Source of the DNA: Patescibacteria group bacterium
GTDB taxonomy: Bacteria > Patescibacteriota > Gracilibacteria > UM-FILTER-43-11
DNA length: 64,000 bases
Direction of reading: 5' to 3'
NCBI GenBank assembly: GCA_018817125.1
Contig: JAHIUN010000015.1
Coordinates: 1-64,000, forward strand
Under the pieces are notes generated by a model. That model was not told the origin of the DNA and made no database searches. It saw nothing but the letters and a program-made list of their open reading frames with translations. The first letter of the stretch is position 1. Every line of letters begins with the position of its first letter. Positions 1 to 64,000 of the stretch are shown in pieces. The translations under genes were made by a program, and so were the position numbers.

Positions 1-208
1 CTGATATAAGGAGACCATGACGGGAGTTACGGTTCATGATCCCCCGGGGCTTTTGCTACTCCGAAGTTACATCGGAGTAGAAAGAGAAATGAGATCACAG
101 AAAAAGGACGCTGCCGGCGCCGTCAGGCGACCGGAAAGAACAGCAGGAAGATATAAGCTGAGTGATGAGGTCAGATGTATACCGGAGATTGGTTATTGGG
201 CGGGGTTT
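1..208. other. Leading intergenic stretch with a hairpin
   Basis: I see no convincing gene here. A reading frame from 17 runs on the + strand but overlaps yebC by about 170 bases and has no recognisable domain. A perfect 9-bp stem lies at 56-80 (CTACTCCGA / TCGGAGTAG, 7-nt loop). A closely similar hairpin sits at 13012-13032, so this is probably a dispersed palindromic repeat rather than a dedicated terminator. Confidence 0.45.
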
Positions 209-958
209 TTAGCCGATTTTCTTCATCAGATCTTCGCTGATATCAAAATTACTGAAAACATTGGTCACATCCTCATCCTCCTCAAGCGCTTCTATGAATT
301 CCAGTACTTTTTGGGCGCCTTCTTCATCTTCTATTTTGACCGCTTCTTTCGGGATCAGCTGAGCTTCTGCCTCCTCTGATTCAAAACCAGCGGTTTTTAA
401 TTTTTCGTTCACTTCAGTCACTTTATTGGAGGCGGTGAAGATCTCGGTCAGATTTCCCTCCGTTTTGATGTCGTCTGCGCCTGCGTCAATGGCAGCCAGC
501 TCCAGTTCTTCCTGATCCACTCCCTCATTATTAATAGTGATTAATCCCTTTCGTTCAAACATCCATGCGACTGAGCCGGACGCACCTAAGTTTCCTCCCT
601 TTTTATTAAAGATGGTACGTACGTTTGTGTAGGTACGGTTTTTGTTGTCGGTCAAGCATTCCACGATTATCGCGATGCCGCCAGGGCCATACCCTTCATA
701 AGTCAATTCACTGATTTCCGCTTCGTCTTTAAGTTCGCCAGTACCGCGCTTGATAGCCCGGTCGATGTTATTATTGGGTACATTTGCCCTTTTAGCATTA
801 TCAATAGCCAGGCGAAGACCGGGATTCATATCCGGATCACCTCCTTGGCGTGCTGCGATGGTGATCATGTTCGCGTGCTGAGTAAAAATCTTCCCGCGCT
901 TAGCGTCGGTCGCCGCCTTTTTATGTTTAATAGAATGCCATTTACTGTGCCCACTCAT
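209..958 (-). CDS. yebC: YebC/PmpR family regulator
   Basis: A 249-residue YebC-family protein, a cytoplasmic DNA- or ribosome-associated regulator (related members are now linked to translation of proline-rich stretches). The start is placed at MSGHSKWHSIKHKK, the invariant family N-terminus; six extra upstream codons to 976 are unlikely to be translated. The KRGKIF, NNNIDRAIKRGTGE and YEGYGPGG blocks are all present, and the length is normal for the family. It is last in a minus-strand run after rpsF and rpsR. No SD is visible; the start follows an AT-rich word-repeat spacer. Confidence 0.95.
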   Translation of the reverse strand: MSGHSKWHSIKHKKAATDAKRGKIFTQHANMITIAARQGGDPDMNPGLRLAIDNAKRANVPNNNIDRAIKRGTGELKDEAEISELTYEGYGPGGIAIIVECLTDNKNRTYTNVRTIFNKKGGNLGASGSVAWMFERKGLITINNEGVDQEELELAAIDAGADDIKTEGNLTEIFTASNKVTEVNEKLKTAGFESEEAEAQLIPKEAVKIEDEEGAQKVLEFIEALEEDEDVTNVFSNFDISEDLMKKIG

Positions 959-985
959 ATTTTTAACAATTAACAATTAACAATT

Positions 986-1023
986 AACATTTGACTCTTT
1001 TAACTGGTCACATGTCAAATGTT
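986..1023. repeat. Word-repeat palindrome between rpsR and yebC
   Basis: AACATTTGAC (986-995) and GTCAAATGTT (1014-1023) form a 10-bp stem. It sits beside four tandem copies of an AATTAAC word. It belongs to the intergenic word-palindrome family found through this window. Confidence 0.6.
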
Positions 1024-1274
1024 TAGGCTTTGTATTTATTCACAAACGGGATCAAAGCCATTTCGCGCGAGCGCTTGATGGCATTTGAGAGGACTTTTTG
1101 ATGACGCAGACACACTCCTGAGTAATAGCGTGGTTTAATCCGCTGAAAACCATCGATAAAGTATTTAAGGGTCCGGATATCTTTATAGTCGATGTGTTTC
1201 ATCTGGTTGGTGCAGAAGGCGCATCGGCGCTTACCTAGTGGGTGTTTCTGCTTGGTGGAAAAAATAACAGACAT
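1023..1274 (-). CDS. rpsR: 30S ribosomal protein bS18
   Basis: An 83-residue small-subunit protein that pairs with bS6 on the platform of the 30S subunit. The core is typical: CAFC near the N-terminus, IDYKDIRTLKYFIDGFQRI, and the R-rich stretch GVCLRHQKVLSNAIKRSREMALIPF. The two cysteines of CAFC suggest a zinc-type bS18 N-terminus, although only one further cysteine follows. It lies directly downstream of rpsF on the same strand, the usual order, but without the ssb gene often placed between them. Confidence 0.97.
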   Translation of the reverse strand: MSVIFSTKQKHPLGKRRCAFCTNQMKHIDYKDIRTLKYFIDGFQRIKPRYYSGVCLRHQKVLSNAIKRSREMALIPFVNKYKA

Positions 1275-1309
1275 GATTTAGTTAAGAGTTAGGAGTTAAG
1301 AGTTAGGAG
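1275..1309. repeat. Tandem word repeat between rpsF and rpsR
   Basis: Alternating GTTAAGA and GTTAGGA units fill almost the whole 35-base spacer and stop just short of the rpsR start codon. No SD-like sequence is present. Confidence 0.5.
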
Positions 1310-1945
1310 CTACAGGTTGAAGTCTTCACCGCCGATGATGGCGTCCAATTTTTTGTCGAGTTCCGATTCATCGATTTCTTTTTCTTCCTTTTTGGGTTCT
1401 GCCTTTTTGTCTTTAGCCGTCTTTTCTTTCTTTTTCGGCTCCTCGGTGGGCATTGCTTCTTTTACTTCTTCCGCTTTCTTTTTTGGGGCGATGATTGTGG
1501 AATTGTGCTTGATGCTGATATTTTCATTCCTAGAAGGGTATCTCTTAGTCTTTTCTTTCCGTTCACTCTCTTCTATGGGTTTGTCCAGATCGTATTTAGT
1601 ATAAGTGTGGCCTGCCGGCAATTTCAGAATCATAGAGCGCACTACTTCCTTTTCAATGCGGAGATGCTCTTTAAATTCTTTCAAAAAGACATTCGGAAGT
1701 TCCAGGTTATAGACCATGTAAATGCCTTCATTGTATTTCTTGAGACGGTAAGTCAGTTTGCGCCGACCCCAAAAATCCTCTTCGGTCACACGACCGCCGG
1801 CTTTTTCAATCATTTCTACCAGTTCTTTTAACTTTTTCTTCACTTCGGATTCACGAAGATCCGGGTTTAGAATGAGCATAAGCTCGTAGAGGCTGCTATT
1901 TCCAGCCTCGACCTTTTCAGAGGTCGTTGTCTTGACTTTGACCAT
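1310..1945 (-). CDS. rpsF: 30S ribosomal protein bS6 with long acidic/basic tail
   Basis: A 211-residue bS6. Residues ~18-115 are the ferredoxin-like S6 fold (YELMLILNPDLRESEV, WGRRKLTYRLKKYNEGIYMVYNLE, RIEKEVVRSMILKL). About 90 further residues form a K/E-rich low-complexity tail ending in a short acidic motif (DKKLDAIIGGEDFNL). Ordinary bS6 is near 100 residues, though tails vary between bacteria. It is the first gene of the rpsF-rpsR-yebC run, with a promoter-like sequence and structured leader upstream. The tail could contact rRNA or other proteins; that is inference. Confidence 0.93.
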   Translation of the reverse strand: MVKVKTTTSEKVEAGNSSLYELMLILNPDLRESEVKKKLKELVEMIEKAGGRVTEEDFWGRRKLTYRLKKYNEGIYMVYNLELPNVFLKEFKEHLRIEKEVVRSMILKLPAGHTYTKYDLDKPIEESERKEKTKRYPSRNENISIKHNSTIIAPKKKAEEVKEAMPTEEPKKKEKTAKDKKAEPKKEEKEIDESELDKKLDAIIGGEDFNL

Positions 1946-2061
1946 GATGATAATCTTTATGGACTAAACGTCTCCCCGTTAAAACAGGGAGCAAAGATGG
2001 TTGACTCTGTACTCTTAGTACCTGAGCGTAGTCATTTTAAGGGTTTTTTGGCTAAATGCAA
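1946..2061 (-). promoter_or_regulatory. rpsF promoter and structured leader
   Basis: On the minus strand, TTGCAT (2061-2056) and TAAAAT (2039-2034) are separated by 16 bp, giving a leader of about 80 nt. The leader contains a GTACT/AGTAC hairpin and a second stem, CTCCC/GGGAG, around a U-rich loop. S6:S18 is known to autoregulate through leader RNA in other bacteria; whether this leader is such a site is inference from position. Confidence 0.5.
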
Positions 2062-2108
2062 GGTTTTTTTAGATTATAGATTACAGATTAAAGATTTCAG
2101 TTTAGTAT

Positions 2109-2738
2109 ATGAGTATGAAAAAGATTTCCAAAAAAGAAAAGGTCCGTCAGATTATCCGTTTGCTGGATAAGCTTTATCCAAAAACGCCGATCCCGCTCAA
2201 ACACAAAGATCCGTTCACTTTGCTCGTGGCAGTGCTTCTTTCTGGGCAATCTACCGATCAATCAGTTAATAAGGTCACTCCTGCCTTATTCCGTCTGGCC
2301 GGCACGCCCGAAAATATGGCTAAGCTTTCTGTATCCAAAATCCGTGAAATCATCAAGCCGGTCGGTTTGTCGCCTGCCAAATCCAAAAATATCAAAGCGC
2401 TTTCACAAATTCTTGTTAAAAAGCATGGTGGCCGGGTTCCATCGACCTTTGTAGAACTGGAGGCTTTGCCGGGCGTGGGCCATAAAACCGCGTCGGTGGT
2501 GATGAGCCAGGCTTTCGGAGAATTTGCCTTTCCCGTGGATACCCATATCCATCGCCTGGCGCATCGATGGGGGCTGAGCAATGGTAAAAACGTTACGCAG
2601 ACCGAAAAAGATCTGAAACGCCTGTTTCCCGAGAAACTTTGGAACAAATTACACCTTCAAATGATTTTTTTTGGCAGGGAGTACTGTCCGGCGCGAGGGC
2701 ATGATGCGAAAAAATGTCCGATCTGCAGTATTTTTTAG
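2109..2738 (+). CDS. nth: Endonuclease III-like DNA glycosylase/AP lyase
   Basis: A 209-residue HhH-GPD glycosylase for base-excision repair of oxidised pyrimidines. The helix-hairpin-helix LPGVGHKTA places the catalytic lysine at K127, and the general-base aspartate is D144 (VDTHIHRLAHRWGL). Endonuclease III normally ends in a [4Fe-4S] loop with Cys spacing 6-2-5. Here the tail has only C193, C203 and C206, spaced 9-2, and the protein stops three residues later, so the fourth ligand is absent. ATG at 2115 is an alternative start. It is monocistronic between word repeats. Confidence 0.93.
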   Translation: MSMKKISKKEKVRQIIRLLDKLYPKTPIPLKHKDPFTLLVAVLLSGQSTDQSVNKVTPALFRLAGTPENMAKLSVSKIREIIKPVGLSPAKSKNIKALSQILVKKHGGRVPSTFVELEALPGVGHKTASVVMSQAFGEFAFPVDTHIHRLAHRWGLSNGKNVTQTEKDLKRLFPEKLWNKLHLQMIFFGREYCPARGHDAKKCPICSIF

Positions 2739-2819
2739 TGCGAGTGTGAGTCTTAAGTCTCAAGTGTTAGTGAAATGGTTCTTGAGACTCGGACTATTTT
2801 CTAGTATCTTTACTTAGCT
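2739..2819. repeat. Word-repeat palindrome between nth and the helicase
   Basis: GTCTCAAG on the left pairs with CTTGAGAC on the right across a short loop, with flanking AGTC/GACT words extending the imperfect stem. It fills the whole spacer. Confidence 0.5.
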
Positions 2820-4994
2820 ATGAGCTTTTTAAGTGAATTAAACGATCGGCAGAGGGAGGCGGCGGAGACCTTAACAGGTCCGCTTTTGATTGTTGCGGGA
2901 GCGGGGAGCGGAAAGACCCGGGCGCTGACTTACCGAATTGCGAATCTGATCGCCGAAGGGGTGGCAAAACCCTGGCAGATTCTGGCGGTCACTTTTACCA
3001 ATAAGGCGGCGGACGAGATGAAGGGCAGAATTGAGACGTTACTCCGGAAAAGTTTTGGGAATTTTGATGTGAACAATCGCCCTATGCTCGGCACGTTTCA
3101 TTCCATCTGCGTACGGATTCTGCGCCGGAATTTTGAACGGTTCGGCCGGGATAAGTCGTTTGTGATTTACGATACCGTCGATCAGGAAAGCATTATGAAA
3201 CGGATCATTAAAGAGCGTCAGCTTGATGATGACCGTGTTAAGCCGCGTCTGGTACTTTCGATTATTTCTAATGCTAAAAACCGTCTGCAGTCTGCGGGTC
3301 AGTTTAAGGGGATGTCCGTCCGATCATTCGATAAGCTGGTGGCTGATTTATATGAGGAATATGAAAAGCGGCTGAAGGCTAATAATGCGCTGGATTTTGA
3401 TGATCTGCTTCTCTATGCCGTCAGGCTTTTTAAAGAACATCCCGATGTGCTCGACACCTATCAGGAACGGTGGCGGTTTATTAATGTGGATGAGTATCAG
3501 GATACGAACCACGCTCAGTATGTTCTTATTAAGTTATTAGCGGATAAATACCGGAATGTGTGTGTGATCGGCGACAGTGATCAGAGTATTTACGGATTCC
3601 GCGGGGCGGATATTCAGAATATTCTGGATTTTGAAAAGGATTATCCGGAAGCGAAACTTATCAAACTGGAACAGAATTACCGCTCTACCCAGATCATTCT
3701 CGATGCGGCAGACGCGGTAATCGAAAAGAATAAACAGCGGAAGTCCAAAAAGATGTGGACGGAGAAGAAGGGCGGAGACCTTATCGAGGTGTGGCATGTT
3801 GAAAATGAGTATGAGGAGGCGGAGAAAGTGGCGCAGGAAATCGAAAACTTAAAAACCGACGGGATTTCTCTGAAAGATATTGTGGTTTTGTACCGCACCA
3901 ATGCCCAGTCGCGTATTATGGAAGAAATCCTGCTCCGTTACGGCCTGCCGTACAAAGTGATCGGCGGGGTGAAGTTTTATGCCCGCAAAGAAGTGAAAGA
4001 TATTCTGGCTTATCTCCGCCTTATCCTGAATGTGAATGATACCGAGGCGCTCCTTCGGGTCATCAATGTCCCGTCCCGTAAGATCGGCCAGACCACCCTC
4101 AACAAACTTCAGGTATTCGCAGTGACCCGTTCACTTACACTGGCGGAGGTGATGAAACATGTGGAGATGATCGAGGACCTGAATGACGGCACGAAAAAAC
4201 GTTTGGCGGATTTTTGGACATTGGTCTTAAGCTGGCAGAAGCTCAGTGAGAAAGAGGTGGTGAGTGACCTCATCCGCATCATCATCAAAGACATCGGTTA
4301 CAAAGCCTATCTGCTGGATGGCACTGAAGAAGGGGAGATGCGGCATGAAAATATTCTGGAACTTATCTCGGTGGCCTCTAAATACGATGGTCTTGAGCCG
4401 CTGATCTCACTAGCCTCCTTTTTAGAAGAGGTCGCCTTGGTGGCGGACACTGATCAGATCGATCGGAATGAAGCCGCCATGACGATGATGACCCTCCATT
4501 CTGTTAAAGGGCTGGAATATCCTTATGTTTTTATTCTGGGGTGTGAGGAAAATATCTTCCCGCATAGCCGTTCCGCGTTTGACCCCAAAGAGCTGGAAGA
4601 GGAGCGCCGTCTGATGTATGTGGGGGTGACCCGCGCCATGGAAAAGCTCCATCTTCTGGCGGCTAAACAGCGTATGCTTTTCGGAGACTATCAGCGGAAT
4701 CAACTTTCCCGTTTTATTCACGACATTCCGGAAGAACTGGTGAACCGTGTGGGGGTTGAAACCAATTTTATTGAACCGGCTAAACCCTCTGATTTTGGGG
4801 AGACCATCAAGCCTAAAGTCCGATTGACGGCTGAGCAGAAGTTTAAAGATGGAGATAAGATCAAACACGCCACGTTCGGTGAGGGGATTGTGGTGGAACG
4901 GCGGGGGGATCTGGTGACGGTGGCGTTTAAAAATCCGCTTTACAGCATTAAAATGTTTGCGGCGAATATAGCGCCACTGGAAAAAGTGAAATAG
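2820..4994 (+). CDS. UvrD/PcrA-type superfamily 1 DNA helicase
   Basis: A 724-residue 3'-5' SF1A helicase acting in excision repair and removal of proteins from DNA. Visible motifs in order: Q-motif region LNDRQREAA, Walker A GAGSGKT (~27-33), motif II VDEYQDT (~223-229), motif III GDSDQSIYGFRGA, motif IV QNYRST (~284), motif V LHSVKGLEYPYVF (~558), motif VI VGVTRA (~600). The last ~60 residues (GDKIKHATFGEGIVVERRGD) match the Tudor-like RNAP-binding tail of PcrA. Length is normal for PcrA. The spacer upstream lacks an SD. Confidence 0.96.
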   Translation: MSFLSELNDRQREAAETLTGPLLIVAGAGSGKTRALTYRIANLIAEGVAKPWQILAVTFTNKAADEMKGRIETLLRKSFGNFDVNNRPMLGTFHSICVRILRRNFERFGRDKSFVIYDTVDQESIMKRIIKERQLDDDRVKPRLVLSIISNAKNRLQSAGQFKGMSVRSFDKLVADLYEEYEKRLKANNALDFDDLLLYAVRLFKEHPDVLDTYQERWRFINVDEYQDTNHAQYVLIKLLADKYRNVCVIGDSDQSIYGFRGADIQNILDFEKDYPEAKLIKLEQNYRSTQIILDAADAVIEKNKQRKSKKMWTEKKGGDLIEVWHVENEYEEAEKVAQEIENLKTDGISLKDIVVLYRTNAQSRIMEEILLRYGLPYKVIGGVKFYARKEVKDILAYLRLILNVNDTEALLRVINVPSRKIGQTTLNKLQVFAVTRSLTLAEVMKHVEMIEDLNDGTKKRLADFWTLVLSWQKLSEKEVVSDLIRIIIKDIGYKAYLLDGTEEGEMRHENILELISVASKYDGLEPLISLASFLEEVALVADTDQIDRNEAAMTMMTLHSVKGLEYPYVFILGCEENIFPHSRSAFDPKELEEERRLMYVGVTRAMEKLHLLAAKQRMLFGDYQRNQLSRFIHDIPEELVNRVGVETNFIEPAKPSDFGETIKPKVRLTAEQKFKDGDKIKHATFGEGIVVERRGDLVTVAFKNPLYSIKMFAANIAPLEKVK

Positions 4995-4995
4995 A

Positions 4996-5022
4996 TTGAC
5001 CCTTCAAAGTCTTCAGGGTCAA
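4996..5022 (+). terminator. Hairpin after the helicase gene
   Basis: TTGACCCT pairs perfectly with AGGGTCAA (8 bp, 11-nt loop) immediately after the stop codon. There is no U tract, so it may be an RNA 3' stem rather than a complete intrinsic terminator. Confidence 0.4.
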
Positions 5023-5040
5023 CATGAATGCAATTGAATG

Positions 5041-5148
5041 TTGACAAATTTAAAAAAATCTTATACAATTAAATACCGTTTTGGTCTTTAACACATTTTT
5101 AGCGTTCCCTTAAATGGGTGACGCTGAACAAGAATTAGGGAGGAACAA
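5041..5148 (+). promoter_or_regulatory. Strong promoter, leader hairpin and SD
   Basis: TTGACA (5041-5046) and TACAAT (5064-5069) are 17 bp apart. The ~75-nt leader has a hairpin at 5101-5125 (AGCGT/ACGCT plus CCC/GGG) and then a clear SD (GGGAGGA) six bases before the ATG. Most neighbouring genes have no SD. Confidence 0.8.
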
Positions 5149-5697
5149 ATGAAAAAGTTTCTTTTGCTCACGAGCCTGCTTTTCCCTTCACTCGTCTTTG
5201 CTGACACCACTCAGCCTGATGCAGGAATTATGAAGCCTGGCATCGTGGAGGATCGGTCATATTGGAATTTTTCCGTAGGCCACCTCTATCAGCCCCTGCC
5301 TCATGGTGAGGCTCACATGGCCAAGCTCAGTGTAGGACGCCTGTATGTGGATGAGTCTCTCATCCATGCCTTCCAGCTCGAACTCGGCCTCGGCGATAGC
5401 CAGACCGTCTCGTTCAACTATGGTTTTGGCGTGGGCCCCCGCGAGGGCTGGTTCCATGTCGGCCTACTGGTCGGCTTGGGCTATGCTCATTTCTACGAGG
5501 ATGGCCACATCCATGGCCTCTGCTACCGGGTTGCGCCTTTCGCGGACTTCATGCTGCTCCGGTTGCTGGGTTCCAGCTGGCGCTTCTACGTGTCGGTCGG
5601 AACAGCTGGCATTGCCGTCAGCAATGGCGACTACTCGGGTACCAGGAGTATGGGGGGAGTCTCCTGGGAAATCGGCGCCGCCTTTTCTTGGGATTAG
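5149..5697 (+). CDS. Secreted protein, possible small beta-barrel
   Basis: I do not recognise the family. It is a 182-residue protein with a textbook signal peptide (KK charge, LLLTSLLFPSLVFA core, likely cleavage before DTTQ). The mature part is a series of alternating short strands rich in G, F, Y, W (NFSVGHLYQ, LELGLGDSQTVSFNYGFGVG, FHVGLLVGLGYAHFY, WRFYVSVGTAGIAVS, GGVSWEIGAAFSWD), which resembles a small outer-membrane barrel. Codon use is GC-rich (CTC, GGC, TCC), unlike its neighbours. It has its own promoter, SD and terminator, suggesting recent acquisition. A barrel would be strange in a lineage thought to have one membrane. Confidence 0.8.
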   Translation: MKKFLLLTSLLFPSLVFADTTQPDAGIMKPGIVEDRSYWNFSVGHLYQPLPHGEAHMAKLSVGRLYVDESLIHAFQLELGLGDSQTVSFNYGFGVGPREGWFHVGLLVGLGYAHFYEDGHIHGLCYRVAPFADFMLLRLLGSSWRFYVSVGTAGIAVSNGDYSGTRSMGGVSWEIGAAFSWD

Positions 5698-5730
5698 TCC
5701 CACATTCTCCTCCTTGTATCAAAACGGAAG

Positions 5731-5765
5731 CCCCGCATGTGCGTAAGCACTGCGGGGTCTTTCTT
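5731..5765 (+). terminator. Rho-independent terminator
   Basis: CCCCGC pairs with GCGGGG with an inner TGC/GCA extension and GTAA loop, followed by TCTTTCTT. It ends the 5149 transcript just ahead of rsmA. Confidence 0.88.
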
Positions 5766-5796
5766 ATGCTTTCAATTTGTATTAGGATAAAAACGT

Positions 5797-6624
5797 ATGT
5801 CTCATTTAGATCAGCTTAAATCACTGCTTCAATCACACAATCTTTGGGCTAAAAAAGGCCTGGGGCAGAATTTTCTGGTGGATGAGAAAGTTTTGGATTT
5901 GATTGTCGAGGCGGCTGACCTCAAACCATCCGACAATGTCGTGGAGGTGGGGCCGGGAACGGGATTTTTAACGGAGCGGTTGGTTAAAAAAGCCAAGCAT
6001 GTTACCGCCATTGAACTGGATAAGGAGATGGTCAGAATTTTGAAGGAGAGATTTAATGATGTGAAGAATCTGGAGGTGATTCAATCCGATATATTAAAAA
6101 TGTCCGATGTCCGATTTCCGATGTCCGATTACAAGGTAGTTGCTAATATTCCGTATTACATCACTTCACCGCTCCTTAAACATTTCCTTCAATCTAATCA
6201 TCGGCCATCGATTATGGTGGTGTTGGTGCAAAAGGAGGTGGCGGAAAAGATCTGTGGGCTCACGGGCAAGAGCCTGATCACGATTGAGACCCAGTTATTC
6301 GGTCAGCCGGAAATCGTTGGTTATGTGCCGTCTAACTCCTTTTATCCTGCGCCAAAGGTGGATTCGGCGATTTTGAAGATCGATGTTTATGACAAACCGC
6401 TTATCCCAGAGGAGGAGTTAAAGGATTTTTTCCGTATTGTGAAGTTTGGATTCTCTCAAAAACGCAAAAAACTCGCCAACTCCCTTGGTGCTGGTCTTCA
6501 CATAAAGCCAGCAGAAGTACGTGATATTTTAGTTAAGTCTGATATTGACCCCGATATTCGTGCGCAGGATTTAACAATAAAGGATTGGGGAAAACTTGGG
6601 AAAATGCTGAGCGGAACGAAATGA
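5797..6624 (+). CDS. rsmA: 16S rRNA dimethyladenosine transferase KsgA
   Basis: A 275-residue SAM-dependent enzyme that dimethylates two adjacent adenosines in helix 45 of 16S rRNA during 30S maturation. It shows KKGLGQNFLVD, the SAM loop VVEVGPGTGFLTE (~47-59), ELDKEMV, and catalytic motif ANIPYYITSPLL (~115). The C-terminal lobe carries FGFSQKRKKLANSL. The linker before the catalytic motif is odd: the DNA at 6101-6130 holds three copies of ATGTCCGAT, giving a repetitive MSDVRFPMSD segment. Stop codon is TGA, which supports the standard code. Confidence 0.96.
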   Translation: MSHLDQLKSLLQSHNLWAKKGLGQNFLVDEKVLDLIVEAADLKPSDNVVEVGPGTGFLTERLVKKAKHVTAIELDKEMVRILKERFNDVKNLEVIQSDILKMSDVRFPMSDYKVVANIPYYITSPLLKHFLQSNHRPSIMVVLVQKEVAEKICGLTGKSLITIETQLFGQPEIVGYVPSNSFYPAPKVDSAILKIDVYDKPLIPEEELKDFFRIVKFGFSQKRKKLANSLGAGLHIKPAEVRDILVKSDIDPDIRAQDLTIKDWGKLGKMLSGTK

Positions 6625-6635
6625 AGTCGAAAGGA

Positions 6636-6704
6636 TTGACAAAATTAGGAAAATAGGTATAATTACCTCCTCTAACGTCCTTCCCGGCATGTTCTATGGG
6701 AAGG
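6636..6704 (+). promoter_or_regulatory. comEC promoter with hairpin over the start codon
   Basis: TTGACA (6636-6641) and TATAAT (6658-6663) are 16 bp apart. The short leader has no SD. CCTTCCC (6679-6685) pairs with GGGAAGG (6698-6704), so the comEC ATG at 6696 lies at the loop edge and its second codon is inside the stem; ATTTTTTAT follows, giving a terminator-like shape. Confidence 0.7.
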
Positions 6705-8165
6705 ATTTTTTATACCATCACCGCCCTTGTCGGCTTTCTGTCGGGCGTGGCTCTGTATCTGGTTATTCAGCCAGGCTGGGGGGTGCTTTTGGGGGTGGGG
6801 CTGGCCTGTACGGTGGGGTTGCTGTTGAGACGCAAAATTTTGCGTCTTTACACAGCTCTGTTCATACTGATCCTTTCAGTTTGTTTCGGGCTTTTCCGGG
6901 CCAGCCTTACGGAGCATCGGGTGACGCCTGACCAGATCGATTTTTATAATGAACAGAAGATCGAATTTGAGGGGGTGATTGTGGCAGCAGACATCAGGAG
7001 AGATAAGGCTAAATATACTGTTTCAACTGATGAATTGAAAATTGAAAACTTAAAATTGAAAATTGACGGAAATGTACTCATTTCCGTGGATAAATACCCC
7101 CAGTATCATTACGGCGACCGGTTGAAGGTGTATGGTGAGCTTCAGGCACCAGGTACGTTTGATGGCTTTGATTACGGCGCGTATTTAAGCCGGTACGGTA
7201 TTTATTCCGTTATGTACCGGCCGTGGGTGGAGGTGCTGGAAACAGGGCAGGGACATTTTTTCCGGCGCGGGATGTCGGCTTTGCAGAACCTCTTTATGGA
7301 ACGGATCAATAAGATTTTTCCTGAACCTCATGCCAGCTTTGAGGCGGGGTTGCTGGTGGGTGCCAGAAAGGGGATTCCTGAGGATCTAATGGAAAAATTT
7401 AATATCACCGGTCTTACTCATATCATCGCTATCAGCGGGTACAATATTACGATTATCATCATCTTTGTCATGGCGGCTTTAAAAGGCCTTCCCAGGCGAA
7501 TCGGCTTTGTGGCGGCGGTCATTGTTATCATCCTTTTTACGCTGTTTGTAGGGGCCAGTCCGGCCGTTGTACGAGCCAGTATTATGGGCATTTTAGGGCT
7601 TTTGGCACTCAATTATGGTCGCCAGAACAATATTCACCTTACTGTCTTATTTTCCGCCTGTTTTATGGTGTTCTGGAATCCCAGAATCTTGTGGTGCGAT
7701 GTGGGATTTCAGCTGTCGTTTGCCGCGGTTCTAGGTCTTATTTATGCTGCACCACTATTGGATAGATTCGGTAAATATCTTCCGGAAACCATGGGGGTTC
7801 GTGAGGCTATCCAGATGACACTATCCGCTCAGGTAATGGCGCTTCCCATCATCATCTACAACTTCGAGCGTCTGTCACTCATCGCTCCGTTGGCCAATTT
7901 ACTGGTGATTTTCGCTATTCCCCCAGCCATGCTGTTTGGTTTTTTAGCGGTTTTAGCTTCTTTTTTATTTGAGGGGGTTGGCTTGGTTTTTGGTTACATT
8001 ACTTGGGGAATCTTAAGCTATATCATCAAAGTCATTGAGCTGATGGCGGCGGTGCCGTACGCGAGTGTGGATATTCCGGGGATGCGGTTCTGGATGATGG
8101 CGGGGTATTATATTCTGCTGATTTTGGTTTTATCTTTTTTTCACAAAAGGGCGGCTTCCGGGTAG
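6696..8165 (+). CDS. comEC: ComEC/Rec2-family DNA uptake channel, no nuclease domain
   Basis: A 489-residue integral membrane protein related to the channel that passes single-stranded DNA into the cytoplasm during transformation. Residues ~1-75 carry N-terminal membrane helices, ~80-180 an OB-like DUF4131 region, and ~210-480 the competence domain (GLLVGARKGIPEDLMEKFNI, THIIAISGYNITII, GASPAVVRASIMG). ComEC is often ~700 residues or more because of a C-terminal metallo-beta-lactamase-like domain; that domain is absent and does not follow as a separate gene. The DNA at 7031-7066 is a repeat of AATTGAAA words coding ELKIENLKLKIDG. Confidence 0.9.
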   Translation: MGRIFYTITALVGFLSGVALYLVIQPGWGVLLGVGLACTVGLLLRRKILRLYTALFILILSVCFGLFRASLTEHRVTPDQIDFYNEQKIEFEGVIVAADIRRDKAKYTVSTDELKIENLKLKIDGNVLISVDKYPQYHYGDRLKVYGELQAPGTFDGFDYGAYLSRYGIYSVMYRPWVEVLETGQGHFFRRGMSALQNLFMERINKIFPEPHASFEAGLLVGARKGIPEDLMEKFNITGLTHIIAISGYNITIIIIFVMAALKGLPRRIGFVAAVIVIILFTLFVGASPAVVRASIMGILGLLALNYGRQNNIHLTVLFSACFMVFWNPRILWCDVGFQLSFAAVLGLIYAAPLLDRFGKYLPETMGVREAIQMTLSAQVMALPIIIYNFERLSLIAPLANLLVIFAIPPAMLFGFLAVLASFLFEGVGLVFGYITWGILSYIIKVIELMAAVPYASVDIPGMRFWMMAGYYILLILVLSFFHKRAASG

Positions 8166-8278
8166 AAAGGGTTTGAATTGCCAAAACATTACTATTGTGA
8201 TATTAATAACTCTTAAATTAATGGAAAGCTTATGCGCTCTTTTGAAAAAAACAGCTCTCCGGTTGAACTGGTCGAGAA

Positions 8279-9367
8279 GTGGGGGATGCTATTCCGGTTT
8301 TCCCTGAGGCCGATCCTCATCATCCGGAATGGCAGGAGACACCCATTATCCCCCTTGATTTATCACCGGAGGGTTATGGAGAGCTGTATGTGAAAAACGA
8401 AGCGGACCGCACTTCTAATCCTACCGGCACCATCAAAGACCGTGCCGCTTGGGAACTTGCCACGCTTTATCGTGATTTTGCCCGGGCGCTTTATTTTAAA
8501 TTAAGGCTGGGCAGACTGACCAAAGAGGAGCTGAAAAACATCCCTGTTCCGCGTCTTTCGTTTATGACCAGCGGGAATGAGGGCAGGGCGGTGGCGGAAC
8601 GGTTCAAATTGCATGACCTCCCGCCGCCGAAGCTGATTGTCAGCCAGGATATTCTTCCCGCTTATCTGGAAAGCCTTAAAGTCTTACGCGCCGATCTTTA
8701 TGCGGTGGATCTGGACGAAGCGCTGGATTCTGATGCTATTCGCTGTGTTTCTAATAATGAGGGGGGGATCGATATTACTTCTGTCCGGTCCTTGCAGCCC
8801 CAGGCCATTTTCTATGACTGGCATGTTCATGAATCATTTAATTTTTCACCTGATAAGATTTTTGTGCCTTACGGCTCCGGACGGTTAGCGGAGAATTATC
8901 TGTACTGGCAAATGCGCACCATGCGCAATGAGGGCAATAACACCCGTGATCCCCGGTTAAAAGCTCATGTCGGACACGTGGTGTCAATGGATATTTTAGC
9001 GGCGGAACCATCGTCTCCTACCAGTGTGGCTGATAAGTTAACAGCCCCTTTTAAGCCCTTTTTACTCTTTAAGGACAGCGATATAAACGCACTGACTCTT
9101 ATGAATTTTACGGGTCGTGGGACGAGTAAAAATCCAGTGTCTGAATCGTCTATTGACGAGGCTTTTGCCCTATTAAAAAGCCGCGGGATTCGTGCGGAAC
9201 CTTCCGGAGCCGCGTCATTAGCGTTGTATTTAACCCATTTCAGGCTTGGACTGATCGGAAGAAAGGAAAAGATACTGGTTGTGAATACGGGTGAGGGCTT
9301 ATTTGACCCACATCAAATGGTACGGGAATTCGTTGAAGAAACCCTTTCAGAATCCGGAGAAAAATAG
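8279..9367 (+). CDS. PLP-dependent fold-type II enzyme, threonine-synthase-like
   Basis: A 362-residue relative of threonine synthase and cysteine synthase. NPTGTIKDRAAW carries the PLP lysine (~52), MTSGNEGRAVAERF is the substrate/phosphate loop, PYGSGRLAENYL the glycine loop, and EPSGAASLALYL the C-terminal PLP motif. The exact substrate is not clear. The only start in frame is GTG 8279. An ATG at 8232 in another frame gives MRSFEKNSSPVELVEKWG and runs into the GGGGG at 8281-8285, where one extra G would join it to this frame, so the true N-terminus may be about 17 residues longer. Confidence 0.8.
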   Translation: MGDAIPVFPEADPHHPEWQETPIIPLDLSPEGYGELYVKNEADRTSNPTGTIKDRAAWELATLYRDFARALYFKLRLGRLTKEELKNIPVPRLSFMTSGNEGRAVAERFKLHDLPPPKLIVSQDILPAYLESLKVLRADLYAVDLDEALDSDAIRCVSNNEGGIDITSVRSLQPQAIFYDWHVHESFNFSPDKIFVPYGSGRLAENYLYWQMRTMRNEGNNTRDPRLKAHVGHVVSMDILAAEPSSPTSVADKLTAPFKPFLLFKDSDINALTLMNFTGRGTSKNPVSESSIDEAFALLKSRGIRAEPSGAASLALYLTHFRLGLIGRKEKILVVNTGEGLFDPHQMVREFVEETLSESGEK

Positions 9368-9369
9368 AT

Positions 9370-10215
9370 CTACTCCTCAACCATCACCGCTTTGTACTTC
9401 TCCAGCATTCGTCTTAGCGATTTTTCTAAGGGGGGCATGTGAACGCCTAGTTTTTCACGCTTATCCGTATTCATCACACAATTGGCGCGACGCTGACAAA
9501 GTGTGTCCTGCTCCCTTTTCCCCATAATCTTAATCTCAAATTTCGGGTCGACGATCTCTTTATACATTTCCATGATGGATTTATGATCCATGGCACCGAT
9601 GTTGGTCATGTTGAAGATGCCGGTTTCTTTTCGCTTCATCAGTTCAATGGCGGCGGGAATGAAATCTTCAATAATCGTGCAGGAATTCTGGATATTAATC
9701 ATTTTCGGATACTTCAGCAGTTTATTGATCAGGTTTTTTGGGTGCGGTTTGCCGGTAATGGGGATGCGCACTCTCAACTGAAGCACGTTTTTAAATTCTT
9801 TCAGGGCTTTTTCGGAATACACGCGGGATCGGCTGTAAAGTGAGCCGAAATAATTAGGTTCGTCGTCTTCGGTGTAGCCTCCTTTTTTACCACCGTCATA
9901 CACACAACCGCTGGCCATCTGCACCATGTAGGTGCCGAATTCTTCAGCAACGGTCGCGATATTAATACTGCCGCCCACATTCACGCTCATCGTTTCGCCG
10001 GGGTGATCTTCGCACCAGTCCACATTCGGGTAACCGGTAATCCCGGTCGCGTTGATGATGACATCGGGTTTGGTTTCGTACACGGCTTTTTCCACTTCTG
10101 TATGGTTGCGGATCTCGATGCGGGGCGTGAAGACTTTAAAGCCTTCTTTCATGAGGGTACATTTAAAATGAGACCCGATAAAGCCGGTGGCGCCAAGGAG
10201 TAAAACCTTTTTCAT
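9370..10215 (-). CDS. Nucleotide-sugar epimerase/reductase (UER1/NRS-ER-like)
   Basis: A 281-residue extended short-chain dehydrogenase. GATGFIGS (8-15) is the NAD(P) loop. The body, especially LRVRIPITGKPHPKNLINKLLKYPKMINI and GIFNMTNIGAMDHKSIMEMYK, resembles what I recall of the eukaryotic rhamnose enzyme UER1/NRS-ER, which makes NDP-rhamnose from the 4-keto-6-deoxy sugar, more than bacterial RmlD. The expected catalytic YxxxK reads YSRSR: Y127 is kept but position 131 is Arg. Activity may therefore be altered. It converges on the 8279 gene with 2 bp between stops. Confidence 0.85.
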   Translation of the reverse strand: MKKVLLLGATGFIGSHFKCTLMKEGFKVFTPRIEIRNHTEVEKAVYETKPDVIINATGITGYPNVDWCEDHPGETMSVNVGGSINIATVAEEFGTYMVQMASGCVYDGGKKGGYTEDDEPNYFGSLYSRSRVYSEKALKEFKNVLQLRVRIPITGKPHPKNLINKLLKYPKMINIQNSCTIIEDFIPAAIELMKRKETGIFNMTNIGAMDHKSIMEMYKEIVDPKFEIKIMGKREQDTLCQRRANCVMNTDKREKLGVHMPPLEKSLRRMLEKYKAVMVEE

Positions 10216-10244
10216 ATTTTTTATTAATCAATACTATATTAAGA

Positions 10245-10258
10245 TAGAATCGATTCTA
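10245..10258. promoter_or_regulatory. 14-bp perfect palindrome between divergent genes
   Basis: TAGAATCGATTCTA is a perfect inverted repeat in the 64-base space between the divergent starts at 10215 and 10280. Position and symmetry suit a dimeric repressor operator; no regulator gene is adjacent. Confidence 0.5.
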
Positions 10259-10279
10259 AAAAAGTAAAGTAAAATCCTT

Positions 10280-10579
10280 ATGAAAAAGGTTTTATATGCA
10301 CTGACTCTTGTGGTTATCCTGCTTGGCGGTTTTTATTTATATCGTACGCTTGGCAGTCAAAAGCTGGCCATCACTTCTGCTGAGAAAGAGGCGGTGCAGA
10401 TGAAATTAAGTCAGGCTGTTCAGAAAAAACAGGCTTTGGTGGGTACCAGCACTCTTCGGATCAGAACAAAAGAGAATGCTGGCTCTTTTTTAACAGCCAC
10501 GAACGGAAGGACTTTGTACGTGTTTAAAAATGATGGCCCTGATCAGAGCAATAACCTCTGGTTTGTCGCCCAGCCCTAA
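10280..10579 (+). CDS. Short secreted/anchored protein, possible lipoprotein-repeat remnant
   Basis: A 99-residue protein with one N-terminal hydrophobic segment (MKKVLYALTLVVILLGGFYLY), a charged helix, and a C-terminal block GSFLTATNGRTLYVFKNDGPDQSN. That block resembles the first half of the secreted-repeat lipoprotein family (GxFLxdaxGRTLYxFxkD), but the cysteine/tryptophan second half is missing and the frame ends 11 residues later. It may be a truncated member or a distinct short protein. No function can be assigned. It is followed after 11 bases by another small membrane gene. Confidence 0.6.
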   Translation: MKKVLYALTLVVILLGGFYLYRTLGSQKLAITSAEKEAVQMKLSQAVQKKQALVGTSTLRIRTKENAGSFLTATNGRTLYVFKNDGPDQSNNLWFVAQP

Positions 10580-10590
10580 CCCCTTTTATT

Positions 10591-10803
10591 ATGCACCACA
10601 AACATGTATTCCAATTCATGAAGCACATGGCGGTCAATCTGATACTGGCCGGCATTCTTTCGATTCTTGTCGGCATTCTGATTTTTGTTTATCCGACATT
10701 TTTGGCTATTCTGGTCAGCGCGCTTCTGATCGTCATCGGTCTGCTTTGTTTAAAACTGGCTTTTAAAATCAACAAGTATTCCAAGGTCGATATCGATATT
10801 TAA
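10591..10803 (+). CDS. Small two-helix membrane protein
   Basis: A 70-residue protein with two predicted membrane helices (VNLILAGILSILVGILIFVYP and LAILVSALLIVIGLLCLKLAF) and a basic, His-containing N-terminus. The hairpin resembles one repeat of HdeD/DUF308-type proteins, but it is too short to assign. It probably shares a transcript with the 10280 gene. Its stop abuts the 3' end of the candidate RNA on the other strand. Confidence 0.6.
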   Translation: MHHKHVFQFMKHMAVNLILAGILSILVGILIFVYPTFLAILVSALLIVIGLLCLKLAFKINKYSKVDIDI

Positions 10804-10985
10804 AGAGACCCCCCAACCTGACCGGCGTGGTCTGATCGGGGGGTTGGTACGCACAGGAGAGGAAGTCATTGGGCTTCTGTTGGGGTTGGGACCCCGTTAA
10901 CGGAACCCTGAGGGATACACCCGAACCTCCTTTCGGATCCATAGTTGATGCCCTCTTGGGGCTTGCTTGGGACGATTTACGTACA
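10800..10985 (-). ncRNA. Candidate structured RNA of unknown class
   Basis: A promoter on the minus strand leads into ~185 nt with local hairpins: GCCC/GGGC, CCGAA/TTCGG enclosing AGGAGG, CCG/CGG and GGGG/CCCC. A 7-bp long-range pairing (GTACGTA near the 5' end with TGCGTAC near the 3' end) would close them into one domain. It ends in a long stem at 10844-10808 with G-U pairs that form only in minus-strand RNA, followed by CTCTTT. A 57-codon reading frame exists but runs through this stem into the neighbouring gene, so I favour RNA. It does not match RNase P, tmRNA or SRP RNA motifs I know. Confidence 0.5.
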
Positions 10986-10991
10986 TTGTCT

Positions 10992-11020
10992 ATTTTAGTA
11001 TATTTTATTAAATTTGTCAA
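10992..11020 (-). promoter_or_regulatory. Promoter of the candidate RNA
   Basis: TTGACA (11020-11015) and TAAAAT (10997-10992), 17 bp apart, on the minus strand. The match to sigma-70-type consensus is close. Confidence 0.75.
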
Positions 11021-11043
11021 GTATTAATTATACTTAAAAAACC

Positions 11044-11055
11044 GTGGGTGTTCTG
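11044..11055 (-). repeat. Duplicate of the tRNA-Lys 3' end
   Basis: CAGAACACCCAC on the minus strand is identical to the 3' end of tRNA-Lys (11506-11495). The two copies bracket a broken GIY-YIG gene, the arrangement left by site-specific insertion at a tRNA 3' end. Confidence 0.6.
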
Positions 11056-11073
11056 AAGTTATTCTTGGGTAGA

Positions 11074-11333
11074 TCAAAACTTTGTCGGATGACCATATTT
11101 GATAAGATTCTCCTTTTTTATTTTTGTCCATCCTTTGATCTGTTTTTCTCTTTTTATTGCCTCATTCCTAGCATTGAACTCTTCGAAATAAACAATCTTA
11201 ATTGGTCGTCTTGTACGAGTGTGTTCAGCTCCTTCACCTTTATTATGCTTTCTCTTGCCAGAATATTATTGCAGTGACCAGCGTATAAAGACTGATCTGC
11301 ACATCGTGCAAGATATGCAAAATATTTTTTCAT
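11074..11333 (-). pseudogene. Frameshifted GIY-YIG endonuclease-like gene
   Basis: From ATG 11333 one frame reads MKKYFAYLARCADQSLYAGHC, a GIY-YIG start resembling the intact gene at 50549-50794. After about 25 codons the similarity moves to another frame: HNKGEGAEHTRTRRPIKIVY, then FEEFNARNEAIKREKQIKGW and a C-terminus ending KYGHPTKF with TGA at 11074. The span of 260 bases is one short of 87 codons, which fits a single-base loss. It is probably inactive, or a base-calling error. Confidence 0.75.
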
Positions 11334-11492
11334 AAACTATTGGTTCGGTTGGATACAAAATATAATCAATTTAATTCTGCCCTTCGACTGCACTGTGCTC
11401 TGCTCCGTTACGCTCAGGGCATTCGATTCTTTTCTCTAACATGGCCCGCCATGAGTGAAGCGGAGTAGTGAAAGCTACGAAGCGGAATCGAA
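11334..11492. other. Intergenic stretch left of tRNA-Lys
   Basis: No gene seen. It holds an ATGGC/GCCAT hairpin around 11442-11453 and flanking CGATTC/GAATCG words that could form a larger imperfect stem. Confidence 0.4.
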
Positions 11493-11568
11493 TGGTGGGT
11501 GTTCTGGGGCTCGAACCCAGGACCAATAGCTTAAAAGGCTACTGCTCTACCAACTGAGCTAAACACCC
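11493..11568 (-). tRNA. tRNA-Lys (TTT)
   Basis: Cloverleaf on the minus strand: acceptor GGGTGTT/AACACCC, D arm GCTCAGTTGGTAGAGC, anticodon loop CTTTTAA with anticodon TTT, T arm with GGTTCGAGCCCC, discriminator A and encoded CCA. Its 3' end is duplicated at 11044-11055. Confidence 0.95.
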
Positions 11569-11624
11569 ACGTTTTTAAAAAGCCCCGTTATATTAAATTC
11601 CTCACCCTTAAAAGTCAAACGCTT

Positions 11625-12185
11625 TTACTCTTCCTGACCGAAGAAGCTGGAAATGACGAAGGCGACGGCTGGTAATGAGAACCAGGCGTTGTAGTTATTG
11701 ATCATCAGGCGCACGAGTTGGGATTGGCGGTAGATATCTAAAACAGCCTCATTCATAATCACACTGCTTTCCTGTACCAGCGAGGCGCCGGACGCGTAGA
11801 TGAGAATGGTGCTGGTGATGAGTCCTGCGCTTAACACCCCGTAAGCCAGCGAAAGTATGACCCGCATCATCAGGGAAGTGCTGTGCCCCATATTGATATG
11901 GAACCGCCCCCGGGTCGTTATCAGAATAATACAGAGGATAAAAATGATGATTTTTGTGAGGATCAGGGCATTGGCGTCTGAGGCAAGATCAACGGTCCGG
12001 ATCGCCGGTTCCGTTCCCAGGAAATAACGTTCAATAATATTTCCCACGCCGTCTGCCGCCAGAATGGCGATGTAGGTGCTAATAATAATTTTTATACTCT
12101 GATCACGCCCAATAATAAATGTATAGGCAATAATGACGGTGAAGAAAACAATGATGAGGAGGTCCCAGCTCAGATTAATCTCCAT
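11625..12185 (-). CDS. Multi-pass membrane protein, CvpA-like layout
   Basis: A 186-residue protein with about five hydrophobic helices (LLIIVFFTVIIAYTFII, IKIIISTYIAILAADGV, LILTKIIIFILCIILIT, RVILSLAYGVLSAGLIT, WFSLPAVAFVISSFF). The layout recalls CvpA-family and other small CPR membrane proteins, but I recognise no diagnostic motif. It stands alone between tRNA-Lys and mpg with no SD. Confidence 0.7.
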   Translation of the reverse strand: MEINLSWDLLIIVFFTVIIAYTFIIGRDQSIKIIISTYIAILAADGVGNIIERYFLGTEPAIRTVDLASDANALILTKIIIFILCIILITTRGRFHINMGHSTSLMMRVILSLAYGVLSAGLITSTILIYASGASLVQESSVIMNEAVLDIYRQSQLVRLMINNYNAWFSLPAVAFVISSFFGQEE

Positions 12186-12260
12186 TTTTCGTTTTTATTT
12201 TTTATCCACGTTGATTATACGCTGAACATTTTTTTTATGCAAACATTATTTTGGGGATTT

Positions 12261-12350
12261 GTGGGAGCGGTGGGAGTTGTGCGAACTGTGGGATTTAAAT
12301 CGGTATTACTCCCACAACTCCCACAAATCACGCATATCTCACAACTCCCA
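12261..12350. repeat. Word-repeat palindrome upstream of the 11625 gene
   Basis: GTGGGAGTTGTG-type words in the left half are answered by CACAACTCCCAC-type words in the right half, an imperfect inverted repeat of about 90 bases around an ATTTAAAT centre. Confidence 0.6.
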
Positions 12351-12352
12351 AA

Positions 12353-12889
12353 TTAAAAATAAAAACGCCATTTTTTATCCAAACCTTCGCGGATGCCGAT
12401 ACGGGGAGAAGTTTTGATTTTTGGAGGCACAAACCCGTCGTCATAAACGCCGTCTTTTGACTTTCCGCATAGATCCATTTCGTTATGGCTTTTTTTAGTC
12501 ATATTCAGAGCGATGCATAGTTTACCCGGTCCGTTGGCCAGATGGTCTTTTCGTCCGCGTCGTTTTTCCATCTGCTCAGCCCCTTCTAGCGGTTGGATGC
12601 CTCTAATCAGCACAGCAGCCGGAAAGCCCGTTTTTTCTGTCACAATATTGGCGCAGTGGTGCATGCCATAGGTAAAATACACGTACAAATGTCCTGCCGG
12701 TCCGAACATGGCTTTATTCCTTTCTGTCTTTCCGCGGCAGGCGTGACAGGCAGGGTCGTTTTGGCCGATATAGGCTTCCACTTCATTGATCCGTCCGCTT
12801 GTTTTTCCGATCACTAAAATCTTACCCAGTAGTTCCTGAGCAACTTGTAAGGTGGGGCGGTTAAAAAAGGAGCGGGGGAGTTTGTTCAT
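12353..12889 (-). CDS. mpg: 3-methyladenine DNA glycosylase (AAG family)
   Basis: A 178-residue AAG/MPG glycosylase that excises alkylated purines. Characteristic blocks are present: ARELLG-like AQELLGKILV, INEVEAYIGQNDPACHACRGKTERN (catalytic Glu of EVEAY), MFGPAGHLYVYFTYGMHHCANIV, AAVLIRGIQP, and NGPGKLCIALNM. It is slightly shorter than the ~195-residue bacterial norm, with a short C-terminus ending PRIGIREGLDKKWRFYF. Confidence 0.95.
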   Translation of the reverse strand: MNKLPRSFFNRPTLQVAQELLGKILVIGKTSGRINEVEAYIGQNDPACHACRGKTERNKAMFGPAGHLYVYFTYGMHHCANIVTEKTGFPAAVLIRGIQPLEGAEQMEKRRGRKDHLANGPGKLCIALNMTKKSHNEMDLCGKSKDGVYDDGFVPPKIKTSPRIGIREGLDKKWRFYF

Positions 12890-12966
12890 AGATCTATTAT
12901 ACCCAAAAAAACTTGCGTCAAACTATCAAAACAGGTAATTTTATGTTCGCTAAGCGTGTCATCGTA

Positions 12967-12990
12967 GCCCTGCCTGCCGGCAGGCAGGGC
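12967..12990. repeat. 24-bp perfect GC palindrome
   Basis: A perfect palindrome centred on CTGCCGGCAG, with CCTGCCTG and CAGGCAGG arms. The same 20-bp core recurs at 42289-42308 and a variant lies at 18065-18079, so it is a dispersed element. Confidence 0.75.
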
Positions 12991-13011
12991 AGTTGGTTCG
13001 GGTAGACTCGG

Positions 13012-13032
13012 ACTCCGATCTTGCATCGGAGT
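13012..13032. repeat. Hairpin repeat upstream of tRNA-Met
   Basis: ACTCCGAT pairs with ATCGGAGT around a 5-nt loop. The hairpin at 56-80 is a near copy. Confidence 0.55.
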
Positions 13033-13071
13033 TAGAGCACAGGATTACACAGCATAGAAGAAATGTGTCAT

Positions 13072-13148
13072 GTCACCGTAGCTCAGTTGGTTAGAGCGCA
13101 GGACTCATAAGCCTGAGGTCGTCAGTTCAATTCTGACCGGTGACACCA
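13072..13148 (+). tRNA. tRNA-Met (CAT)
   Basis: Acceptor GTCACCG/CGGTGAC, D arm GCTCAGTTGGTTAGAGC, anticodon loop CTCATAA, T arm GTCAG/CTGAC around TTCAATT, discriminator A and encoded CCA. One A-G mismatch closes the anticodon stem next to the loop. CAT could also be a tRNA-Ile lysidine substrate; the D and T arms look elongator-like. Its 3' 11 nt recur three times downstream. Confidence 0.92.
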
Positions 13149-13165
13149 TTTCAGTCACTTCACAA

Positions 13166-14353
13166 TTACTCAAACCTCAGTGCATCAATAGGTTTTAATT
13201 TGCTGGCTTTGTAGGAAGGAAGCAGGCCGAAGAAAATCCCAACCCCCGCCGAAAATCCGAATGCCATAAGTATAGAGCCTGTGGTTATTATGGGCTGTAG
13301 CTCTGTTGCTGAAGCGATAATACGCTTCACGCCAAAGCTCAACAGTATTCCAAGTATTCCACCGAGCAAGCTTAGGATTACGGATTCAATCAGGAATTGA
13401 ATAAGAATGTCGTTGCGGTGAGCGCCGATCGCTTTGCGGATTCCGATTTCACGGGTTCTTTCCATAACGGAAACCAGCATAATATTCATTACTCCAATAC
13501 CACCCACTAGTAAGGATATTGCAGCAATTCCGCCAAGCAGGATTGTGAAAATTGCTGTTACATCGTTTATGGTATCCAGTAATTCTGTCTGATTAAGTAC
13601 AGAAAAATCCGCACTTGCAGCATCATTTATGTTATGTTCGGCAAGAAGGATTTTTTCGATATTGGCTTTAATCGCATCCATTTCATCAGCCTCGTTAGCA
13701 AATACAGCAATCTGACTGACGGTTTTTTGTCCAAAAACGCGAAGCTGGGCTGTAGAAAAAGGAATAAAGCTTTCGCCACTTTCACCTTTTATAAGCCCGA
13801 CTACACGAAAGATGCTGTTTTCTATACGAATATCCTCTCCAATAGGATTAATACCACCAAAAAGGTCTTCCCATGCCGTCTCATCTATAACAATGTTTTT
13901 ATTTCGCTTAAGATCATCCTCATCATTTAAAAAATTTCCCGCAATCAATTCCTTATCTTTCAGATTAAAATATTCCGGCTGTACGCCAATCAGCCTTATA
14001 CGGGTATTGTTATTTTTATAAATTCCTTGTTTGTTCCCGGATAACTCGGGGGAAATTCCACGTACTCCATCCATACCTTCCAGTGCCTGGAAATCTGAGT
14101 TTTTAAGGGTGCCACTGCCCCCGCCACGAAATACAGTTCTTATATCCGAACCTCCACCCGGAGAAACGAAGAGTACATTGGTCCCCATTTGCTGAAGACG
14201 GCTGGTAATCCCCTGTTGGGCGCCTGTTCCTATAGCCACCATAACTACCACGGAAGAAACGCCTATAATAATGCCAAGCATTGTAAGGCCTGAGCGCAAT
14301 TTGTTAGACCAGATACTGGCGAACGAATTGATGATGTTTTCAAAAATGTCCAT
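13166..14353 (-). CDS. MacB-like ABC transporter permease
   Basis: A 395-residue type VII ABC permease. An N-terminal helix (LRSGLTMLGIIIGVSSVVVMVAIG) is followed by a large extracytoplasmic MacB_PCD domain (~40-260), then three FtsX-domain helices (IFTILLGGIAAISLLVGGIGVMNIMLVSV, IGIRKAIGAHRNDILIQFLIESVILSLLGG, IITTGSILMAFGFSAGVGIFFG). It lacks the fused ATPase of E. coli MacB; the ATPase is the adjacent gene, 2 bases upstream. With the 15034 adaptor it makes a MacAB-type exporter, substrate unknown. Its stop lies 18 bases from tRNA-Met. Confidence 0.92.
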   Translation of the reverse strand: MDIFENIINSFASIWSNKLRSGLTMLGIIIGVSSVVVMVAIGTGAQQGITSRLQQMGTNVLFVSPGGGSDIRTVFRGGGSGTLKNSDFQALEGMDGVRGISPELSGNKQGIYKNNNTRIRLIGVQPEYFNLKDKELIAGNFLNDEDDLKRNKNIVIDETAWEDLFGGINPIGEDIRIENSIFRVVGLIKGESGESFIPFSTAQLRVFGQKTVSQIAVFANEADEMDAIKANIEKILLAEHNINDAASADFSVLNQTELLDTINDVTAIFTILLGGIAAISLLVGGIGVMNIMLVSVMERTREIGIRKAIGAHRNDILIQFLIESVILSLLGGILGILLSFGVKRIIASATELQPIITTGSILMAFGFSAGVGIFFGLLPSYKASKLKPIDALRFE

Positions 14354-14355
14354 GT

Positions 14356-15024
14356 TTAATTCTGAATTATTCCATCAACAATGTGGATAAGTCTGCTTGC
14401 GTGTTCTGCGATATTCGATTCATGGGTAATTAAAATAATAGCTTTGCCGTCGTCGTTCAGTTTCTTAAAAATCCTCATTACATCTTCTCCGGTTTGAGTA
14501 TCTAAGGCTCCGGTAGGTTCATCGGCTAAAATCATACTGGGGTTAGTAACAATAGCGCGTGCTATAGAGACACGCTGCTGCTGACCGCCGGAAAGCTCAT
14601 TTGGTTTGCTTGCTATTCGGTCACCTAATCCAACAGCACTTAGTGCTTCGTGTGCCCTTCGCCTCCTTTCTGCCTGAGACACCCCCTGATACATAAGAGG
14701 GACCATTACCTGCTTTAATGCGCTCATACGGGGTAATAGATTGTACTGCTGAAAAACAAAGCCAATTTTACGACTGCGTACTTTTGTCAGTTCGGTTTCG
14801 TTGAACTTTTCTACAGCTCCACCCTCAAAGCAATATTGACCACTGGTGGGAGTATCCAGCATTCCGATTATATTCATCAGTGTGGATTTACCGGAACCTG
14901 AAGGGCCCATAATAGCGGAAAATTCACCGCTTTTAATGGTGAGGCATACTTTTTTAAGCACATCTATTTTTTGTTCTCCCATCTGATAAGTTTTGGTGAT
15001 TTCTTTAAGCTCTACCAGATTCAT
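14356..15024 (-). CDS. MacB/LolD-type ABC transporter ATPase
   Basis: A 222-residue nucleotide-binding subunit. Walker A GPSGSGKST, Q-loop VFQQYNLLPRMSA, signature LSGGQQQRVSIARAI, Walker B MILADEPTGALD and H-loop ITHES are intact, with the QxxGLGDR-type spacing of the LolD/MacB group. It energises the permease encoded 2 bases downstream. The adaptor gene ends 9 bases upstream, so all three are almost certainly one transcript. Confidence 0.95.
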   Translation of the reverse strand: MNLVELKEITKTYQMGEQKIDVLKKVCLTIKSGEFSAIMGPSGSGKSTLMNIIGMLDTPTSGQYCFEGGAVEKFNETELTKVRSRKIGFVFQQYNLLPRMSALKQVMVPLMYQGVSQAERRRRAHEALSAVGLGDRIASKPNELSGGQQQRVSIARAIVTNPSMILADEPTGALDTQTGEDVMRIFKKLNDDGKAIILITHESNIAEHASRLIHIVDGIIQN

Positions 15025-15033
15025 ATTTATAAA

Positions 15034-17133
15034 TTATTGGATACTATGAATCATTGTCCCTGCGCCAGAAGGAAGACTACCCCCCTGCCTGCCACCAAAA
15101 GGATTACTAGTACCGTTTTGCTGAACAGGACTGACACCTAAAGAAAGTACTTCTTCAAGCACAATATCGCCATCATTCAGACCGCTTTTTAATTCGGTAT
15201 TTTTTCCGTCTGTTTCACCGGTTTCAATTCTCACAATTTTTGGATTACCATCAGAATCTCTGATTAAAACTCCCTTTTGGCCACCTTGGTTACGAATCGC
15301 GCTATTAGGCAAAAGCAGTACATCACTCACCTCATTAATAATCACTTCTACTTCAGCTGTCATACCGGAATATATTTTTTCTTCCCCCCTGTTTAGGGTA
15401 ATGCTTACCGAATAAGAAATTACTCCGGAGCTATCAACAGGGGTTTGATTTACTTCATCTATGGTGCCTGTAAATGTCTTTTCAGGAAGCGAGTCAAATA
15501 CGATGTTAGCGGCTTGCCCCTCTTCTACTCTTACAATATCAATCTGATCAAGGAGGATTGTAATACCAAGAAGATTGGGATTTTCGATGTAAACAAACTT
15601 ATCGTCGTCTGAAAGAATATTGTCTCCCGATTTATAGTCTATCTGTCTTACAATTCCATCAAACGGAGCAATAATTTCATACTTACTGGCATCATCTTTA
15701 ACTCTTTCTAAAGCCAATTCTTTTATAGTTACATCGTTTCTGGCCTTCGCAATATCATTTTTATCCGCGCCATCCAGTATATCGGCAAGATCTTCCTGCT
15801 GAATCGCCAGATTACTTTTAAGGTTGATTAAATCATTGTCAGCGCTTACCAGCTTAAGGCGGGCACTTTCCCTTTTTGAGTCGATAGTCTTTTTTAAATT
15901 ATCGAGAGTATTTTTAGATTTCTTTAGATTTATTTCAGCTGAACTGAATGCGGTTTCTTTCTGCAGATAACCTTCCTCATTTCTCAGCAAAGCAGTCTCA
16001 GAAGCTTCTAAATTAATTAAGCTGTTTCTGGTGTTTCGAATACTTTCTAATTCACTTTTGGCGGATTTCAAATATCCCATTGCAGCGCTTTTTTTGCTAT
16101 CGATCTGACTTTGGGTAAAATTTTCTGAAGCAACCGTATTTTCAAGCGTGCTGTGGTAATTGGTAAATGCGATAACTGCTTTATCAAGAAAATCCAGTGT
16201 AGTATTTAAAAGCTCAATTAATTCCGCTTTGGTAAAAGAAACCTTATTGCTTAAAGCATTATAATCCTGATTTAAAATATCAAAAGAATCAAAAAGATCC
16301 TTTATTTGATTAACAGCAGTATTCGCAGAGATATGATCTTTAGCGCCAATGTAATATTCAAAAGTATCATTCAGATTTTTTCTCTCATCACTTACCCCTA
16401 ACACATAATCTATCTCAATCAAAACATCCTGCATGTCGATCAGAATTGAATGAATGTCATTTAGTGCGGATGTTAGGGTTGAGTTGTAGTTTATAATTGC
16501 ACTTATGTCGTCGTCTTCCTTGAAAACGCCGGCATTTTCAAGATTCTTCTTTGCTATATCCATGGATTTTTCCTTTTCATCTACATCTTTTATTGCCAGT
16601 TCCAGTTCGTTATCCAGATTCTTAAGTTCAACATCATAATCATTTTTAGAGATCGGCAAATTACTTTCCGCGATACTGATTTTGACTTGGGTATCATTTA
16701 CATTGTTTTTGGCCCGCATAATTTCAGCCACAGTATTACCCTCAAGCAGATTGTTCAGACTGATTTGGGAATTTTGTAAATTTATCTCCGCCTGCTTTAT
16801 GTCACTTCCCAACTGGCTTTTATCTAATTCGGCGATTACTTCGTCTTTCTTCACTTCATCTCCGTCAGAAAAAAACACACTGGTTACCTTTCCGGTAAGG
16901 TTAAAACGCAATCTTTGCTCATCTACTAATTCCGCCTTTCCGGAAGACTTGATGCTTTCAGAAAGATTGCCGATTTTAACAACATGCTCCGTATATGTCG
17001 GCGCTTCATCTGGTCTGGAAAAAAAATACTGACCAACCACTACAAATAGCACAACAGATAAAAGTCCAACGACTAGACTTTTCCAGTATATTTTTTTTAA
17101 AAAATTGATTATAGCTGAGAAAATGGCATTCAT
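15034..17133 (-). CDS. MacA-like membrane-fusion adaptor with long coiled coil
   Basis: A 699-residue HlyD/RND-type adaptor. An N-terminal anchor (SLVVGLLSVVLFVVVGQYFF) is followed by a biotinyl-lipoyl half (GKVTSVFFSDGDEVKKDEVIAELD), about 350 residues of coiled coil (two long helical stretches split near 220-300), the second half (YEIIAPFDGIVRQIDYKSGDNI), a beta-barrel and a C-terminal RND_mfp-like region. MacA is usually ~370 residues, so the hairpin is greatly extended. In a one-membrane cell it could span the wall rather than reach an outer-membrane channel; that is inference. Overlaps 17130-17423 by 4 bases. Confidence 0.9.
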   Translation of the reverse strand: MNAIFSAIINFLKKIYWKSLVVGLLSVVLFVVVGQYFFSRPDEAPTYTEHVVKIGNLSESIKSSGKAELVDEQRLRFNLTGKVTSVFFSDGDEVKKDEVIAELDKSQLGSDIKQAEINLQNSQISLNNLLEGNTVAEIMRAKNNVNDTQVKISIAESNLPISKNDYDVELKNLDNELELAIKDVDEKEKSMDIAKKNLENAGVFKEDDDISAIINYNSTLTSALNDIHSILIDMQDVLIEIDYVLGVSDERKNLNDTFEYYIGAKDHISANTAVNQIKDLFDSFDILNQDYNALSNKVSFTKAELIELLNTTLDFLDKAVIAFTNYHSTLENTVASENFTQSQIDSKKSAAMGYLKSAKSELESIRNTRNSLINLEASETALLRNEEGYLQKETAFSSAEINLKKSKNTLDNLKKTIDSKRESARLKLVSADNDLINLKSNLAIQQEDLADILDGADKNDIAKARNDVTIKELALERVKDDASKYEIIAPFDGIVRQIDYKSGDNILSDDDKFVYIENPNLLGITILLDQIDIVRVEEGQAANIVFDSLPEKTFTGTIDEVNQTPVDSSGVISYSVSITLNRGEEKIYSGMTAEVEVIINEVSDVLLLPNSAIRNQGGQKGVLIRDSDGNPKIVRIETGETDGKNTELKSGLNDGDIVLEEVLSLGVSPVQQNGTSNPFGGRQGGSLPSGAGTMIHSIQ

Positions 17134-17423
17134 TGATTGGCTTTAAGAAATTGTGCTGGAATTTTTGGTTTTTTTCGTTGGGCTGTCTCAACCTTTTGTG
17201 TTTCGTCAGGCTCATTTTCATCTTCAACTATTTTAGGTAAATCTCTATTCTGTCCTCTGTCACGAAAATTTTGTTGAATTACCTCACGTTCTGCATTGGA
17301 CGGCAATTGCGAATCAAGCTTTTCTTTTGCAAATATGCTTGGAATAAATACGAAAATTACAATTCCGATTCCAACGCCCAGTAAATAAGACTTCCAGTCT
17401 ATTTTCTTAATATATTTAATCAT
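17130..17423 (-). CDS. Small membrane-anchored partner of the MacAB-like exporter
   Basis: A 97-residue protein: one N-terminal helix (SYLLGVGIGIVIFVFIPSIF), then a charged, probably disordered tail with several K/E/P-rich stretches. Its start (IKKIDWKSYLLGVGIG) resembles that of the adaptor (LKKIYWKSLVVGLLSV), and the ATGA overlap implies translational coupling. I recognise no family. It is first in the four-gene exporter operon. Confidence 0.65.
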   Translation of the reverse strand: MIKYIKKIDWKSYLLGVGIGIVIFVFIPSIFAKEKLDSQLPSNAEREVIQQNFRDRGQNRDLPKIVEDENEPDETQKVETAQRKKPKIPAQFLKANQ

Positions 17424-17539
17424 GGCCGGTTACTTTAACAGCTTTTTTGCAATAGCGCCAGTACATGTAATACGAAAAAAACAGACATTTTCTTTCACTT
17501 TTGTATTGATATCAATAAATAATACTCCTACCCCCGGAA

Positions 17540-17583
17540 CATAAGCATTTTAGGCATGAGATCATCCCATCGGTGACACCATT
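17540..17583 (+). repeat. tRNA-Met 3'-end repeat B
   Basis: Contains CATAAGC, matching the tRNA anticodon segment, and CGGTGACACCATT (17571-17583), identical to the tRNA 3' end and its first two flanking bases. The T-arm part between is degenerate. It is about 80% identical to repeat C over 45 bases. Confidence 0.65.
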
Positions 17584-17593
17584 TTAGAATAAG

Positions 17594-17947
17594 TTAAAAA
17601 AGTTTTAGGAAAAATGTGGAAAATACTATACCAAAAGAAAGACTTGCCCCAATAATCGTTGACCATTTTTTGTATTGATAGGGAAAGACTTTCTCTATCC
17701 ACTTTTCAAGGTCCCATGACGCTTTTATTGCTGATAGCCTGATAATAGCTTCGATCATGAAGCCATAGACTATAAATGAGGTAAATACAGATTTTGCCTC
17801 CAAAATACTGTTATGCACAATATGGAAACCTTCAATTACATGATGCGGATTTAAAATGGAAAAAAATAAAACAACAAAAAATGCTCCACTAAAAAAGTAT
17901 ATATATAGTATATAAATGGTAGAAGCGATTAGGTGGATGGCTTTCAT
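17594..17947 (-). CDS. Three-helix membrane protein of unknown function
   Basis: A 117-residue protein with three hydrophobic helices (LIASTIYILYIYFFSGAFFVVLFF, SVFTSFIVYGFMIEAIIRL, STIIGASLSFGIVFSTFFLKLF). No motif is recognised. Its stop is 10 bases from tRNA repeat B, the same arrangement as the first gene of the other cassettes. Composition is strongly AT-rich. Confidence 0.6.
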   Translation of the reverse strand: MKAIHLIASTIYILYIYFFSGAFFVVLFFSILNPHHVIEGFHIVHNSILEAKSVFTSFIVYGFMIEAIIRLSAIKASWDLEKWIEKVFPYQYKKWSTIIGASLSFGIVFSTFFLKLF

Positions 17948-17997
17948 AGGCTAGTATTTAATTTATAAGTATCTGAGTATACTTTTTAAATCTAAAG

Positions 17998-18032
17998 AGA
18001 CCAAATACAAACAAAAAATAAGTAGAGGAATG
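17998..18032 (+). repeat. Island repeat R, copy 1 (diverged)
   Basis: AGACCAAATACAAACAAAAA and the following ATAAGTAG match copies 2 (20897) and 3 (25300) more weakly than those match each other. Confidence 0.4.
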
Positions 18033-18052
18033 TGTGACACTATAGCTATTTT

Positions 18053-18101
18053 AGATCTCAGACCTGCCTGCAGCAGGCAAGGTTTCTAATTTGAGATTTT
18101 T
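18053..18101 (+). terminator. Nested hairpin with T tract
   Basis: An outer ATCTCA/TGAGAT pairing encloses TGCCTGC/GCAGGCA (18065-18079, a variant of the dispersed CTGCCGGCAG palindrome). TTTTTTT follows, which gives terminator shape on the + strand, but no + gene lies immediately upstream. Confidence 0.45.
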
Positions 18102-18189
18102 TTAAATTCACAAAATACGATATATTTATCTACCAGCGTTATAATGCATTAGGAACAGATAATACTTTAATTTCCAGATTACCTAAATA

Positions 18190-18963
18190 ATGACAGATTC
18201 AAAAAAAATTATAGACCCACTTAGTGTCGTAAGCTTACTTTTAGAAACGAGTGCTCTCGGCAAACCTCTTGGAAGAGCCACTGGTTTTGTAGTAAAAAAA
18301 GAAGGGCGCCCCTATCTCATTACCAATTGGCATGTCGTGACGGGTCGAAATTCTGAGACCCTCCAACCACTTTCACCAACTGCAGCGTTACCTGATCAGA
18401 TTACAATTGCTTTCCATGAAAAAGATAAGCTTGGCTCTTGGATTCTAACGCGACAAAGTTTAGCTAATAAGAGCGGAAAGCCAATTTGGATAGAGCACGA
18501 AAGGAAATATGAGATTGATGTTGTCGCTATCCCGTTAGAGCCTTTGGGGCTAAGCGATAAAATGGTATTTTATGACCTCGATCTCACACTTAGTGAAACA
18601 GATATGATTCCCCAGTGTGCCATGCCAGTATCAATAATCGGCTTTCCTTTAGGATTAACAACTGCTGGAGTTTTACCTATCTGGAAAACGGGGCATATTG
18701 CCAGTGATCATGATCTTGATCACGATAGTCGCCCTTCTTTTTTAATTGATGCAACAACGCGTGAAGGTATGTCAGGTGCACCAGTTCTATTAAGGCTAAC
18801 TGGTGGCTATAAACAGAAAAATGGAAATTCGATAATATCCTCTGGGCTAAGAACTCGTTTCCTCGGCATATATTCAGGCAGAATACATGATGACTCCGAA
18901 ATTGGTAGAGTGTGGAGACCCCAAGTCATAACTGAAATAATAGATCGGGCAAATATCACCTAA
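18190..18963 (+). CDS. Trypsin-like serine protease
   Basis: A 257-residue protease of the trypsin fold. The triad is visible: H48 in LITNWHVV, D110 in YEIDVVAIPL, S195 in REGMSGAPVLL. There is no signal peptide, transmembrane helix or PDZ domain, so it probably acts in the cytoplasm, unlike DegP/HtrA. Such stand-alone cytoplasmic proteases often occur in accessory and defence-type cassettes; nothing here shows the substrate. It is the only + gene of its cassette and ends 15 bases before repeat C. Confidence 0.85.
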   Translation: MTDSKKIIDPLSVVSLLLETSALGKPLGRATGFVVKKEGRPYLITNWHVVTGRNSETLQPLSPTAALPDQITIAFHEKDKLGSWILTRQSLANKSGKPIWIEHERKYEIDVVAIPLEPLGLSDKMVFYDLDLTLSETDMIPQCAMPVSIIGFPLGLTTAGVLPIWKTGHIASDHDLDHDSRPSFLIDATTREGMSGAPVLLRLTGGYKQKNGNSIISSGLRTRFLGIYSGRIHDDSEIGRVWRPQVITEIIDRANIT

Positions 18964-18977
18964 CAGCGCATAAATAG

Positions 18978-19022
18978 CATTAAGCATTTTAGGTCTAAGG
19001 TCATCCCACCGGTGACACCATT
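18978..19022 (+). repeat. tRNA-Met 3'-end repeat C
   Basis: CATTAAGC followed by a degenerate T arm and CGGTGACACCATT (19010-19022), identical to the tRNA 3' end plus two flanking bases. Confidence 0.65.
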
Positions 19023-19031
19023 CCAGATAGT

Positions 19032-20798
19032 TCAACTCATCGACTCCTCCATTTCTTCGTATTTAAGATTAATAGAATCTTCAATCTCTTTTAGCTTAAT
19101 GCCTTGTTCTTTGATGGCTTTAGTATCTTTATTTAAGCAGGCTTCTTGCAAGAATTGAGCAGTCTTATCTTTCTCTTTTTCCAGCTTCTCGATTTCTTTC
19201 TCTAACTTATCAAGCTGTTTTCTTAGAAGGTGCTGCTTCTTTCGATTTTCTTTTACTTCCAGGTATTGCCTCTTTTGATCTGAATCCGGCCTAGAGGCTT
19301 TGAAAGCTTGTTCGTCCTCTTCTGCCCAGCCTCCTTTAGCTAAAAACTTATCGTAACCATAATCAAGTACACGGATTTCATCATTATCAAAAAGGACAAG
19401 TTTTGTGGCTAATCTGGAAAGCATGGCTTCATTATGGGTGACAAAAATGACCGTACCCTGATATTTTTCAATCGCCTCAGAAAGCGCTTCAACGGACTCC
19501 ATATCCAGATGATTACTGGGCTCATCGAGCATAAGAAGCTGAGAGGGAAAAAGAAGTGTTTTACCTAAGCACACTCTGCTTTTTTCTCCGCCGGAGATAG
19601 TACTGATGTGCTTTTTTACATCGTCTCCGTGAAAGAGCAAAGCGCCGCATAGATTGCGCACCTCTTGTTCGGAAGTATTCGGTATAGCGATGAGCTCTTC
19701 AAGAATCGTCTTTTCCGGAGTGAGCTCCTGAATCGAATCCACTCCAAAGTAGCCGACAGCTAAACTGGGCGGCATGCGGACTTTACCGCTATCCGGACTC
19801 AGATTTTGATGAAGTAATTTTAAAAGAGTGGATTTCCCTTTTCCATTACGTCCGATAATAGCGATGCGGTCACCCGGAAAAGTAGTGAGGGAAAAGTTTT
19901 GGATCAAAGGCAGATCAGGTTCGTAACCAAAGCTGACATCGGTAGCCTGCACTATAGAATCACTTTTACAGGGAATGGATCTAAAATGAAATTTAATCGT
20001 GGCAATGTTATCGAGTTTTTCTTTTACTCCCTGTTTGGCTAAGGATTTTATGCGCGATTGCACAAGTCCTGCACTTCTGGCGCCCGCTCTGAATTTGCGA
20101 ATAAATTCATCCTCCTTCTCTCGCTTCTTTTCCTGGTTCCTACGAGTTTTATCATAGATTTCCTCATCCTTTTTTATGTGCTGTATAAGCTTCAAGGGCC
20201 CTCCTCTCATTTTGCGCATATCCCCACGATGAATAGCGATAGTATGAGAAACCACTAAATCCATAAAATGCCGATCATGCGTTACCAGAACAAAAGCCCC
20301 CTTCCAGGCCTTAAGAAAGCGCTCAAGCCAACGGAGAGAAAGAATATCTAAATAGTTAGTGGGCTCGTCTAACAAAAGAAGATCTGAATCCGAAACCAGC
20401 ACTTCAGCTAAACGTATTCGAATTTGAAAACCACTGGAAAATTCAGAAGGATGCCGGCCGAAGTCATCAATATTAAATCCCAGTCCCATCAAGATGGATT
20501 TAGCCCTCCAGTCCTCATTAACCGACTCTTTAGACAGGGCAGAACTTACCTGAGCCAGAACGGTCTTCTCTGAGAATTTCAGATGTTGTTCTAAAGATTT
20601 TACCCGATATCCATTCGGCATTTTAACCTCTCCCTCGTTAGGGCTTTCTTCTCCTAAAAGGATCTTCAGAAAGGTCGTTTTTCCCGTTCCGTTTCTGCCA
20701 ATGAGCCCTATTTTTTCCTTAGAGCCAATATTCAGATCTACATCTTTAAAGAGGATTTGATTGCCGTAAAATTTGGTAAGTCCGGAGATCGTTAGCAT
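19032..20798 (-). CDS. ABC-F family ATPase
   Basis: A 588-residue soluble protein with two ABC domains. Walker A motifs GRNGTGKTT and GRNGKGKST, signatures SSGFQIRIRLAEVL and ISGGEKSRVCLGKTL, and Walker B LLLLDEPTNYLD and LLMLDEPSNHLD are intact. An inter-domain linker is rich in K/R/E, and a C-terminal coiled coil (~500-588) follows. ABC-F proteins bind the ribosomal E site and modulate translation or antibiotic resistance; the subfamily is not resolved here. The first signature has SSG for LSGG. Its stop lies 10 bases from repeat C. Confidence 0.93.
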   Translation of the reverse strand: MLTISGLTKFYGNQILFKDVDLNIGSKEKIGLIGRNGTGKTTFLKILLGEESPNEGEVKMPNGYRVKSLEQHLKFSEKTVLAQVSSALSKESVNEDWRAKSILMGLGFNIDDFGRHPSEFSSGFQIRIRLAEVLVSDSDLLLLDEPTNYLDILSLRWLERFLKAWKGAFVLVTHDRHFMDLVVSHTIAIHRGDMRKMRGGPLKLIQHIKKDEEIYDKTRRNQEKKREKEDEFIRKFRAGARSAGLVQSRIKSLAKQGVKEKLDNIATIKFHFRSIPCKSDSIVQATDVSFGYEPDLPLIQNFSLTTFPGDRIAIIGRNGKGKSTLLKLLHQNLSPDSGKVRMPPSLAVGYFGVDSIQELTPEKTILEELIAIPNTSEQEVRNLCGALLFHGDDVKKHISTISGGEKSRVCLGKTLLFPSQLLMLDEPSNHLDMESVEALSEAIEKYQGTVIFVTHNEAMLSRLATKLVLFDNDEIRVLDYGYDKFLAKGGWAEEDEQAFKASRPDSDQKRQYLEVKENRKKQHLLRKQLDKLEKEIEKLEKEKDKTAQFLQEACLNKDTKAIKEQGIKLKEIEDSINLKYEEMEESMS

Positions 20799-20896
20799 AT
20801 TATTCTAATTCAGCTGAGAACATAGTCCTTATGAGATTATATCATTGCGCTTCTTCGTATATACTGCAAACATTATACAAAGCCAGGAAAAATCTG

Positions 20897-20936
20897 AAGC
20901 CAAAAACAAACGGAAAATAAGCAGAAAAATCCATTC
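20897..20936 (+). repeat. Island repeat R, copy 2
   Basis: AAGCCAAAAACAAA, GAAAATAAG and AAAATCC blocks, about 33 of 40 bases identical to copy 3 at 25300-25339. It lies in the 170-base gap between the ABC-F gene and the methyltransferase gene. Confidence 0.6.
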
Positions 20937-20968
20937 ATCATCGCCTTTGTCTGTTTTTAGGCTGACTA

Positions 20969-21841
20969 TTAAAAATCATTTTGCCAGCGGGCATAAATTC
21001 CGGTTGATAAAAGACGGCCGGCTGATTTTTCACGGATGGCTAATTCACCGGATTCGATAGCTCCATTTTTAAAATGGTCGGCAAGTACGTTTTCAAGCAT
21101 TATGGATGAAGAGGAGATTGCGTAGGCGTTGACTAGCATAAATAAAGGGGTACGGCTGAGAATCCGTATACATTCCTCCATCAGAATGGGAAAAGTATAG
21201 TTAAAGATCCAGGTTTCACCTTTTGGACCGCGGCCGTAGGCAGGCGGGTCCAGAATGATGGCATCATAATTATTTTTACGCCGTATTTCACGGCGGACGA
21301 ATTTCAGGCAGTCATCCTCAATCCATCGTATCGGATGATCCTGCAGTTTTGATAACCGCTGATTTTCGCGGGCCCAGCCGATTGAGGGGTAAGAGGCATC
21401 GACATGGGTAACGCTGGCTCCGGCAGCAGCTGCAGCCAGGGTGGCACCGCCGGTATAGCCAAATAGGTTTAACACTCTGACAGGCGCTTTGGTTTTTTTA
21501 ATAAGGCTTTGCATCCATTCCCAATGCAGGGACTGTTCCGGAAAAATGCCAGTATGTTTAAAAGGGGAGAGTCGGGCCTGAAAGGTAAGATTTTTGTAGT
21601 GTATCATCCATTGTTTTGGCATTTTTGGCGCCGTATGCCATCCTGATTTGTCAGAATCAGTTTTTTCATAAATAGCGTCTGCATTTTCCCAATGCTTTTC
21701 GCTGAGCGAAGGCTTCCAGACGATTTGCGGGTCCGGACGGGATAATACAAAAGAGCCGAATCGCTCAAGGCGCTTGTTATCTCCAGAATCCAGGAGCTCA
21801 TAGTCATCCCAGCTGTCCAAGGTTAAAATATTCATGCACAC
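20969..21841 (-). CDS. SAM-dependent methyltransferase, RlmI-like
   Basis: A 290-residue class I methyltransferase. Motif I is LNLFGYTGGATLAAAAAGA, the acidic strand end VTHVDAS, and the catalytic motif IV LDPPAYGRGPKGE, which suits the RlmI/RlmK-like rRNA cytosine-C5 group. RlmI itself has an N-terminal PUA domain; here ~100 N-terminal residues (YELLDSGDNKRLERFG, SRPDPQIVWKP) replace it. Substrate uncertain. MNILTLDSW two codons downstream is an equally good start. It shares its cassette with the ABC-F gene. Confidence 0.85.
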   Translation of the reverse strand: MCMNILTLDSWDDYELLDSGDNKRLERFGSFVLSRPDPQIVWKPSLSEKHWENADAIYEKTDSDKSGWHTAPKMPKQWMIHYKNLTFQARLSPFKHTGIFPEQSLHWEWMQSLIKKTKAPVRVLNLFGYTGGATLAAAAAGASVTHVDASYPSIGWARENQRLSKLQDHPIRWIEDDCLKFVRREIRRKNNYDAIILDPPAYGRGPKGETWIFNYTFPILMEECIRILSRTPLFMLVNAYAISSSSIMLENVLADHFKNGAIESGELAIREKSAGRLLSTGIYARWQNDF

Positions 21842-21910
21842 ATTGTTGCGTGCCGGGCCTGTTTGGTCAATTCGATTTCAATATTGTGAGGACTTATAAG
21901 TCCGCCGTGG

Positions 21911-21944
21911 CGGATCGTCGATTCAATCCCGATCGGTGACACCA
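21911..21944 (+). repeat. tRNA-Met 3'-half remnant D
   Basis: This is the longest copy: 25 of 31 bases from the variable loop through CCA match tRNA-Met, including TCGTC, TTCAAT and CGGTGACACCA (21934-21944). It is preceded by a TCCGCC/GGCGGA palindrome (21901-21914). Confidence 0.7.
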
Positions 21945-21973
21945 AAAAATCTTGTATATATTTTTTAATTTCT

Positions 21974-22459
21974 TTATTTCAACCAAAGGAAAGCGGTTCT
22001 TGGACCAATGGGATCTATATCAAAAGAAATTTCCAAATTGCCTTTTACTGCAACGGCTTTTAGTAAAATTTCTTCCTCTTCAAATCTCTCAATCTCCCAG
22101 CCTGATTTTTTCAATCCAGACAAATATTCCTCTATTCCTCCCTCTTCTATTTCAATCAGCTGAAGCATCACTCCATCACCGGTATTAAAATCACCCATTA
22201 CGATTTCGATTTTGCCTTCTGTAAATTTCATATATTCAGAAGGTATACTTTCTGGCCATGAAATACCGTCTCCGCCTTCTTCAACATCAAAATCAATATC
22301 GATATGGGCTTCATCACCCCCAATTATTCTCTCAACCCACTCCTCTCCAGCACTTTCTGAAAAATCATCTAAAACAGGTTTGTTATTGTCATCTTCCCCA
22401 CAGGCTGTTAAAAGCAAAATTGATAAAATAATACTTGTGAATAAAGTTATTTTTTTCAT
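21974..22459 (-). CDS. Lipoprotein of unknown function
   Basis: A 161-residue protein with a lipoprotein signal (MKKITLFTSIILSILLLTAC, lipobox LLTAC with Cys20) and a very acidic mature part rich in E, D and G. I recognise no domain. It ends 29 bases from remnant D, in the same orientation as the first gene of the other cassettes, and it diverges from the SLH protein gene. Confidence 0.7.
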   Translation of the reverse strand: MKKITLFTSIILSILLLTACGEDDNNKPVLDDFSESAGEEWVERIIGGDEAHIDIDFDVEEGGDGISWPESIPSEYMKFTEGKIEIVMGDFNTGDGVMLQLIEIEEGGIEEYLSGLKKSGWEIERFEEEEILLKAVAVKGNLEISFDIDPIGPRTAFLWLK

Positions 22460-22537
22460 TTTCTTAACAAGTTAATAAAATTATGAGATTATTATTGTTG
22501 ATTTTATCATTTTTTTAAGTTTTTTAAAAATTCAAAA

Positions 22538-25258
22538 ATGAAAAAAAATATCCCTTTCATTTTCTCCTTTTTATTTATATTCCTGAAATTTCTGTTGCCG
22601 GCTTATGCCGAATTTCAGGACGTTCCCGATATCTATCTTTATAAAAATGCTATTAATTATGCTTATGAAAGCGGAATTGTAAGCGGTTACCCTGATGGGA
22701 ATTATCTGCCGGATAATTCCATTAATCGCGCTGAATTTACCAAAATTGTAATTAATTCCCAATTCAGTGAAAATGAAATCAATAACTGCAAAACAAGTAA
22801 AACTTTTTCCGACATAAATAGAAATGAATGGTATTATCCTTATATTTGCGTTGCAGTGAATAAAGGGATAATTGACGGATATCCCGACGGCAGCTTTAAA
22901 CCGGGCAATAAAATCAATTTCGTGGAAGCTTCAAAAATCATCATAAATGCTTTTGGCTATAAGGTTTCTTCTTCTGGAATCTGGTATAAGCCTTTTGTTG
23001 AGGCAATGGAAAATATATCCGCGATTCCAGAAACCGTTTATTCATTTGAAAGGAGTATTACACGCGGAGAAATGACAGAAATGGTTTATAGGATAAAAGA
23101 AAAAATTAAAAATAAGCCATCAACCAATTTCTATTCAGAAGATAATGATACGGTAGGCACAACAACTTTTGTTAAACAATATCGGATGAGAGACAGGGCT
23201 TACGCCCATGATGTATTTCAGACATCTGATGGAGGTTATGTTTTTGTGGGCGAAACGCTTAGCGGCTTTGAGACAGATGCTTTTATAAGTAAAGTTTTGG
23301 GTAATGGGCAATGCGAATGGACAAAGCTTTTCCAGACTTTAAATACCGTAACGATTATTCCGGAGTTTGTGAAGACGGGCGAGGAAATAGCGACATCTGT
23401 TGTGGAATTGAAGGACGGAGATTATTTAATGTCCGGCTACATACATGGTTTTATTGATGACGATTATATTTCTGCAATGGAAAACTGGGGTGATTTTTTC
23501 TTTGCTAAATTTGATAAAAATGGAAATCATATTTGGACAAAAATTTTCGGGGATTATGCCGCGGACCAGCCTTATGAACTTTACGCAACTTCGGATGGAG
23601 GATTTTTAATTTCCGGATTTGTTACCAAAATGGGTTTTGGTGAAGACGCGATAAACCTTCCGGGATATTTTGTATTTGTTAAGTTTGATAGCGATGGGAA
23701 TGTTCAGTGGAATAAGGAAACAAGGCCAAATGGAAATTATTTTGAGAGTAAAATTGATTTTAAACCCGATCCTTCCGGCGGATATATTATGGTTACCGAA
23801 GTTCCTTTGCCTGAAACGGATGATTTGTTTGAAGCATCTTTGTCTTCAAGCATGCCCACTGTAGTGAAAATGGATAAGGAACTTAATGTTGAATGGGCAA
23901 AAACAATTGAGGCTATTCCTATGGAGTACCGTATAGCTGTTGAATCGGAAGACGAATTGGGTTATAAATGGGACTACATGAAGATGAGAATGCCGGCGGG
24001 TGACTTTCGGGCTGTGGAAATGACTTCGGATGGTGGCTACCTTGCAATTGGTACGCTTTCGCCGATTACAACAGGTGAAATGGATACCGATGTTAATTAT
24101 GAGTTTATACATTCTCCGACTTTAGCAGGGGTGAAATTTGATAAAAATGGTAATTTTGAGTGGGCGAAAACTATAAAAACCGAGCATTTATCCAATTCGC
24201 GTGTTGATATATCTGTAACTAAAATTAAAGATGATGATTTTATGATCGTAAGAAATGTGATGGGTGAAAGCACTCAGTATGGTAGCAAGTATAATACTAT
24301 GACAAGAAAGACCGAAGAATTATATAATATTTGTGGAGACTGTTCGCCATCAGATATAGAAAATGATCCGGAGCTCAAATCGGTCTATGACGCTTATATC
24401 GACTCCCGAGAAAATTGGATGGATACAGCTAGAAATCATCTTGAACTTATTAAAGTCGATGATGATTTTAATGTGAAATGGGTAAAAAAGATCGGCGATG
24501 ACAGGGCAACTTATTTTGGAGAAATATATCCAACTTCGGATTACGGGGTTGTAATATCGGGACAATATCATACTGATGTACTTAATTTTATTTCTTCTGG
24601 TATAAAATTTTTCTTTTCCGATGCGGTATTAATAAAACTTGATATTAACGGAAATATCACTGGTAATGATGAGTATGTGTCCGATTATTATTCCATAACA
24701 ATCGGCAACCTGACTCCATATATTAAAAGCTACGATCTAATTCCTGCTATTTCCAATTTCATAGCTGCTGTTGATTTTTTCAAAACGCCTCAAACGCCCG
24801 TTTATTCTACGAAAATTACTTCATTGAGCGAAGCTGGTTATGAAACGGTTTCTTTATCGGATCCGGGGGCATTTATAAATTTTGGCTTAAGTGTCGAACC
24901 GGAAATTGGCACAACCACAAGTTGGGCAAAAATTTATTATGATGGCATAGAACCCGTTGAAACCGAAAATAAAAAAAGTCATGAAGTTCATGAAGAACTT
25001 ATGCCAATTCTTAATGAAATTTTTGATAACAAGGTGAAATTAAGAGATAACTTTGGTGGATTGTCTTTAGATTATGCCTTTAACCGGCTTATAATGAAAA
25101 ATGATATAACTGCTGTTCAAAAATATTTGGAAAATTTGGGCTATGAGACAGCTGATGCAAATGATAACAAATTAATTATGATGAAAGTAGGCAGAACTCT
25201 TAATTTACTTTTTTCACTAACAAATAAAATGAGAGGAACATTAAATGTCACCTATTAG
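22538..25258 (+). CDS. SLH-domain surface protein with propeller-like repeats
   Basis: A 906-residue exported protein. A signal peptide (PFIFSFLFIFLKFLLPAYA) is followed by three S-layer-homology domains (~25-200: FQDVPDIYLYKNAINYAYESG, GYPDGNYLPDNSINRAEF, GYPDGSFKPGNKINFVEA). The rest has repeats of the form TSDGGYVFVGE, LKDGDYLMSGY, TSDGGFLISGF, DPSGGYIMVTE, TSDGGYLAIGT with KFDKNGNxxWxK between them, typical of beta-propeller-like proteins. The SLH domains probably bind it to the wall or S-layer. It is AT-rich compared with the core genes and lies in the island. Confidence 0.88.
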   Translation: MKKNIPFIFSFLFIFLKFLLPAYAEFQDVPDIYLYKNAINYAYESGIVSGYPDGNYLPDNSINRAEFTKIVINSQFSENEINNCKTSKTFSDINRNEWYYPYICVAVNKGIIDGYPDGSFKPGNKINFVEASKIIINAFGYKVSSSGIWYKPFVEAMENISAIPETVYSFERSITRGEMTEMVYRIKEKIKNKPSTNFYSEDNDTVGTTTFVKQYRMRDRAYAHDVFQTSDGGYVFVGETLSGFETDAFISKVLGNGQCEWTKLFQTLNTVTIIPEFVKTGEEIATSVVELKDGDYLMSGYIHGFIDDDYISAMENWGDFFFAKFDKNGNHIWTKIFGDYAADQPYELYATSDGGFLISGFVTKMGFGEDAINLPGYFVFVKFDSDGNVQWNKETRPNGNYFESKIDFKPDPSGGYIMVTEVPLPETDDLFEASLSSSMPTVVKMDKELNVEWAKTIEAIPMEYRIAVESEDELGYKWDYMKMRMPAGDFRAVEMTSDGGYLAIGTLSPITTGEMDTDVNYEFIHSPTLAGVKFDKNGNFEWAKTIKTEHLSNSRVDISVTKIKDDDFMIVRNVMGESTQYGSKYNTMTRKTEELYNICGDCSPSDIENDPELKSVYDAYIDSRENWMDTARNHLELIKVDDDFNVKWVKKIGDDRATYFGEIYPTSDYGVVISGQYHTDVLNFISSGIKFFFSDAVLIKLDINGNITGNDEYVSDYYSITIGNLTPYIKSYDLIPAISNFIAAVDFFKTPQTPVYSTKITSLSEAGYETVSLSDPGAFINFGLSVEPEIGTTTSWAKIYYDGIEPVETENKKSHEVHEELMPILNEIFDNKVKLRDNFGGLSLDYAFNRLIMKNDITAVQKYLENLGYETADANDNKLIMMKVGRTLNLLFSLTNKMRGTLNVTY

Positions 25259-25299
25259 AAGTCTCACTTAAAATTAATTAATATTTTTTTGTTTTTTTA

Positions 25300-25339
25300 A
25301 AGCCAAAAACAAATAGAAAATAAGTAGGAAAATCCGTGC
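25300..25339 (+). repeat. Island repeat R, copy 3
   Basis: AAGCCAAAAACAAA, GAAAATAAG and AAAATCC blocks shared with copy 2. It lies just after the SLH protein and just before the conserved aroC region, so it may mark the far edge of the accessory stretch. Confidence 0.6.
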
Positions 25340-25351
25340 TACCATTTTGAT

Positions 25352-25651
25352 TTAATAAAAGTACCCCACAAAAAATCCAAACAAACCGGAAATAATATCG
25401 CCTACATAGCGATTCATCCAACACTCTCTTTCTTTAAAGAAGATTTTTTTTCGATTATGATCATAATCCTCCATTGCCCGCTCAATAAATTCCCATACAT
25501 AATTCATGACAACAAAAATCAATAATGCATGTTCCAGTGAATAAGCGGTTAAGAAGAATTTAGTCATCATAAAATAAAAAGCCGCATGACCAAATGACCA
25601 AAAATCAAAAATAGCCTCTGATTTTTTGCCGAATAGTTTTAATTTTTTCAT
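25352..25651 (-). CDS. Small membrane protein coupled to aroC
   Basis: A 99-residue protein with two or three hydrophobic helices ([57 protein letters not shown]). The WEFIE and [10 protein letters not shown] motifs recall small VanZ/DUF2585-like membrane proteins, without a firm match. Its ATG overlaps the aroC TGA (ATGA), so the two are probably co-translated. Confidence 0.65.
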
Positions 25652-26622
25652 TTAACTGTTTTTTGTATCAAATATTCATCTGCCAGTACCAGTGCGGCCA
25701 TGGATTCGACAATTGGAAGAGCACGTAAGGCAATGCAGGGATCGTGCCGGCCTTCGATTTCGATAGTTTTTTTACTGCCTTTCTGGTCGATTGTTTGCTG
25801 TTTTTTGGCGATGGAGGCAGTCGGTTTAAAGGCCACGCGGAATATGATATCCATTCCGTTGCTGATGCCGCCTACTACACCTCCTGCGTGATTGGTTTTG
25901 GTCATCACTTTACCCTTTTTTGTCAGGATTTCATCATTATGTTCAGACCCTTTCATCTCCGCACCTTTAAAACCGCTTCCAATTTCGAATCCTTTTGTTC
26001 CAGGAATGCTGAGCATAGCCTGAGCCAAGCGGGCATCCAGTTTTTCGAAAACCGGGCTTCCCAGTCCAGCGGGGATGTTCTGAATCACACATTCAATCAG
26101 ACCGCCGATTGAATCACCTTCTTTTCTGGCCGCTTCTATGGTTTTAAAATCAGGGCTGATGAGGGTGGTTTTGAATGTGATGAAAGGGATGATCTTTTTG
26201 GCAATGGCGCCGGCGGCGACCCGGGCAGTGGTTTCCCGCGCGCTGGCACGTCCGCCCCCGCGATGATCCCGAAATCCATATTTCTCGTCGTAAGTGAAGT
26301 CGGCATGGCTGGGACGGTACAGGTTTTTCAATTTTTCGTAATCTTTCGATCGCGTGTCGGTATTCCGGATGATAAGACTAATCGGTGTGCCGGTTGCTTT
26401 ATTCTCAAAAATACCGGAAAGGATTTCGATTTTATCCGCTTCTTTGCGTGCGGTTGTTGATTGGCTTTGCCCGGGCTTCCGGCGATCCAGCTCCTTCTGA
26501 ATGTCTTTTTCGTGGATCTTCAGCCCTGCCGGGCAGCCGTCGATCACGACGCCAGTGGCCGGTCCGTGTGATTCGCCCCAGGTGGTGATTTTAAAAAGGG
26601 TTCCAAAAGAGTTTCCAGACAT
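25648..26622 (-). CDS. aroC: Chorismate synthase
   Basis: A 324-residue enzyme converting EPSP to chorismate with reduced FMN, the last shikimate-pathway step. Signatures: [67 protein letters not shown] and [17 protein letters not shown]. It is a little shorter than the typical ~360 residues. No other shikimate genes are in the window. Stop is TGA. Confidence 0.96.
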
Positions 26623-26639
26623 ATTTTAAAATTTAGTTG

Positions 26640-26712
26640 CTTTATCAGTATATCAAATACGTCTGACATTTGACATGTGACAAAGTAAGTCAAATGTTAA
26701 AGGTTAAATGTC
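26640..26712. repeat. Word-repeat palindrome upstream of aroC
   Basis: TGACATTTGACA on the left pairs with GTCAAATGTTAA and TTAAATGTCA words on the right. It uses the same words as the palindrome at 986-1023. Confidence 0.55.
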
Positions 26713-26713
26713 A

Positions 26714-27832
26714 TCAGAGCATGAGGGTCGAGACTAAGGCGAACGCGCTGAGGATAATAATAATGCCGATAATTGCGTTTTTGATGATGCTTTTAGCCCT
26801 TTGCACCATTTCATCGTTCCCATAATTGGCGATCATGCTGGCGGCGCCGTAGATCATGGCGGCAAAGGCAATCAGCCCGACGAACCCAAGAATAAATTGC
26901 AGTATGGTGCCGATGGTGGCGATGATATTACCCACATTTCCGGTTGTGATCTCATCACCCGTTTCCCGTATGGGGCGAAGGTAAAGGTTTTCCACAAAGA
27001 TCTGATTTACCGCAATAATAACAAGGCCGATGACAATCCAGAGAATTGACCTTTTCTGTTCGGTAATCTTTTCTTCTTCGCCTGATGCCGCAATAGTCTT
27101 ATACCCGCTGATGATGATCATCAGGATGGCCACTGCGCCGATGAGCGCTTTGATGAAAGAAACAAGCCCAAGGATTTCCGCGTCGATGCCGGCGCCGGCC
27201 TCCGGTATTACACCGCGTTCCACGCCCGGTACTCCGTAAACCAGGACAATCAGGCGTTCCAGGATCAGGACGATGGCCAGGCCGATCATGGCATAGATGA
27301 TGCTGTTTTTTTGTTCCTTAATTGTTTCCTCATTGCCATAAGCCATGATCATGCGGATGCCGGCGATGACGATCCAGATGATGGCCAGGGAACCCAGCAG
27401 ATTCCGGAACACTTTAACGATCGATAACACGACCGACTGGATCTGGCTTTCCCCACGGAAGCGGATTTCGTTTACGATCAGGCTGACTGTGTCGTTGTCG
27501 AAAGGGGTTCCGTCAATAAACGTCAGGCCTTCTAAATAGGTTGTGAGTGCGTCGACATTCCCAAGAGCCTGATCGTATTCGGCTAGGCCGGCTACATCAT
27601 CCAGGTTCCCGGCACCTTCCAGATCGAGAATCTCGATGACCTCCGGTGGCAGATTCCCCCAGTCGGTTTCGGAATAATCCGCTACTTTAATATCTTCTTC
27701 CTCCAGCCGGTCCTTAATGGCATCAAGCGGGTCATCAAACAGGGTATCCTGCGCTTGTACAGGATTAATTCCTCCTAAAAAAAGAGTGATAAGAAGAAGA
27801 AAAAATCCGCATTTTTTTAAGATAAAAGTCAT
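26714..27832 (-). CDS. Concatenated TrbC/VirB2-like pilin protein (three modules)
   Basis: A 372-residue exported membrane protein. Signal peptide (FLLLITLFLGGINPVQA), ~110 acidic residues, then three two-helix modules. Each has a hydrophobic helix, a short loop and a second helix: AYGNEETIKEQKNSIIYAMIGLAIV, ASGEEEKITEQKRSILWIVIGLVII, NYGNDEMVQRAKSIIKNAIIGIIII (the shared pattern is G-acidic-E-x-I/V, then K before the second helix). Single modules of this type are annotated as TrbC/VirB2 pilins in CPR genomes. Three joined copies make a different object. It pairs with the 27833 gene. Confidence 0.8.
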   Translation of the reverse strand: MTFILKKCGFFLLLITLFLGGINPVQAQDTLFDDPLDAIKDRLEEEDIKVADYSETDWGNLPPEVIEILDLEGAGNLDDVAGLAEYDQALGNVDALTTYLEGLTFIDGTPFDNDTVSLIVNEIRFRGESQIQSVVLSIVKVFRNLLGSLAIIWIVIAGIRMIMAYGNEETIKEQKNSIIYAMIGLAIVLILERLIVLVYGVPGVERGVIPEAGAGIDAEILGLVSFIKALIGAVAILMIIISGYKTIAASGEEEKITEQKRSILWIVIGLVIIAVNQIFVENLYLRPIRETGDEITTGNVGNIIATIGTILQFILGFVGLIAFAAMIYGAASMIANYGNDEMVQRAKSIIKNAIIGIIIILSAFALVSTLML

Positions 27833-28747
27833 TTACGCTTGAGGGGGTAAAAGGTCTGCGGGGGAGAAAAAGGTGTTCACCAGCGCGTAGGCGGCATAAA
27901 TAAAGATGATTCCGGTCACCCCGCCGATAATCATGTTTTTGGCGGTTTTGGCCCGTTCTTCGTTCTCGAAGGCAGTCAGGTACATAAAACCAGCAGATAT
28001 TGTGAAAAGGATGGCGACAGGCCCCAGAAACACCAATAGAAGTCGGATTACTCCGGAGATCTGAGTAAGGCTTTCCGTGGTTTCGGCTACAGTACCTTCT
28101 TCTACTACATAAATCGCATTTACGATTCCACTTGCCATTAAGATCATCAGCATGCCAATTCCGCTCCAGGTCAGGTTCCGTTTTTGCTTGTCGATAGTCT
28201 CCTGATCTCCTCCTGCGGTGACCAGGCGGATTCCGCTGATGGTCATTAAAAGCACGATGATGGAACCGAACAGCCATTTTAGATAATCAGTGATATCTCT
28301 TAATTTATCCCGTCCGGCTTCAAAGTCGATCAGGTTTTCGGAGGTAGATTGTTCCGGATTAAAGATATTGGCCACCTGTTCGGCCAGCATCAGGACCACA
28401 AAGCCGACGAATATCCATAGGAAATTAGTTTTTTGTTTACTGATGGTCTCCTCCTTCCCGCGGGAAAAGATCAAATTGGTGGCATACAGGATGCCGAAAA
28501 TCAGTGCGGCTCCGCCCATCACATATTTTACAATGCTGATAAGCCGTTTGATGACGCTCACAGCCACATCTTCTCCAGATTCACCGGGTGCTCCTCCAAA
28601 ACTCTTCAGGTCATTCCTTAAAAACTGATCCCACGCACCTCCTAATGCCCCCTGAGCATGCGCCGTTTTGAAAAACACTAAAAGCACGGCGCAGAAGAGG
28701 GCTACCGGCCATAGAAAATTCAGGAATTTTTTAATTTTTTCAGTCAT
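27833..28747 (-). CDS. Concatenated TrbC/VirB2-like pilin protein (second copy)
   Basis: A 304-residue paralogue of the gene directly after it. A signal peptide ends near FFKTAHAQ. Three modules carry SRGKEETISKQKTNFLWIFVG, AGGDQETIDKQKRNLTWSGIG and AFENEERAKTAKNMIIGGVTG. The third module is the most diverged. The start of the next gene follows its stop with no gap, so the pair is one operon. Roles in a secretion or type IV-like surface apparatus are inferred from the pilin similarity only. Confidence 0.8.
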   Translation of the reverse strand: MTEKIKKFLNFLWPVALFCAVLLVFFKTAHAQGALGGAWDQFLRNDLKSFGGAPGESGEDVAVSVIKRLISIVKYVMGGAALIFGILYATNLIFSRGKEETISKQKTNFLWIFVGFVVLMLAEQVANIFNPEQSTSENLIDFEAGRDKLRDITDYLKWLFGSIIVLLMTISGIRLVTAGGDQETIDKQKRNLTWSGIGMLMILMASGIVNAIYVVEEGTVAETTESLTQISGVIRLLLVFLGPVAILFTISAGFMYLTAFENEERAKTAKNMIIGGVTGIIFIYAAYALVNTFFSPADLLPPQA

Positions 28748-28777
28748 TGTGTTTTTATACTGTCATTATTTTACCAT

Positions 28778-28870
28778 AAAACGAAATGACGAAACAACGA
28801 AATGACGAAATAATATTTTTATCAATCATATCGTTTTCTTGTCATTTCGTTATCTCGTTACGTTGTTTAA
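28778..28870. repeat. Word-repeat palindrome downstream of the pilin promoter region
   Basis: ACGAAATGACGAAAC words on the left and GTCATTTCGTTATCTCGTTA words on the right form a large imperfect inverted repeat. Confidence 0.65.
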
Positions 28871-28877
28871 AAAAGAT

Positions 28878-28904
28878 TTGCATTGGGGGATGTTTTGTTA
28901 TAAA
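28878..28904 (+). promoter_or_regulatory. Possible promoter of rpmF-nusB-rnc
   Basis: TTGCAT (28878-28883) and TATAAA (28899-28904), 15 bp apart. Spacing is short for sigma-70; position ahead of the operon supports it. Confidence 0.4.
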
Positions 28905-28910
28905 CTAACT

Positions 28911-29012
28911 GAGCTAATAATTAAGATTATTAGGATTATTACGACTGTTAGGAATTGAATTATCTATCGTAATTGTCTAAATAATCTTAATAGTCATAAT
29001 AGTCCTAATAAC
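28911..29012. repeat. Word-repeat palindrome abutting rpmF
   Basis: ATTAAGATTATTAGGATTATTACG on the left is answered in inverted orientation by CTTAATAGTCATAATAGTCCTAATAAC on the right, ending directly at the rpmF ATG. No SD is present. Confidence 0.6.
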
Positions 29013-29252
29013 ATGGCTAAAAGATCTACCCCGAAAAAACAACAGGCAAATTCCCAGACTTCCCGTCGCTTCAAGTCGTTCCAGAATCGCGCCCGTAAGC
29101 GATTGGCTAATACCGCCAAAATATCTACTTGCCCCCAATGTAAAGAATCCAAGCTTTCTCATACAGCTTGTCAGGGCTGTGGCTATTATAAGGGCAGGAA
29201 GGCTTTGGATATGGAGAAACAGATTGATAAGATCACTAAGGTGAAAGCTTAA
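29013..29252 (+). CDS. rpmF: 50S ribosomal protein bL32
   Basis: A 79-residue large-subunit protein. The N-terminus [19 protein letters not shown] is a normal variant of the family, followed by a zinc ribbon with CPQC and CQGC (C-x2-C ... C-x2-C) and the [16 protein letters not shown] block. It is slightly longer than usual because of a 15-residue C-terminal extension. It leads a run with nusB and rnc. Confidence 0.95.
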
Positions 29253-29322
29253 TTTATTTCTGATCTCAGATTTCTGATTTCTGATTCAGGTCCGAAATCT
29301 TAAATCTTAAATCTTTAACATC
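29253..29322. repeat. Word repeat between rpmF and nusB
   Basis: Repeated TCTGATTTCTGAT and AATCTTAAATCTTAAATCTT words fill the spacer up to the nusB start. Confidence 0.5.
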
Positions 29323-29760
29323 ATGGCTAGTTGGAGACATCTATCACGCGTGATTGTCATGCAAAGCTTCTTTGAAAGCTTTGTGCGTCAGTGCGAGCTG
29401 GAGGCTGTTTTGGAGTATAATTTAAAGGAATACGGAGAGAAGGTCACGGACACTGTTTTTGCCAAGAATTTGGCACAGAAGATGAGGCGCAATCAGAAGA
29501 AAGTCGAAAAGATTATCCAAAAACACGCTCCTGAATGGCCTCTTGCGAAGATGAATCCGGTTGAGCGGACGATTTTGACTTTGGGAATTACGGAGCTTAT
29601 GGATCCGGAGCCTGATGTGCCTATGAGTGTCGCGATTGATGAGGCGATTGAATTGGCAAAGGCTTATGGTGATGAGAATAGTGGTAAATTTATCAACGGG
29701 GTTTTGAATTCTGTGGCTCATGATGATACAATAGCCAAGAAAACCAATCCTAAATCTTAA
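29323..29760 (+). CDS. nusB: Transcription antitermination factor NusB
   Basis: A 145-residue all-helical NusB-family protein, which with NusE/S10 binds boxA in rRNA antitermination. The start [19 protein letters not shown] replaces the usual R-x-x-A-(L/V)-Q-x-L-(Y/F) opening with an equivalent; [22 protein letters not shown] and [29 protein letters not shown] are the family core. Length matches. It lies between rpmF and rnc. Confidence 0.92.
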
Positions 29761-29829
29761 TTTCTAAATTCAAACCTGATTTGAAATAAGAAATTAGTGT
29801 TTAGGGCTTACTTCTTAAAAATAAGTCCT

Positions 29830-30510
29830 ATGTACAAAAAACTTGAAAAAAAGATCGGTCTTAAATTCAAAGACTGGCATTTGCTGCGCGTCGCTTTTGT
29901 TCACCGTTCGTATCTAAACGAACATAAAGACAGTAAACTCGGGAGCAATGAACGGCTCGAATTTTTAGGTGATGCGGTTTTAGAGCTGGTGGTGACGGAA
30001 CATCTTTACATTACCTATCCCAATCCGGAAGGCGAGCTGACCAATTGGCGGTCTGCTTTGGTAAAAGGTGAGATGCTCGCTAAGATATCTCAGGAGCTCA
30101 AGCTTGGCGAATATCTTTATCTAAGCCATGGGGAAGAGAATTCCGGTGGGCGTAAAAAAGATTATTTACTAGCGAATACTTTCGAGGCCCTGATCGGTGT
30201 GATTTATATGGAGCTTGGATACGAAAAAGCAAAAGAGTTTATACATAAATTTTTACTGGTCCATTTGGAAGGCATCCTTGAAAAGGGGGGGCATATTGAT
30301 GCCAAATCCAAATTTCAGGAAATTGCACAGGAAAAACTGGGTGTCACACCGCTTTATCAGTTATTGCATGATGAAGGACCTGATCATGACAAGGTCTTTA
30401 CGATGGGCGCCTACGTTGAAGAGCGGGTCGTTGGCAAGGGGAAGGGGAGCAGTAAACAGATTGCTGAACAGAAGGCTGCTGAGGATGCACTAAAGCGTTT
30501 AAAATGGTGA
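29830..30510 (+). CDS. rnc: Ribonuclease III
   Basis: A 226-residue double-strand-specific RNase that processes rRNA. The nuclease domain has the signature NERLEFLGDAVLELVV with the catalytic acidic residues, plus HRSYLNE and NTFEALIGVIYMELG. A C-terminal dsRNA-binding domain (DAKSKFQEIAQEKLGVTPLYQLL ... GKGKGSSKQIAEQKAAEDAL) follows. I start at MYKKLEKKIG; a GTG 11 codons upstream is open but lies in word-repeat DNA. Confidence 0.96.
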   Translation: MYKKLEKKIGLKFKDWHLLRVAFVHRSYLNEHKDSKLGSNERLEFLGDAVLELVVTEHLYITYPNPEGELTNWRSALVKGEMLAKISQELKLGEYLYLSHGEENSGGRKKDYLLANTFEALIGVIYMELGYEKAKEFIHKFLLVHLEGILEKGGHIDAKSKFQEIAQEKLGVTPLYQLLHDEGPDHDKVFTMGAYVEERVVGKGKGSSKQIAEQKAAEDALKRLKW

Positions 30511-30515
30511 CCTTA

Positions 30516-30600
30516 AAAGAATAGCTAAAAGGATTGTCTAAGAATTGCTCTAGTAAAAGTTTATAAGCAATTCTTCTAGCCATTCTTAAGCTATCCTTAT
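30516..30600. repeat. Word-repeat palindrome between rnc and khpB
   Basis: AAGAATTGCT and AGCAATTCTT form an inner perfect 10-bp stem; AGAATAGC/GCTATCCTT-type words extend it imperfectly to ~80 bases. It lies between convergent genes and may serve as a two-way terminator. Confidence 0.65.
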
Positions 30601-31058
30601 TTAGGTATGATCTTGATCTGCCGCTGTTCACCTTCACCCACGCTTTCCGTGATGATTTTGTCTTTGAATTGGGCGCTGTCTGCCAGATGCAGGTGGATCT
30701 TCCGTCGAAAATAAGGGTTCATAGGAGGGAGTATGATTTCTTTTTGATTGCTGATGGCCATTTCGGCTTTGCGTTCTGCCAGGCGAAGCACACTTTCTTC
30801 CTGCCGTTTTTTGTATTGATCCACATCCACGATGACCTGCACCTTGCTTTCGACACCCTGTTTCCAAATCAGGCATTTTAAAATATGCTGAATGGCCGCG
30901 ATGGTTTCGCCATGCCAGCCGATCAGCAGACTTGATTTTTCCGTTTCGATTTCCGCGTAGTAAGCGGTTTCAGTCTCTTTGGTGATTTTAACACCGGTGT
31001 AGGGAACCCCTAAAATATTGAGGAGCTTTTCCAGTGTTTCTTTGATCAGTAATTCCAT
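30597..31058 (-). CDS. khpB: KhpB/Jag RNA-binding protein
   Basis: A 153-residue protein with a KH-like domain (SLLIGWHGETIAAIQHILKCLIW) and an R3H domain (LRLAERKAEMAISNQKEIILPPMNPYFRRKIHLHLAD). This family, also called Jag or SpoIIIJ-associated protein, is encoded beside yidC across bacteria and binds RNA to regulate cell-wall and division genes. The usual Jag N-terminal domain is missing, leaving only KH and R3H. The R3H core is kept. Confidence 0.92.
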   Translation of the reverse strand: MELLIKETLEKLLNILGVPYTGVKITKETETAYYAEIETEKSSLLIGWHGETIAAIQHILKCLIWKQGVESKVQVIVDVDQYKKRQEESVLRLAERKAEMAISNQKEIILPPMNPYFRRKIHLHLADSAQFKDKIITESVGEGEQRQIKIIPK

Positions 31059-31122
31059 AATTTATAATTTGTAATTTGTAACTTGTAATTTTAATCAAAT
31101 TGCCAGTTACAAATTACTGATT
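31059..31122. repeat. Word repeat between yidC and khpB
   Basis: TTGTAATTTGTAACTTGTAATT words on the left and AGTTACAAATTACT on the right form an imperfect inverted repeat. Confidence 0.5.
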
Positions 31123-32307
31123 TCAATCCTTTGCATAATTTACCACAAGTTGCTGACCGATGCCAAACAAAGTGGAAACTCCCCAGTAAAATCCTACGGC
31201 GGCAGGCAGGCCGGCGGTAAAGACCGCAATCATCACCGGCATGAGGTATTGCATCATTTTGTTCATCATGGGCATGGCGGGATTGGACTGTTTGGACAGC
31301 GCGTTGGATTTGGCGTTCTTACCAAGACTTAGGCGGATCTGAGCGAATTGGAGCCCTCCGATAATCACCGGCAGGGCGATCATGTTGATTTTAGTGAGAT
31401 CAATAATTCTTAGGAAGACGGGGTTGATGCTTGAGAAATCAAATGTTTTTAAGGGGGTATACAGAATCGCCGGGTCAACGACATTAAGACCGTCTTTAAC
31501 CACATAAAACAGGGCAATCAGTACCGGGAACTGGATGAGCATCGGCAGGCAGCTGCCCATGGGGCTGACTTTGTGCTTTTTCCAGATCGCCATAGTCTCC
31601 TGAGCCAGCTGCTGAGAGTTATCTTTATATTTTATCTTAAGCGCGTCGAGCTGAGGCTGGACATTCCGCATCACTTTCTGGGATTTAAGCGCTTTCTGGT
31701 TCGGGCCGAGCAGAATGAGTTTGATAATAAGCGTTAAAAAGATAATGCCCCATCCCAGACTGTGCCCGGGCAGTTTCGAAATAAAGAAAATGAGTGTGTT
31801 GAAAATGGGTTTATATAAAAGTGTGTTCCACCCCTTCTTGATCATTCCTGCCTCCTTTATTGTAATCTCGTGGAAGTAATTTTTTTCCTTTTCATCCAGA
31901 GTGGTCTGATAGATGATGCGATATTGGCCTACTTCATTAAAAAGATCTACATTCCACGCTCCGAATCCGATCTTAATTTTATCTCCGGATTCCAGCGTGC
32001 CTGAAAGCTCTGTTTTATCACAGGCAGAAGTGTCGTTCAGGGTTGCTTCTTTCTTTATCCATTCTCCATTCTGATAAAACTCAACCTGAAGGGGGTTGGC
32101 CGGGCAGGCATTTGCAATCTGAATTGTTTGCCCGCTGTTGTTCTCCATTGTTAATACCACCTCCTTGCCTATTGTGAAGCTGGGTTTTGAAGTAAAGATA
32201 ATATCATCATTTTTGACGGTACTATTTTTATCTTTTCCGCTAAAAAGCTGAAAAACGACCAGGAAGATCAGAAAGAAGAGAAGAAAGCGGGTGAATTTAT
32301 TTTGCAT
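31123..32307 (-). CDS. yidC: Membrane protein insertase YidC
   Basis: A 394-residue Oxa1/YidC insertase. After an N-terminal anchor (RFLLFFLIFLVVFQLF), an ~110-residue extracytoplasmic beta domain follows. The insertase core starts near LGWGIIFLTLIIKLILLGPNQKA, then the cytoplasmic hairpin SQKVMRNVQPQLDALKIKYKDN, PMGSCLPMLIQFPVLIALFYVV, and helices to the end. It overlaps rnpA by 11 bases and is followed by khpB, the conserved order. It inserts membrane proteins, with or without the Sec channel. Confidence 0.95.
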   Translation of the reverse strand: MQNKFTRFLLFFLIFLVVFQLFSGKDKNSTVKNDDIIFTSKPSFTIGKEVVLTMENNSGQTIQIANACPANPLQVEFYQNGEWIKKEATLNDTSACDKTELSGTLESGDKIKIGFGAWNVDLFNEVGQYRIIYQTTLDEKEKNYFHEITIKEAGMIKKGWNTLLYKPIFNTLIFFISKLPGHSLGWGIIFLTLIIKLILLGPNQKALKSQKVMRNVQPQLDALKIKYKDNSQQLAQETMAIWKKHKVSPMGSCLPMLIQFPVLIALFYVVKDGLNVVDPAILYTPLKTFDFSSINPVFLRIIDLTKINMIALPVIIGGLQFAQIRLSLGKNAKSNALSKQSNPAMPMMNKMMQYLMPVMIAVFTAGLPAAVGFYWGVSTLFGIGQQLVVNYAKD

Positions 32308-32641
32308 TGGACGCTAGAGAATTAAAAAAGGTAGTGATACTGCGGTTAATTTCATCGTAGCTGATTTTTTCTGATGCTGGCCGGGCGATGATCAGGACTT
32401 TGATCTGGGTTTTTAGCAGAGGGAGGTTGAGGCGCAGCGCTTCCTGTACTTGCCGGCGGAGTTTATTGCGCTTAACCGCTTTTTTATGGATTTTTTTGCT
32501 GACGCTTACCGCAAACTGAGAGGGTTCCCCGATTACCCTTTTGAATTTAAAAATAAAAAAATGGTTTTTAAAAAGATCTCCTTTCCTGAATAGTGAGTCG
32601 ATGACGTCGTGATTGCCGATGCAATTTTTTTTATTCAGCAT
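32297..32641 (-). CDS. rnpA: Ribonuclease P protein component
   Basis: A 114-residue basic protein that with RNase P RNA trims tRNA 5' ends. The conserved RNR-type block reads AVSVSKKIHKKAVKRNKLRRQVQEALR, preceded by FIFKF. It lies 5 bases after rpmH and overlaps yidC, the canonical rpmH-rnpA-yidC-jag order. Confidence 0.95.
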   Translation of the reverse strand: MLNKKNCIGNHDVIDSLFRKGDLFKNHFFIFKFKRVIGEPSQFAVSVSKKIHKKAVKRNKLRRQVQEALRLNLPLLKTQIKVLIIARPASEKISYDEINRSITTFFNSLASNAK

Positions 32642-32646
32642 GACAT

Positions 32647-32775
32647 TTAGACGCTGAGTTTCTTTCGGCCCTTGTTGCGTCGGCTCTTAATCACGTTTTT
32701 GCCACCCTTACTATCCATTCGTTTAAGGAAGCCGTGGCGTTTGTGCATTTTGCGTTGATTGCGTTTACTGAGCAT
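32647..32775 (-). CDS. rpmH: 50S ribosomal protein bL34
   Basis: A 42-residue, highly basic protein read on the minus strand from ATG 32775: [20 protein letters not shown] followed by [20 protein letters not shown] and SV. This is a full bL34 with the HGFLKRM core. It is the first gene of the rpmH-rnpA-yidC-khpB run. dnaA, its frequent neighbour, is not here. Confidence 0.95.
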
Positions 32776-32825
32776 TTGAATTCACTTAAAAAGCCACGTT
32801 ATCTTAATGGTCTTAGTACGAAAAG

Positions 32826-32909
32826 TCAACAAAAGTCTTAAGTCTTAAGCGGTAAGTCATAAGTTCCTGGTCGTCAGCTTAAGATTTAAGACTTATAGCT
32901 TAGGACTTA
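32826..32909. repeat. Word-repeat palindrome upstream of rpmH
   Basis: AAGTCTTAAGTCTTAAGCGG words on the left are matched in inverted orientation by AGCTTAAGATTTAAGACTTA words on the right. Confidence 0.65.
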
Positions 32910-33650
32910 TTATTTAAAATAATCCTCCACAAAATCTTTTACCTTCTTCAGCGTTTTAATCACTTTATCATCATTTCCGGCAGAAAGCTCTGCGGGTCTG
33001 ACCCGTATACTGATAGCACCGCTGAAACCATCTCCTTTTAATTTTTTAAGCAGACTTTCCAGCGGAAGTACGCCTTCGTTCGGCAAAGAGTATTCTTTAT
33101 GCCGGCGCACATTGGATAGATGGATGTGAACAATAAGCTTTTTTAAATGTTCGTAAAAGCGGATGAGATCACTTTTTTTGGAATGGGTAGCCGTGGTATC
33201 CAAAGACATCATCCCGAATTTTTTGATATCTGTGATGTTATTCATGGCGCGTTCCGGCAAAAAGCCGAGAAACGTTTTACCGCCTGCGTTAGCCAGCGCA
33301 ATCTGGATGTGCTTTTTTTTGCGGAGATGAGGAACTTCTTTTTTAAGCCATCGCGTGAATTTAAAATCCATGATTCTGGGCGGGGTGATGACGACGACCG
33401 GGCATTTCAGATAAATCGCCATCTCGATCACATGTTCCACGCTTTTTTCGTTTCCGTTGCTTGGAGTGTGAAGTGCTACCACCGGCATTTTATATTCCTG
33501 GGAAAGCCGTTTGATGTATTCGGCGTTTTGAGTGTCGTAGCTGTTTTTATCCACTTCTACTTCAATTCCGTCGTAACCCGCCTCTTTGGCAAATTCAAAA
33601 ATCCGGCTTAGTCCGTATTTGTGGAGCGATGAGGTGTGTAATGCGATCAT
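32910..33650 (-). CDS. Sugar isomerase/epimerase-type TIM barrel
   Basis: A 246-residue protein of the xylose-isomerase-like TIM-barrel group. It shows the N-terminal IALHTSSLHKYGL, GYDGIEVEVD, VVALHTPSNGNEK, the metal-site-like SLDTTATHSKK and KLIVHIHLSNVRRHKEYSLPNEGVLPLESLLKKL. Members isomerise sugar derivatives or cut AP sites (Nfo); substrate here is unknown. The length is a little short for Nfo. It has no operon partner in the window. Confidence 0.82.
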   Translation of the reverse strand: MIALHTSSLHKYGLSRIFEFAKEAGYDGIEVEVDKNSYDTQNAEYIKRLSQEYKMPVVALHTPSNGNEKSVEHVIEMAIYLKCPVVVITPPRIMDFKFTRWLKKEVPHLRKKKHIQIALANAGGKTFLGFLPERAMNNITDIKKFGMMSLDTTATHSKKSDLIRFYEHLKKLIVHIHLSNVRRHKEYSLPNEGVLPLESLLKKLKGDGFSGAISIRVRPAELSAGNDDKVIKTLKKVKDFVEDYFK

Positions 33651-33711
33651 TTTTTTATGTTTATTTTACTAGATAATTATATCATAGAACCACTTTTTAT
33701 TACAAGCGAAG

Positions 33712-34179
33712 CTATTTTTTAATATATCCCATTTCTTCCGCTTCGGATGTGCTTGAAAAATAGAGCCTGTTTTCGGGTTTTAGATTGAGAGTTTGTTTAT
33801 CGAAAACAGAATAGTAATATTTTCCGTTTTTACTGGCTGCGAATTGCGCGCCATCTGGTATATCACGGACTTGATAATAATTTTTAAGCGTTATCTGACT
33901 GGTCGGAATTTCAAAAGCCGATCCTTTATCCAGCTCCAGAATATCGTTCGCGCTGTAAACGAGACGCGCCTTTTGCCCTACCACTTCGCCATACAATTTT
34001 CCGTTTTTCATCTCCATTAATTTAATAGTGGCGATTCCCGGATTCACTTCCTCTACGATCTGGATTTCCGGAAAATGGTTCCGTGTCGCTCTGAAATATC
34101 CCATCGCGTAACCGCTGATGAGACCGATGGTGAGGATGAGGGTGATTGAGAAGATGAGGTTGAGGTGTTCTTTGTTCAT
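33712..34179 (-). CDS. Membrane-anchored protein with small C-terminal surface motif
   Basis: A 155-residue protein: one N-terminal anchor (LIFSITLILTIGLISGYAMGYF), a ~60-residue beta-rich stretch, and a C-terminal block FAASKNGKYYYSVFDKQTL...ENRLYFSSTSEAEEMGYIKK. That block resembles a small domain common in exported CPR and archaeal proteins (xASKxGxxYYxxx...I...N...F.S...A...GY), related to Ada-type metal-binding modules, but the cysteines are absent. Function unknown. Confidence 0.7.
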   Translation of the reverse strand: MNKEHLNLIFSITLILTIGLISGYAMGYFRATRNHFPEIQIVEEVNPGIATIKLMEMKNGKLYGEVVGQKARLVYSANDILELDKGSAFEIPTSQITLKNYYQVRDIPDGAQFAASKNGKYYYSVFDKQTLNLKPENRLYFSSTSEAEEMGYIKK

Positions 34180-34181
34180 AA

Positions 34182-34225
34182 TGTTGGGACAAATGTGATA
34201 AATGGGATGAATGGGACAAGTGGGA
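34182..34225. repeat. Left arm of inverted repeat around the four-helix-bundle gene
   Basis: GGGACAAATGTGATAAATGG and GGATGAATGGGACAAGTGGG words. Their inverted counterparts lie at 34637-34662, on the other side of the 34226-34600 gene. Confidence 0.65.
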
Positions 34226-34600
34226 TTACTGTTGATCCATTTCCGATTGGATGAATCTAGTGAGTAAAAAACTAGTTTTATTAATTAGCTCTAAAGCTTC
34301 TTTATAATCTTTATTGGTTAAAAAATTAAGTTCCAGCGCAATTTTAAGCTGACAATCTAATTCAACCAAAGATGCATGAGCAATATTTAAAAATCGAATT
34401 TTATCTTTTTTAGTTCTTCTTTGGTTACCTTCTGCTATGTTCGATGCAATCGAGATAGCTGATCGTTTCATTTGGGTTACAAGTCCATATAATTCTTCCT
34501 TAGGGAAAGTTTTTAAAATATGATAGATTTTCAGTACCAGATCTTTAGACCTTTGCCAAACAATTAAATTTTTATAGTTTTTTGCATTAAAGATATCCAT
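34226..34600 (-). CDS. Four-helix-bundle protein (S23/23S rRNA intervening-sequence type)
   Basis: A 124-residue all-helical protein. NLIVWQRSKDLVLKIYHILKTFPKEELYGLVTQMKRSAISIASNIAEG is the family signature, followed by SLVELDCQLKIALELNFLT. Such proteins were first noted in rRNA intervening sequences and include Avd of diversity-generating retroelements; their function is mostly unknown. No reverse transcriptase or template repeat is nearby. The gene sits exactly between the arms of an inverted word repeat, unlike its neighbours. Confidence 0.93.
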   Translation of the reverse strand: MDIFNAKNYKNLIVWQRSKDLVLKIYHILKTFPKEELYGLVTQMKRSAISIASNIAEGNQRRTKKDKIRFLNIAHASLVELDCQLKIALELNFLTNKDYKEALELINKTSFLLTRFIQSEMDQQ

Positions 34601-34636
34601 TTTCTGTTAAGTTAATTATAAAGCTATATTTCTCAT

Positions 34637-34662
34637 TCATCCCATTTGTCCCATTTATCCTA
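34637..34662. repeat. Right arm of inverted repeat around the four-helix-bundle gene
   Basis: CATTCATCCCATTTGTCCCA and TTTATCC are the reverse complement of words at 34182-34225. Confidence 0.65.
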
Positions 34663-34735
34663 TAATTACACAAAAATCTCCCGCGCCAATATTGGCTTTC
34701 GGGAGGAAAGGATGTTAAACTATCATATAAATTAA
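34661..34735 (+). promoter_or_regulatory. Leader with hairpin, SD and 7-codon uORF
   Basis: TATAAT at 34661-34666 is a likely -10 box. A CTCCCG/CGGGAG stem enclosing CCAATATTGG lies at 34679-34704. It is followed by GGGAGGAAAGG and ATG 34712, which opens a reading frame MLNYHIN with TAA at 34733-34735. The main gene's ATG is 3 bases further on, so translation of the two is probably coupled. Confidence 0.55.
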
Positions 34736-34738
34736 ATT

Positions 34739-35848
34739 ATGTCAACATATATTCTAATCTTTGGCAATCATCCGGAATTATCTCTTGCTGAGCTTAAAAC
34801 CCGTTATCCGGATTACAAACTCCGTGCTCAGGGGGATGATTTTGTTGTTGTCGATTTATCCACATCTATTGATCAAGCGGAATTCAATCAGTTGGGCGGC
34901 TTTATTAAAGCGGCTGAATCGATCAAGGAGGTTAAAAAGGAGGCAGTTGCTGAGGGTCTGGTTGATGTTCTGCGGTCCCATTATCAGGATTCAAAGCTGG
35001 ATTATGGGTTGAGCTTATATGGCATGTCTGAAAAGCAGTTACGCCCGCTTCTTTTAAAGCTCAAAAAACGGCTAAAGGCCGATGGCGTTAAATCCCGTTT
35101 TATTAATAAGGATTTTAAAAATATCTCATCGGCTCAGTATAAATCGATACGCCAAAAGGGGATTGAACTGATTGTTGTGAACAGCAAAGGCCGCACCATC
35201 ATTGGCCGAATCGTGGCGGTTCAGAATATCGATGCCTACAGCAAGCGGGATTATGATAAGCCTTTCCGCAGTATGCAAATGGGCATGATGCCACCAAAAT
35301 TAGCTCAGATATTGATTAATTTAACAGGCATAAAAGGGAGGATCTGGGATCCGTTTTGCGGTAGCGGAACTCTTATAATGGAAGGTTTGTTAATGGGGTG
35401 TGAGATGATCGGTTCTGACATCAATCTTAAACACATCGAAGGGGCGAAAAGGAATATTGTGTGGCTGAAAAAGGAATTTGGCGCGTCATCTGATGCAAAG
35501 CTTTTTGCGCATGACGCTACTAAACCGCTTGAGGAACCTTTTGACGCGATCGCATTTGAAGGGGATCTGGGCGTGCCCCACAATCAGTCGATCAAATCCG
35601 ATCAGCTTGAGGTGATTGCCAAAGGGTTAGATGAGTTATACATTTGTTTTTTTGAAAATTTAAAAGCGATGCGATGCAAGGTTCCGATTGTCTGCGCTTT
35701 ACCGTTTTTCAGACTGCATAATGGTCGGGAAGTGGAGCTGAATTGTATTCATGAAATAGAGAAAATGGGCTTCAAAAAAAACCTCCATCTAAAATACTCG
35801 CGTGAGCATCAGGCGGTCGGAAGAGTGATTTACCGGTTTATTGATTGA
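34739..35848 (+). CDS. Trm11-like RNA methyltransferase
   Basis: A 369-residue protein. The N-terminal ~150 residues (YILIFGNHPELSLAELKTRYPD) are THUMP-like, and the C-terminal half is a Rossmann methyltransferase: PPKLAQILINLTGIKGRIWDPFCGSGTLIMEGLLMGCEMIGSDINLKHIEGAKRN. This matches archaeal/eukaryotic Trm11-type tRNA guanosine-N2 enzymes more than typical bacterial ones. The motif usually reading DPPYG is EGDLGVP, so catalysis or substrate may differ. It overlaps the convergent antiporter gene by 11 bases. Its start is close behind a 7-codon uORF. Confidence 0.8.
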   Translation: MSTYILIFGNHPELSLAELKTRYPDYKLRAQGDDFVVVDLSTSIDQAEFNQLGGFIKAAESIKEVKKEAVAEGLVDVLRSHYQDSKLDYGLSLYGMSEKQLRPLLLKLKKRLKADGVKSRFINKDFKNISSAQYKSIRQKGIELIVVNSKGRTIIGRIVAVQNIDAYSKRDYDKPFRSMQMGMMPPKLAQILINLTGIKGRIWDPFCGSGTLIMEGLLMGCEMIGSDINLKHIEGAKRNIVWLKKEFGASSDAKLFAHDATKPLEEPFDAIAFEGDLGVPHNQSIKSDQLEVIAKGLDELYICFFENLKAMRCKVPIVCALPFFRLHNGREVELNCIHEIEKMGFKKNLHLKYSREHQAVGRVIYRFID

Positions 35849-37001
35849 TTTTTTTTAATTTTTTGGCTAGTGGCGGCGTTGCCAGAATCGAAAAGATGGT
35901 TGTGATGAATGCCATGGCGACCAGTGCTGAGAAGACCAGTTCATCGATAATCCCCATCTGCAGGCCGATGGTGGCGATCACCAGCTCGACGGCGCCACGG
36001 TTATTCATGCTGATACCGATAATCAATGATTCCAGATTCGTCAGTTTTTCAAATTTTGCCACAATCCCGCTGCCGATCACTTTTCCGAAAATCGCTACAC
36101 CTACCAGAGCCGCCACGAACCCAGTCATGGTGGTGAAGGCGGAAAGATCCAGATGGAAGGCCAGGCTGGCAAAAAAGATGGGACCGAAAAAGCCGTAACT
36201 CAAGCCATAGATCCGATCCTCTATTTTATCGAACACCCTTTTATCTAATACTTCTTCGTGGATAAACAGACCGGCCAGGAAGGCGCCGATAATCATGTGA
36301 AGGCCGATGGCTTCGGCGATCAGACCCATTAAAAGGGCGATGATGAGTGTGAGGGTAAAACCTTTGTTGCCAAAATAAAGGATGCGGTTCATGAATTTGG
36401 AAAGCCTGAGGCCGGCAAAGATGACGACTGTGAAGAAGGCGCAGACTTTCAGCAACAGGATAAGAAGCGGTACCAATTCGACCACGCCTTGTTCGACAAT
36501 GCTGATGATGACGGAGAAAAGAATGAGTGCGAAAATGTTTTCAAAAATCGCGGCGCCTAGCGTTACATTCGCTGTGCGGGTGTTCATGATGCTGCAGTCT
36601 TTGAACACGCGGGCCGCCATGGCAATGGCGGATACTGAAAGCCCCATTCCGATAAACAGCGAAGCCACTTGAGTTTGTCCGAAATGCTGAGCCACAAGGT
36701 ATCCTCCTGCAAATGAAAGGATTGTTCCGCCCAGGCCGATCAGAAAGGAGCGTTTGGAAGCTTTCAGAAGTTCCCGGTGGTCGGTTTCCAGTCCGGCGTG
36801 GAGCATTAAAAAGAAGATCCCCAGTTCCGCCAGCACTTTAATGGTCTCGCTGTCCGGGTCCACCAGTCCTAAAAGCGCCGGACCGACTAAAATACCCCCC
36901 ATCAACTGGCCTAATACCACGGGCAGTTTCAGCGACCGGAATACTTTACCGGCTGTCCATACGACGACCATTAAGATGAGGAGATTCATGAAGTCGGGCA
37001 T
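35838..37001 (-). CDS. CPA2-type cation/proton antiporter
   Basis: A 387-residue, ~12-helix transporter of the KefB/NapA group. Recognisable segments are LKLPVVLGQLMGGILVGPALLGLV, LAELGIFFLMLHAGLETDHREL, IGMGLSVSAIAMAARVFKD and GISMNNRGAVELVIATIGLQMGI. It ends without the C-terminal RCK/TrkA domain of potassium-efflux members, so Na+/H+ exchange is the simpler guess. It converges on the Trm11-like gene. Confidence 0.9.
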   Translation of the reverse strand: MPDFMNLLILMVVVWTAGKVFRSLKLPVVLGQLMGGILVGPALLGLVDPDSETIKVLAELGIFFLMLHAGLETDHRELLKASKRSFLIGLGGTILSFAGGYLVAQHFGQTQVASLFIGMGLSVSAIAMAARVFKDCSIMNTRTANVTLGAAIFENIFALILFSVIISIVEQGVVELVPLLILLLKVCAFFTVVIFAGLRLSKFMNRILYFGNKGFTLTLIIALLMGLIAEAIGLHMIIGAFLAGLFIHEEVLDKRVFDKIEDRIYGLSYGFFGPIFFASLAFHLDLSAFTTMTGFVAALVGVAIFGKVIGSGIVAKFEKLTNLESLIIGISMNNRGAVELVIATIGLQMGIIDELVFSALVAMAFITTIFSILATPPLAKKLKKINQ

Positions 37002-37047
37002 ATTTTAGATTTTTAAAAGACAGGTTCATTTTATCAGATACACTAAT

Positions 37048-37178
37048 AAACCCGAAACCCGAATACCGAAATCCGAAACAATATAAAATGTCCAAAACCC
37101 AAATGTACAAAACGTTTTGAACATTGAATATTTAAGTTTAGAATTTATTTCGAGTTTCGTATTTCGAATTTCGGGTTT
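37048..37178. repeat. Nested word-repeat palindrome upstream of mnmA
   Basis: AAACCCGAAACCCGAA-type words (37048-37079) are answered by TTTCGTATTTCGAATTTCGG (37156-37175). The middle contains the 12-bp palindrome CAAAACGTTTTG. The right arm runs to the mnmA ATG with no SD. It is the largest of these elements here. Confidence 0.7.
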
Positions 37179-38225
37179 ATGAAAATAGCTGTATTAATCT
37201 CAGGTGGGGTAGACAGTTCGGTGGCATTACGGTTATTGAAGGATGAAGGCCATGACCTGACGGCGTTTTATCTCAAAATCTGGCTGGAGGATGAATTTAA
37301 GTATTTAGGGGAGTGTCCGTGGAAGGAGGACTTGGCTTATGTACGTCAGATCTGCAGGAAAGCGGATGTGCCTTTGGAGGTGTTGAATATGCAGAAGGAG
37401 TATTGGGACAATGTTGTTCGTTATACCATTGATGAATGCAAAGCGGGTCGCACGCCCAATCCTGATATTTTCTGTAATCAGCAGATTAAATTCGGACACT
37501 TTTATGACAAAATTGATTCGTCTTTTGAAAAAGTGGCGACCGGTCATTATGCGCAAGCTGAGGAGAAGAATGGATTATTTTTACTAAAAAAAGCGCCGGA
37601 CCCAATCAAGGATCAGACTTATTTTCTCTCGTATTTGAGTCAAAAACAATTAAGCAGGGCTTTGTTTCCTATCGGCCATCTGGAAAAATCTGAAGTTCGT
37701 ACATTGGCAAAGAAATATGATCTGCCCAATAAAGACCGCAAAGACAGCCAGGGGATCTGTTTTTTAGGAAAAATTCCGTATCAGGAATTCATTAGAGAAC
37801 ATTTGGGTGAGAAACCGGGAGATTTTATTGATCAGGAAACCGGTGAGAGGCTGGGGGAGCATAAAGGGCATTGGTTTTATACGATTGGTCAGCGATCCGG
37901 CCTTGGGCTTTCGGGCGGGCCGTGGTTTGTGGTTGGGAAAGACCTTAAGGAGAATCGCATTTATCTGGCGAACGGATATGATCCGGATGAAGTTTATGGC
38001 AAGGATTTTTCTGTCAGTAATCTTAATTGGATTGCCGGAATGCCGGAAAAAACGGACTTGGAAGTTAAAATTCGGCATGGCGCATCAAGTCATCCGTGCG
38101 CTATCAAGTTGAATAAAAAAATTGTTCAAGTATCTCTCAAAGAACCTGTTCACGGCATCGCGCCGGGACAGTTCGCGGTGTTTTATGATGGCGACATCTG
38201 TTTGGGTGGAGGGATGATTAAATAA
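37179..38225 (+). CDS. mnmA: tRNA 2-thiouridylase MnmA
   Basis: A 348-residue ATP-pyrophosphatase that adds sulfur to U34 of tRNA-Lys, -Glu and -Gln. PP-loop SGGVDSSVAL (~8-17), catalytic C99 in PNPDIFCNQQIKFG, and the second cysteine in DSQGICFLGK (~193) are present. The C-terminal barrel (FYTIGQRSGLGLSGGPWFVVGKD) follows. Length is normal. iscS, the likely sulfur source, lies at 45531. Confidence 0.97.
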   Translation: MKIAVLISGGVDSSVALRLLKDEGHDLTAFYLKIWLEDEFKYLGECPWKEDLAYVRQICRKADVPLEVLNMQKEYWDNVVRYTIDECKAGRTPNPDIFCNQQIKFGHFYDKIDSSFEKVATGHYAQAEEKNGLFLLKKAPDPIKDQTYFLSYLSQKQLSRALFPIGHLEKSEVRTLAKKYDLPNKDRKDSQGICFLGKIPYQEFIREHLGEKPGDFIDQETGERLGEHKGHWFYTIGQRSGLGLSGGPWFVVGKDLKENRIYLANGYDPDEVYGKDFSVSNLNWIAGMPEKTDLEVKIRHGASSHPCAIKLNKKIVQVSLKEPVHGIAPGQFAVFYDGDICLGGGMIK

Positions 38226-38267
38226 ACCCTAAATAGACCGGGATTTGGATAGGCTTTTGTGAGTTAA

Positions 38268-38296
38268 TTGACAAAAGTTATTTTTATACATAAAAT
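38268..38296 (+). promoter_or_regulatory. Promoter of the 38329 gene
   Basis: TTGACA (38268-38273) and TAAAAT (38291-38296) with a 17-bp spacer, 32 bases before the ATG. Confidence 0.7.
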
Positions 38297-38328
38297 AAAC
38301 TTCCGTAATAATTAACCATCTATTCAGT

Positions 38329-39249
38329 ATGGTTAAGTTGGATGTTGCACCCGGACAGTTAATTGACATGCTTTGTCCCGCAAAAGAAAATGGACAGTTA
38401 ACGCCTAAGCATATTAGAGCGTTGAAGGAATTGATATCATATGCAAAGCCCTCTATAACAGAAGTCTTGTTAGGAGAAGATGCTGTTGATGTGAAGCCTC
38501 CTAACATACCTGATCTTATACGCCAGCTCAACCTTGAAGTCGAATACAGTGAACGCCTTAATACTCTGAAGCATTATGGTTTTTTAAATAAGTTAGGTGA
38601 GGTTAAAGAAGGTGATGTTGCCCAGCCTTCTTTTGAAAAGGCTATGAGTGTATTTAAACTGGAAGAACTTGAAATCGCCAGTAATTTTCAAAACCCCATT
38701 TTTCTTCTCATTCCTGAAACTTCCTTTGCTGTCAAAGTCGCCGCCCTAAATGCCCATAAGCAGGACGTGCTGGAAAGTGATACTTATGTTAATGAAATTT
38801 ACAGCAAAACTGATTCAGGTTCAGAAAAAATAACTGGCTGGCGTACTGTGATTGTTGACGGTTACGTAGATAAACTATGTACCACCGTTTCCCCACCCGG
38901 CTGGACCATAGGCTGGCGCGCTCATCGCCTTAATAAAGGCGATGATTTTAATTCAAAATTAGTTAATCGCATTAAAAAACGCAGAAAAGCCCGCAAGCCT
39001 TGCGAAAAAGGAATGGACAGGCATCGGTATGCGCTTCTTATGATGGAGGCTGTCAGGAACGGTAACCCTGTTGATAAAAAATTTTCCACTATACTGGATG
39101 ACGATTCTGTTCTACTTAACTCCGACGTGCTAATCGCGAACTTTTGGTACCTCAGCAGCAGGATAGATTTCGGCGCGTACCATCCGCACGATCACAACAA
39201 CCTCGCGCGTTTCCGCTCTTCTGTTGGTGGAGATGTGCTGATTTCTTAA
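38329..39249 (+). CDS. Unknown protein, 306 residues
   Basis: I do not recognise this gene. It has no signal peptide or membrane helix. The N-terminal ~100 residues are helical (QLTPKHIRALKELISYAK, PDLIRQLNLEVEYSERLNTLKHYG); the middle has EITGWRTVIVDGYVDKLCTTVSPPGW; the C-terminal third is basic (NRIKKRRKARKPCEKGMDRHRYALLMMEAVRNG) and ends with HPHDHNNLARFRSSVGGD. The R/K-rich helix and His-rich end could bind nucleic acid or metal; that is speculation. It has its own promoter and stands alone. Confidence 0.7.
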   Translation: MVKLDVAPGQLIDMLCPAKENGQLTPKHIRALKELISYAKPSITEVLLGEDAVDVKPPNIPDLIRQLNLEVEYSERLNTLKHYGFLNKLGEVKEGDVAQPSFEKAMSVFKLEELEIASNFQNPIFLLIPETSFAVKVAALNAHKQDVLESDTYVNEIYSKTDSGSEKITGWRTVIVDGYVDKLCTTVSPPGWTIGWRAHRLNKGDDFNSKLVNRIKKRRKARKPCEKGMDRHRYALLMMEAVRNGNPVDKKFSTILDDDSVLLNSDVLIANFWYLSSRIDFGAYHPHDHNNLARFRSSVGGDVLIS

Positions 39250-39271
39250 ATTTTTTAATCAGAGGTTGTTT

Positions 39272-40285
39272 TTATTTAAATTTCTTATCCTCAGTAATCC
39301 TAATCATCCGGTCCAGTGCCCGCTTTGCTTTTCTTAATATGCTTTCGGGCAATTCGATGATCTGATCTTTGCTGGGGGATTTCAGGGCCAGCAGTATGTC
39401 TCTTAGGGTTATTTGTTTCATATAAGGGCATAGGGCGCAGACGCCGACCATTTTCTTGTTTGGCATTTCGACTTTCATCCGGTCAGTCAGTCCGCATTCG
39501 GTGACCAGCATGAATGATTTTGCTTTGTGGTTTTTGACATATTGAATCATCCCTTCGGTTCCGCCGGACATATCTACTTTTTGGATTACTTCCGGCGCGC
39601 ATTCCAGATGAGCCAGTATCTTAACGCCCGGATAGTTTTTGCGGACGGCATCGATGGTCTTTGGGGAGAATTTTTCATGGACAATACAACGGCCGTCCCA
39701 ATTGATCAGTGTTTTTCTGGTAAGTGGCTGCAGGTTTTTAGCCATCAGCTCATCCGGCAGGAAGATGACTTTTTTCTGAGGCAGGCCTTCAATGATCCGG
39801 AGGGCATTTGATGAGGTACAGCAGGCATTGCACTCTGCTTTCACGGCCGCGGTCGTATTTACATAACATACCACGGCTGCTTCCGGGTATTTCTTTTTAA
39901 TATTCCTCACGTCCTTTGGTGTGATGGACTCGGCCAGTGAGCAGCCGGCGATTACGGGAACCAGTACGGTTTTTTTCGGATTCAGGATTTTGGCGGTTTC
40001 GGCCATGAAATGAACACTGCAGAACAGAATGATCTTTGCCTTGGTCTTTTGGGCCTGCCGGCTTAAGCCGTACGAATCGCCAATAAAATCCGCTACTCCA
40101 TACATGATGTCGGGCGTCAGGTAGGAATGCGCCAGGATGATGGCATTTTTTTCTTTTTTAAGCCGGTTGATCTCGAGCGTTATCGGGGCGATGAGTGCGC
40201 AGTCCAGCTTGGACCACTTCACTTTTTTAAGTTCTTTAAAAAGGCGTTCGGTTTCCCGGTGGAGGTCGTTTTCAGAAAATTTCAT
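39272..40285 (-). CDS. nadA: Quinolinate synthase A
   Basis: A 337-residue [4Fe-4S] enzyme making quinolinate from iminoaspartate and dihydroxyacetone phosphate, in NAD biosynthesis. It shows AIILAHSYLTPDIMYGVADFIGDSYGLSR, CSVHFMAETAKILNPKKTVL, VNTTAAVKAECNACCTSSNA, HLECAPEV, TECGLTDRM and CALCPYMK. The cluster cysteines are in the expected three positions. nadB and nadC are not in the window, so partners must lie elsewhere if the pathway is complete. Confidence 0.95.
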   Translation of the reverse strand: MKFSENDLHRETERLFKELKKVKWSKLDCALIAPITLEINRLKKEKNAIILAHSYLTPDIMYGVADFIGDSYGLSRQAQKTKAKIILFCSVHFMAETAKILNPKKTVLVPVIAGCSLAESITPKDVRNIKKKYPEAAVVCYVNTTAAVKAECNACCTSSNALRIIEGLPQKKVIFLPDELMAKNLQPLTRKTLINWDGRCIVHEKFSPKTIDAVRKNYPGVKILAHLECAPEVIQKVDMSGGTEGMIQYVKNHKAKSFMLVTECGLTDRMKVEMPNKKMVGVCALCPYMKQITLRDILLALKSPSKDQIIELPESILRKAKRALDRMIRITEDKKFK

Positions 40286-40328
40286 TGCTCAAATTCTGAC
40301 TGTTTTATGTAAAAAATCAAGTTAATAA

Positions 40329-40352
40329 AAAGGCCGGCACCATGTGCCGGCC
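40329..40352 (-). terminator. Rho-independent terminator
   Basis: GGCCGGCAC/GTGCCGGCC stem with 3-nt loop, followed on the minus strand by TTTTTATT. It ends the transcript of the 40495 gene after a ~145-nt 3' UTR. Confidence 0.9.
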
Positions 40353-40494
40353 TCGGTTTATCGGAACGTCTCACCCTTGCAGGGTCTTGGTTCCAGATAC
40401 AACACATTGAAATTATTTTTCCTCAGGACCGCTCATCACGGCCTTATCCCTACATGAAGGGCAGGAAGGAAACGCGGCATTAAGCCTGATCAGG

Positions 40495-41208
40495 TTAGGC
40501 CTGGGCCGTGGGGGTGAAGCTCTCCAAGGCTTGTGCAATGAGCTCTGCACTCAGTGGCTCATTCAGGTTACCCCAAAGCACCTTATTATCATGAGTAACA
40601 ACACCTCTGACACAGCCATTTTTTCCCCCGCTTGCCAAAAATCCATACTGCGGGTCTACCATAATATTGCCGTCACCATCGAGCTTTGTGCTCGGTATCT
40701 CGATTATACCTTTCCATTCTCTGTCCATGACGAGGTGAGGCCGGCCTTCACCGCAAACGACTTTGAAACCTGGCAGGCTGATGAGCCGTGGTGTGATATT
40801 CTCAATCAAGGCGGTGAACAGTTCGAGAGTTTCGCTGAACGGGTCATCCGCTGGCACTTCGCGGTTGAGGTAGCAGATCACCCCTTCGTGTTCCAGCGGA
40901 AAATTCACGGTGATCATACCGATAACTTCAACCAGCTTGCCATTTCTTCCGATGGCCGTACGGACCTCATTATGGTCGTATTCTTCTCCGCTGTAGAGGA
41001 TGATCTCGGCCTGTGCCCCACTATCGCGGGGAGGATTCTGGCTGATGGCGAGAAACGACGGCCGCCCGCCGATAGCCTTCTTCCAGTGACTCAGATCCCC
41101 CTGCATCAGCGCGTCGAAGTCAAAGATGACTATTCCTTTTTGGCTCAACTTCATCACGGTATTCGGACTGACCGATTTTCCCGATGCTTCTACGATAGCG
41201 ATTCCCAT
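40495..41208 (-). CDS. Unknown GC-rich protein with own expression signals
   Basis: A 237-residue protein of no family I recognise. I start at MGIAIVEASGKSV, preceded by AAGGAGG nine bases upstream; an in-frame start 32 codons earlier gives a Cys/Arg-rich unlikely extension. The sequence mixes beta strands and short helices (KGIVIFDFDALMQGDLSHWKK, EVIGMITVNFPLEHEGVICYLN, GIIEIPSTKLDGDGNIMVDPQ) with no signal peptide. Codon use is GC-rich. A long opposite-strand frame is a shadow. The strong SD and terminator set it apart from core genes. Confidence 0.8.
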   Translation of the reverse strand: MGIAIVEASGKSVSPNTVMKLSQKGIVIFDFDALMQGDLSHWKKAIGGRPSFLAISQNPPRDSGAQAEIILYSGEEYDHNEVRTAIGRNGKLVEVIGMITVNFPLEHEGVICYLNREVPADDPFSETLELFTALIENITPRLISLPGFKVVCGEGRPHLVMDREWKGIIEIPSTKLDGDGNIMVDPQYGFLASGGKNGCVRGVVTHDNKVLWGNLNEPLSAELIAQALESFTPTAQA

Positions 41209-41282
41209 GCTAGTACCCCTCCTTGTCCGCCCCCGGCGAACGGTTTGTGTGGAAAACTTTTTTGGCACTTCAGATAAAAAAC

Positions 41283-41305
41283 AACTGCAAATGCAGTTCC
41301 TCACT
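41283..41305 (-). promoter_or_regulatory. Hairpin in the leader of the 40495 gene
   Basis: AACTGCA/TGCAGTT stem at 41283-41298, followed on the minus strand by GTTTTTTAT. It is terminator-like and lies about 75 bases before the SD, so it could be an attenuator or the end of another transcript. Confidence 0.45.
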
Positions 41306-41430
41306 AATTTTTAGAAGGTAATGTTTTTTGTTTGATGTAATTCCAATGTGTTTTTAAAGATCGTGCGGTATTTTTTTTACCCGAATTAAATTAATTTAAA
41401 ATTTCTATAAAATCAAGGAGTTTTTTTATG

Positions 41431-41458
41431 TTGGACAATCTGTCATTAGTGATATAAT
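41431..41458 (+). promoter_or_regulatory. Promoter of the membrane-paralogue trio
   Basis: TATAAT (41453-41458) with TTGGAC (41431-41436) 16 bp upstream. The -10 box is perfect and the -35 box weaker. Confidence 0.5.
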
Positions 41459-41489
41459 TAATTCGTTCTAAAAATTAACAAAAATAAAA

Positions 41490-41873
41490 ATGGAAACATC
41501 AATCTTTTTAGCCAAGGTCATTGGCATTGTGTACGTGGTAGCAGGGCTCAGCATGTTTTTTAATGCTAAGTATTATCAAAAGCTCCTTCCTGAGCTCATA
41601 AAAAATACGGTCTGGACGTTTACCATGGGGCTTATCAGCCTGGTGGTCTTTTTTATCTGGGTGCTCAGCCACAATGTATGGGAGGGCTGGCCTCTTCTGG
41701 TCACTTTATTCGGCTGGATCGCTTTATTAAAAAGCGCGATTATGCTTCTTTTTCCGGAATGGATGAAGAAGATGAGCCTGGTCTTTATGAAGTGGGTTGA
41801 TGTCAAAGCCTGGTGGGGCGGCGTCGGTTTATTTGTAGGCTTATTGTTTAGCTATTTTGGCTTCTTTGTATAA
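41490..41873 (+). CDS. Four-helix membrane protein, paralogue 1
   Basis: A 127-residue membrane protein, first of three tandem paralogues. Conserved across the trio are an N-terminal FLAK/IAQL-type helix, the motif (M/L)FxxxYYQK, a second helix, and VxxHNVWEGWPLLVTLFGWIALLKS. Four helices are expected. No function is known to me; the invariant H-N-x-W-E-x-W-P segment is the best handle. Confidence 0.75.
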   Translation: METSIFLAKVIGIVYVVAGLSMFFNAKYYQKLLPELIKNTVWTFTMGLISLVVFFIWVLSHNVWEGWPLLVTLFGWIALLKSAIMLLFPEWMKKMSLVFMKWVDVKAWWGGVGLFVGLLFSYFGFFV

Positions 41874-41899
41874 TCTTTAACTCTTAACTATTAACTATT

Positions 41900-42280
41900 A
41901 TGGAACTCTCTATTTTTATCGCTCAGCTGTACGCCCTTGGTTTTTTGGCTTTAGGGCTGGGTATGTTATTCAGTCCTGGTTATTACCAAAAGTCTTTTCA
42001 GGCCATGATGAAGGAGTCAGGCATGATTCTTTTTGGCGGTCTTTTTGCCCTGCTTTTCGGGTTTCTGATCGTTACCCGCCACAATGTGTGGGAAGGGTGG
42101 CCGATGATTGTCACTATTTTCGGCTGGATTGCGGTGCTGAAGGGGGTCTCGCTTATTATTTTCCCCGGTATCAGTATGCCGATGTTTGAATCGTGGTTTA
42201 AGAACAAAGGTTTTTTGCGGGCGATCGGCGTGGGTACCATTCTGCTCGGCGCCTTTCTGGGATATGTGAGTTTCTTTTAA
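41900..42280 (+). CDS. Four-helix membrane protein, paralogue 2
   Basis: A 126-residue copy of the same family: MLFSPGYYQKSFQAMMKESG, VTRHNVWEGWPMIVTIFGWIAVLKG, ending GTILLGAFLGYVSFF. It follows paralogue 1 after 26 bases made of TTAACT words. Confidence 0.75.
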   Translation: MELSIFIAQLYALGFLALGLGMLFSPGYYQKSFQAMMKESGMILFGGLFALLFGFLIVTRHNVWEGWPMIVTIFGWIAVLKGVSLIIFPGISMPMFESWFKNKGFLRAIGVGTILLGAFLGYVSFF

Positions 42281-42288
42281 CTTTCAAC

Positions 42289-42308
42289 CTGCCTGCCGGC
42301 AGGCAGGC
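42289..42308. repeat. 20-bp GC palindrome between paralogues 2 and 3
   Basis: CCTGCCTGCCGGCAGGCAGG, a perfect palindrome identical to the core of the element at 12967-12990. It sits among TTAACT words. Confidence 0.75.
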
Positions 42309-42333
42309 TTTTAACTCTTAACTTTTAACTACT

Positions 42334-42717
42334 ATGGAACTTTCCATTTTTATCGCGAAGCTGTTCGCGGTCATCTATCTGATGGTCGGCTTGGGTATGT
42401 TGCTCAGCCCGTCTTATTACCAGAAGGCGATGACGGACATGATGAAGAACCCCGTTGTATTTTATCTGGGGGGCATTATGGCCGTGATGGCCGGTTTTTT
42501 AATCGTCACCTACCATAACATCTGGGAATCCAGCTGGGTGGTCGTGATCACGGTCTTCGGCTGGCTCGGTTTGCTGAAAGGGTTTATGTTTCTGGTTTTC
42601 CCGGGACATGTTACTTTTTGGCAGAAGATGTTTAAAAAGAAAGGTCATATGATGATCTATTCTCTGGTGGTTTTGGCTCTCGGCCTTTTCTTTGGCTACT
42701 ATGGCTTTATGGCCTAG
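42334..42717 (+). CDS. Four-helix membrane protein, paralogue 3
   Basis: A 127-residue third copy: MLLSPSYYQKAMTDMMKNPV, VTYHNIWESSWVVVITVFGWLGLLKG, ending LGLFFGYYGFMA. Here the conserved HNVWEGWP becomes HNIWESSW. Its stop overlaps the convergent 42714 gene by 4 bases. Confidence 0.75.
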   Translation: MELSIFIAKLFAVIYLMVGLGMLLSPSYYQKAMTDMMKNPVVFYLGGIMAVMAGFLIVTYHNIWESSWVVVITVFGWLGLLKGFMFLVFPGHVTFWQKMFKKKGHMMIYSLVVLALGLFFGYYGFMA

Positions 42718-43310
42718 TTCTTCCAGAGTACCACCTTCCGGTTCGCCAGTATCCACAGGATAGCCATGATGATCACGAGAGTGACCATAGTTATTTTATT
42801 TTCATCTTCAGCAAAGCTGATATGAATCGCCGACAGAATCATGACGGGGTAGGTAAGCCTCTGGACTGGCTTCCACCACCTTTTAAGGTATTTTATGCCC
42901 CATTTGTTTGATACCAGCAGAACGATCAATATAAGAATAAATGCCGCCATTCCCCATCCGAACAGCGTGTTAAAATTCCAGAACTTCGGATTCCACAGGG
43001 AGGCTGGGAATGGATTGTTGGTTTTTAAGAAAAAGCCGATTCCATGCGCCAGGATAAACAGGCCGGCCAGTATTCCCATTTCTTTTCGGAGCATAATGAG
43101 TGTTTTTAAGATGCCGAGTTTCGGCAGGATATCCGAAAGCGGACGGACGTAGACGGTAAAAATGAGGAGCCACCATCCGGCCCACCCGAATGATCCGAAC
43201 TCGGATTGATCCACAAAGATATAAAAAGGAATAAGCCAGGTGATCATTAATAGCTTCCGGAAGGCTGAAAAGTAGGGGATCTGGCCTTTGAAAAAGAAGT
43301 TTTTACACAT
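42714..43310 (-). CDS. Ferric-reductase-like (MsrQ/YedZ-type) membrane protein
   Basis: A 198-residue protein with about six helices. LRKEMGILAGLFILAHGIGFF and PVQRLTYPVMILSAIHIS carry the two helix histidines expected to hold heme in the ferric-reductase-like transmembrane family; a conserved third His position is unclear. MsrQ normally partners the methionine-sulfoxide reductase MsrP, which is not adjacent. The neighbour is a metal-type permease, so an electron-transfer or metal role remains open. Confidence 0.8.
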   Translation of the reverse strand: MCKNFFFKGQIPYFSAFRKLLMITWLIPFYIFVDQSEFGSFGWAGWWLLIFTVYVRPLSDILPKLGILKTLIMLRKEMGILAGLFILAHGIGFFLKTNNPFPASLWNPKFWNFNTLFGWGMAAFILILIVLLVSNKWGIKYLKRWWKPVQRLTYPVMILSAIHISFAEDENKITMVTLVIIMAILWILANRKVVLWKN

Positions 43311-43354
43311 GGTTTTTTGTTTTTAAAAAATCGTTTTAAGTTTATCTGTCTCTC

Positions 43355-44386
43355 TTATAAAAACCAGTTGAACAGCAGGGCAACCGCCACAATTTGAGGA
43401 ACCGTGATCACCGGCAGCCACAAAGCAGTCCGTTTCCCGATATTTGTCCAGAGCAATCCGATTTCGGTATAGTCAGTAGCGACACCGGCCATAAGGAAAA
43501 TGAACGGATTCCCCAGTGTTCCGACTTTGCTGAAGATCTCAAAAGCGATGGGCGCGCTGCCCTCACTGCAGACTTCAATAACGGTCGCGAACGCTAGTGT
43601 TAAAAGCAGTCCCCAAATGTCCGGACCGAAATAATTCATAAAAATATGACCAGGTACATACGCGCCGATCACTGCTGCCAGTAAAAAGCCGATTAGAATC
43701 CACCACAGCACCATATTGGCCAAACTCACCGCTCCCCGAAAGGTGCCTTTAATTGCTTTTTTTAAGCTGAATTTTTTGATGGCTGTCCATTGGTAATCAG
43801 GCTTAAAATCGATGTGTTTGGACTGTTCAATCCATCCGACTTTTTCCAGGAGTATGAATATTCCGCCTGTGATAAGTGCGATAATCATGGCGGCAAGTAT
43901 AAAAAGAAACGCTTTCCAGCCGAAAAATCCAAATAAAAGGATGGTCACTGGCAGGTTCGCCCAGGGGGTAGCCAGTAAGAAAGTGATGACAGCGGGAATG
44001 CTCGCACCCTTTTTATGGAGTTGCATAGCGATGGCCAGAATGCCGTGAGAACAGGCGGATAGCAGAAAGCCGGCGATGACCGCGAAGAAAAGATTCCGTT
44101 TCCTTTTACCTCCCAGATATTTAAAGATAAAATCATCGGGCACAAAGTGGTCGATCAGGCCGCCGATAAGGAGTCCCAAAAGCACCGCCCACCAGATAAC
44201 TTTAATAAAGCCGATCAGGCTTTTATTGAGCGGAGTCAGAATGGGGTGAAAGGAGGCGGCCAGAATAATCAGGAAGATCAAGCCGACGGTTTTAAGTTTT
44301 TTACCAAGCTGGACAGAGCCTGCTCCTGCTTCACAGGTTGCACAGGCTGGCTCATGATCGTGTTCATGGCGATGTTTATGTTCCAT
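43355..44386 (-). CDS. DUF318/ArsP-type permease with His-rich N-terminus
   Basis: A 343-residue, ~8-10-helix permease. The motif LLSACSHGILAIAMQLHKKGASIPAVITFLLATPWANLP matches the DUF318 group (proposed arsenic or Cu/Zn efflux). It opens with MEHKHRHEHDHEPACATCEAG, a His-rich segment plus CATC, a probable metal-binding tail. Metal efflux is therefore likely; the ion is not known. It begins 4 bases from the dus stop and may share that transcript. Confidence 0.85.
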   Translation of the reverse strand: MEHKHRHEHDHEPACATCEAGAGSVQLGKKLKTVGLIFLIILAASFHPILTPLNKSLIGFIKVIWWAVLLGLLIGGLIDHFVPDDFIFKYLGGKRKRNLFFAVIAGFLLSACSHGILAIAMQLHKKGASIPAVITFLLATPWANLPVTILLFGFFGWKAFLFILAAMIIALITGGIFILLEKVGWIEQSKHIDFKPDYQWTAIKKFSLKKAIKGTFRGAVSLANMVLWWILIGFLLAAVIGAYVPGHIFMNYFGPDIWGLLLTLAFATVIEVCSEGSAPIAFEIFSKVGTLGNPFIFLMAGVATDYTEIGLLWTNIGKRTALWLPVITVPQIVAVALLFNWFL

Positions 44387-44390
44387 GTTT

Positions 44391-45425
44391 CTATTTTAGC
44401 ACAAATCGATCAAATATTTTCTTCACCTCTTTGGAGTTATTTGCCTGCATCAATTGTGCCCTAAGTTCCCGCGCGCCGTCAAATCCCTTGCAGTACCAGG
44501 CTAGGTGTTTTCGCATGGCGAAAAAAGCGTGTTTCATCGATAGCTCTTCAAAACAGCGGGCGTGATCGACAGCGGCTTTGAATCGCTCTTTGATCGTTGG
44601 CTCCACTCCGCCGAAGAACCACGGATTACCGCAGGTCGCCCGGCCCACCAGCACACCATCGGTTCCGTACTGACGGCATTTGGCGCGCGCGTCTTCAATC
44701 GACTGCACATCCCCGTTGCCCAAAAACAGTGTATCGGTTTTTTTGACGATTTTTGACACTTCACCAATAACTTCCCAATTCGCTTCGCCTCCGTACATCT
44801 GTTTCAAGGTACGGCCGTGCATGGCAATGACGGCAGGGGATTCTGAAAGCAGTTCCTGTACCCATTCTTCCGCAACCACCTTGTCGATGCCGATACGGGT
44901 TTTTACAGAAACGGGTATCAGTTTTCGTCGGTGCGACGCCGGCGTCGCGCTTTCAGTGAGGTAGTTGATTATCTTCGGTCGGATATCCGCTTTTTCCAGC
45001 GTAATCCCATCGGCCCAGTCTTGCGTGGCTTGCTTTACCGTTCGAATGATCTTTTTGGCTTGCTCCGGTACGCGTATTAAGCCCGCTCCTGAGTTCCGCC
45101 GTGCTACTTTGTTGGCAGGACACCCCATGTTGATATCAATGCCGTCAAAGCCCAGATAACAGCACATCAGAGCCACCTTATAAAAGGATTCCGTTTCGAT
45201 TCCGTAGATCTGCGCCACAACAGGGCGTTCGATTTTGTTGAAAATAAAATGGTCGAGCATGGAAACCGCCCCTCGTGCCAGGCCTTCCACATTCACAAAT
45301 TCCGTATAAATCACATCGGGTTTACTGGTTTTGGCGGTGATATAACGAAACGCGGCGTCCGTGACACCGTCCATGGGAGAGAGGCCCAAAATGGGCCTTT
45401 TTAATTTAGTCCAAAAATTTGTCAT
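44391..45425 (-). CDS. dus: tRNA-dihydrouridine synthase
   Basis: A 344-residue FMN-dependent TIM barrel reducing uridines in tRNA. PILGLSPMDGVTDAAFRYI, DINMGCPANKVARRNSGAGLI (with the catalytic Cys), SVKTRIG, MHGRTLKQMYGGEANWEVI and LGNGDVQSIEDA are the family blocks. The DusA/B/C class cannot be fixed from this. It shares its strand with the 43355 permease. Confidence 0.93.
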   Translation of the reverse strand: MTNFWTKLKRPILGLSPMDGVTDAAFRYITAKTSKPDVIYTEFVNVEGLARGAVSMLDHFIFNKIERPVVAQIYGIETESFYKVALMCCYLGFDGIDINMGCPANKVARRNSGAGLIRVPEQAKKIIRTVKQATQDWADGITLEKADIRPKIINYLTESATPASHRRKLIPVSVKTRIGIDKVVAEEWVQELLSESPAVIAMHGRTLKQMYGGEANWEVIGEVSKIVKKTDTLFLGNGDVQSIEDARAKCRQYGTDGVLVGRATCGNPWFFGGVEPTIKERFKAAVDHARCFEELSMKHAFFAMRKHLAWYCKGFDGARELRAQLMQANNSKEVKKIFDRFVLK

Positions 45426-45530
45426 GTTTTTATTATACGGAACTTTTAAAAACCCGAAACTCGAAAAAAGGAAAAGTTTGATTATTTAAAAATACGTTAT
45501 AAAATGAAACAACCTCTTTATTAAAAACGT

Positions 45531-46682
45531 ATGCAGGTTTACCTAGACAATTCGGCTACGACCAAGCTTGATGAGCGGGTTTTTGAAGCCATGAAACCCT
45601 ATATGACCGAGCAATACGGCAATGCTTCTTCAATCCATTTTATGGGAGAGGAGAATTCACTAGCACTCATAAAAGCTAAAGAAGATGTCGGCCTGATTTT
45701 AAACTGCGATCACGATAATATCATTTTCACTTCCGGTGCCACCGAAGCGAATAATATGATCATTAAGGGGGTGGCGCGGGCGAATAAAGATAAGGGTAAC
45801 CACATCCTGGTTTCTTCTATTGAGCATCCTTCAATCCTGAAGACTGTCAAACAGCTGGAAGAAGAGGGGTTTGAGGTTGGGTATATCCCCGTTGATTCAT
45901 CCGGAATCGTTGATGTGGATCAGGTCAAGAAGATGGTTAAACCGGAGACAATTCTTATCTCGGTTATGACGGTGAATAATGAGATCGGCACCATCCAGCC
46001 GGTTGAGAAGATCGGGGCTTTTGCGCGGAAACAGGGAATTTTATTCCACACCGATGCCGTGCAGGCGGTGCCTTATGTGCCCATCGACATTAAGCAATGG
46101 AATGTGGATTTTTTGAGTTTATCCGCCCATAAATTCAATGGGCCTAAGGGGGTTGGTCTTGCTTACATCAATCGCCGGGCCAAAATCATTCCTCTAATTA
46201 TTGGCGGCGGGCAGGAATACGGCCTGCGGGCCGGCACTTATAATCTTCCCGGCATTGTCGGCATGACTGAGGCGCTGAAACTGGCTTATGAGGAGCGGGA
46301 AGAGACGGTTAAAAAAATCTCCGAACTGTCTGCCTATTTCTGGAAACGCCTTCAGGAAGAAGTCGAGGATGTTCAGCTGAACGGCGATCTTAAAAACCGC
46401 ACCCCCAACAACTTCAACATCATGTTCCGCCGTATAGAAGGGGAGGCGATTCTGATGGATTTATCCGTAAAAGGAATATGTGTTTCCACGGGTTCCGCCT
46501 GTTCATCTGATGTGCTGAAGGCCTCTGATGTACTGAAATCAATAGGGCTTGAGAAGAATGATTTAAACAGCAATATCCGTTTTACTTTAGGTAAATTTAA
46601 CACGCGTGAAGAAATCGATTATACTATCGACGCGCTTAAAGTTACGGTTGAACGGTTGAGAAACTTTACCCCTCTTAAATAA
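45531..46682 (+). CDS. iscS: Cysteine desulfurase
   Basis: A 383-residue PLP enzyme of the NifS/IscS class that mobilises cysteine sulfur for Fe-S clusters and thio-tRNA. YLDNSATTKLDERV, SGATEANNMIIKG, SSIEHPSILK, HTDAVQAV, PLP lysine in SLSAHKFNGPKG, and the active-site loop VSTGSACSSD are present. It overlaps the scaffold gene by one base (TAATG), so the two are coupled. The sulfur is probably also passed to MnmA (37179). Confidence 0.96.
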   Translation: MQVYLDNSATTKLDERVFEAMKPYMTEQYGNASSIHFMGEENSLALIKAKEDVGLILNCDHDNIIFTSGATEANNMIIKGVARANKDKGNHILVSSIEHPSILKTVKQLEEEGFEVGYIPVDSSGIVDVDQVKKMVKPETILISVMTVNNEIGTIQPVEKIGAFARKQGILFHTDAVQAVPYVPIDIKQWNVDFLSLSAHKFNGPKGVGLAYINRRAKIIPLIIGGGQEYGLRAGTYNLPGIVGMTEALKLAYEEREETVKKISELSAYFWKRLQEEVEDVQLNGDLKNRTPNNFNIMFRRIEGEAILMDLSVKGICVSTGSACSSDVLKASDVLKSIGLEKNDLNSNIRFTLGKFNTREEIDYTIDALKVTVERLRNFTPLK

Positions 46683-47059
46683 TGCCCCTACACTATTCAA
46701 AAAAAGTAATGGAGCATTTCCTCCATCCCCGGAATATCGGGGAGATGAAAGATCACGACGGCTTCGCGGAAGTCGGTAATCCTGTGTGCGGAGATCAGCT
46801 TGGTTTTTATATAAAGGTAAAAGACGGCACAATCAAAGACGTGAAATTCCTGTCTTTCGGCTGCGCCTCCAATATCGCCACAGCCTCTATTTTAACGGAG
46901 GAAGTTAAAGGAATGACGTTGGAAGACGCGAAGAAATTTGACTGGAACAAGATCGTTAAAGACCTCGGTGGTCTGCCAAAACAAAAAGTCCACTGCTCTA
47001 TTCTGGCGGTGGACGGGCTTAAGAAGGCGATTGAGGATTATGAGGGGAGAAAGAAATAA
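46682..47059 (+). CDS. iscU: Fe-S cluster scaffold (IscU/NifU N-terminal type)
   Basis: A 125-residue scaffold on which IscS-derived sulfur and iron assemble. The three ligand cysteines are C36 (GNPVCGD, with D38), C61 (SFGCASNIATASI) and C105 (KVHCSILAVDGL). HFLHPRNIGEM is the typical opening. Length is normal. It is coupled to iscS by a 1-base overlap. Confidence 0.96.
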   Translation: MPLHYSKKVMEHFLHPRNIGEMKDHDGFAEVGNPVCGDQLGFYIKVKDGTIKDVKFLSFGCASNIATASILTEEVKGMTLEDAKKFDWNKIVKDLGGLPKQKVHCSILAVDGLKKAIEDYEGRKK

Positions 47060-47087
47060 CCTAGAAGGTTTTTAGTGGGCACGCGCT

Positions 47088-47756
47088 TTATGACTTGGCC
47101 TTTTTCACCTTTTTCTTTGCAGGGGATTTCTTTTTTGCAGGCGCTTTCTTCTTTGCTGTTTTCTTTTCAGTAGACGCATCATGATGCGTCTCTACGGCAT
47201 CCTCTGGCGTTTTTGCCGTTTTTGCCTCCGGTTTTTCAATGATATGCGTTTTTTTAGGGCTGATGATTTCTAAAGCTCTTAATATTTTATCCAGTTTTCT
47301 ATTCAGCTGCTCAAACTGTTCATTGGATTGATCAGATTTTTTTGGCCCGAAGTTTTTCTCTTTACCGCCCCCAAAGCAATCACTGCAGTAAACCGGTTTA
47401 TCGTTCGTAGGCCGGAAGGGGACTTCACATCTTTTGCCGCATTCAGCGCACGTTGCCGCATGCATTTGCCTGTCTTGAGCATTCGATCTTCCGAAATCCT
47501 TTTTTCCAAAACTTCTTCCTCCTGATCGATCGGATCTGCCTGATCCCGAATCTTCATTCTTTTTAAAACAATTATTGCAGTAAACAGGTTTACCGCTCAT
47601 GGGTTTAAAGGGAACCTCACATCTGTTGCCACAATCAGAGCAAGTTGCCTGATGCATTTCGGATCCTCCTCTGCCTCCTCCAAAGCCACCTCTGCTTCCT
47701 CCAAAACTTCCTCTGCCTCCTCCTCCAGATCGCCTATTGTCATTATAATTTCCCAT
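47088..47756 (-). CDS. Doubled CxxC zinc-ribbon protein with lysine/alanine tail
   Basis: A 222-residue protein with a Gly/Arg-rich opening, two copies of a zinc ribbon (HQATCSDCGNRCEVPFKP...PVYCNNCF and HAATCAECGKRCEVPFRP...PVYCSDCF), then a short helix (LNRKLDKILRALEII) and a lysine/alanine-rich tail ending KKKSPAKKKVKKAKS, like histone H1 tails. The zinc ribbon is common in CPR. Nucleic-acid binding is likely. The coding DNA includes a 20-bp perfect palindrome at 47172-47191. Confidence 0.85.
   Translation of the reverse strand: MGNYNDNRRSGGGGRGSFGGSRGGFGGGRGGSEMHQATCSDCGNRCEVPFKPMSGKPVYCNNCFKKNEDSGSGRSDRSGGRSFGKKDFGRSNAQDRQMHAATCAECGKRCEVPFRPTNDKPVYCSDCFGGGKEKNFGPKKSDQSNEQFEQLNRKLDKILRALEIISPKKTHIIEKPEAKTAKTPEDAVETHHDASTEKKTAKKKAPAKKKSPAKKKVKKAKS
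47172..47191. repeat. Palindrome inside a coding sequence
   Basis: AGACGCATCATGATGCGTCT, a perfect 20-bp palindrome, read in frame as ETHHDAS within the 47088-47756 gene. Flanking CTAC and GTAG extend it with a 2-base gap. Confidence 0.7.
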
Positions 47757-47885
47757 TGTAATTATGTTGTTAATTAATCAAGTGGATAGAATTTATACTG
47801 AAAACTTATTAAAAGCAAGGAGATTGCCTTGTTCTGCAAAAAAACAGCCTCCGTTTTTATTGATATGCTTCTATGAAGTGATCGG

Positions 47886-48614
47886 CTATTCGATTTCAAT
47901 ATAAATAGGAAGATGATCCGAATAATGGCTTTGTATTACTCCTGAGTCTTTTATCGTAATTTCTTTTGAGGCCATTGCTAAATCCAGGCGGTATTTGGGA
48001 TTATGGGCTGGAAAAGTGGAGCCGGTCTCGGCCAAAGCAAGCTGATGTCTTTTTATAAGCGGTTCAACCTCTTTGACCCCTTTAAAGGTATTAAAATCTC
48101 CGCAGACAAGATAGGGCCTTGGGCAATCCTTTAAAATAGAAGAGATTTCTTTCAGCTGTTTACCGCGAGCTCTGCCTGAAAAACTGCTTAAGTGCACAAT
48201 AAAAATACTGATGCCGTCATTAATGTATTCAATGACAAGTTTCTTCGCCCCCTTTTTTAAATAATGATTTACGATTTTTCCCTGTTTTTTACTCAATACA
48301 CCATTGTGATTTTTGTTCATGATCGGCATTATTCTTCTTAAACTTTTTGGCTTATATTTAAAAGCGCTCGAAATAAAAGGAAGTTCCATGCCATCTGATG
48401 AGACGCGCATCTGATTTTTAAAACGACTCCTTAAAGATCCTGCATCTGTTTCTAAAAAACAGACAACATCCGGGTTTTCTTTCCGTAAAAATTCAGCCAT
48501 ATTTTTTATTGTATTTTTGGGGGCCCACAAATAGCGCCACCAGCGCAGAAAATAATTTTTCCATGCGCCATTCAGGCCGGTTCCGTAAGCAATGTTGTAT
48601 ACGATTATCTTCAT
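47886..48614 (-). CDS. Endonuclease/exonuclease/phosphatase family protein
   Basis: A 242-residue EEP-fold phosphodiesterase. MKIIVYNIAYG is the first strand with the metal-binding Asn, PDVVCFLETDAG gives the catalytic Glu, CGDFNTFKG the D-x-N motif, and YSDHLPIYIEIE the final SDH. I start at MKIIVYN; 12 upstream codons are open but unlike the family. Substrate could be nucleic acid, lipid or sugar phosphate. It has no operon partner. Confidence 0.88.
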   Translation of the reverse strand: MKIIVYNIAYGTGLNGAWKNYFLRWWRYLWAPKNTIKNMAEFLRKENPDVVCFLETDAGSLRSRFKNQMRVSSDGMELPFISSAFKYKPKSLRRIMPIMNKNHNGVLSKKQGKIVNHYLKKGAKKLVIEYINDGISIFIVHLSSFSGRARGKQLKEISSILKDCPRPYLVCGDFNTFKGVKEVEPLIKRHQLALAETGSTFPAHNPKYRLDLAMASKEITIKDSGVIQSHYSDHLPIYIEIE

Positions 48615-48728
48615 GTGGGTAATAGTGGGAAATTTTATTAACGATGTCAATTATTTAAATTTAAGGTCTCTGTTGTGATTTTCCCGATTTTGCTTTAGGA
48701 TCTATCGGATTCAATACGACACACATTT

Positions 48729-50519
48729 ATGGATATCCGGAATATTGCCATCGTAGCCCATGTGGATCATGGAAAGACGACGCTTGTGGACGCATTATTG
48801 AAGGCGAGCGAACATTTTGACACTCATAAGGGGATCGAAGAACGCGCGATGGACAGCAACGATCAGGAGAAGGAACGTGGGATCACGATTTATGCGAAAA
48901 ATGCCTCCATTACTTATAAGGGGGCTAAGCTTAATATTGTCGATACTCCAGGCCATGCGGATTTTGGCTCTGAAGTGGAACGTGTTCTTAGAACGGTAGA
49001 CGCTGTGGTGCTTTTAGTGGACGCTTATGAGGGACCAATGCCTCAGACCAAATTTGTGCTTCGTAAATCTCTGGAGCTAGGACACAAAGTACTCGTGGTG
49101 ATCAATAAAATCGATAAACCGATGGCCCGGCCGGACATTGTAGTGGATCTTACATTCGATCTGTTCGGAACGCTCGGAGCCTCTGATGAACAACTCGATT
49201 TTCCCTACCTATACACCATCGCAAAACAGGGCATTGCGATTCGTAAACTCGATGATGAAAAAAAAGACATTGCTCCATTATTGGATTTTATTTATGAGCA
49301 TGTTGAGCCGGCTAAAGGGGATGTTTCTGCCCCTTTCAGAATGCAGCCCGCCACGCTTGGTTACGATAATTTTTTGGGCCGCATGGCCATTGGGCGTGTT
49401 TACGAAGGGATTATTAAGGTGAATGACAATGTCATCATCATCAATTCGGAGGGAACCGAACGGAAAGGAAAGGTTTCTCAGCTTTATTCGTTTCGGGGAA
49501 TAGAGCGAATTGAAATTAAAGAAGCCATTGCCGGAGACATTGTGGCCATCGCCGGGATTCCGGATATTTATGTGAGCGAAACCATTGCTTCTGAATCAGG
49601 ATTAGAAGCGTTGCCGGCGATCAAAGTGGATGAACCGGCGCTTGCCATTGAATTTATGGTGAACGATTCGCCTTTTGCCGGACGAGAGGGAACGAAAGTC
49701 ACCGGCCGTCATATTCGTGAGCGCTTGGAAAAAGAACTTGAAACCAATGTGGGCCTCATGATCGAATTCAGCGGAGGGGATCATATGAAGGTATATGGCC
49801 GCGGAGAAATGCACATTGCCGTTCTTATAGAGACCATGCGCCGGGAAGGATTTGAACTTCAGATCTCCCAGCCTGAAGTCATTATGCGTGATATCGGCGG
49901 AGTACGGCATGAACCGGTAGAAGCGGTGGTGGTCAATGTTCCCGATGAACTTTCCGGAGCGGTGATTCAGGCCCTTGGTAAGCGCAAGGGGGTGATGACC
50001 ACTATGAAGTCTGAAAACGGAAACACTATGATCGAACTTTATGTGCCAACACGTGGCCTTCTTGGATTTCGCAGTCAGTTTTTGGTAATGACACGAGGGG
50101 AGGGGACTCTTTACCATTCTTTTGATCGCTTTGAACCTTATATGGGAATTATTGAGAAGCGAAGTGTTGGCTCCATGATCTCCTGTGAAACGGGATCAAC
50201 TATGGCTTACTCCCTCTGGAAACTCCAGGAACGCGGGCCTCTTTTTGTGAGGCCGGCCACTGAAATTTATGAAGGAATGGTAATCGGGGAACATAATCAG
50301 GGAACCGATATTGTGGTCAATGCCCTCAAAAACAAGAAACTGACCAATGTGCGTGCTTCAGGGTCAGATGAAGCCTTAAATCTGACTCCTATTATTACCA
50401 TGACACTTGAAAAAGCCATTGAGTACATCGGGTCGGATGAATACGTTGAGATCACCCCTAAAAGCGTGCGCTTAAGGAAGAAATATCTCAGGGAGCTGGA
50501 TAGGAAACGTAACCGATAA
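48729..50519 (+). CDS. typA: Translational GTPase TypA/BipA
   Basis: A 596-residue ribosome-associated GTPase needed for subunit assembly at low temperature and stress. G motifs: AHVDHGKTT (G1), RGITI (G2), DTPGHADFG (G3), NKIDKP (G4). EF-G-like domains follow, and the C-terminus carries TypA-specific GSMISCETGSTMAYSLWKLQERGPLFVRP and VVNALKNKKLTNVRASGSDEA. Length is as expected. No SD precedes it. Confidence 0.97.
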   Translation: MDIRNIAIVAHVDHGKTTLVDALLKASEHFDTHKGIEERAMDSNDQEKERGITIYAKNASITYKGAKLNIVDTPGHADFGSEVERVLRTVDAVVLLVDAYEGPMPQTKFVLRKSLELGHKVLVVINKIDKPMARPDIVVDLTFDLFGTLGASDEQLDFPYLYTIAKQGIAIRKLDDEKKDIAPLLDFIYEHVEPAKGDVSAPFRMQPATLGYDNFLGRMAIGRVYEGIIKVNDNVIIINSEGTERKGKVSQLYSFRGIERIEIKEAIAGDIVAIAGIPDIYVSETIASESGLEALPAIKVDEPALAIEFMVNDSPFAGREGTKVTGRHIRERLEKELETNVGLMIEFSGGDHMKVYGRGEMHIAVLIETMRREGFELQISQPEVIMRDIGGVRHEPVEAVVVNVPDELSGAVIQALGKRKGVMTTMKSENGNTMIELYVPTRGLLGFRSQFLVMTRGEGTLYHSFDRFEPYMGIIEKRSVGSMISCETGSTMAYSLWKLQERGPLFVRPATEIYEGMVIGEHNQGTDIVVNALKNKKLTNVRASGSDEALNLTPIITMTLEKAIEYIGSDEYVEITPKSVRLRKKYLRELDRKRNR

Positions 50520-50548
50520 AAGGCTTTCCGGAATGATATCGATATGTG

Positions 50549-50794
50549 TTAACGTTTTTTTATCAATTCCAATTTTTCTTTTCGGGACAAACTCTTTATT
50601 CGGCTTTCTTCTTTCGAGGCGGAAGAGCGATTGCGGAACTCCTTTGAATAAATAAGTTTAACCGGCCGATGCGCTCTTGTGTATTTTGATCCGAGTTTGG
50701 AGTCATTGTGCTCTTTGATCCTACGCTCTAAGTCAACCGTAATACCGGTGTACAAAGTTTTATCAGCGCATTTAAGGATGTAGAGGTAGTACAT
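50549..50794 (-). CDS. GIY-YIG nuclease-domain protein
   Basis: An 81-residue single-domain protein: MYYLYILKCADKTLYTGIT holds the GIY-YIG equivalents (YLYI and LYTGIT), then RRIKEHNDSKLGSKYTRAHRPVKLIYSKEF and EESRIKSLSRKEKLELI. It resembles the frameshifted gene at 11074-11333. Short GIY-YIG proteins of this sort are widespread and their job is unclear. Confidence 0.9.
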   Translation of the reverse strand: MYYLYILKCADKTLYTGITVDLERRIKEHNDSKLGSKYTRAHRPVKLIYSKEFRNRSSASKEESRIKSLSRKEKLELIKKR

Positions 50795-50877
50795 GTTTGT
50801 ATTTTATCACACATCAAAAAATGGCCCCTCGTAATGTATGAAGTCAGAACGGTCTTTTTACTTCCGCCAGGGTGTTG

Positions 50878-52266
50878 CTAATTAGTATTCTTATGGCTTT
50901 CCATTATAGCCCTGATGATTTTTTCCGTTTTTTGCATATCGGCTTCAAATTTATCAGCAAGATAAAGCGCGATCTTGTTGGCATCTTTTTCGCTGATTTG
51001 TCTGTCTCTATCCATAAGCTTATTTCTAAAGGCATAATCAAGTATTTCGTCGGAAACCGTTTTACGCTTGTCTATGATCCCCTCGATTCTTTTAAGCAAG
51101 GGGTAGTATTTTTTAGGCGTTATTTCTTTCGCAAATTTATAAAATTTCACAACGTATTCGTATAGTTCTTCATTAGCCAGTCCATCATATGCGCTGGTTT
51201 TCTGAAGCTGATTACGTACGTAGGTGTGGGCAGGGATACGCAATATTCCATTTTCAAGTGAAAAAGAGCTAGATATGTCATCGTCAGGGATTACTTCAAT
51301 AAACTCCCTTTGTATTTTTCTTAAACAGAACTTCAGTAATGCAGACAGCCCGAAAACGATGCTTAAATAATTCATGCTCATGCCACGATATTCCAATGTC
51401 CCGTGCTTGTTTATTTTTACAGGATTCCAGCTTATATCCAATCCATAAGGGTACATTGTATCGAATTTTGCTTTTGGATCTGCACTTTTAACCAGTTTTT
51501 CCCAGCGAGCTTTCCTGCGTTTCATTGAGCTAAGAAGGTCAGTAAGGGTTTGCTTATAAGGGGGCAATCCTCCAAGAGATTGGTACTTGTCATATAAGCC
51601 TTTATAATTTAGCTTTTTGCCACCTCTGTAAATTAATTTACGGGTGTCTTTCGCAATATTTTTACAGTCAAAAAAGGGGGAAGACTGAGTTAGTACGGTA
51701 AAGATAGGGTCAATTGCGATTTCAAAGTTGTATGAGTTCATCATACTTCTTTTTAGCTTACTGACTTTTAAAAACTTTAAGCTTTTGCTATCTTCATCAA
51801 AAACATTTTTCGGCAATGTGTAATGATAATGAAAACCGACTACTTTTGTCGCATATTCAAATTGTTTTGGTCCAAAAATCTTTTCCTGTATTTTATATTT
51901 ACCCGATTTGTCTGGGGTGAATCGCGCTTTCATTTTGCCGGGATATGTGGCGAAAGGAAACAGTCGATAGCCTTTCGACTTTATGTAATCGTTTATCTTC
52001 TTCAGTGTCTCTAAAATATTGATGGCCGGATTATACATATTTATATCAGGGAAGCATCCGAGCTCTATCATGCTTTTGCCGCATTCTTTTTCGATCTCAA
52101 TCGTCAAATCAGGAAATTTCTTTAAAATTTTTTTATATAATTTATATCCGTCATAGCTAATATTACCCCGCTTATCGATGATGTGCGATTCAATCTCAAA
52201 GCCGCTCATAGATCTTTTTAAAGGTCTGTTCGGATCCTGAGCTTCTTCAGTATTAACTATTGCCAT
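50878..52266 (-). CDS. Carboxylate-amine ligase of the GCS2 family
   Basis: A 462-residue relative of glutamate-cysteine ligase type 2. GFEIESHIID (metal/ATP Glu), KSMIELGCFPD, RLFPFATYPG, VVGFHYHYTLP and KHGTLEYRGMSMNYLS fit the glutamine-synthetase-like fold of this family. These enzymes join an amine to a carboxylate with ATP. It diverges from an amidohydrolase-like gene, a pairing described for some amidoligase clusters. The substrate is unknown. Confidence 0.85.
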   Translation of the reverse strand: MAIVNTEEAQDPNRPLKRSMSGFEIESHIIDKRGNISYDGYKLYKKILKKFPDLTIEIEKECGKSMIELGCFPDINMYNPAINILETLKKINDYIKSKGYRLFPFATYPGKMKARFTPDKSGKYKIQEKIFGPKQFEYATKVVGFHYHYTLPKNVFDEDSKSLKFLKVSKLKRSMMNSYNFEIAIDPIFTVLTQSSPFFDCKNIAKDTRKLIYRGGKKLNYKGLYDKYQSLGGLPPYKQTLTDLLSSMKRRKARWEKLVKSADPKAKFDTMYPYGLDISWNPVKINKHGTLEYRGMSMNYLSIVFGLSALLKFCLRKIQREFIEVIPDDDISSSFSLENGILRIPAHTYVRNQLQKTSAYDGLANEELYEYVVKFYKFAKEITPKKYYPLLKRIEGIIDKRKTVSDEILDYAFRNKLMDRDRQISEKDANKIALYLADKFEADMQKTEKIIRAIMESHKNTN

Positions 52267-52324
52267 AATAATTACGTTTCAATATCATTAATTTAAGTGT
52301 TCTTCCACTTCTATTCTACACTAC

Positions 52325-53425
52325 ATGGTAAAAAAAATTATCAATAAAATCAAATTGGATGCCATCACTCCATTTTTATTGCGTATTACGAAAAAAGGCA
52401 TATCTATTGATCTTTCAGAACGATTTGTCCTTTTTCATTTATTGGAAAGATTGCATGGCAAAATTGAAGAAAATCCTTATCTGAACTTTTTAAGCATATT
52501 AAATTATCAGAAAAGTTTTGAAAAAACGCTTTCAGAGACCGTTGAAAAATTTTACAAAAAAAGAAACAGTTTTTATTTTAAGCGATTTTTTAAATACGAT
52601 GAAATATACACTGCTGTTAAGCATGAAATAAGTGAGGTATATCATATAAACAAAAAGGCAAAATTAACGATATTTAAAAACGGTCTTTTAGTTTACGACA
52701 ATTACAATATTAAGAATTTTAACGTTCTTCTTCTCACCCTTCATTCAGGAGAATTCGTGCCGCAAAACATCAAAAATAAATTTGAGATATCAGACATCAA
52801 ACGTAAGAAAGAAGAAGATATTCATTCTGACAAGTTGTACAGAAATATCGTTTTAGAACAGGGGGGTATCTGGATTAACAACAAAATGTCCCGTTTTTAT
52901 TGTGATCTGAACCGATCAATGGATGAGTGTATATATTCAAATCCCAAAGCAGATAAAACTGATAGTGATATATGGGAAAAGGAACTAACCAGAAAAGAGA
53001 GGAATAGTATTCTGAGTTTTTATGATGAATTTTATCTTTTATTAAAAAGTGTTATTGAAACCTATTCATTTAATATAATATTTGACGGCCATACAATGCG
53101 GGACGGAAAAAGACGTCCAAATGTAAGTTTTGGGACTCATTATATCCCCAAGTTTTATCTGCCTATTGTGACAAGCTTAAAAAGGAAAATTGTTGCTATG
53201 GGCTACGAAAATTGCGCCATCAATCAGCCTTATAAAGGAGGGCATATTCTAGCATGGATATCGAAACAGTACCCCTCCGTTTTTACGTTTTCGATGGAGA
53301 TTAATAAAAAACTGTATCTATGTTCCAATAGACTTAAGCTTAACGTTAAAAATACTGAAAAAATTGCGATTGATTTGCTCAAAATATTTGATATACAGGA
53401 AGAAGAGGGGTATCGATTCAATTAA
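52325..53425 (+). CDS. N-formylglutamate amidohydrolase-like protein
   Basis: A 366-residue protein. LTLHSGEFVP (metal His/Glu), DIHSDKLYRNIVLEQGG, SRFYCDLNRSMDEC, IIFDGHTMRDG, FGTHYIPKF and NQPYKGGHI match the family that hydrolyses N-acyl amides, with a ~120-residue N-terminal extension not usual there. It diverges from the ligase at 50878 with a 58-base gap, suggesting a matched make-and-break pair. Composition is AT-rich compared with nearby core genes. Confidence 0.82.
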   Translation: MVKKIINKIKLDAITPFLLRITKKGISIDLSERFVLFHLLERLHGKIEENPYLNFLSILNYQKSFEKTLSETVEKFYKKRNSFYFKRFFKYDEIYTAVKHEISEVYHINKKAKLTIFKNGLLVYDNYNIKNFNVLLLTLHSGEFVPQNIKNKFEISDIKRKKEEDIHSDKLYRNIVLEQGGIWINNKMSRFYCDLNRSMDECIYSNPKADKTDSDIWEKELTRKERNSILSFYDEFYLLLKSVIETYSFNIIFDGHTMRDGKRRPNVSFGTHYIPKFYLPIVTSLKRKIVAMGYENCAINQPYKGGHILAWISKQYPSVFTFSMEINKKLYLCSNRLKLNVKNTEKIAIDLLKIFDIQEEEGYRFN

Positions 53426-53759
53426 AAATTTATAGCAATAGTTATTAATCCTGCCTGTTTTATTATATTTGGCAAATAGGTTCGGCCTTCTTTTTTATAT
53501 TTCTTACATTCTCGCTACGCTGCGAAGTCGAGCTTCGAAATATTCATTCCCTTTCGATTACGCTCAAGGTAATTTCATTTTCTCAGGTGAACGTTCTCAT
53601 CCAGTCTCCTCCACCATTTTTGCCGGGGACCCCAAAAAATGCGAGGCAGGGAAGCAGGAGGAGGGTATTTTTTGGGGAAGGAACAAAACTAATGCGCAAG
53701 CTGAAGAAGCCGCCGCAGTTCACGAAGGCGTATTCGTAAGCGAAAGCATAGTTTTGTGA
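53426..53759. other. Non-coding stretch with two nested hairpins beside tRNA-Asn
   Basis: No gene seen; an open frame through it lacks domain signals. At 53626-53686 ACCCCAAAAAATG pairs with TATTTTTTGGGG. At 53690-53757 AAAACTAATGC pairs with GCATAGTTTT around inner ACGAA/TTCGT. The words resemble intergenic elements near tRNA-Lys. It may be a dispersed structured element or RNA. Confidence 0.5.
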
Positions 53760-53834
53760 TGGCTCCCCCGACTAGATTCGAACTAGTGACCTACCGGTTA
53801 ACAGCCGGTTGCTCTACCGCTGAGCTACAGGGGA
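53760..53834 (-). tRNA. tRNA-Asn (GTT)
   Basis: Minus strand: acceptor TCCCCTG/CGGGGGA, D arm GCTCAGCGGTAGAGC, anticodon stem ACCGG/CCGGT around CTGTTAA, T arm CTAGTTCGAATCTAG, discriminator G and encoded CCA. I found no duplicate of its 3' end. Confidence 0.95.
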
Positions 53835-53937
53835 ACGTGGCTTAATTTTAAATTTTAATTTTTAAATTTTCAATCTAAAATTCAGCTTCACCAATTTATC
53901 GGAGCCTATTGGTTTTTTCAAGTGAATTTTTAAAAGG

Positions 53938-53982
53938 TTGACTTTTATTAGTTATGAATATATATTCATAATGTAATATAAT
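53938..53982 (+). promoter_or_regulatory. Promoter with overlapping 20-bp palindrome
   Basis: TTGACT (53938-53943) and TATATT (53961-53966) are 17 bp apart. The perfect palindrome TTATGAATATATATTCATAA (53952-53971) covers the -10 box, a typical repressor operator position. A further TATAAT lies at 53977-53982. Confidence 0.7.
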
Positions 53983-53996
53983 TTAACTTAAATGAT

Positions 53997-54167
53997 ATGC
54001 CTGGATTTGATAAAACCGGACCGGAAGGAAAGGGTAAAATGACTGGCCGCGGAGTGGGTTCCTGTAACCCCGATGCCCCAAGAGGGGGTGGACGTGGGAT
54101 GGGCCGCGGATGCGGCAGGGGATTCGGCCGCCGATCGGCCGCTTCATCCGAGAAAGAAGAGAAATAG
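53997..54167 (+). CDS. Small Gly/Arg-rich protein, DUF5320-like
   Basis: A 56-residue protein read from ATG 53997: MPGFDKTGPEGKGKMTGRGV then GSCNPDAPRGGGRGMGRGCG and RGFGRRSAAS. The MPxxDxTGPxGxGxMTGRGxGxC opening matches the DUF5320 pattern, usually encoded beside DUF134 and iron-molybdenum-cofactor-type proteins. Two cysteines may bind metal. It precedes a DUF134 gene by 27 bases. Confidence 0.82.
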   Translation: MPGFDKTGPEGKGKMTGRGVGSCNPDAPRGGGRGMGRGCGRGFGRRSAASSEKEEK

Positions 54168-54194
54168 CCTTTTTTCTTCTTAATTTATTTTTTT

Positions 54195-54473
54195 ATGACG
54201 CGACCCCGTAAAAACCGCCGGATCCGTTTTAATCCAGACGTGCTTTATTTTAAGCCTCGTGGGATTCCTTTACAGGACTTGGAAGAGGTTGTAATTAAAA
54301 AAGATGAATGGGAAGCAATTCGTTTAAAATATAAGGAAAAATTAAATCAAACGGAATCCGCCAAAAAAATGCGCATTTCTCAAAGTACTTTTCAGCGCAT
54401 CCTGTCTTCGGCTAACCAAAAGATAGCGGAAGCGCTGGTCAGCGGAAAGGCGATCCGGATCGAAGATCGTTAG
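54195..54473 (+). CDS. DUF134-like DNA-binding protein
   Basis: A 92-residue protein. FKPRGIPLQDLEEVVIKKDEWEAIRLKYKEKLNQTESAKKM and RISQSTFQRILSSANQKIAEAL fit the DUF134 helix-turn-helix family; the usual Cys cluster is missing. It is likely to be a transcription regulator, and a self-regulatory role at the 53952 palindrome is plausible but unproven. It overlaps the convergent hflX gene by 4 bases. Confidence 0.85.
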   Translation: MTRPRKNRRIRFNPDVLYFKPRGIPLQDLEEVVIKKDEWEAIRLKYKEKLNQTESAKKMRISQSTFQRILSSANQKIAEALVSGKAIRIEDR

Positions 54474-55558
54474 ACCGTGCGGGCAATCCGGCTTTTTAGC
54501 GTTTGCAGATTTTTTCTTTTCAGGGCGGATATGAACACCGGTTTGAGCTTTTGGTGTTTGTCTTCAATCAGTTTCAGCTGATCCGGTTCCAAAAGATCTG
54601 TTTTATTGAAGGCGTAAATCATTTTTTTATTCCCACAATCCAGTTTCTTAAGCACTTTATTCACCACATCCATCTTCCACTCCATATCCAGATCATCCGC
54701 GTCTACCACATGCAGAATCAGGTCGGAATCAATTGTCTCGGCCAAAGTGGAGCGGAAAGCGTCGATCAGTTCCGGGGGCAGGTCGCGGATAAAGCCGATT
54801 GTATCACTCACGAGCACGCAATCATTCAGTCCCGGCAAAAATACCTTGCCGATTCGGCTGTCCAGGGTGGCAAAAAGCTCGTTTTTGATTTTTACTTCTT
54901 TATTAGTCAGGCTGTTTAAAAGCTGAGATTTCCCCGCGTTGGTGTAGCCGACGATGGCCGCGGTCCTAAAACCGGCATTTTGGCGCTTTCGCCGTTGTCC
55001 TTCCTGATTTTTTTCGAATTTTTTCAGCTGATCCTTGATTATCTGTTCCCGTTTTCGTATATGCCGTTTCATCACTTCGATATTCGTTTCTCCTTTACCG
55101 CGCGTTCCGATGCCCCCTCCCTGTCTCATCAGTTCCGTTCCCATTTTGGCGATGCGCGGCCCTAAATGGCGGAGTCTGGCCAGCTCGATCTGTAATTTAG
55201 CCGCTTTGGTGGTGGCGTGCTTGGCGAAGATCTCCAGGATCAGGTCGATTTTATCCCACACCTTGATATGGTGCTTCTCAAAAAGCGCTTCCAGATTATA
55301 GAGCTGTTCAGGCTTTAAAAGGTTGTTGATAATCACGTAGTCCGCTTTGGATTTTAAGGATTCTTCCAGAATCTCATCCACTTTCCCTTTTCCTATATAA
55401 GTTTTGTAATTCGGCATTTGACGGCGCTGGATTTTGCGGATGATCACAAAACCGCCGTATGTCGAAAGCAGCCGTTCCAGTTCATTTAAACGAGCCAGGC
55501 TCTCTTCGCTTGAGGTCTGAGGGGGGATGATGTCGATTAGGATTACTTTTGGTAACAT
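54470..55558 (-). CDS. hflX: GTPase HflX
   Basis: A 362-residue ribosome-associated GTPase that splits stalled or heat-damaged ribosomes. The N-terminal domain has MLPKVILIDII, LNELERLLSTYGG and YIGKGKVDEI; the linker GPRIAKMGTELMRQGGGIGTRGKGETNIE is diagnostic. G motifs are VGYTNAGKSQL, DTIGFIRDLP and NKTDLL. I start at MLPKVIL; 20 upstream codons are word-repeat DNA. It converges on the DUF134 gene. Confidence 0.95.
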   Translation of the reverse strand: MLPKVILIDIIPPQTSSEESLARLNELERLLSTYGGFVIIRKIQRRQMPNYKTYIGKGKVDEILEESLKSKADYVIINNLLKPEQLYNLEALFEKHHIKVWDKIDLILEIFAKHATTKAAKLQIELARLRHLGPRIAKMGTELMRQGGGIGTRGKGETNIEVMKRHIRKREQIIKDQLKKFEKNQEGQRRKRQNAGFRTAAIVGYTNAGKSQLLNSLTNKEVKIKNELFATLDSRIGKVFLPGLNDCVLVSDTIGFIRDLPPELIDAFRSTLAETIDSDLILHVVDADDLDMEWKMDVVNKVLKKLDCGNKKMIYAFNKTDLLEPDQLKLIEDKHQKLKPVFISALKRKNLQTLKSRIARTV

Positions 55559-55641
55559 AAAATTTAAGTGCAAGTGGCAAGTGCAAGTGTATACATATCG
55601 CTGTTCAATCGCTTGCATTGTGGGCTTGCACTTGCACTGTT
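55559..55641. repeat. Word-repeat palindrome between hflX and ferredoxin
   Basis: AAGTGCAAGTGGCAAGTGCA on the left is answered by CTTGCATTGTGGGCTTGCAC on the right. It spans the spacer. Confidence 0.65.
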
Positions 55642-55908
55642 TTAGTAAATCATTTCGATCTCCCCGTCACTTTCAGGCCTGCATTGGCACGAAAGGCGCT
55701 GGCCGTCGGGCAGATCCATCATTTTTTCAGTTTCAGTCTTTTCCGTGAATTTCCCTTTTTTCGTTTTAAACGCACAGGTCTGGCAGATGCCCGCGCCACC
55801 GCAGGCGGCTACGATCTCCGCTCCTTGTTTTACCAATTGCTGCATCATGGGCTCATCACTTTTTTCATCGATTTCGTAGGTTTTACCATTGAGTTTGATT
55901 TTATGCAT
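55642..55908 (-). CDS. [2Fe-2S] ferredoxin
   Basis: An 88-residue plant-type ferredoxin. Ligands C36, C42, C45 (CGGAGICQTC, spacing 5-2) and C74 (LSCQC) fit the pattern; an extra C76 follows. It carries electrons between redox partners in the cytoplasm. It is followed, on the same strand, by hflX, with word-repeat DNA between; no obvious reductase is adjacent. Confidence 0.9.
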   Translation of the reverse strand: MHKIKLNGKTYEIDEKSDEPMMQQLVKQGAEIVAACGGAGICQTCAFKTKKGKFTEKTETEKMMDLPDGQRLSCQCRPESDGEIEMIY

Positions 55909-55995
55909 GACTTTTTATTGGAAATTAAAGATTAAAAATTCTTTAAAAGTATTTTAACGAAAAGGATCCGTTTGGGCAAAGATTTAAAAAAACAC

Positions 55996-56024
55996 TTGCA
56001 TAAAAAATTTATACGTGATAGAGT
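55996..56024 (+). promoter_or_regulatory. Weak promoter ahead of candidate sRNA
   Basis: TTGCAT (55996-56001) and TAGAGT (56019-56024), 17 bp apart. The -10 match is poor (4 of 6). Confidence 0.35.
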
Positions 56025-56027
56025 TGT

Positions 56028-56139
56028 CCTGGTCGTAGATAGTGCTGAGTCTAGTACGATCAGTTACGACGTAGATAATCGGACCTCCAGCACTACGAAC
56101 CACCCTCCTAAAAACCCCTCTTCCTGCGGGGCTTTTTTT
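56028..56139 (+). ncRNA. Candidate small structured RNA
   Basis: TAGTGCTG (56040-56047) pairs with CAGCACTA (56088-56095); outer TGGTCG and CGAACCA add pairs with one bulge, and an inner CGAT/ATCG stem sits in the loop. It ends in CCCC/GGGG with TTTTTTT at 56115-56139. Shape and terminator suggest a ~110-nt RNA. I recognise no class. Confidence 0.45.
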
Positions 56140-56376
56140 ATGCTGAACCCCTTTCAAAAAGTGGTTCAGCACTCCCCAAATACCGGACTCACTTATTTTA
56201 TTTGTTGTTTAGTTTTCATTTTTTCTCGCGTGTACGCATATACCCCTTCATTTTTGGGGTAAGAGGGGATAAAGAAAGAAGGGAAAGAAAATAAATAAAA
56301 GAAACGGAAGAAATAAATTTTCCTCTGAATCAAGTCTAAAATTTATGTTAATATACTTTTGCTAACAAATTTCTCT
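56140..56376. other. Non-coding stretch before xth
   Basis: No gene seen. It holds a 9-bp hairpin at 56141-56170 (TGCTGAACC/GGTTCAGCA), a small ACCCC/GGGGT stem near 56243-56261 and a long purine tract (about 56262-56320). Confidence 0.45.
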
Positions 56377-57156
56377 ATGCCAAAAAAAATCAAAATACTC
56401 AGCTGGAATGTGAACGGAGTCCGGGCGATTCTGAAGAAAGGGTTTTTAAAGTGGCTCGATGAGGCGAGGCCTGATATTTTGTGCATTCAGGAGACGAAAG
56501 CAGACCGCCTTCAGCTCCCCGCGAGTGTTACCGATCACAAGCATTATCATTCTTTTTGGCATTCAGCCACTTCCAGAAAGGGGTATAGCGGAGTGGCCAC
56601 TTTTTCTTTAGAGGAACCGATTCATGTTGAAACAGGATTCGGTACAGAGAAATTTGACTGCGAAGGCAGAGTCGTTATGACGGAGTTTGAGCATTTCGTT
56701 CTTTTTAATGTGTATTTTCCGAATGGCAAGAAGGATAGCGAACGCCTGAATTACAAGCTGGAATTCTATGAGGCCTTTTTGGTTTACGTCGATCAATTGA
56801 AGAAAAAAGGTAAAAAAATCATCTTTTGCGGAGATGTGAATACCGCTCATAAAGCCATTGACCTTGCTCATCCTAAAAATAACGAAAAAACTTCTGGCTT
56901 CTTGCTTATTGAGCGGAAGTGGATTGACAGGGTGATAAAAGATGGATATTTGGATGCTTTGCGCGAGTTTCATCCTGAACCGGAGCTTTATAGCTGGTGG
57001 GATTATAAGACGCGTGCCAGAGAACGGAATGTGGGCTGGAGGATTGATTATTTCTTTCTTCGAAAAGAACTTAAAAAGCACCTTAAAGACGCTTTTATTT
57101 TACCCGATGTGATGGGGTCAGATCATTGTCCTGTCGGGATAGAATTACAATTCTAA
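56377..57156 (+). CDS. xth: Exodeoxyribonuclease III
   Basis: A 259-residue EEP-fold AP endonuclease/3' exonuclease for base-excision repair. Motifs: LSWNVNGVRAIL, DILCIQETKA (catalytic Glu), CGDVNTAHKAIDLAHPKNN, YSWWDYKTRARERNVGWRIDYFF and GSDHCPVGIEL. I start at MPKKIKIL; six upstream codons are open but not conserved. Together with nth (2109) and mpg (12353) it could complete a short base-excision pathway. Confidence 0.96.
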   Translation: MPKKIKILSWNVNGVRAILKKGFLKWLDEARPDILCIQETKADRLQLPASVTDHKHYHSFWHSATSRKGYSGVATFSLEEPIHVETGFGTEKFDCEGRVVMTEFEHFVLFNVYFPNGKKDSERLNYKLEFYEAFLVYVDQLKKKGKKIIFCGDVNTAHKAIDLAHPKNNEKTSGFLLIERKWIDRVIKDGYLDALREFHPEPELYSWWDYKTRARERNVGWRIDYFFLRKELKKHLKDAFILPDVMGSDHCPVGIELQF

Positions 57157-57212
57157 ACTTGGAGATGATTCATTTTCAGGTTTTTTTAATTTTTCTTAGG
57201 GGAAAAAGATAC

Positions 57213-57240
57213 TTGACATCTATAGTATTTAAAGGATAAA
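57213..57240 (+). promoter_or_regulatory. Promoter of the small basic gene
   Basis: TTGACA (57213-57218) and GATAAA (57235-57240), 16 bp apart. The -10 box is imperfect. Confidence 0.5.
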
Positions 57241-57284
57241 CTTAGCCCCAGTCCTCTCCTAGAAAAGTATTGATAATTGATTCT

Positions 57285-57422
57285 ATGACTAATAAATCAT
57301 CCAGCAAGCAGCACGGATTGCATATGGCTGGCAAGCAGCGGCCTAAGGCAAAATTAAGGAACCGTCTCAACAAAGCAAAAGCTTCTTTAAGAAAAGCGGA
57401 ACGACGGGCTTTAAAAAAGTAG
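57285..57422 (+). CDS. Small very basic protein, 45 residues
   Basis: Read from ATG 57285: MTNKSSSKQHGLHMAGKQRP then KAKLRNRLNKAKASLRKAER and RALKK. About a third of the residues are K/R, with an amphipathic helix likely in the second half. The composition is like small ribosomal or nucleoid proteins, but no family is recognised. It has its own promoter and lies just upstream of the sigma-region-4 gene promoter. Confidence 0.55.
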   Translation: MTNKSSSKQHGLHMAGKQRPKAKLRNRLNKAKASLRKAERRALKK

Positions 57423-57433
57423 TATAAAAATAG

Positions 57434-57568
57434 TTGACAAATTTTAAATAAGTATATATAATAACTACCTTTAACATTTAATCTTACTGTTTTTTCAGAC
57501 TTAAGAACCCTTCATTTGACCTTTTTCTTGAATAGCCTTGACGTATACTGAAAAAACACATTAAGATT
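57434..57568 (+). promoter_or_regulatory. Strong promoter and leader hairpin of the 57622 gene
   Basis: TTGACA (57434-57439) and TATAAT (57457-57462) match the consensus with a 17-bp spacer. In the ~150-nt leader, 57480-57498 pairs with 57548-57568: TGTTTTTTCAG with CTGAAAAAACA, and AATCTTA with TTAAGATT, split by a small internal loop. Confidence 0.8.
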
Positions 57569-57621
57569 TGAATTACTAGCTTTTGCCCTCCTCTTTCTTA
57601 TTCCTAACCCCCCTTGGTTTT

Positions 57622-58734
57622 ATGGACAGTCAATCAAGCAAACAACAAGACTCAAAAGCTAACCCGGCTTTGGCAGTCCTCCAAGAAAATACGCTTAACT
57701 TGAAAGAGGTTATTGACGATATGTTTTTGGTACTCACCGACAAAGAGAAAGATGTGATCATTAAGCGGTTCAGCCTGAACAATAAGCCACGTCAAACGCT
57801 GGATAAAATCGGCAAACACTATTCAGTGACCCGCGAGCGCATTCGCCAGATCGAGAATATCGCGCTCAATAAACTGCGCCGAACGGTAAGCAATACTAAA
57901 CTGAGACTGGTTAACCGTTTAGCTAAACAGTATATCGAGGAAGAGGGGGGGGTGATGCTGGAATCTGAGATCATCAATAAGATGCTTCAGGGCATTTACA
58001 GTAATTCTAAAGTGGACGGCAGTATTATTGTCCTGTCACTTAACTGTGATGCTGAGCTTTGCAAGTCTCCCCGCACCGCTACCTCCGAAGCGTTCTGGAT
58101 GTTTAAAGAGATCTCTATGGGCGAAATCCGCAAGATTGCGGAAGCGTCCATCAGCGCTTTAAAGAAGCATGGCGATGTGATGACTGAAGATCAGGTTATT
58201 TCAGCAGTCAAAAATCTCAATTTATTTAAAGACAAATCTGTTTCCAGCAAGCTTATTATCTCCTGCCTTAAAACTGATAAGCGCGCTCGTTGCGTAGAGG
58301 CTAAATGGGGTCTTATGGAATGGCGTCATGTTAACCCTCGCAGTATCCGCGATAAAGCGATTATTGTTCTCGAAAAATCCAGCAAACCACTTCATTTTGT
58401 GGAAATCGCCAACGCGATTGCGGAAACTGGTTTTGATAAAAAGGTGGTCACGGTTCAGGCCGTACACAATGAGCTTATCCGTTACGATCAGTTCGTACTC
58501 GTCGGCCGCGGGCTTTATGCTCTGTCTACTTGGGGTTATGAACCCGGCACTGTGGCGGATGTGATTGAAAAGTTACTGGAAAAGAACGGCGCTATGCCTA
58601 AAAAGAAGATTGTGGAATCGGTGCTGAAACAGCGCAAGGTCAAGATCGGTACCATTTCCCTAAACCTCCAGAAAAATCCACACTTCATTCGTGTGGGTCG
58701 TGCGGTTTACGATCTGGATATGAAGAAGAAGTAA
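57622..58734 (+). CDS. Sigma-70 region 4 / HARE-HTH regulator
   Basis: A 370-residue protein. Residues ~25-95 are sigma-70 region 4 (LTDKEKDVIIKRFSLNN, TLDKIGKHYSVTRERIRQIENIALNKLRR), the part that binds the -35 box and beta flap. There is no region 2. The C-terminal half has HARE-HTH/RpoE-delta-like winged helices (SIRDKAIIVLEKSSKPLHFVEIANAI, VVTVQAVHNELIRYDQFVLVGRGLYALSTWGY) and perhaps another near the end. It probably modulates RNA polymerase rather than acting as a normal sigma factor. I start at MDSQSSKQQ, after a hairpin leader. Confidence 0.85.
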   Translation: MDSQSSKQQDSKANPALAVLQENTLNLKEVIDDMFLVLTDKEKDVIIKRFSLNNKPRQTLDKIGKHYSVTRERIRQIENIALNKLRRTVSNTKLRLVNRLAKQYIEEEGGVMLESEIINKMLQGIYSNSKVDGSIIVLSLNCDAELCKSPRTATSEAFWMFKEISMGEIRKIAEASISALKKHGDVMTEDQVISAVKNLNLFKDKSVSSKLIISCLKTDKRARCVEAKWGLMEWRHVNPRSIRDKAIIVLEKSSKPLHFVEIANAIAETGFDKKVVTVQAVHNELIRYDQFVLVGRGLYALSTWGYEPGTVADVIEKLLEKNGAMPKKKIVESVLKQRKVKIGTISLNLQKNPHFIRVGRAVYDLDMKKK

Positions 58735-58756
58735 TTTAATTGATTATAAAATTCCC

Positions 58757-58788
58757 ATCCTTGCTTCGGTAGGGGTGGGTTTTTTTGT
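58757..58788 (+). terminator. Rho-independent terminator
   Basis: CCCATCCT pairs with AGGGGTGGG around TTGCTTCGGT, followed by TTTTTTT. Confidence 0.85.
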
Positions 58789-58795
58789 AAGTTTT

Positions 58796-58867
58796 GATAA
58801 GCTAGTCATAAGTCTTTGATTTATCTTCGACTTATGACTTAGGACTTAGAGCTTAAGGCTATAGGTA
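58796..58867. repeat. Word-repeat palindrome upstream of the pilin operon
   Basis: AGTCATAAGTC pairs with GACTTATGACT (11 bp), followed by further TAGGACTTAGAGCTTAAG words. Confidence 0.65.
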
Positions 58868-58896
58868 TTGCTTTTTAGAGATAAATTTGCTATAAT
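58868..58896 (+). promoter_or_regulatory. Promoter of the pilin/PKD operon
   Basis: TTGCTT (58868-58873) and TATAAT (58891-58896) with a 17-bp spacer. Confidence 0.75.
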
Positions 58897-58936
58897 AATT
58901 AGATTTGAATACGATATAAAAAAGACAAACAAATAA

Positions 58937-59353
58937 ATGGCTAAAAAAATCATCAAAAAAATCACTACCTTTCTCGTCTTAGCATTCGCGTTTTTACCCT
59001 CTTTTGTATGGGCACAGACGACGCCGATTTTTTCCGGGGGTGATGATCCTGAACAGGAGGGGGTTAAGGGATTGGGGGACGCCTTGGGGACAACTGGCGT
59101 GACGGCGGAGTCGAATTTAGGAGACCTGATTTTAAAATACGTGAACTTCGCTCTGCCTTATTTGGCGCTGGCCGCATTCCTCGGTTTTATCTATGCGGGA
59201 TTTTTATATGTTACGGCGTATGGAAATGATGAGCAGGTTCAGAAATCCAAAAAGATCCTTATCTACGCGGTGGCCGGTTTGGTGCTGGTAATGCTTTCGT
59301 ATAGCATCGTTCAGTTGCTTACCAGCGACCTGGTCGAGGGGATCGGTGCGTAA
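58937..59353 (+). CDS. TrbC/VirB2-like pilin, single module
   Basis: A 138-residue exported protein. Signal peptide (FLVLAFAFLPSFVWA), ~45 acidic/polar residues, then two helices (FALPYLALAAFLGFIYAGFLYVTAYG and ILIYAVAGLVLVMLSYSIV) joined by NDEQVQKSKK. This is one copy of the module found three times each in the 26714 and 27833 genes. It is followed after 15 bases by the giant PKD protein, so it may be the subunit or partner of a surface structure. Confidence 0.82.
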   Translation: MAKKIIKKITTFLVLAFAFLPSFVWAQTTPIFSGGDDPEQEGVKGLGDALGTTGVTAESNLGDLILKYVNFALPYLALAAFLGFIYAGFLYVTAYGNDEQVQKSKKILIYAVAGLVLVMLSYSIVQLLTSDLVEGIGA

Positions 59354-59368
59354 GACTATTAATACTTT

Positions 59369-62300
59369 ATGAAGCTTTTTTGTTCTCATCGCTGGCTTAA
59401 AATCCTTAGCATCACTCTGATCGTGGTGGTCGTCTTTTTCTGCGCGGATGTTTTCGTTTCCATGGCGGGAAAAGGCCTGCATACGATGACGGCTTATGCG
59501 CAGGATCTCAGCGAAGGCGGAACAGGATTGTCTATTCCCACCGGCGATGTGGAGATCAGTGAATCGATCCCCCAGAAGCCGTTCGGAGAGATTTTGATCT
59601 CTATGGTGAATTACTTTATCGGCTTCCTTGGTCTTTTGGCCACCCTGGCTTTTGTGTATGCAGGGGTGCTGTGGATTTTAAGCGGAGGCGGTGAGGAAAC
59701 TATTACCAAAGCCAAAAAGATCATGACTTACGCCGCTTTGGGAATCGTGGTGGTCATCTTGTCGTATTCGGTCGTCGGCTTTATTACCGGTTCCGCCGGG
59801 CCGCCCAGTCAGGATTGGAGCCTGCCGGATCCGGGCTCATCCGGCTGTCAAAGCGATCGTGAATGTGATTCGGGGCTTGTTTGTTTGCACAATAATGATA
59901 CCAACGCTAACGAATGCACTACGTATGAACCAGGTAATATCTGCCGTGCAGATGATGATTGCCCGCTTGGCTTTGCCTGTAACGATGCCACGGGGCGCTG
60001 TATACCCAGTAATCAGCCCGGACGCCAGGAAGGGGGCACTCAAGGTGATCAGAGCAATCCTGTGGTCGATGAGAACCTGGGGGATATCGATAAGTTAATG
60101 GATGGTTTGGAAGATGCGCTTGATATTACCGGTCTGACCGATGAAGCAGGAGAAGATGTGCAGAATATCCTCGGAGATTCAGCCACGACTTTGGATGGGA
60201 AGATTGGTGAGATTGAAGCCATGCTTGAATCCGGAGTGTTAAGTCCTAATGATGTCCGTATTTTAGAACGTTTAATAGATGCCTTAGAACGTCTGAGGCT
60301 GATTCGGGATGAACTGGATGAACTGAATACCAACCGTCCGGAATCTCAGGAAATCAATACGGCTTATACCGAAACTTCTGATGCCTTAGATGCTGTGATC
60401 GATGATCCTGCTGATAAGGTTAAATTCCGCCGGTTTACTGCTAAATATAAAGCGCTCAAAGAACTGGTCCGCAAATTTCCGGTGGTGCAGTCCCGCATCT
60501 GGGCGTATCCCGGAGAGGGGAATGTGCCCTTTACCGTACAATTCGACGGGCTGGATTCAATCGATCCTACCGGCGGCACCATTGAAACCTATGAATGGAC
60601 GCTGAACGGCGAAGTGATTGGTTCGGAGCCGGTGATCGTTCACGATTTTACAGAACCCAATAACTATGCGGTCAAACTAAGAGTTGCCACGTCTCAGACC
60701 GATGAGGGCGGCTTTAATACTGCTATGGACGGGGTTTCGGTGGTCCGCGTGAAAGCTAATCCTCCGGTTGCGGATGTCCGTTTCCGCATCAACGGTGCGG
60801 ATGTGTACGATATTTTCCACGTAACCCTCGATGAAGGCCAGGCCGGCCTTACGTTTGATCCAAGCGCTACTACACCGGCTTTGGGGCATGTGATTGAGAA
60901 ATACGAATGGTCTTACGGAGACACCTTCTCTGAAGTCCGTCTGGTGCCCACCACGGTGGTGCACACATACTCCAAGGCGGGTGAATATTTTATAAAACTG
61001 GAAGTCACCGATAACCTAAAGATTACGGACAAACGCATTGTTAAATTATTTATTAAATCACTAGCTGCGAATATTAGTATCAATCCGACACGCGGTAATG
61101 TAAATACAGAATTCACGTTCACAGGCCGGGGCTCCCGGTCCGATGACGGGATTATCCGGGATTATGCCTGGGAGATTCAGGATCCAGAAGGCCGGATCGT
61201 TGCAGAAAGCGAAGAAGATATCTTTACCCATCGTTTTGACCGCCCTGGTCTTTATAAAATCGTCCTGCTCGTTACCGACATCACGGGTGCGCAGGATAAA
61301 TATGTAAGAGAGCTGGCTGTGCTGTCACGGCCGCCTGTCTCAAACTTCACGTATTCCGTTCCGATGCCAAATCACCCCAACCGTTTTCAATTCAATGCGG
61401 TTGACAGTTATGATCCGGATGAAGGGGATTCGGTTACCTACTCCTGGGACTTTGACGGAGACGGCACGTTTGATGTTTTAAACACTACAGAAGCTCTGCA
61501 GACTTATGAATATAAAAAAGTCGGTGAATACCGGGCTAAACTTCAGGTCGAAGATCAGTTCGGCGAACGCGACTTAGTGGACAAAAAAGTATCAGTTTCT
61601 TCTATTCTATCCGCGGATATTGTGGCGGCTCAGCGCGCCACGCGCGTGGGGGAACTTCTCGAACTGTCCGTCGACAGTCCCAACGCGGTGGCATATGTGT
61701 GGGAATTCGGTGACGGAGAAACGGAAAGCACCGAAGAGCCTACGATCACTCATACCTATAATAAAACCGGCAAGTTTACCGTAAAACTCAACTTTTTTGA
61801 TTTACAGGATAATGAAAATTTTGACACTCAGCGCATTTTGGTGGGAGCCGGCGAAGAACCTTTGGCAGTCATCAGTTATATGGTCAACGGCCGGGAAGCG
61901 CGTGTGGTGGAAGATCTTTGCGGCGAAGAGCCGGGCGCGGTGATCACCCGGGCGGATCTGGTCCGCTTTGATGCCAAAAGTTCGATCAACACCGATGGTT
62001 CTTCCCGATTGCTTTCCTACGACTGGACGTTTCCGGGCGGAGAGAAGGGCAGTCAGAAAGACGTCACATTTAAATTCGATGAAGTGAATCTTGAAGGGGA
62101 ATGTTTTAATGCCAGCTTGGTGGTCCGCGATCAACTTACCGGTAAATTAAGCAAGGAAGATAAGGTTTATTTTAAAGTCATCAATGAATTGCCGCAGGTC
62201 ACTGATTTCGTGATCACACCGCCGGATCGCGATGAGCTTATTACCCCTGCTAATGTGCAGCTAAAGATCATCAACCCTAAAGATCAGGACGGCACGATTA

Positions 62301-63448
62301 AAAAATATAAATGGGCTTATTACCGGGAAGGCTTTCCGGATAAGCTGATGGGTGTGCATAATACGTCTGAGCCGTTTACAGAAATGGTCATCACCTCCTT
62401 CGGGGAGGCCGATATTGTAAACCGTTATTTCTTTGTGGTGGAAGTCACCGATAATGACAATGGCGTTTACACCAGCGAGGAACGGTTTGGTGAAGTCAGC
62501 TATTTAGATGTTAAAAACGGTCCGAACCTTTCACCGGTCGCGGAATTCACGATGGATAAATCCACGATCAGCGTGGGGGATTCCATCACGTTTGTGTCCC
62601 GGTCTTATGATCCTCAGGGAGAGGAATTGCCTGCTGAAGCATTCCGCTGGGATTTTGATGGCGACGGGGAATTTGATGACACCAGTTCCGGTGCTCAGGT
62701 GAACCGCCAGTTCAACACGCCAGGCGAATACAGTGTCCGGCTTAAAGTGGTGCATCGCGGTCTTTCCAGCAGTGTCGCCAAGACCATTTTTGTGGAAAGC
62801 ACTGAATCCCTGCCTCAGGCCGCTTTTACGTATGAAGTAGGGGGCAATACAGTGACTTTTGACGGAAGCCATACCCGTTTTGATCCCACTATCGAAGACA
62901 CAACGCTTCGTTTCGAATGGGATTTTGATACTAAGGATGATGCGAACGGCAATGGTATTAAAGATGATGATGTAGAGTCTACCGAGATCAAACCGTCACA
63001 TACCTATCCTGAAAAGAGTCTTTATACTGTTAAGCTGAATGTTAAAGACATGATGGGTATGGAGGGCGTGGTGGTGCGTGATGTGGATTTGAGCCTGACT
63101 GAAGAGGAACGGATGAAAAACGCTTACCGTTCTTTGCAGGTCAGCGCCCCTAAATATCCCCTGACCACTCTGGATATCGAAGTGATTCCTTCCACGATGG
63201 AAAAAGGTGACAGTGCGGATATCAAGGCGCGTGTACTGAATGCCGACAGTTCTCCTTATAATGGGAAAGTCTTTTTTGAGATCCTGGACGGCAGTGGTCA
63301 GTTTACGCCGAATCCGGCACAGGCCGAGGATTCCAAGGCTTCCGCTATCTTCACGGCTCTGGATTCCGGTAAGGTCCGTATCCGTATCCGGGCGACGGAG
63401 ACGCTGTATGGTGAATTGGTGGAAGAAGCAGTGATTACTATTAAATAA
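59369..63448 (+). CDS. Giant surface protein: pilin-like module, Cys-rich repeats, PKD domains
   Basis: A 1359-residue exported protein. A signal anchor, then a TrbC-like two-helix module (LLATLAFVYAGVLWILSGGGEETITKAKKIMTYAALGIVVVILSYSVV, ~80-130). A Cys-rich stretch follows (CQSDRECDSGLVC, CRADDDCPLGFACNDATGRC). Then a helical part and about seven PKD-like beta domains, seen from YEWSYGDTFSE, YSWDFDGDGTFD, YVWEFGDGETES, YDWTFPGGE, FRWDFDGDGEFDD and FEWDFDTKDDAN. It ends with a beta-rich domain. Probably a wall or appendage adhesin, co-transcribed with the pilin upstream and another PKD gene downstream. Confidence 0.85.
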   Translation: MKLFCSHRWLKILSITLIVVVVFFCADVFVSMAGKGLHTMTAYAQDLSEGGTGLSIPTGDVEISESIPQKPFGEILISMVNYFIGFLGLLATLAFVYAGVLWILSGGGEETITKAKKIMTYAALGIVVVILSYSVVGFITGSAGPPSQDWSLPDPGSSGCQSDRECDSGLVCLHNNDTNANECTTYEPGNICRADDDCPLGFACNDATGRCIPSNQPGRQEGGTQGDQSNPVVDENLGDIDKLMDGLEDALDITGLTDEAGEDVQNILGDSATTLDGKIGEIEAMLESGVLSPNDVRILERLIDALERLRLIRDELDELNTNRPESQEINTAYTETSDALDAVIDDPADKVKFRRFTAKYKALKELVRKFPVVQSRIWAYPGEGNVPFTVQFDGLDSIDPTGGTIETYEWTLNGEVIGSEPVIVHDFTEPNNYAVKLRVATSQTDEGGFNTAMDGVSVVRVKANPPVADVRFRINGADVYDIFHVTLDEGQAGLTFDPSATTPALGHVIEKYEWSYGDTFSEVRLVPTTVVHTYSKAGEYFIKLEVTDNLKITDKRIVKLFIKSLAANISINPTRGNVNTEFTFTGRGSRSDDGIIRDYAWEIQDPEGRIVAESEEDIFTHRFDRPGLYKIVLLVTDITGAQDKYVRELAVLSRPPVSNFTYSVPMPNHPNRFQFNAVDSYDPDEGDSVTYSWDFDGDGTFDVLNTTEALQTYEYKKVGEYRAKLQVEDQFGERDLVDKKVSVSSILSADIVAAQRATRVGELLELSVDSPNAVAYVWEFGDGETESTEEPTITHTYNKTGKFTVKLNFFDLQDNENFDTQRILVGAGEEPLAVISYMVNGREARVVEDLCGEEPGAVITRADLVRFDAKSSINTDGSSRLLSYDWTFPGGEKGSQKDVTFKFDEVNLEGECFNASLVVRDQLTGKLSKEDKVYFKVINELPQVTDFVITPPDRDELITPANVQLKIINPKDQDGTIKKYKWAYYREGFPDKLMGVHNTSEPFTEMVITSFGEADIVNRYFFVVEVTDNDNGVYTSEERFGEVSYLDVKNGPNLSPVAEFTMDKSTISVGDSITFVSRSYDPQGEELPAEAFRWDFDGDGEFDDTSSGAQVNRQFNTPGEYSVRLKVVHRGLSSSVAKTIFVESTESLPQAAFTYEVGGNTVTFDGSHTRFDPTIEDTTLRFEWDFDTKDDANGNGIKDDDVESTEIKPSHTYPEKSLYTVKLNVKDMMGMEGVVVRDVDLSLTEEERMKNAYRSLQVSAPKYPLTTLDIEVIPSTMEKGDSADIKARVLNADSSPYNGKVFFEILDGSGQFTPNPAQAEDSKASAIFTALDSGKVRIRIRATETLYGELVEEAVITIK

Positions 63449-63564
63449 TTTGTAATTGGTAATTTGCTCGCTAGCGCTCGCGTAACTTGTAATTGATTGT
63501 TAAGTAATACAATTACAATTTACGTCCCGAAGGGACAAATTACGAGTTACAAATTACAAAATAA
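63449..63564. repeat. Word-repeat palindrome between the PKD genes
   Basis: GTAATTGGTAATTTG and TAACTTGTAATTG words on the left, and CAATTACAATTTACG and GAGTTACAAATTAC words on the right; the centre includes CGTCCC/GGGAC. It ends at the next ATG. Confidence 0.65.
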
Positions 63565-64000
63565 ATGATTCAATTCCTTAAAAAAGCAACGGCAGCCCTG
63601 CTCATTACCTTATTAATAGGTATTGTATCGGTAATGGCTAGTGGGAAGATGGAGGTAAAGATCGGGGATCGTGTGGATTTTGTAGCCGAGAGCACTCAGG
63701 TCTCTCCTGCTTATAAATGGGTGGTTAAAAAAGGTGATGAGATCCTTTCGACTCAGAGCACGCGTAATTTCAGCTATCAATTCAGCCAGCAGGGTGAGTA
63801 TACAGTCAATCTTACTTCTACCAGCGGAGCGGTTGTGGAAAGCACCACTGTTCACGTTTTGGCAGGCGACCGTTATTCACGCCCGGCCATGCCCGATGAG
63901 GAGGGCGGAGAAGTCGTGATTCCCGGCGTTACTCCTCTTAAACTGCGCCTGGAAACCTTACCGCCGAAAGATGTCGAGAATCAGATCGCGCTTCTTGGAG
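63565..64000 (+). CDS. PKD-domain surface protein, cut by the window end
   Basis: At least 145 residues. A signal or anchor helix (ATAALLITLLIGIVSVMASG) is followed by a PKD-like domain (VDFVAESTQVSPAYKWVVKKGDEILS, FSYQFSQQGEYTVNLTST) and a linker with acidic residues. The frame is open to the end. It is the third gene of the pilin/PKD operon. The full length cannot be seen. Confidence 0.85.
   Translation, partial: MIQFLKKATAALLITLLIGIVSVMASGKMEVKIGDRVDFVAESTQVSPAYKWVVKKGDEILSTQSTRNFSYQFSQQGEYTVNLTSTSGAVVESTTVHVLAGDRYSRPAMPDEEGGEVVIPGVTPLKLRLETLPPKDVENQIALLG

Follow-up and report, generated by a model that had tools for sequence, protein, structure and literature searches.

What does the strong minus-strand promoter downstream of a tRNA-Lys gene transcribe, given the few and poor reading frames around it? 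The locus lies in a stretch of 64,000 nucleotides (the window, contig C5 of a 17-contig, 1.03 Mb genome). Its source organism is a member of the Candidate Phyla Radiation (CPR), since its only congener in the sampled set is Candidatus Peregrinibacteria bacterium Zod_Metabat.1128. The first-pass annotation had proposed a promoter-driven structured RNA, and this overall reading was upheld, as both promoter and fold are conserved in the sister species, where the larger reading frames are lost. We regard the locus as a genuine structured small RNA gene on the minus strand (10985-10800), with a probability of roughly 0.8.

The probable transcription unit and its sister-species counterpart

The unit and its surroundings comprise the following features:

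11493-11568, minus strand: tRNA-Lys(UUU), upstream of the RNA gene, which it adjoins directly in the sister species
11018-11034, no strand: palindrome AAGTAT-N5-ATACTT, overlapping the -35 box; sole exact copy in the genome
10992-11020, minus strand: sigma-70-type promoter TTGACA-N17-TAAAAT of the RNA, from a promoter scan and sister-species identity
10800-10985, minus strand: the small RNA, its ends estimated from the promoter and the terminal stem

The near-consensus promoter that the annotation had placed here was borne out: read from 11020 to 10992, it matches the consensus at 11 of 12 positions and is the best promoter within 9.0-13.2 kb, while exact copies of TTGACA-N17-TA[TA]AAT number only ~21 across the 1.03 Mb genome. 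The RNA predicted to start from it spans ~186 nt, from about 10985 to 10800. The palindrome over the -35 box, whose core (AGTAT-N5-ATACT) is also present at the sister-species locus, may be an operator.

A blastn search yielded one homologue (locus L003; JAFGCR010000044.1, Candidatus Peregrinibacteria bacterium Zod_Metabat.1128), from the only other sampled species of the genus. The two RNAs are ~80% identical; one conserved block runs to 18 nt and another, the longest invariant one, to 22 nt, the latter lying at the 5' end of the RNA. The promoter regions are identical at 47/48 positions, with a binomial P of about 8e-7 assuming 70% neutral identity; in the neighbouring gene (186 aa), by comparison, 57/187 third codon positions differ between the species (~30%).

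In the sister species tRNA-Lys is immediately followed by the RNA gene; in the window the two are separated by a degenerate stretch (11045-11490) that the sister species lacks. This stretch contains a 59-aa minus-strand frame without a Pfam match, which we take to be a GIY-YIG-like fragment, as well as an apparent decayed tRNA-Lys 3' half, and is probably the remains of an insertion at the tRNA-Lys gene. On the other side of the sister RNA, an extra 190-aa minus-strand gene (L003:817-1389) separates it from the gene for an 81-aa membrane protein, and a sequence resembling the end of this membrane-protein gene is apparently repeated beside the RNA.

Searched at the DNA level, 18 genomes of the order yielded the sister species as the only true homologue, two further short matches (L004 and L005) being dismissed as chance. 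A covariance model (R1), whose first-look filter could overlook strongly diverged copies, returned only the two known copies from 353 genomes of the class and no further ones from 380 genomes drawn from the phylum; with laxer filters across the order it again gave only these two, as did a pattern search of the order. The RNA is absent from the syntenic tRNA-Lys neighbourhoods of sister genera. The pattern hit 17 viral contigs, none of which the covariance model confirmed, phages and plasmids gave only AT-rich promoter scraps, and a pattern search of the GTDB species collection found only the sister species. As far as can be seen, the RNA is restricted to one genus of Ca. Peregrinibacteria.

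Fold of the RNA and its conservation

The fold is described using the following elements:

10978-10984, minus strand: 5' strand of the closing helix P1, GUACGUA, in the minimum-energy folds of both species
10855-10866, minus strand: pyrimidine tract ACUUCCUCUCCU, predicted partner of AGGAGG in the full-length fold; poorly kept in the sister species
10847-10853, minus strand: 3' strand of P1, UGCGUAC, in the minimum-energy folds of both species
10808-10844, minus strand: long terminal stem-loop, intrinsic-terminator-like with a weak U-tract, in the folds of both species

The minus-strand RNA folds at -70.7 kcal/mol (z -3.37; 0/200 shuffles equally good), compared to a z of -0.90 for the plus strand of the same stretch. 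The sister RNA, with a folding energy of -78.2 kcal/mol (z -4.65), independently forms the same layout of five helices and a terminator-like stem: the closing helix P1, P2 with an inner GCCC/GGGC hairpin, P3 with the loop UGUAU, P4 topped by P5, and the terminal stem. The several-hairpin structure suggested from the window is thus matched by strand preference and by recurrence in the relative, and the long-range 7-bp helix GUACGUA/UGCGUAC appears in the minimum-energy folds of both species.

In the terminal stem, 10844-10829 pairs with 10823-10808. The annotation's remark that its G-U pairs work only in minus-strand RNA was correct, as the plus strand would give C-A mismatches, and the relative's stem likewise carries two U-G pairs. 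The stem is strong in both species; its U-tract is poor (UCUCUUU), and a simple terminator scan passed it over.

One structural claim of the annotation did not survive. AGGAGG had been placed in a hairpin loop, but the full-length fold pairs it with ACUUCCUCUCCU (10866-10855). A hairpin CCGA-AAGGAGGU-UCGG is feasible in the window RNA, chiefly when the transcript is truncated, as in a nascent RNA; in the relative the stem around AGGAGG differs (ACCU-AAGG-AGGU). The idea that the Shine-Dalgarno (SD) element opens in nascent RNA, which holds for the window, fails in the relative and was dropped.

The consensus folding energy of the two sequences is lower than that of column-shuffled alignments (z -3.2; 1/500), also without the terminator (z -2.6; 8/500). 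A set of 600 randomly mutated versions of either copy, given as many substitutions and indels as separate the two species, contained 0 to 1 that equalled the real relative in stability or closeness of fold at full length; once the terminator was left out, 4 to 5 of the 600 were as fold-close and 6 to 39 as stable. This mutant test is blind to the difference between structure constraint and sequence constraint. When either single-sequence fold was mapped onto the other species through a structure-blind alignment, the result did not exceed the chance expectation (P about 0.1 to 0.4), the reason being that P4 and P5 are thrown out of register by indels in the 3' half. A structure-guided comparison, using the two folds and the alignment, revealed matched changes in P3 (GGG/CCC to GAGAG/CUCUC) and in upper P4 (GUU/AAC to UGU/ACA). 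On the covariation check that the annotation had called for, these changes are suggestive only, since two sequences were all that was found.

The Shine-Dalgarno element and the seven-codon frame

The larger frames nearby, of 83 aa on the minus strand and 52 aa on the plus strand, had been judged too poor to be the product, and neither has a counterpart in the relative; several indels between the two loci are not multiples of three, and the 83-aa frame also has no Pfam match. Taken together, these results demonstrate or strongly support a conserved promoter of the RNA's own, a conserved fold and the lack of a larger protein frame. These are the features of a small RNA gene: its own promoter, a stable conserved minus-strand structure and no conserved protein-length frame. 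Within the RNA lie two smaller elements:

10925-10933, minus strand: AAAGGAGGU, a 9-nt complement of the 16S rRNA tail, which in the same genome is ...GGAUUACCUCCUUU
10897-10920, minus strand: seven-codon frame GUG UAU CCC UCA GGG UUC CGU UAA, which includes the P3 loop and the P4 5' strand

The 3' end of this genome's 16S rRNA reads GGAUUACCUCCUUU, with the anti-SD intact. The segment AAGGAGGU is invariant in the sister species and is followed four bases later by GUG in both; its pairing with the 16S tail extends over 9 nt in the window and, in the relative, over 8 nt that wobble pairing may lengthen. The frame of the relative (GUG UAU CUC UCA GGG UUC CUG UAA) has the same length, start and stop, and the predicted peptides, initiated as fMet, are VYPSGFR in the window and VYLSGFL in the relative. 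The three base changes in the frame affect two of the seven codons, both non-synonymously, and some of them fit the helices; no synonymous preference was seen, in two species and very little data. Joint conservation of SD, start and stop was reproduced in 0/20,000 column shuffles, for a pattern that had been noticed before this test.

The suggestion that the SD and the GTG frame encode a leader peptide stood in part: AAAGGAGG, the GUG and the stop codon are present and conserved as a unit. A cis leader is nevertheless improbable, as the RNA ends in a terminator-like stem of its own and has a different downstream region in each species.

Across the genome, SD use by gene leaders is near chance level, strong matches being slightly over-represented: upstream of ~690 genes, 13 have matches of at least 6 nt and 8 of at least 7 nt, versus 9 and 0 in shuffled leaders. 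A strong and conserved SD within the RNA is therefore unusual. The predicted fold of the complete RNA has most of this SD base-paired.

Elsewhere in the genome, genes with an SD of at least 6 nt lean towards signal-peptide and lipoprotein genes (9/19 vs 192/816; Fisher P 0.03), a weak trend given the crude start calls. Contig C7 carries, at 86600-89260 on the minus strand, two tandem near-identical units with a promoter like that of the small RNA at 26/30 bases; each has a leader of at least about 450 nt with a leader frame, MTGTKLCLQTNNCFLKGE, and strong SDs, followed by different secreted-protein genes. The arrangement suggests that an expression cassette, conserved leader included, has been duplicated. 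On contig C6 (about 1046-1105), the precursor directly after the 16S 3' end is CUCCUUUAAGGAG, whose palindromic form could hide the anti-SD as long as the 16S rRNA is unprocessed.

Alternative explanations and the possible role of the RNA

Is the RNA a known one in diverged form? A scan against Rfam 15, at gathering and permissive thresholds, gave no match on the minus strand, and the RNA at 10985-10800 matches neither 6S RNA (RF00013) nor SRP RNA and lacks the tRNA-like domain and tag frame of tmRNA. The annotation's view that it is of no recognised class thus agrees with the Rfam scan and with the rest of the genome, where 6S RNA (C11:23058-23212; 6S was also found in the relative) and tmRNA lie on another contig, C11, and SRP RNA is undetected. 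Neither a real match to Ffh (TIGR00959) nor a bacterial small SRP RNA (RF00169) over cut-off was present in this genome and 17 relatives of its order, with controls detected, and since Ffh is undetected in the whole order, no SRP RNA is expected. SRP protein and RNA appear to have been lost together in this order; that SRP subunits are missing in many CPR bacteria has already been reported (PMC8080830). A diverged housekeeping RNA (6S, SRP RNA, tmRNA or RNase P) would fit a size near that of 6S and the genome's missing SRP RNA, but with 6S and tmRNA found elsewhere, SRP RNA not expected and the permissive scan empty, it is hardly credible; for RNase P RNA, the size of the RNA and the Rfam scan argue otherwise. 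A CRISPR/tracrRNA idea was also rejected, the window being without any array. Nor does chance, a fossil promoter beside a functionless GC-rich spacer, account well for the locus: it would suit an RNA seen in two species with a poor U-tract, yet the 47/48 identity of the promoter, the conserved 22- and 18-nt blocks and the conserved fold make it very improbable. A cis-acting leader (an attenuator or riboswitch with a leader peptide) of a downstream gene would explain why an SD and a short frame precede a terminator, and the relative's 190-aa gene does start ~77 nt past the terminator on the same strand. In the window, however, two opposing genes separate the RNA from the next gene on its strand, which begins at 10215, and the terminal stem folds separately, with no evident antiterminator; since the downstream gene is not conserved, we consider such a leader improbable.

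The remaining alternatives accept the predicted transcript and differ in what it does. It might be a short mRNA, with the seven-residue peptide as its product and the folds only stabilising the message. The strong SD, the four-base gap to GUG and the stop are all kept, and the frame is free of indels, versus five or six in the remaining RNA; but the start is GUG, two of the seven residues change, and the frame occupies only 24 of ~186 nt, with the longest invariant block outside it, so that we judge this unlikely. The main rival is a conventional small RNA that acts in trans by base pairing, in which AGGAGG or the C-rich segments pair with mRNAs and the SD resemblance and mini-frame are incidental. 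Such RNAs typically have a size, promoter, terminator and lineage restriction of this kind, and leaders with an SD, which in this genome weakly lean towards signal-peptide genes, are potential pairing partners of the C/U-rich 3' half. Against it, the C/U-rich tract is poorly conserved, and GUG and stop are kept along with the SD. We see it as a serious possibility, short of even odds.

Ribosome engagement as the working principle of the RNA is a tentative proposal. The RNA itself is very probably a standalone unit, transcribed from its own conserved sigma-70 promoter and folding, on the minus strand only, into the closing helix P1, hairpins P2 to P5 and the terminal stem. Its AAGGAGGU segment would pair with the 16S 3' tail four bases before the GUG and the seven-codon frame, and 30S subunits would probably load there, either to translate the short peptide, as on a dual-function RNA, or to stay held. 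As the full-length fold is predicted to mask the SD site in part, we speculate that access to it might be controlled by folding, by a ligand or by pairing with a target. A more specific version, in which the RNA is a CPR-specific, high-affinity SD decoy with a token seven-codon frame that holds or meters free 30S subunits and so selectively affects a few SD-dependent mRNAs, largely for secreted proteins, while the bacterium's remaining genes begin without an SD, is a long shot.

Among known systems, the RNA resembles lineage-specific intergenic bacterial small RNAs, a class with a promoter and intrinsic terminator of their own, in being an autonomous ~186-nt structured unit of narrow range with no conserved larger frame; it departs from the usual ones in its CPR host, in the unusual strength of its conserved SD, set in a genome poor in such sites, and in its weak terminator U-tract. 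Dual-function small RNAs such as SgrS or RNAIII carry a short translated frame. The RNA is like them in holding a short frame and SD within a structured RNA, with SD, start and stop conserved in the two species; it is unlike them in that its frame has only seven codons and putative translation, and it has no sequence relation to them. It shares its size and (here predicted) standalone expression with 6S RNA, but its fold is multi-branched, unlike the rod with a central bubble that 6S forms.

Regulatory RNAs of the CPR are poorly known, and a search of the papers available for Peregrinibacteria and non-coding RNA found none. A conserved, perfect complement of the 16S tail, in a genome whose SD use is near chance, gives a concrete handle on how translation initiation is controlled in SD-poor, SRP-less bacteria.
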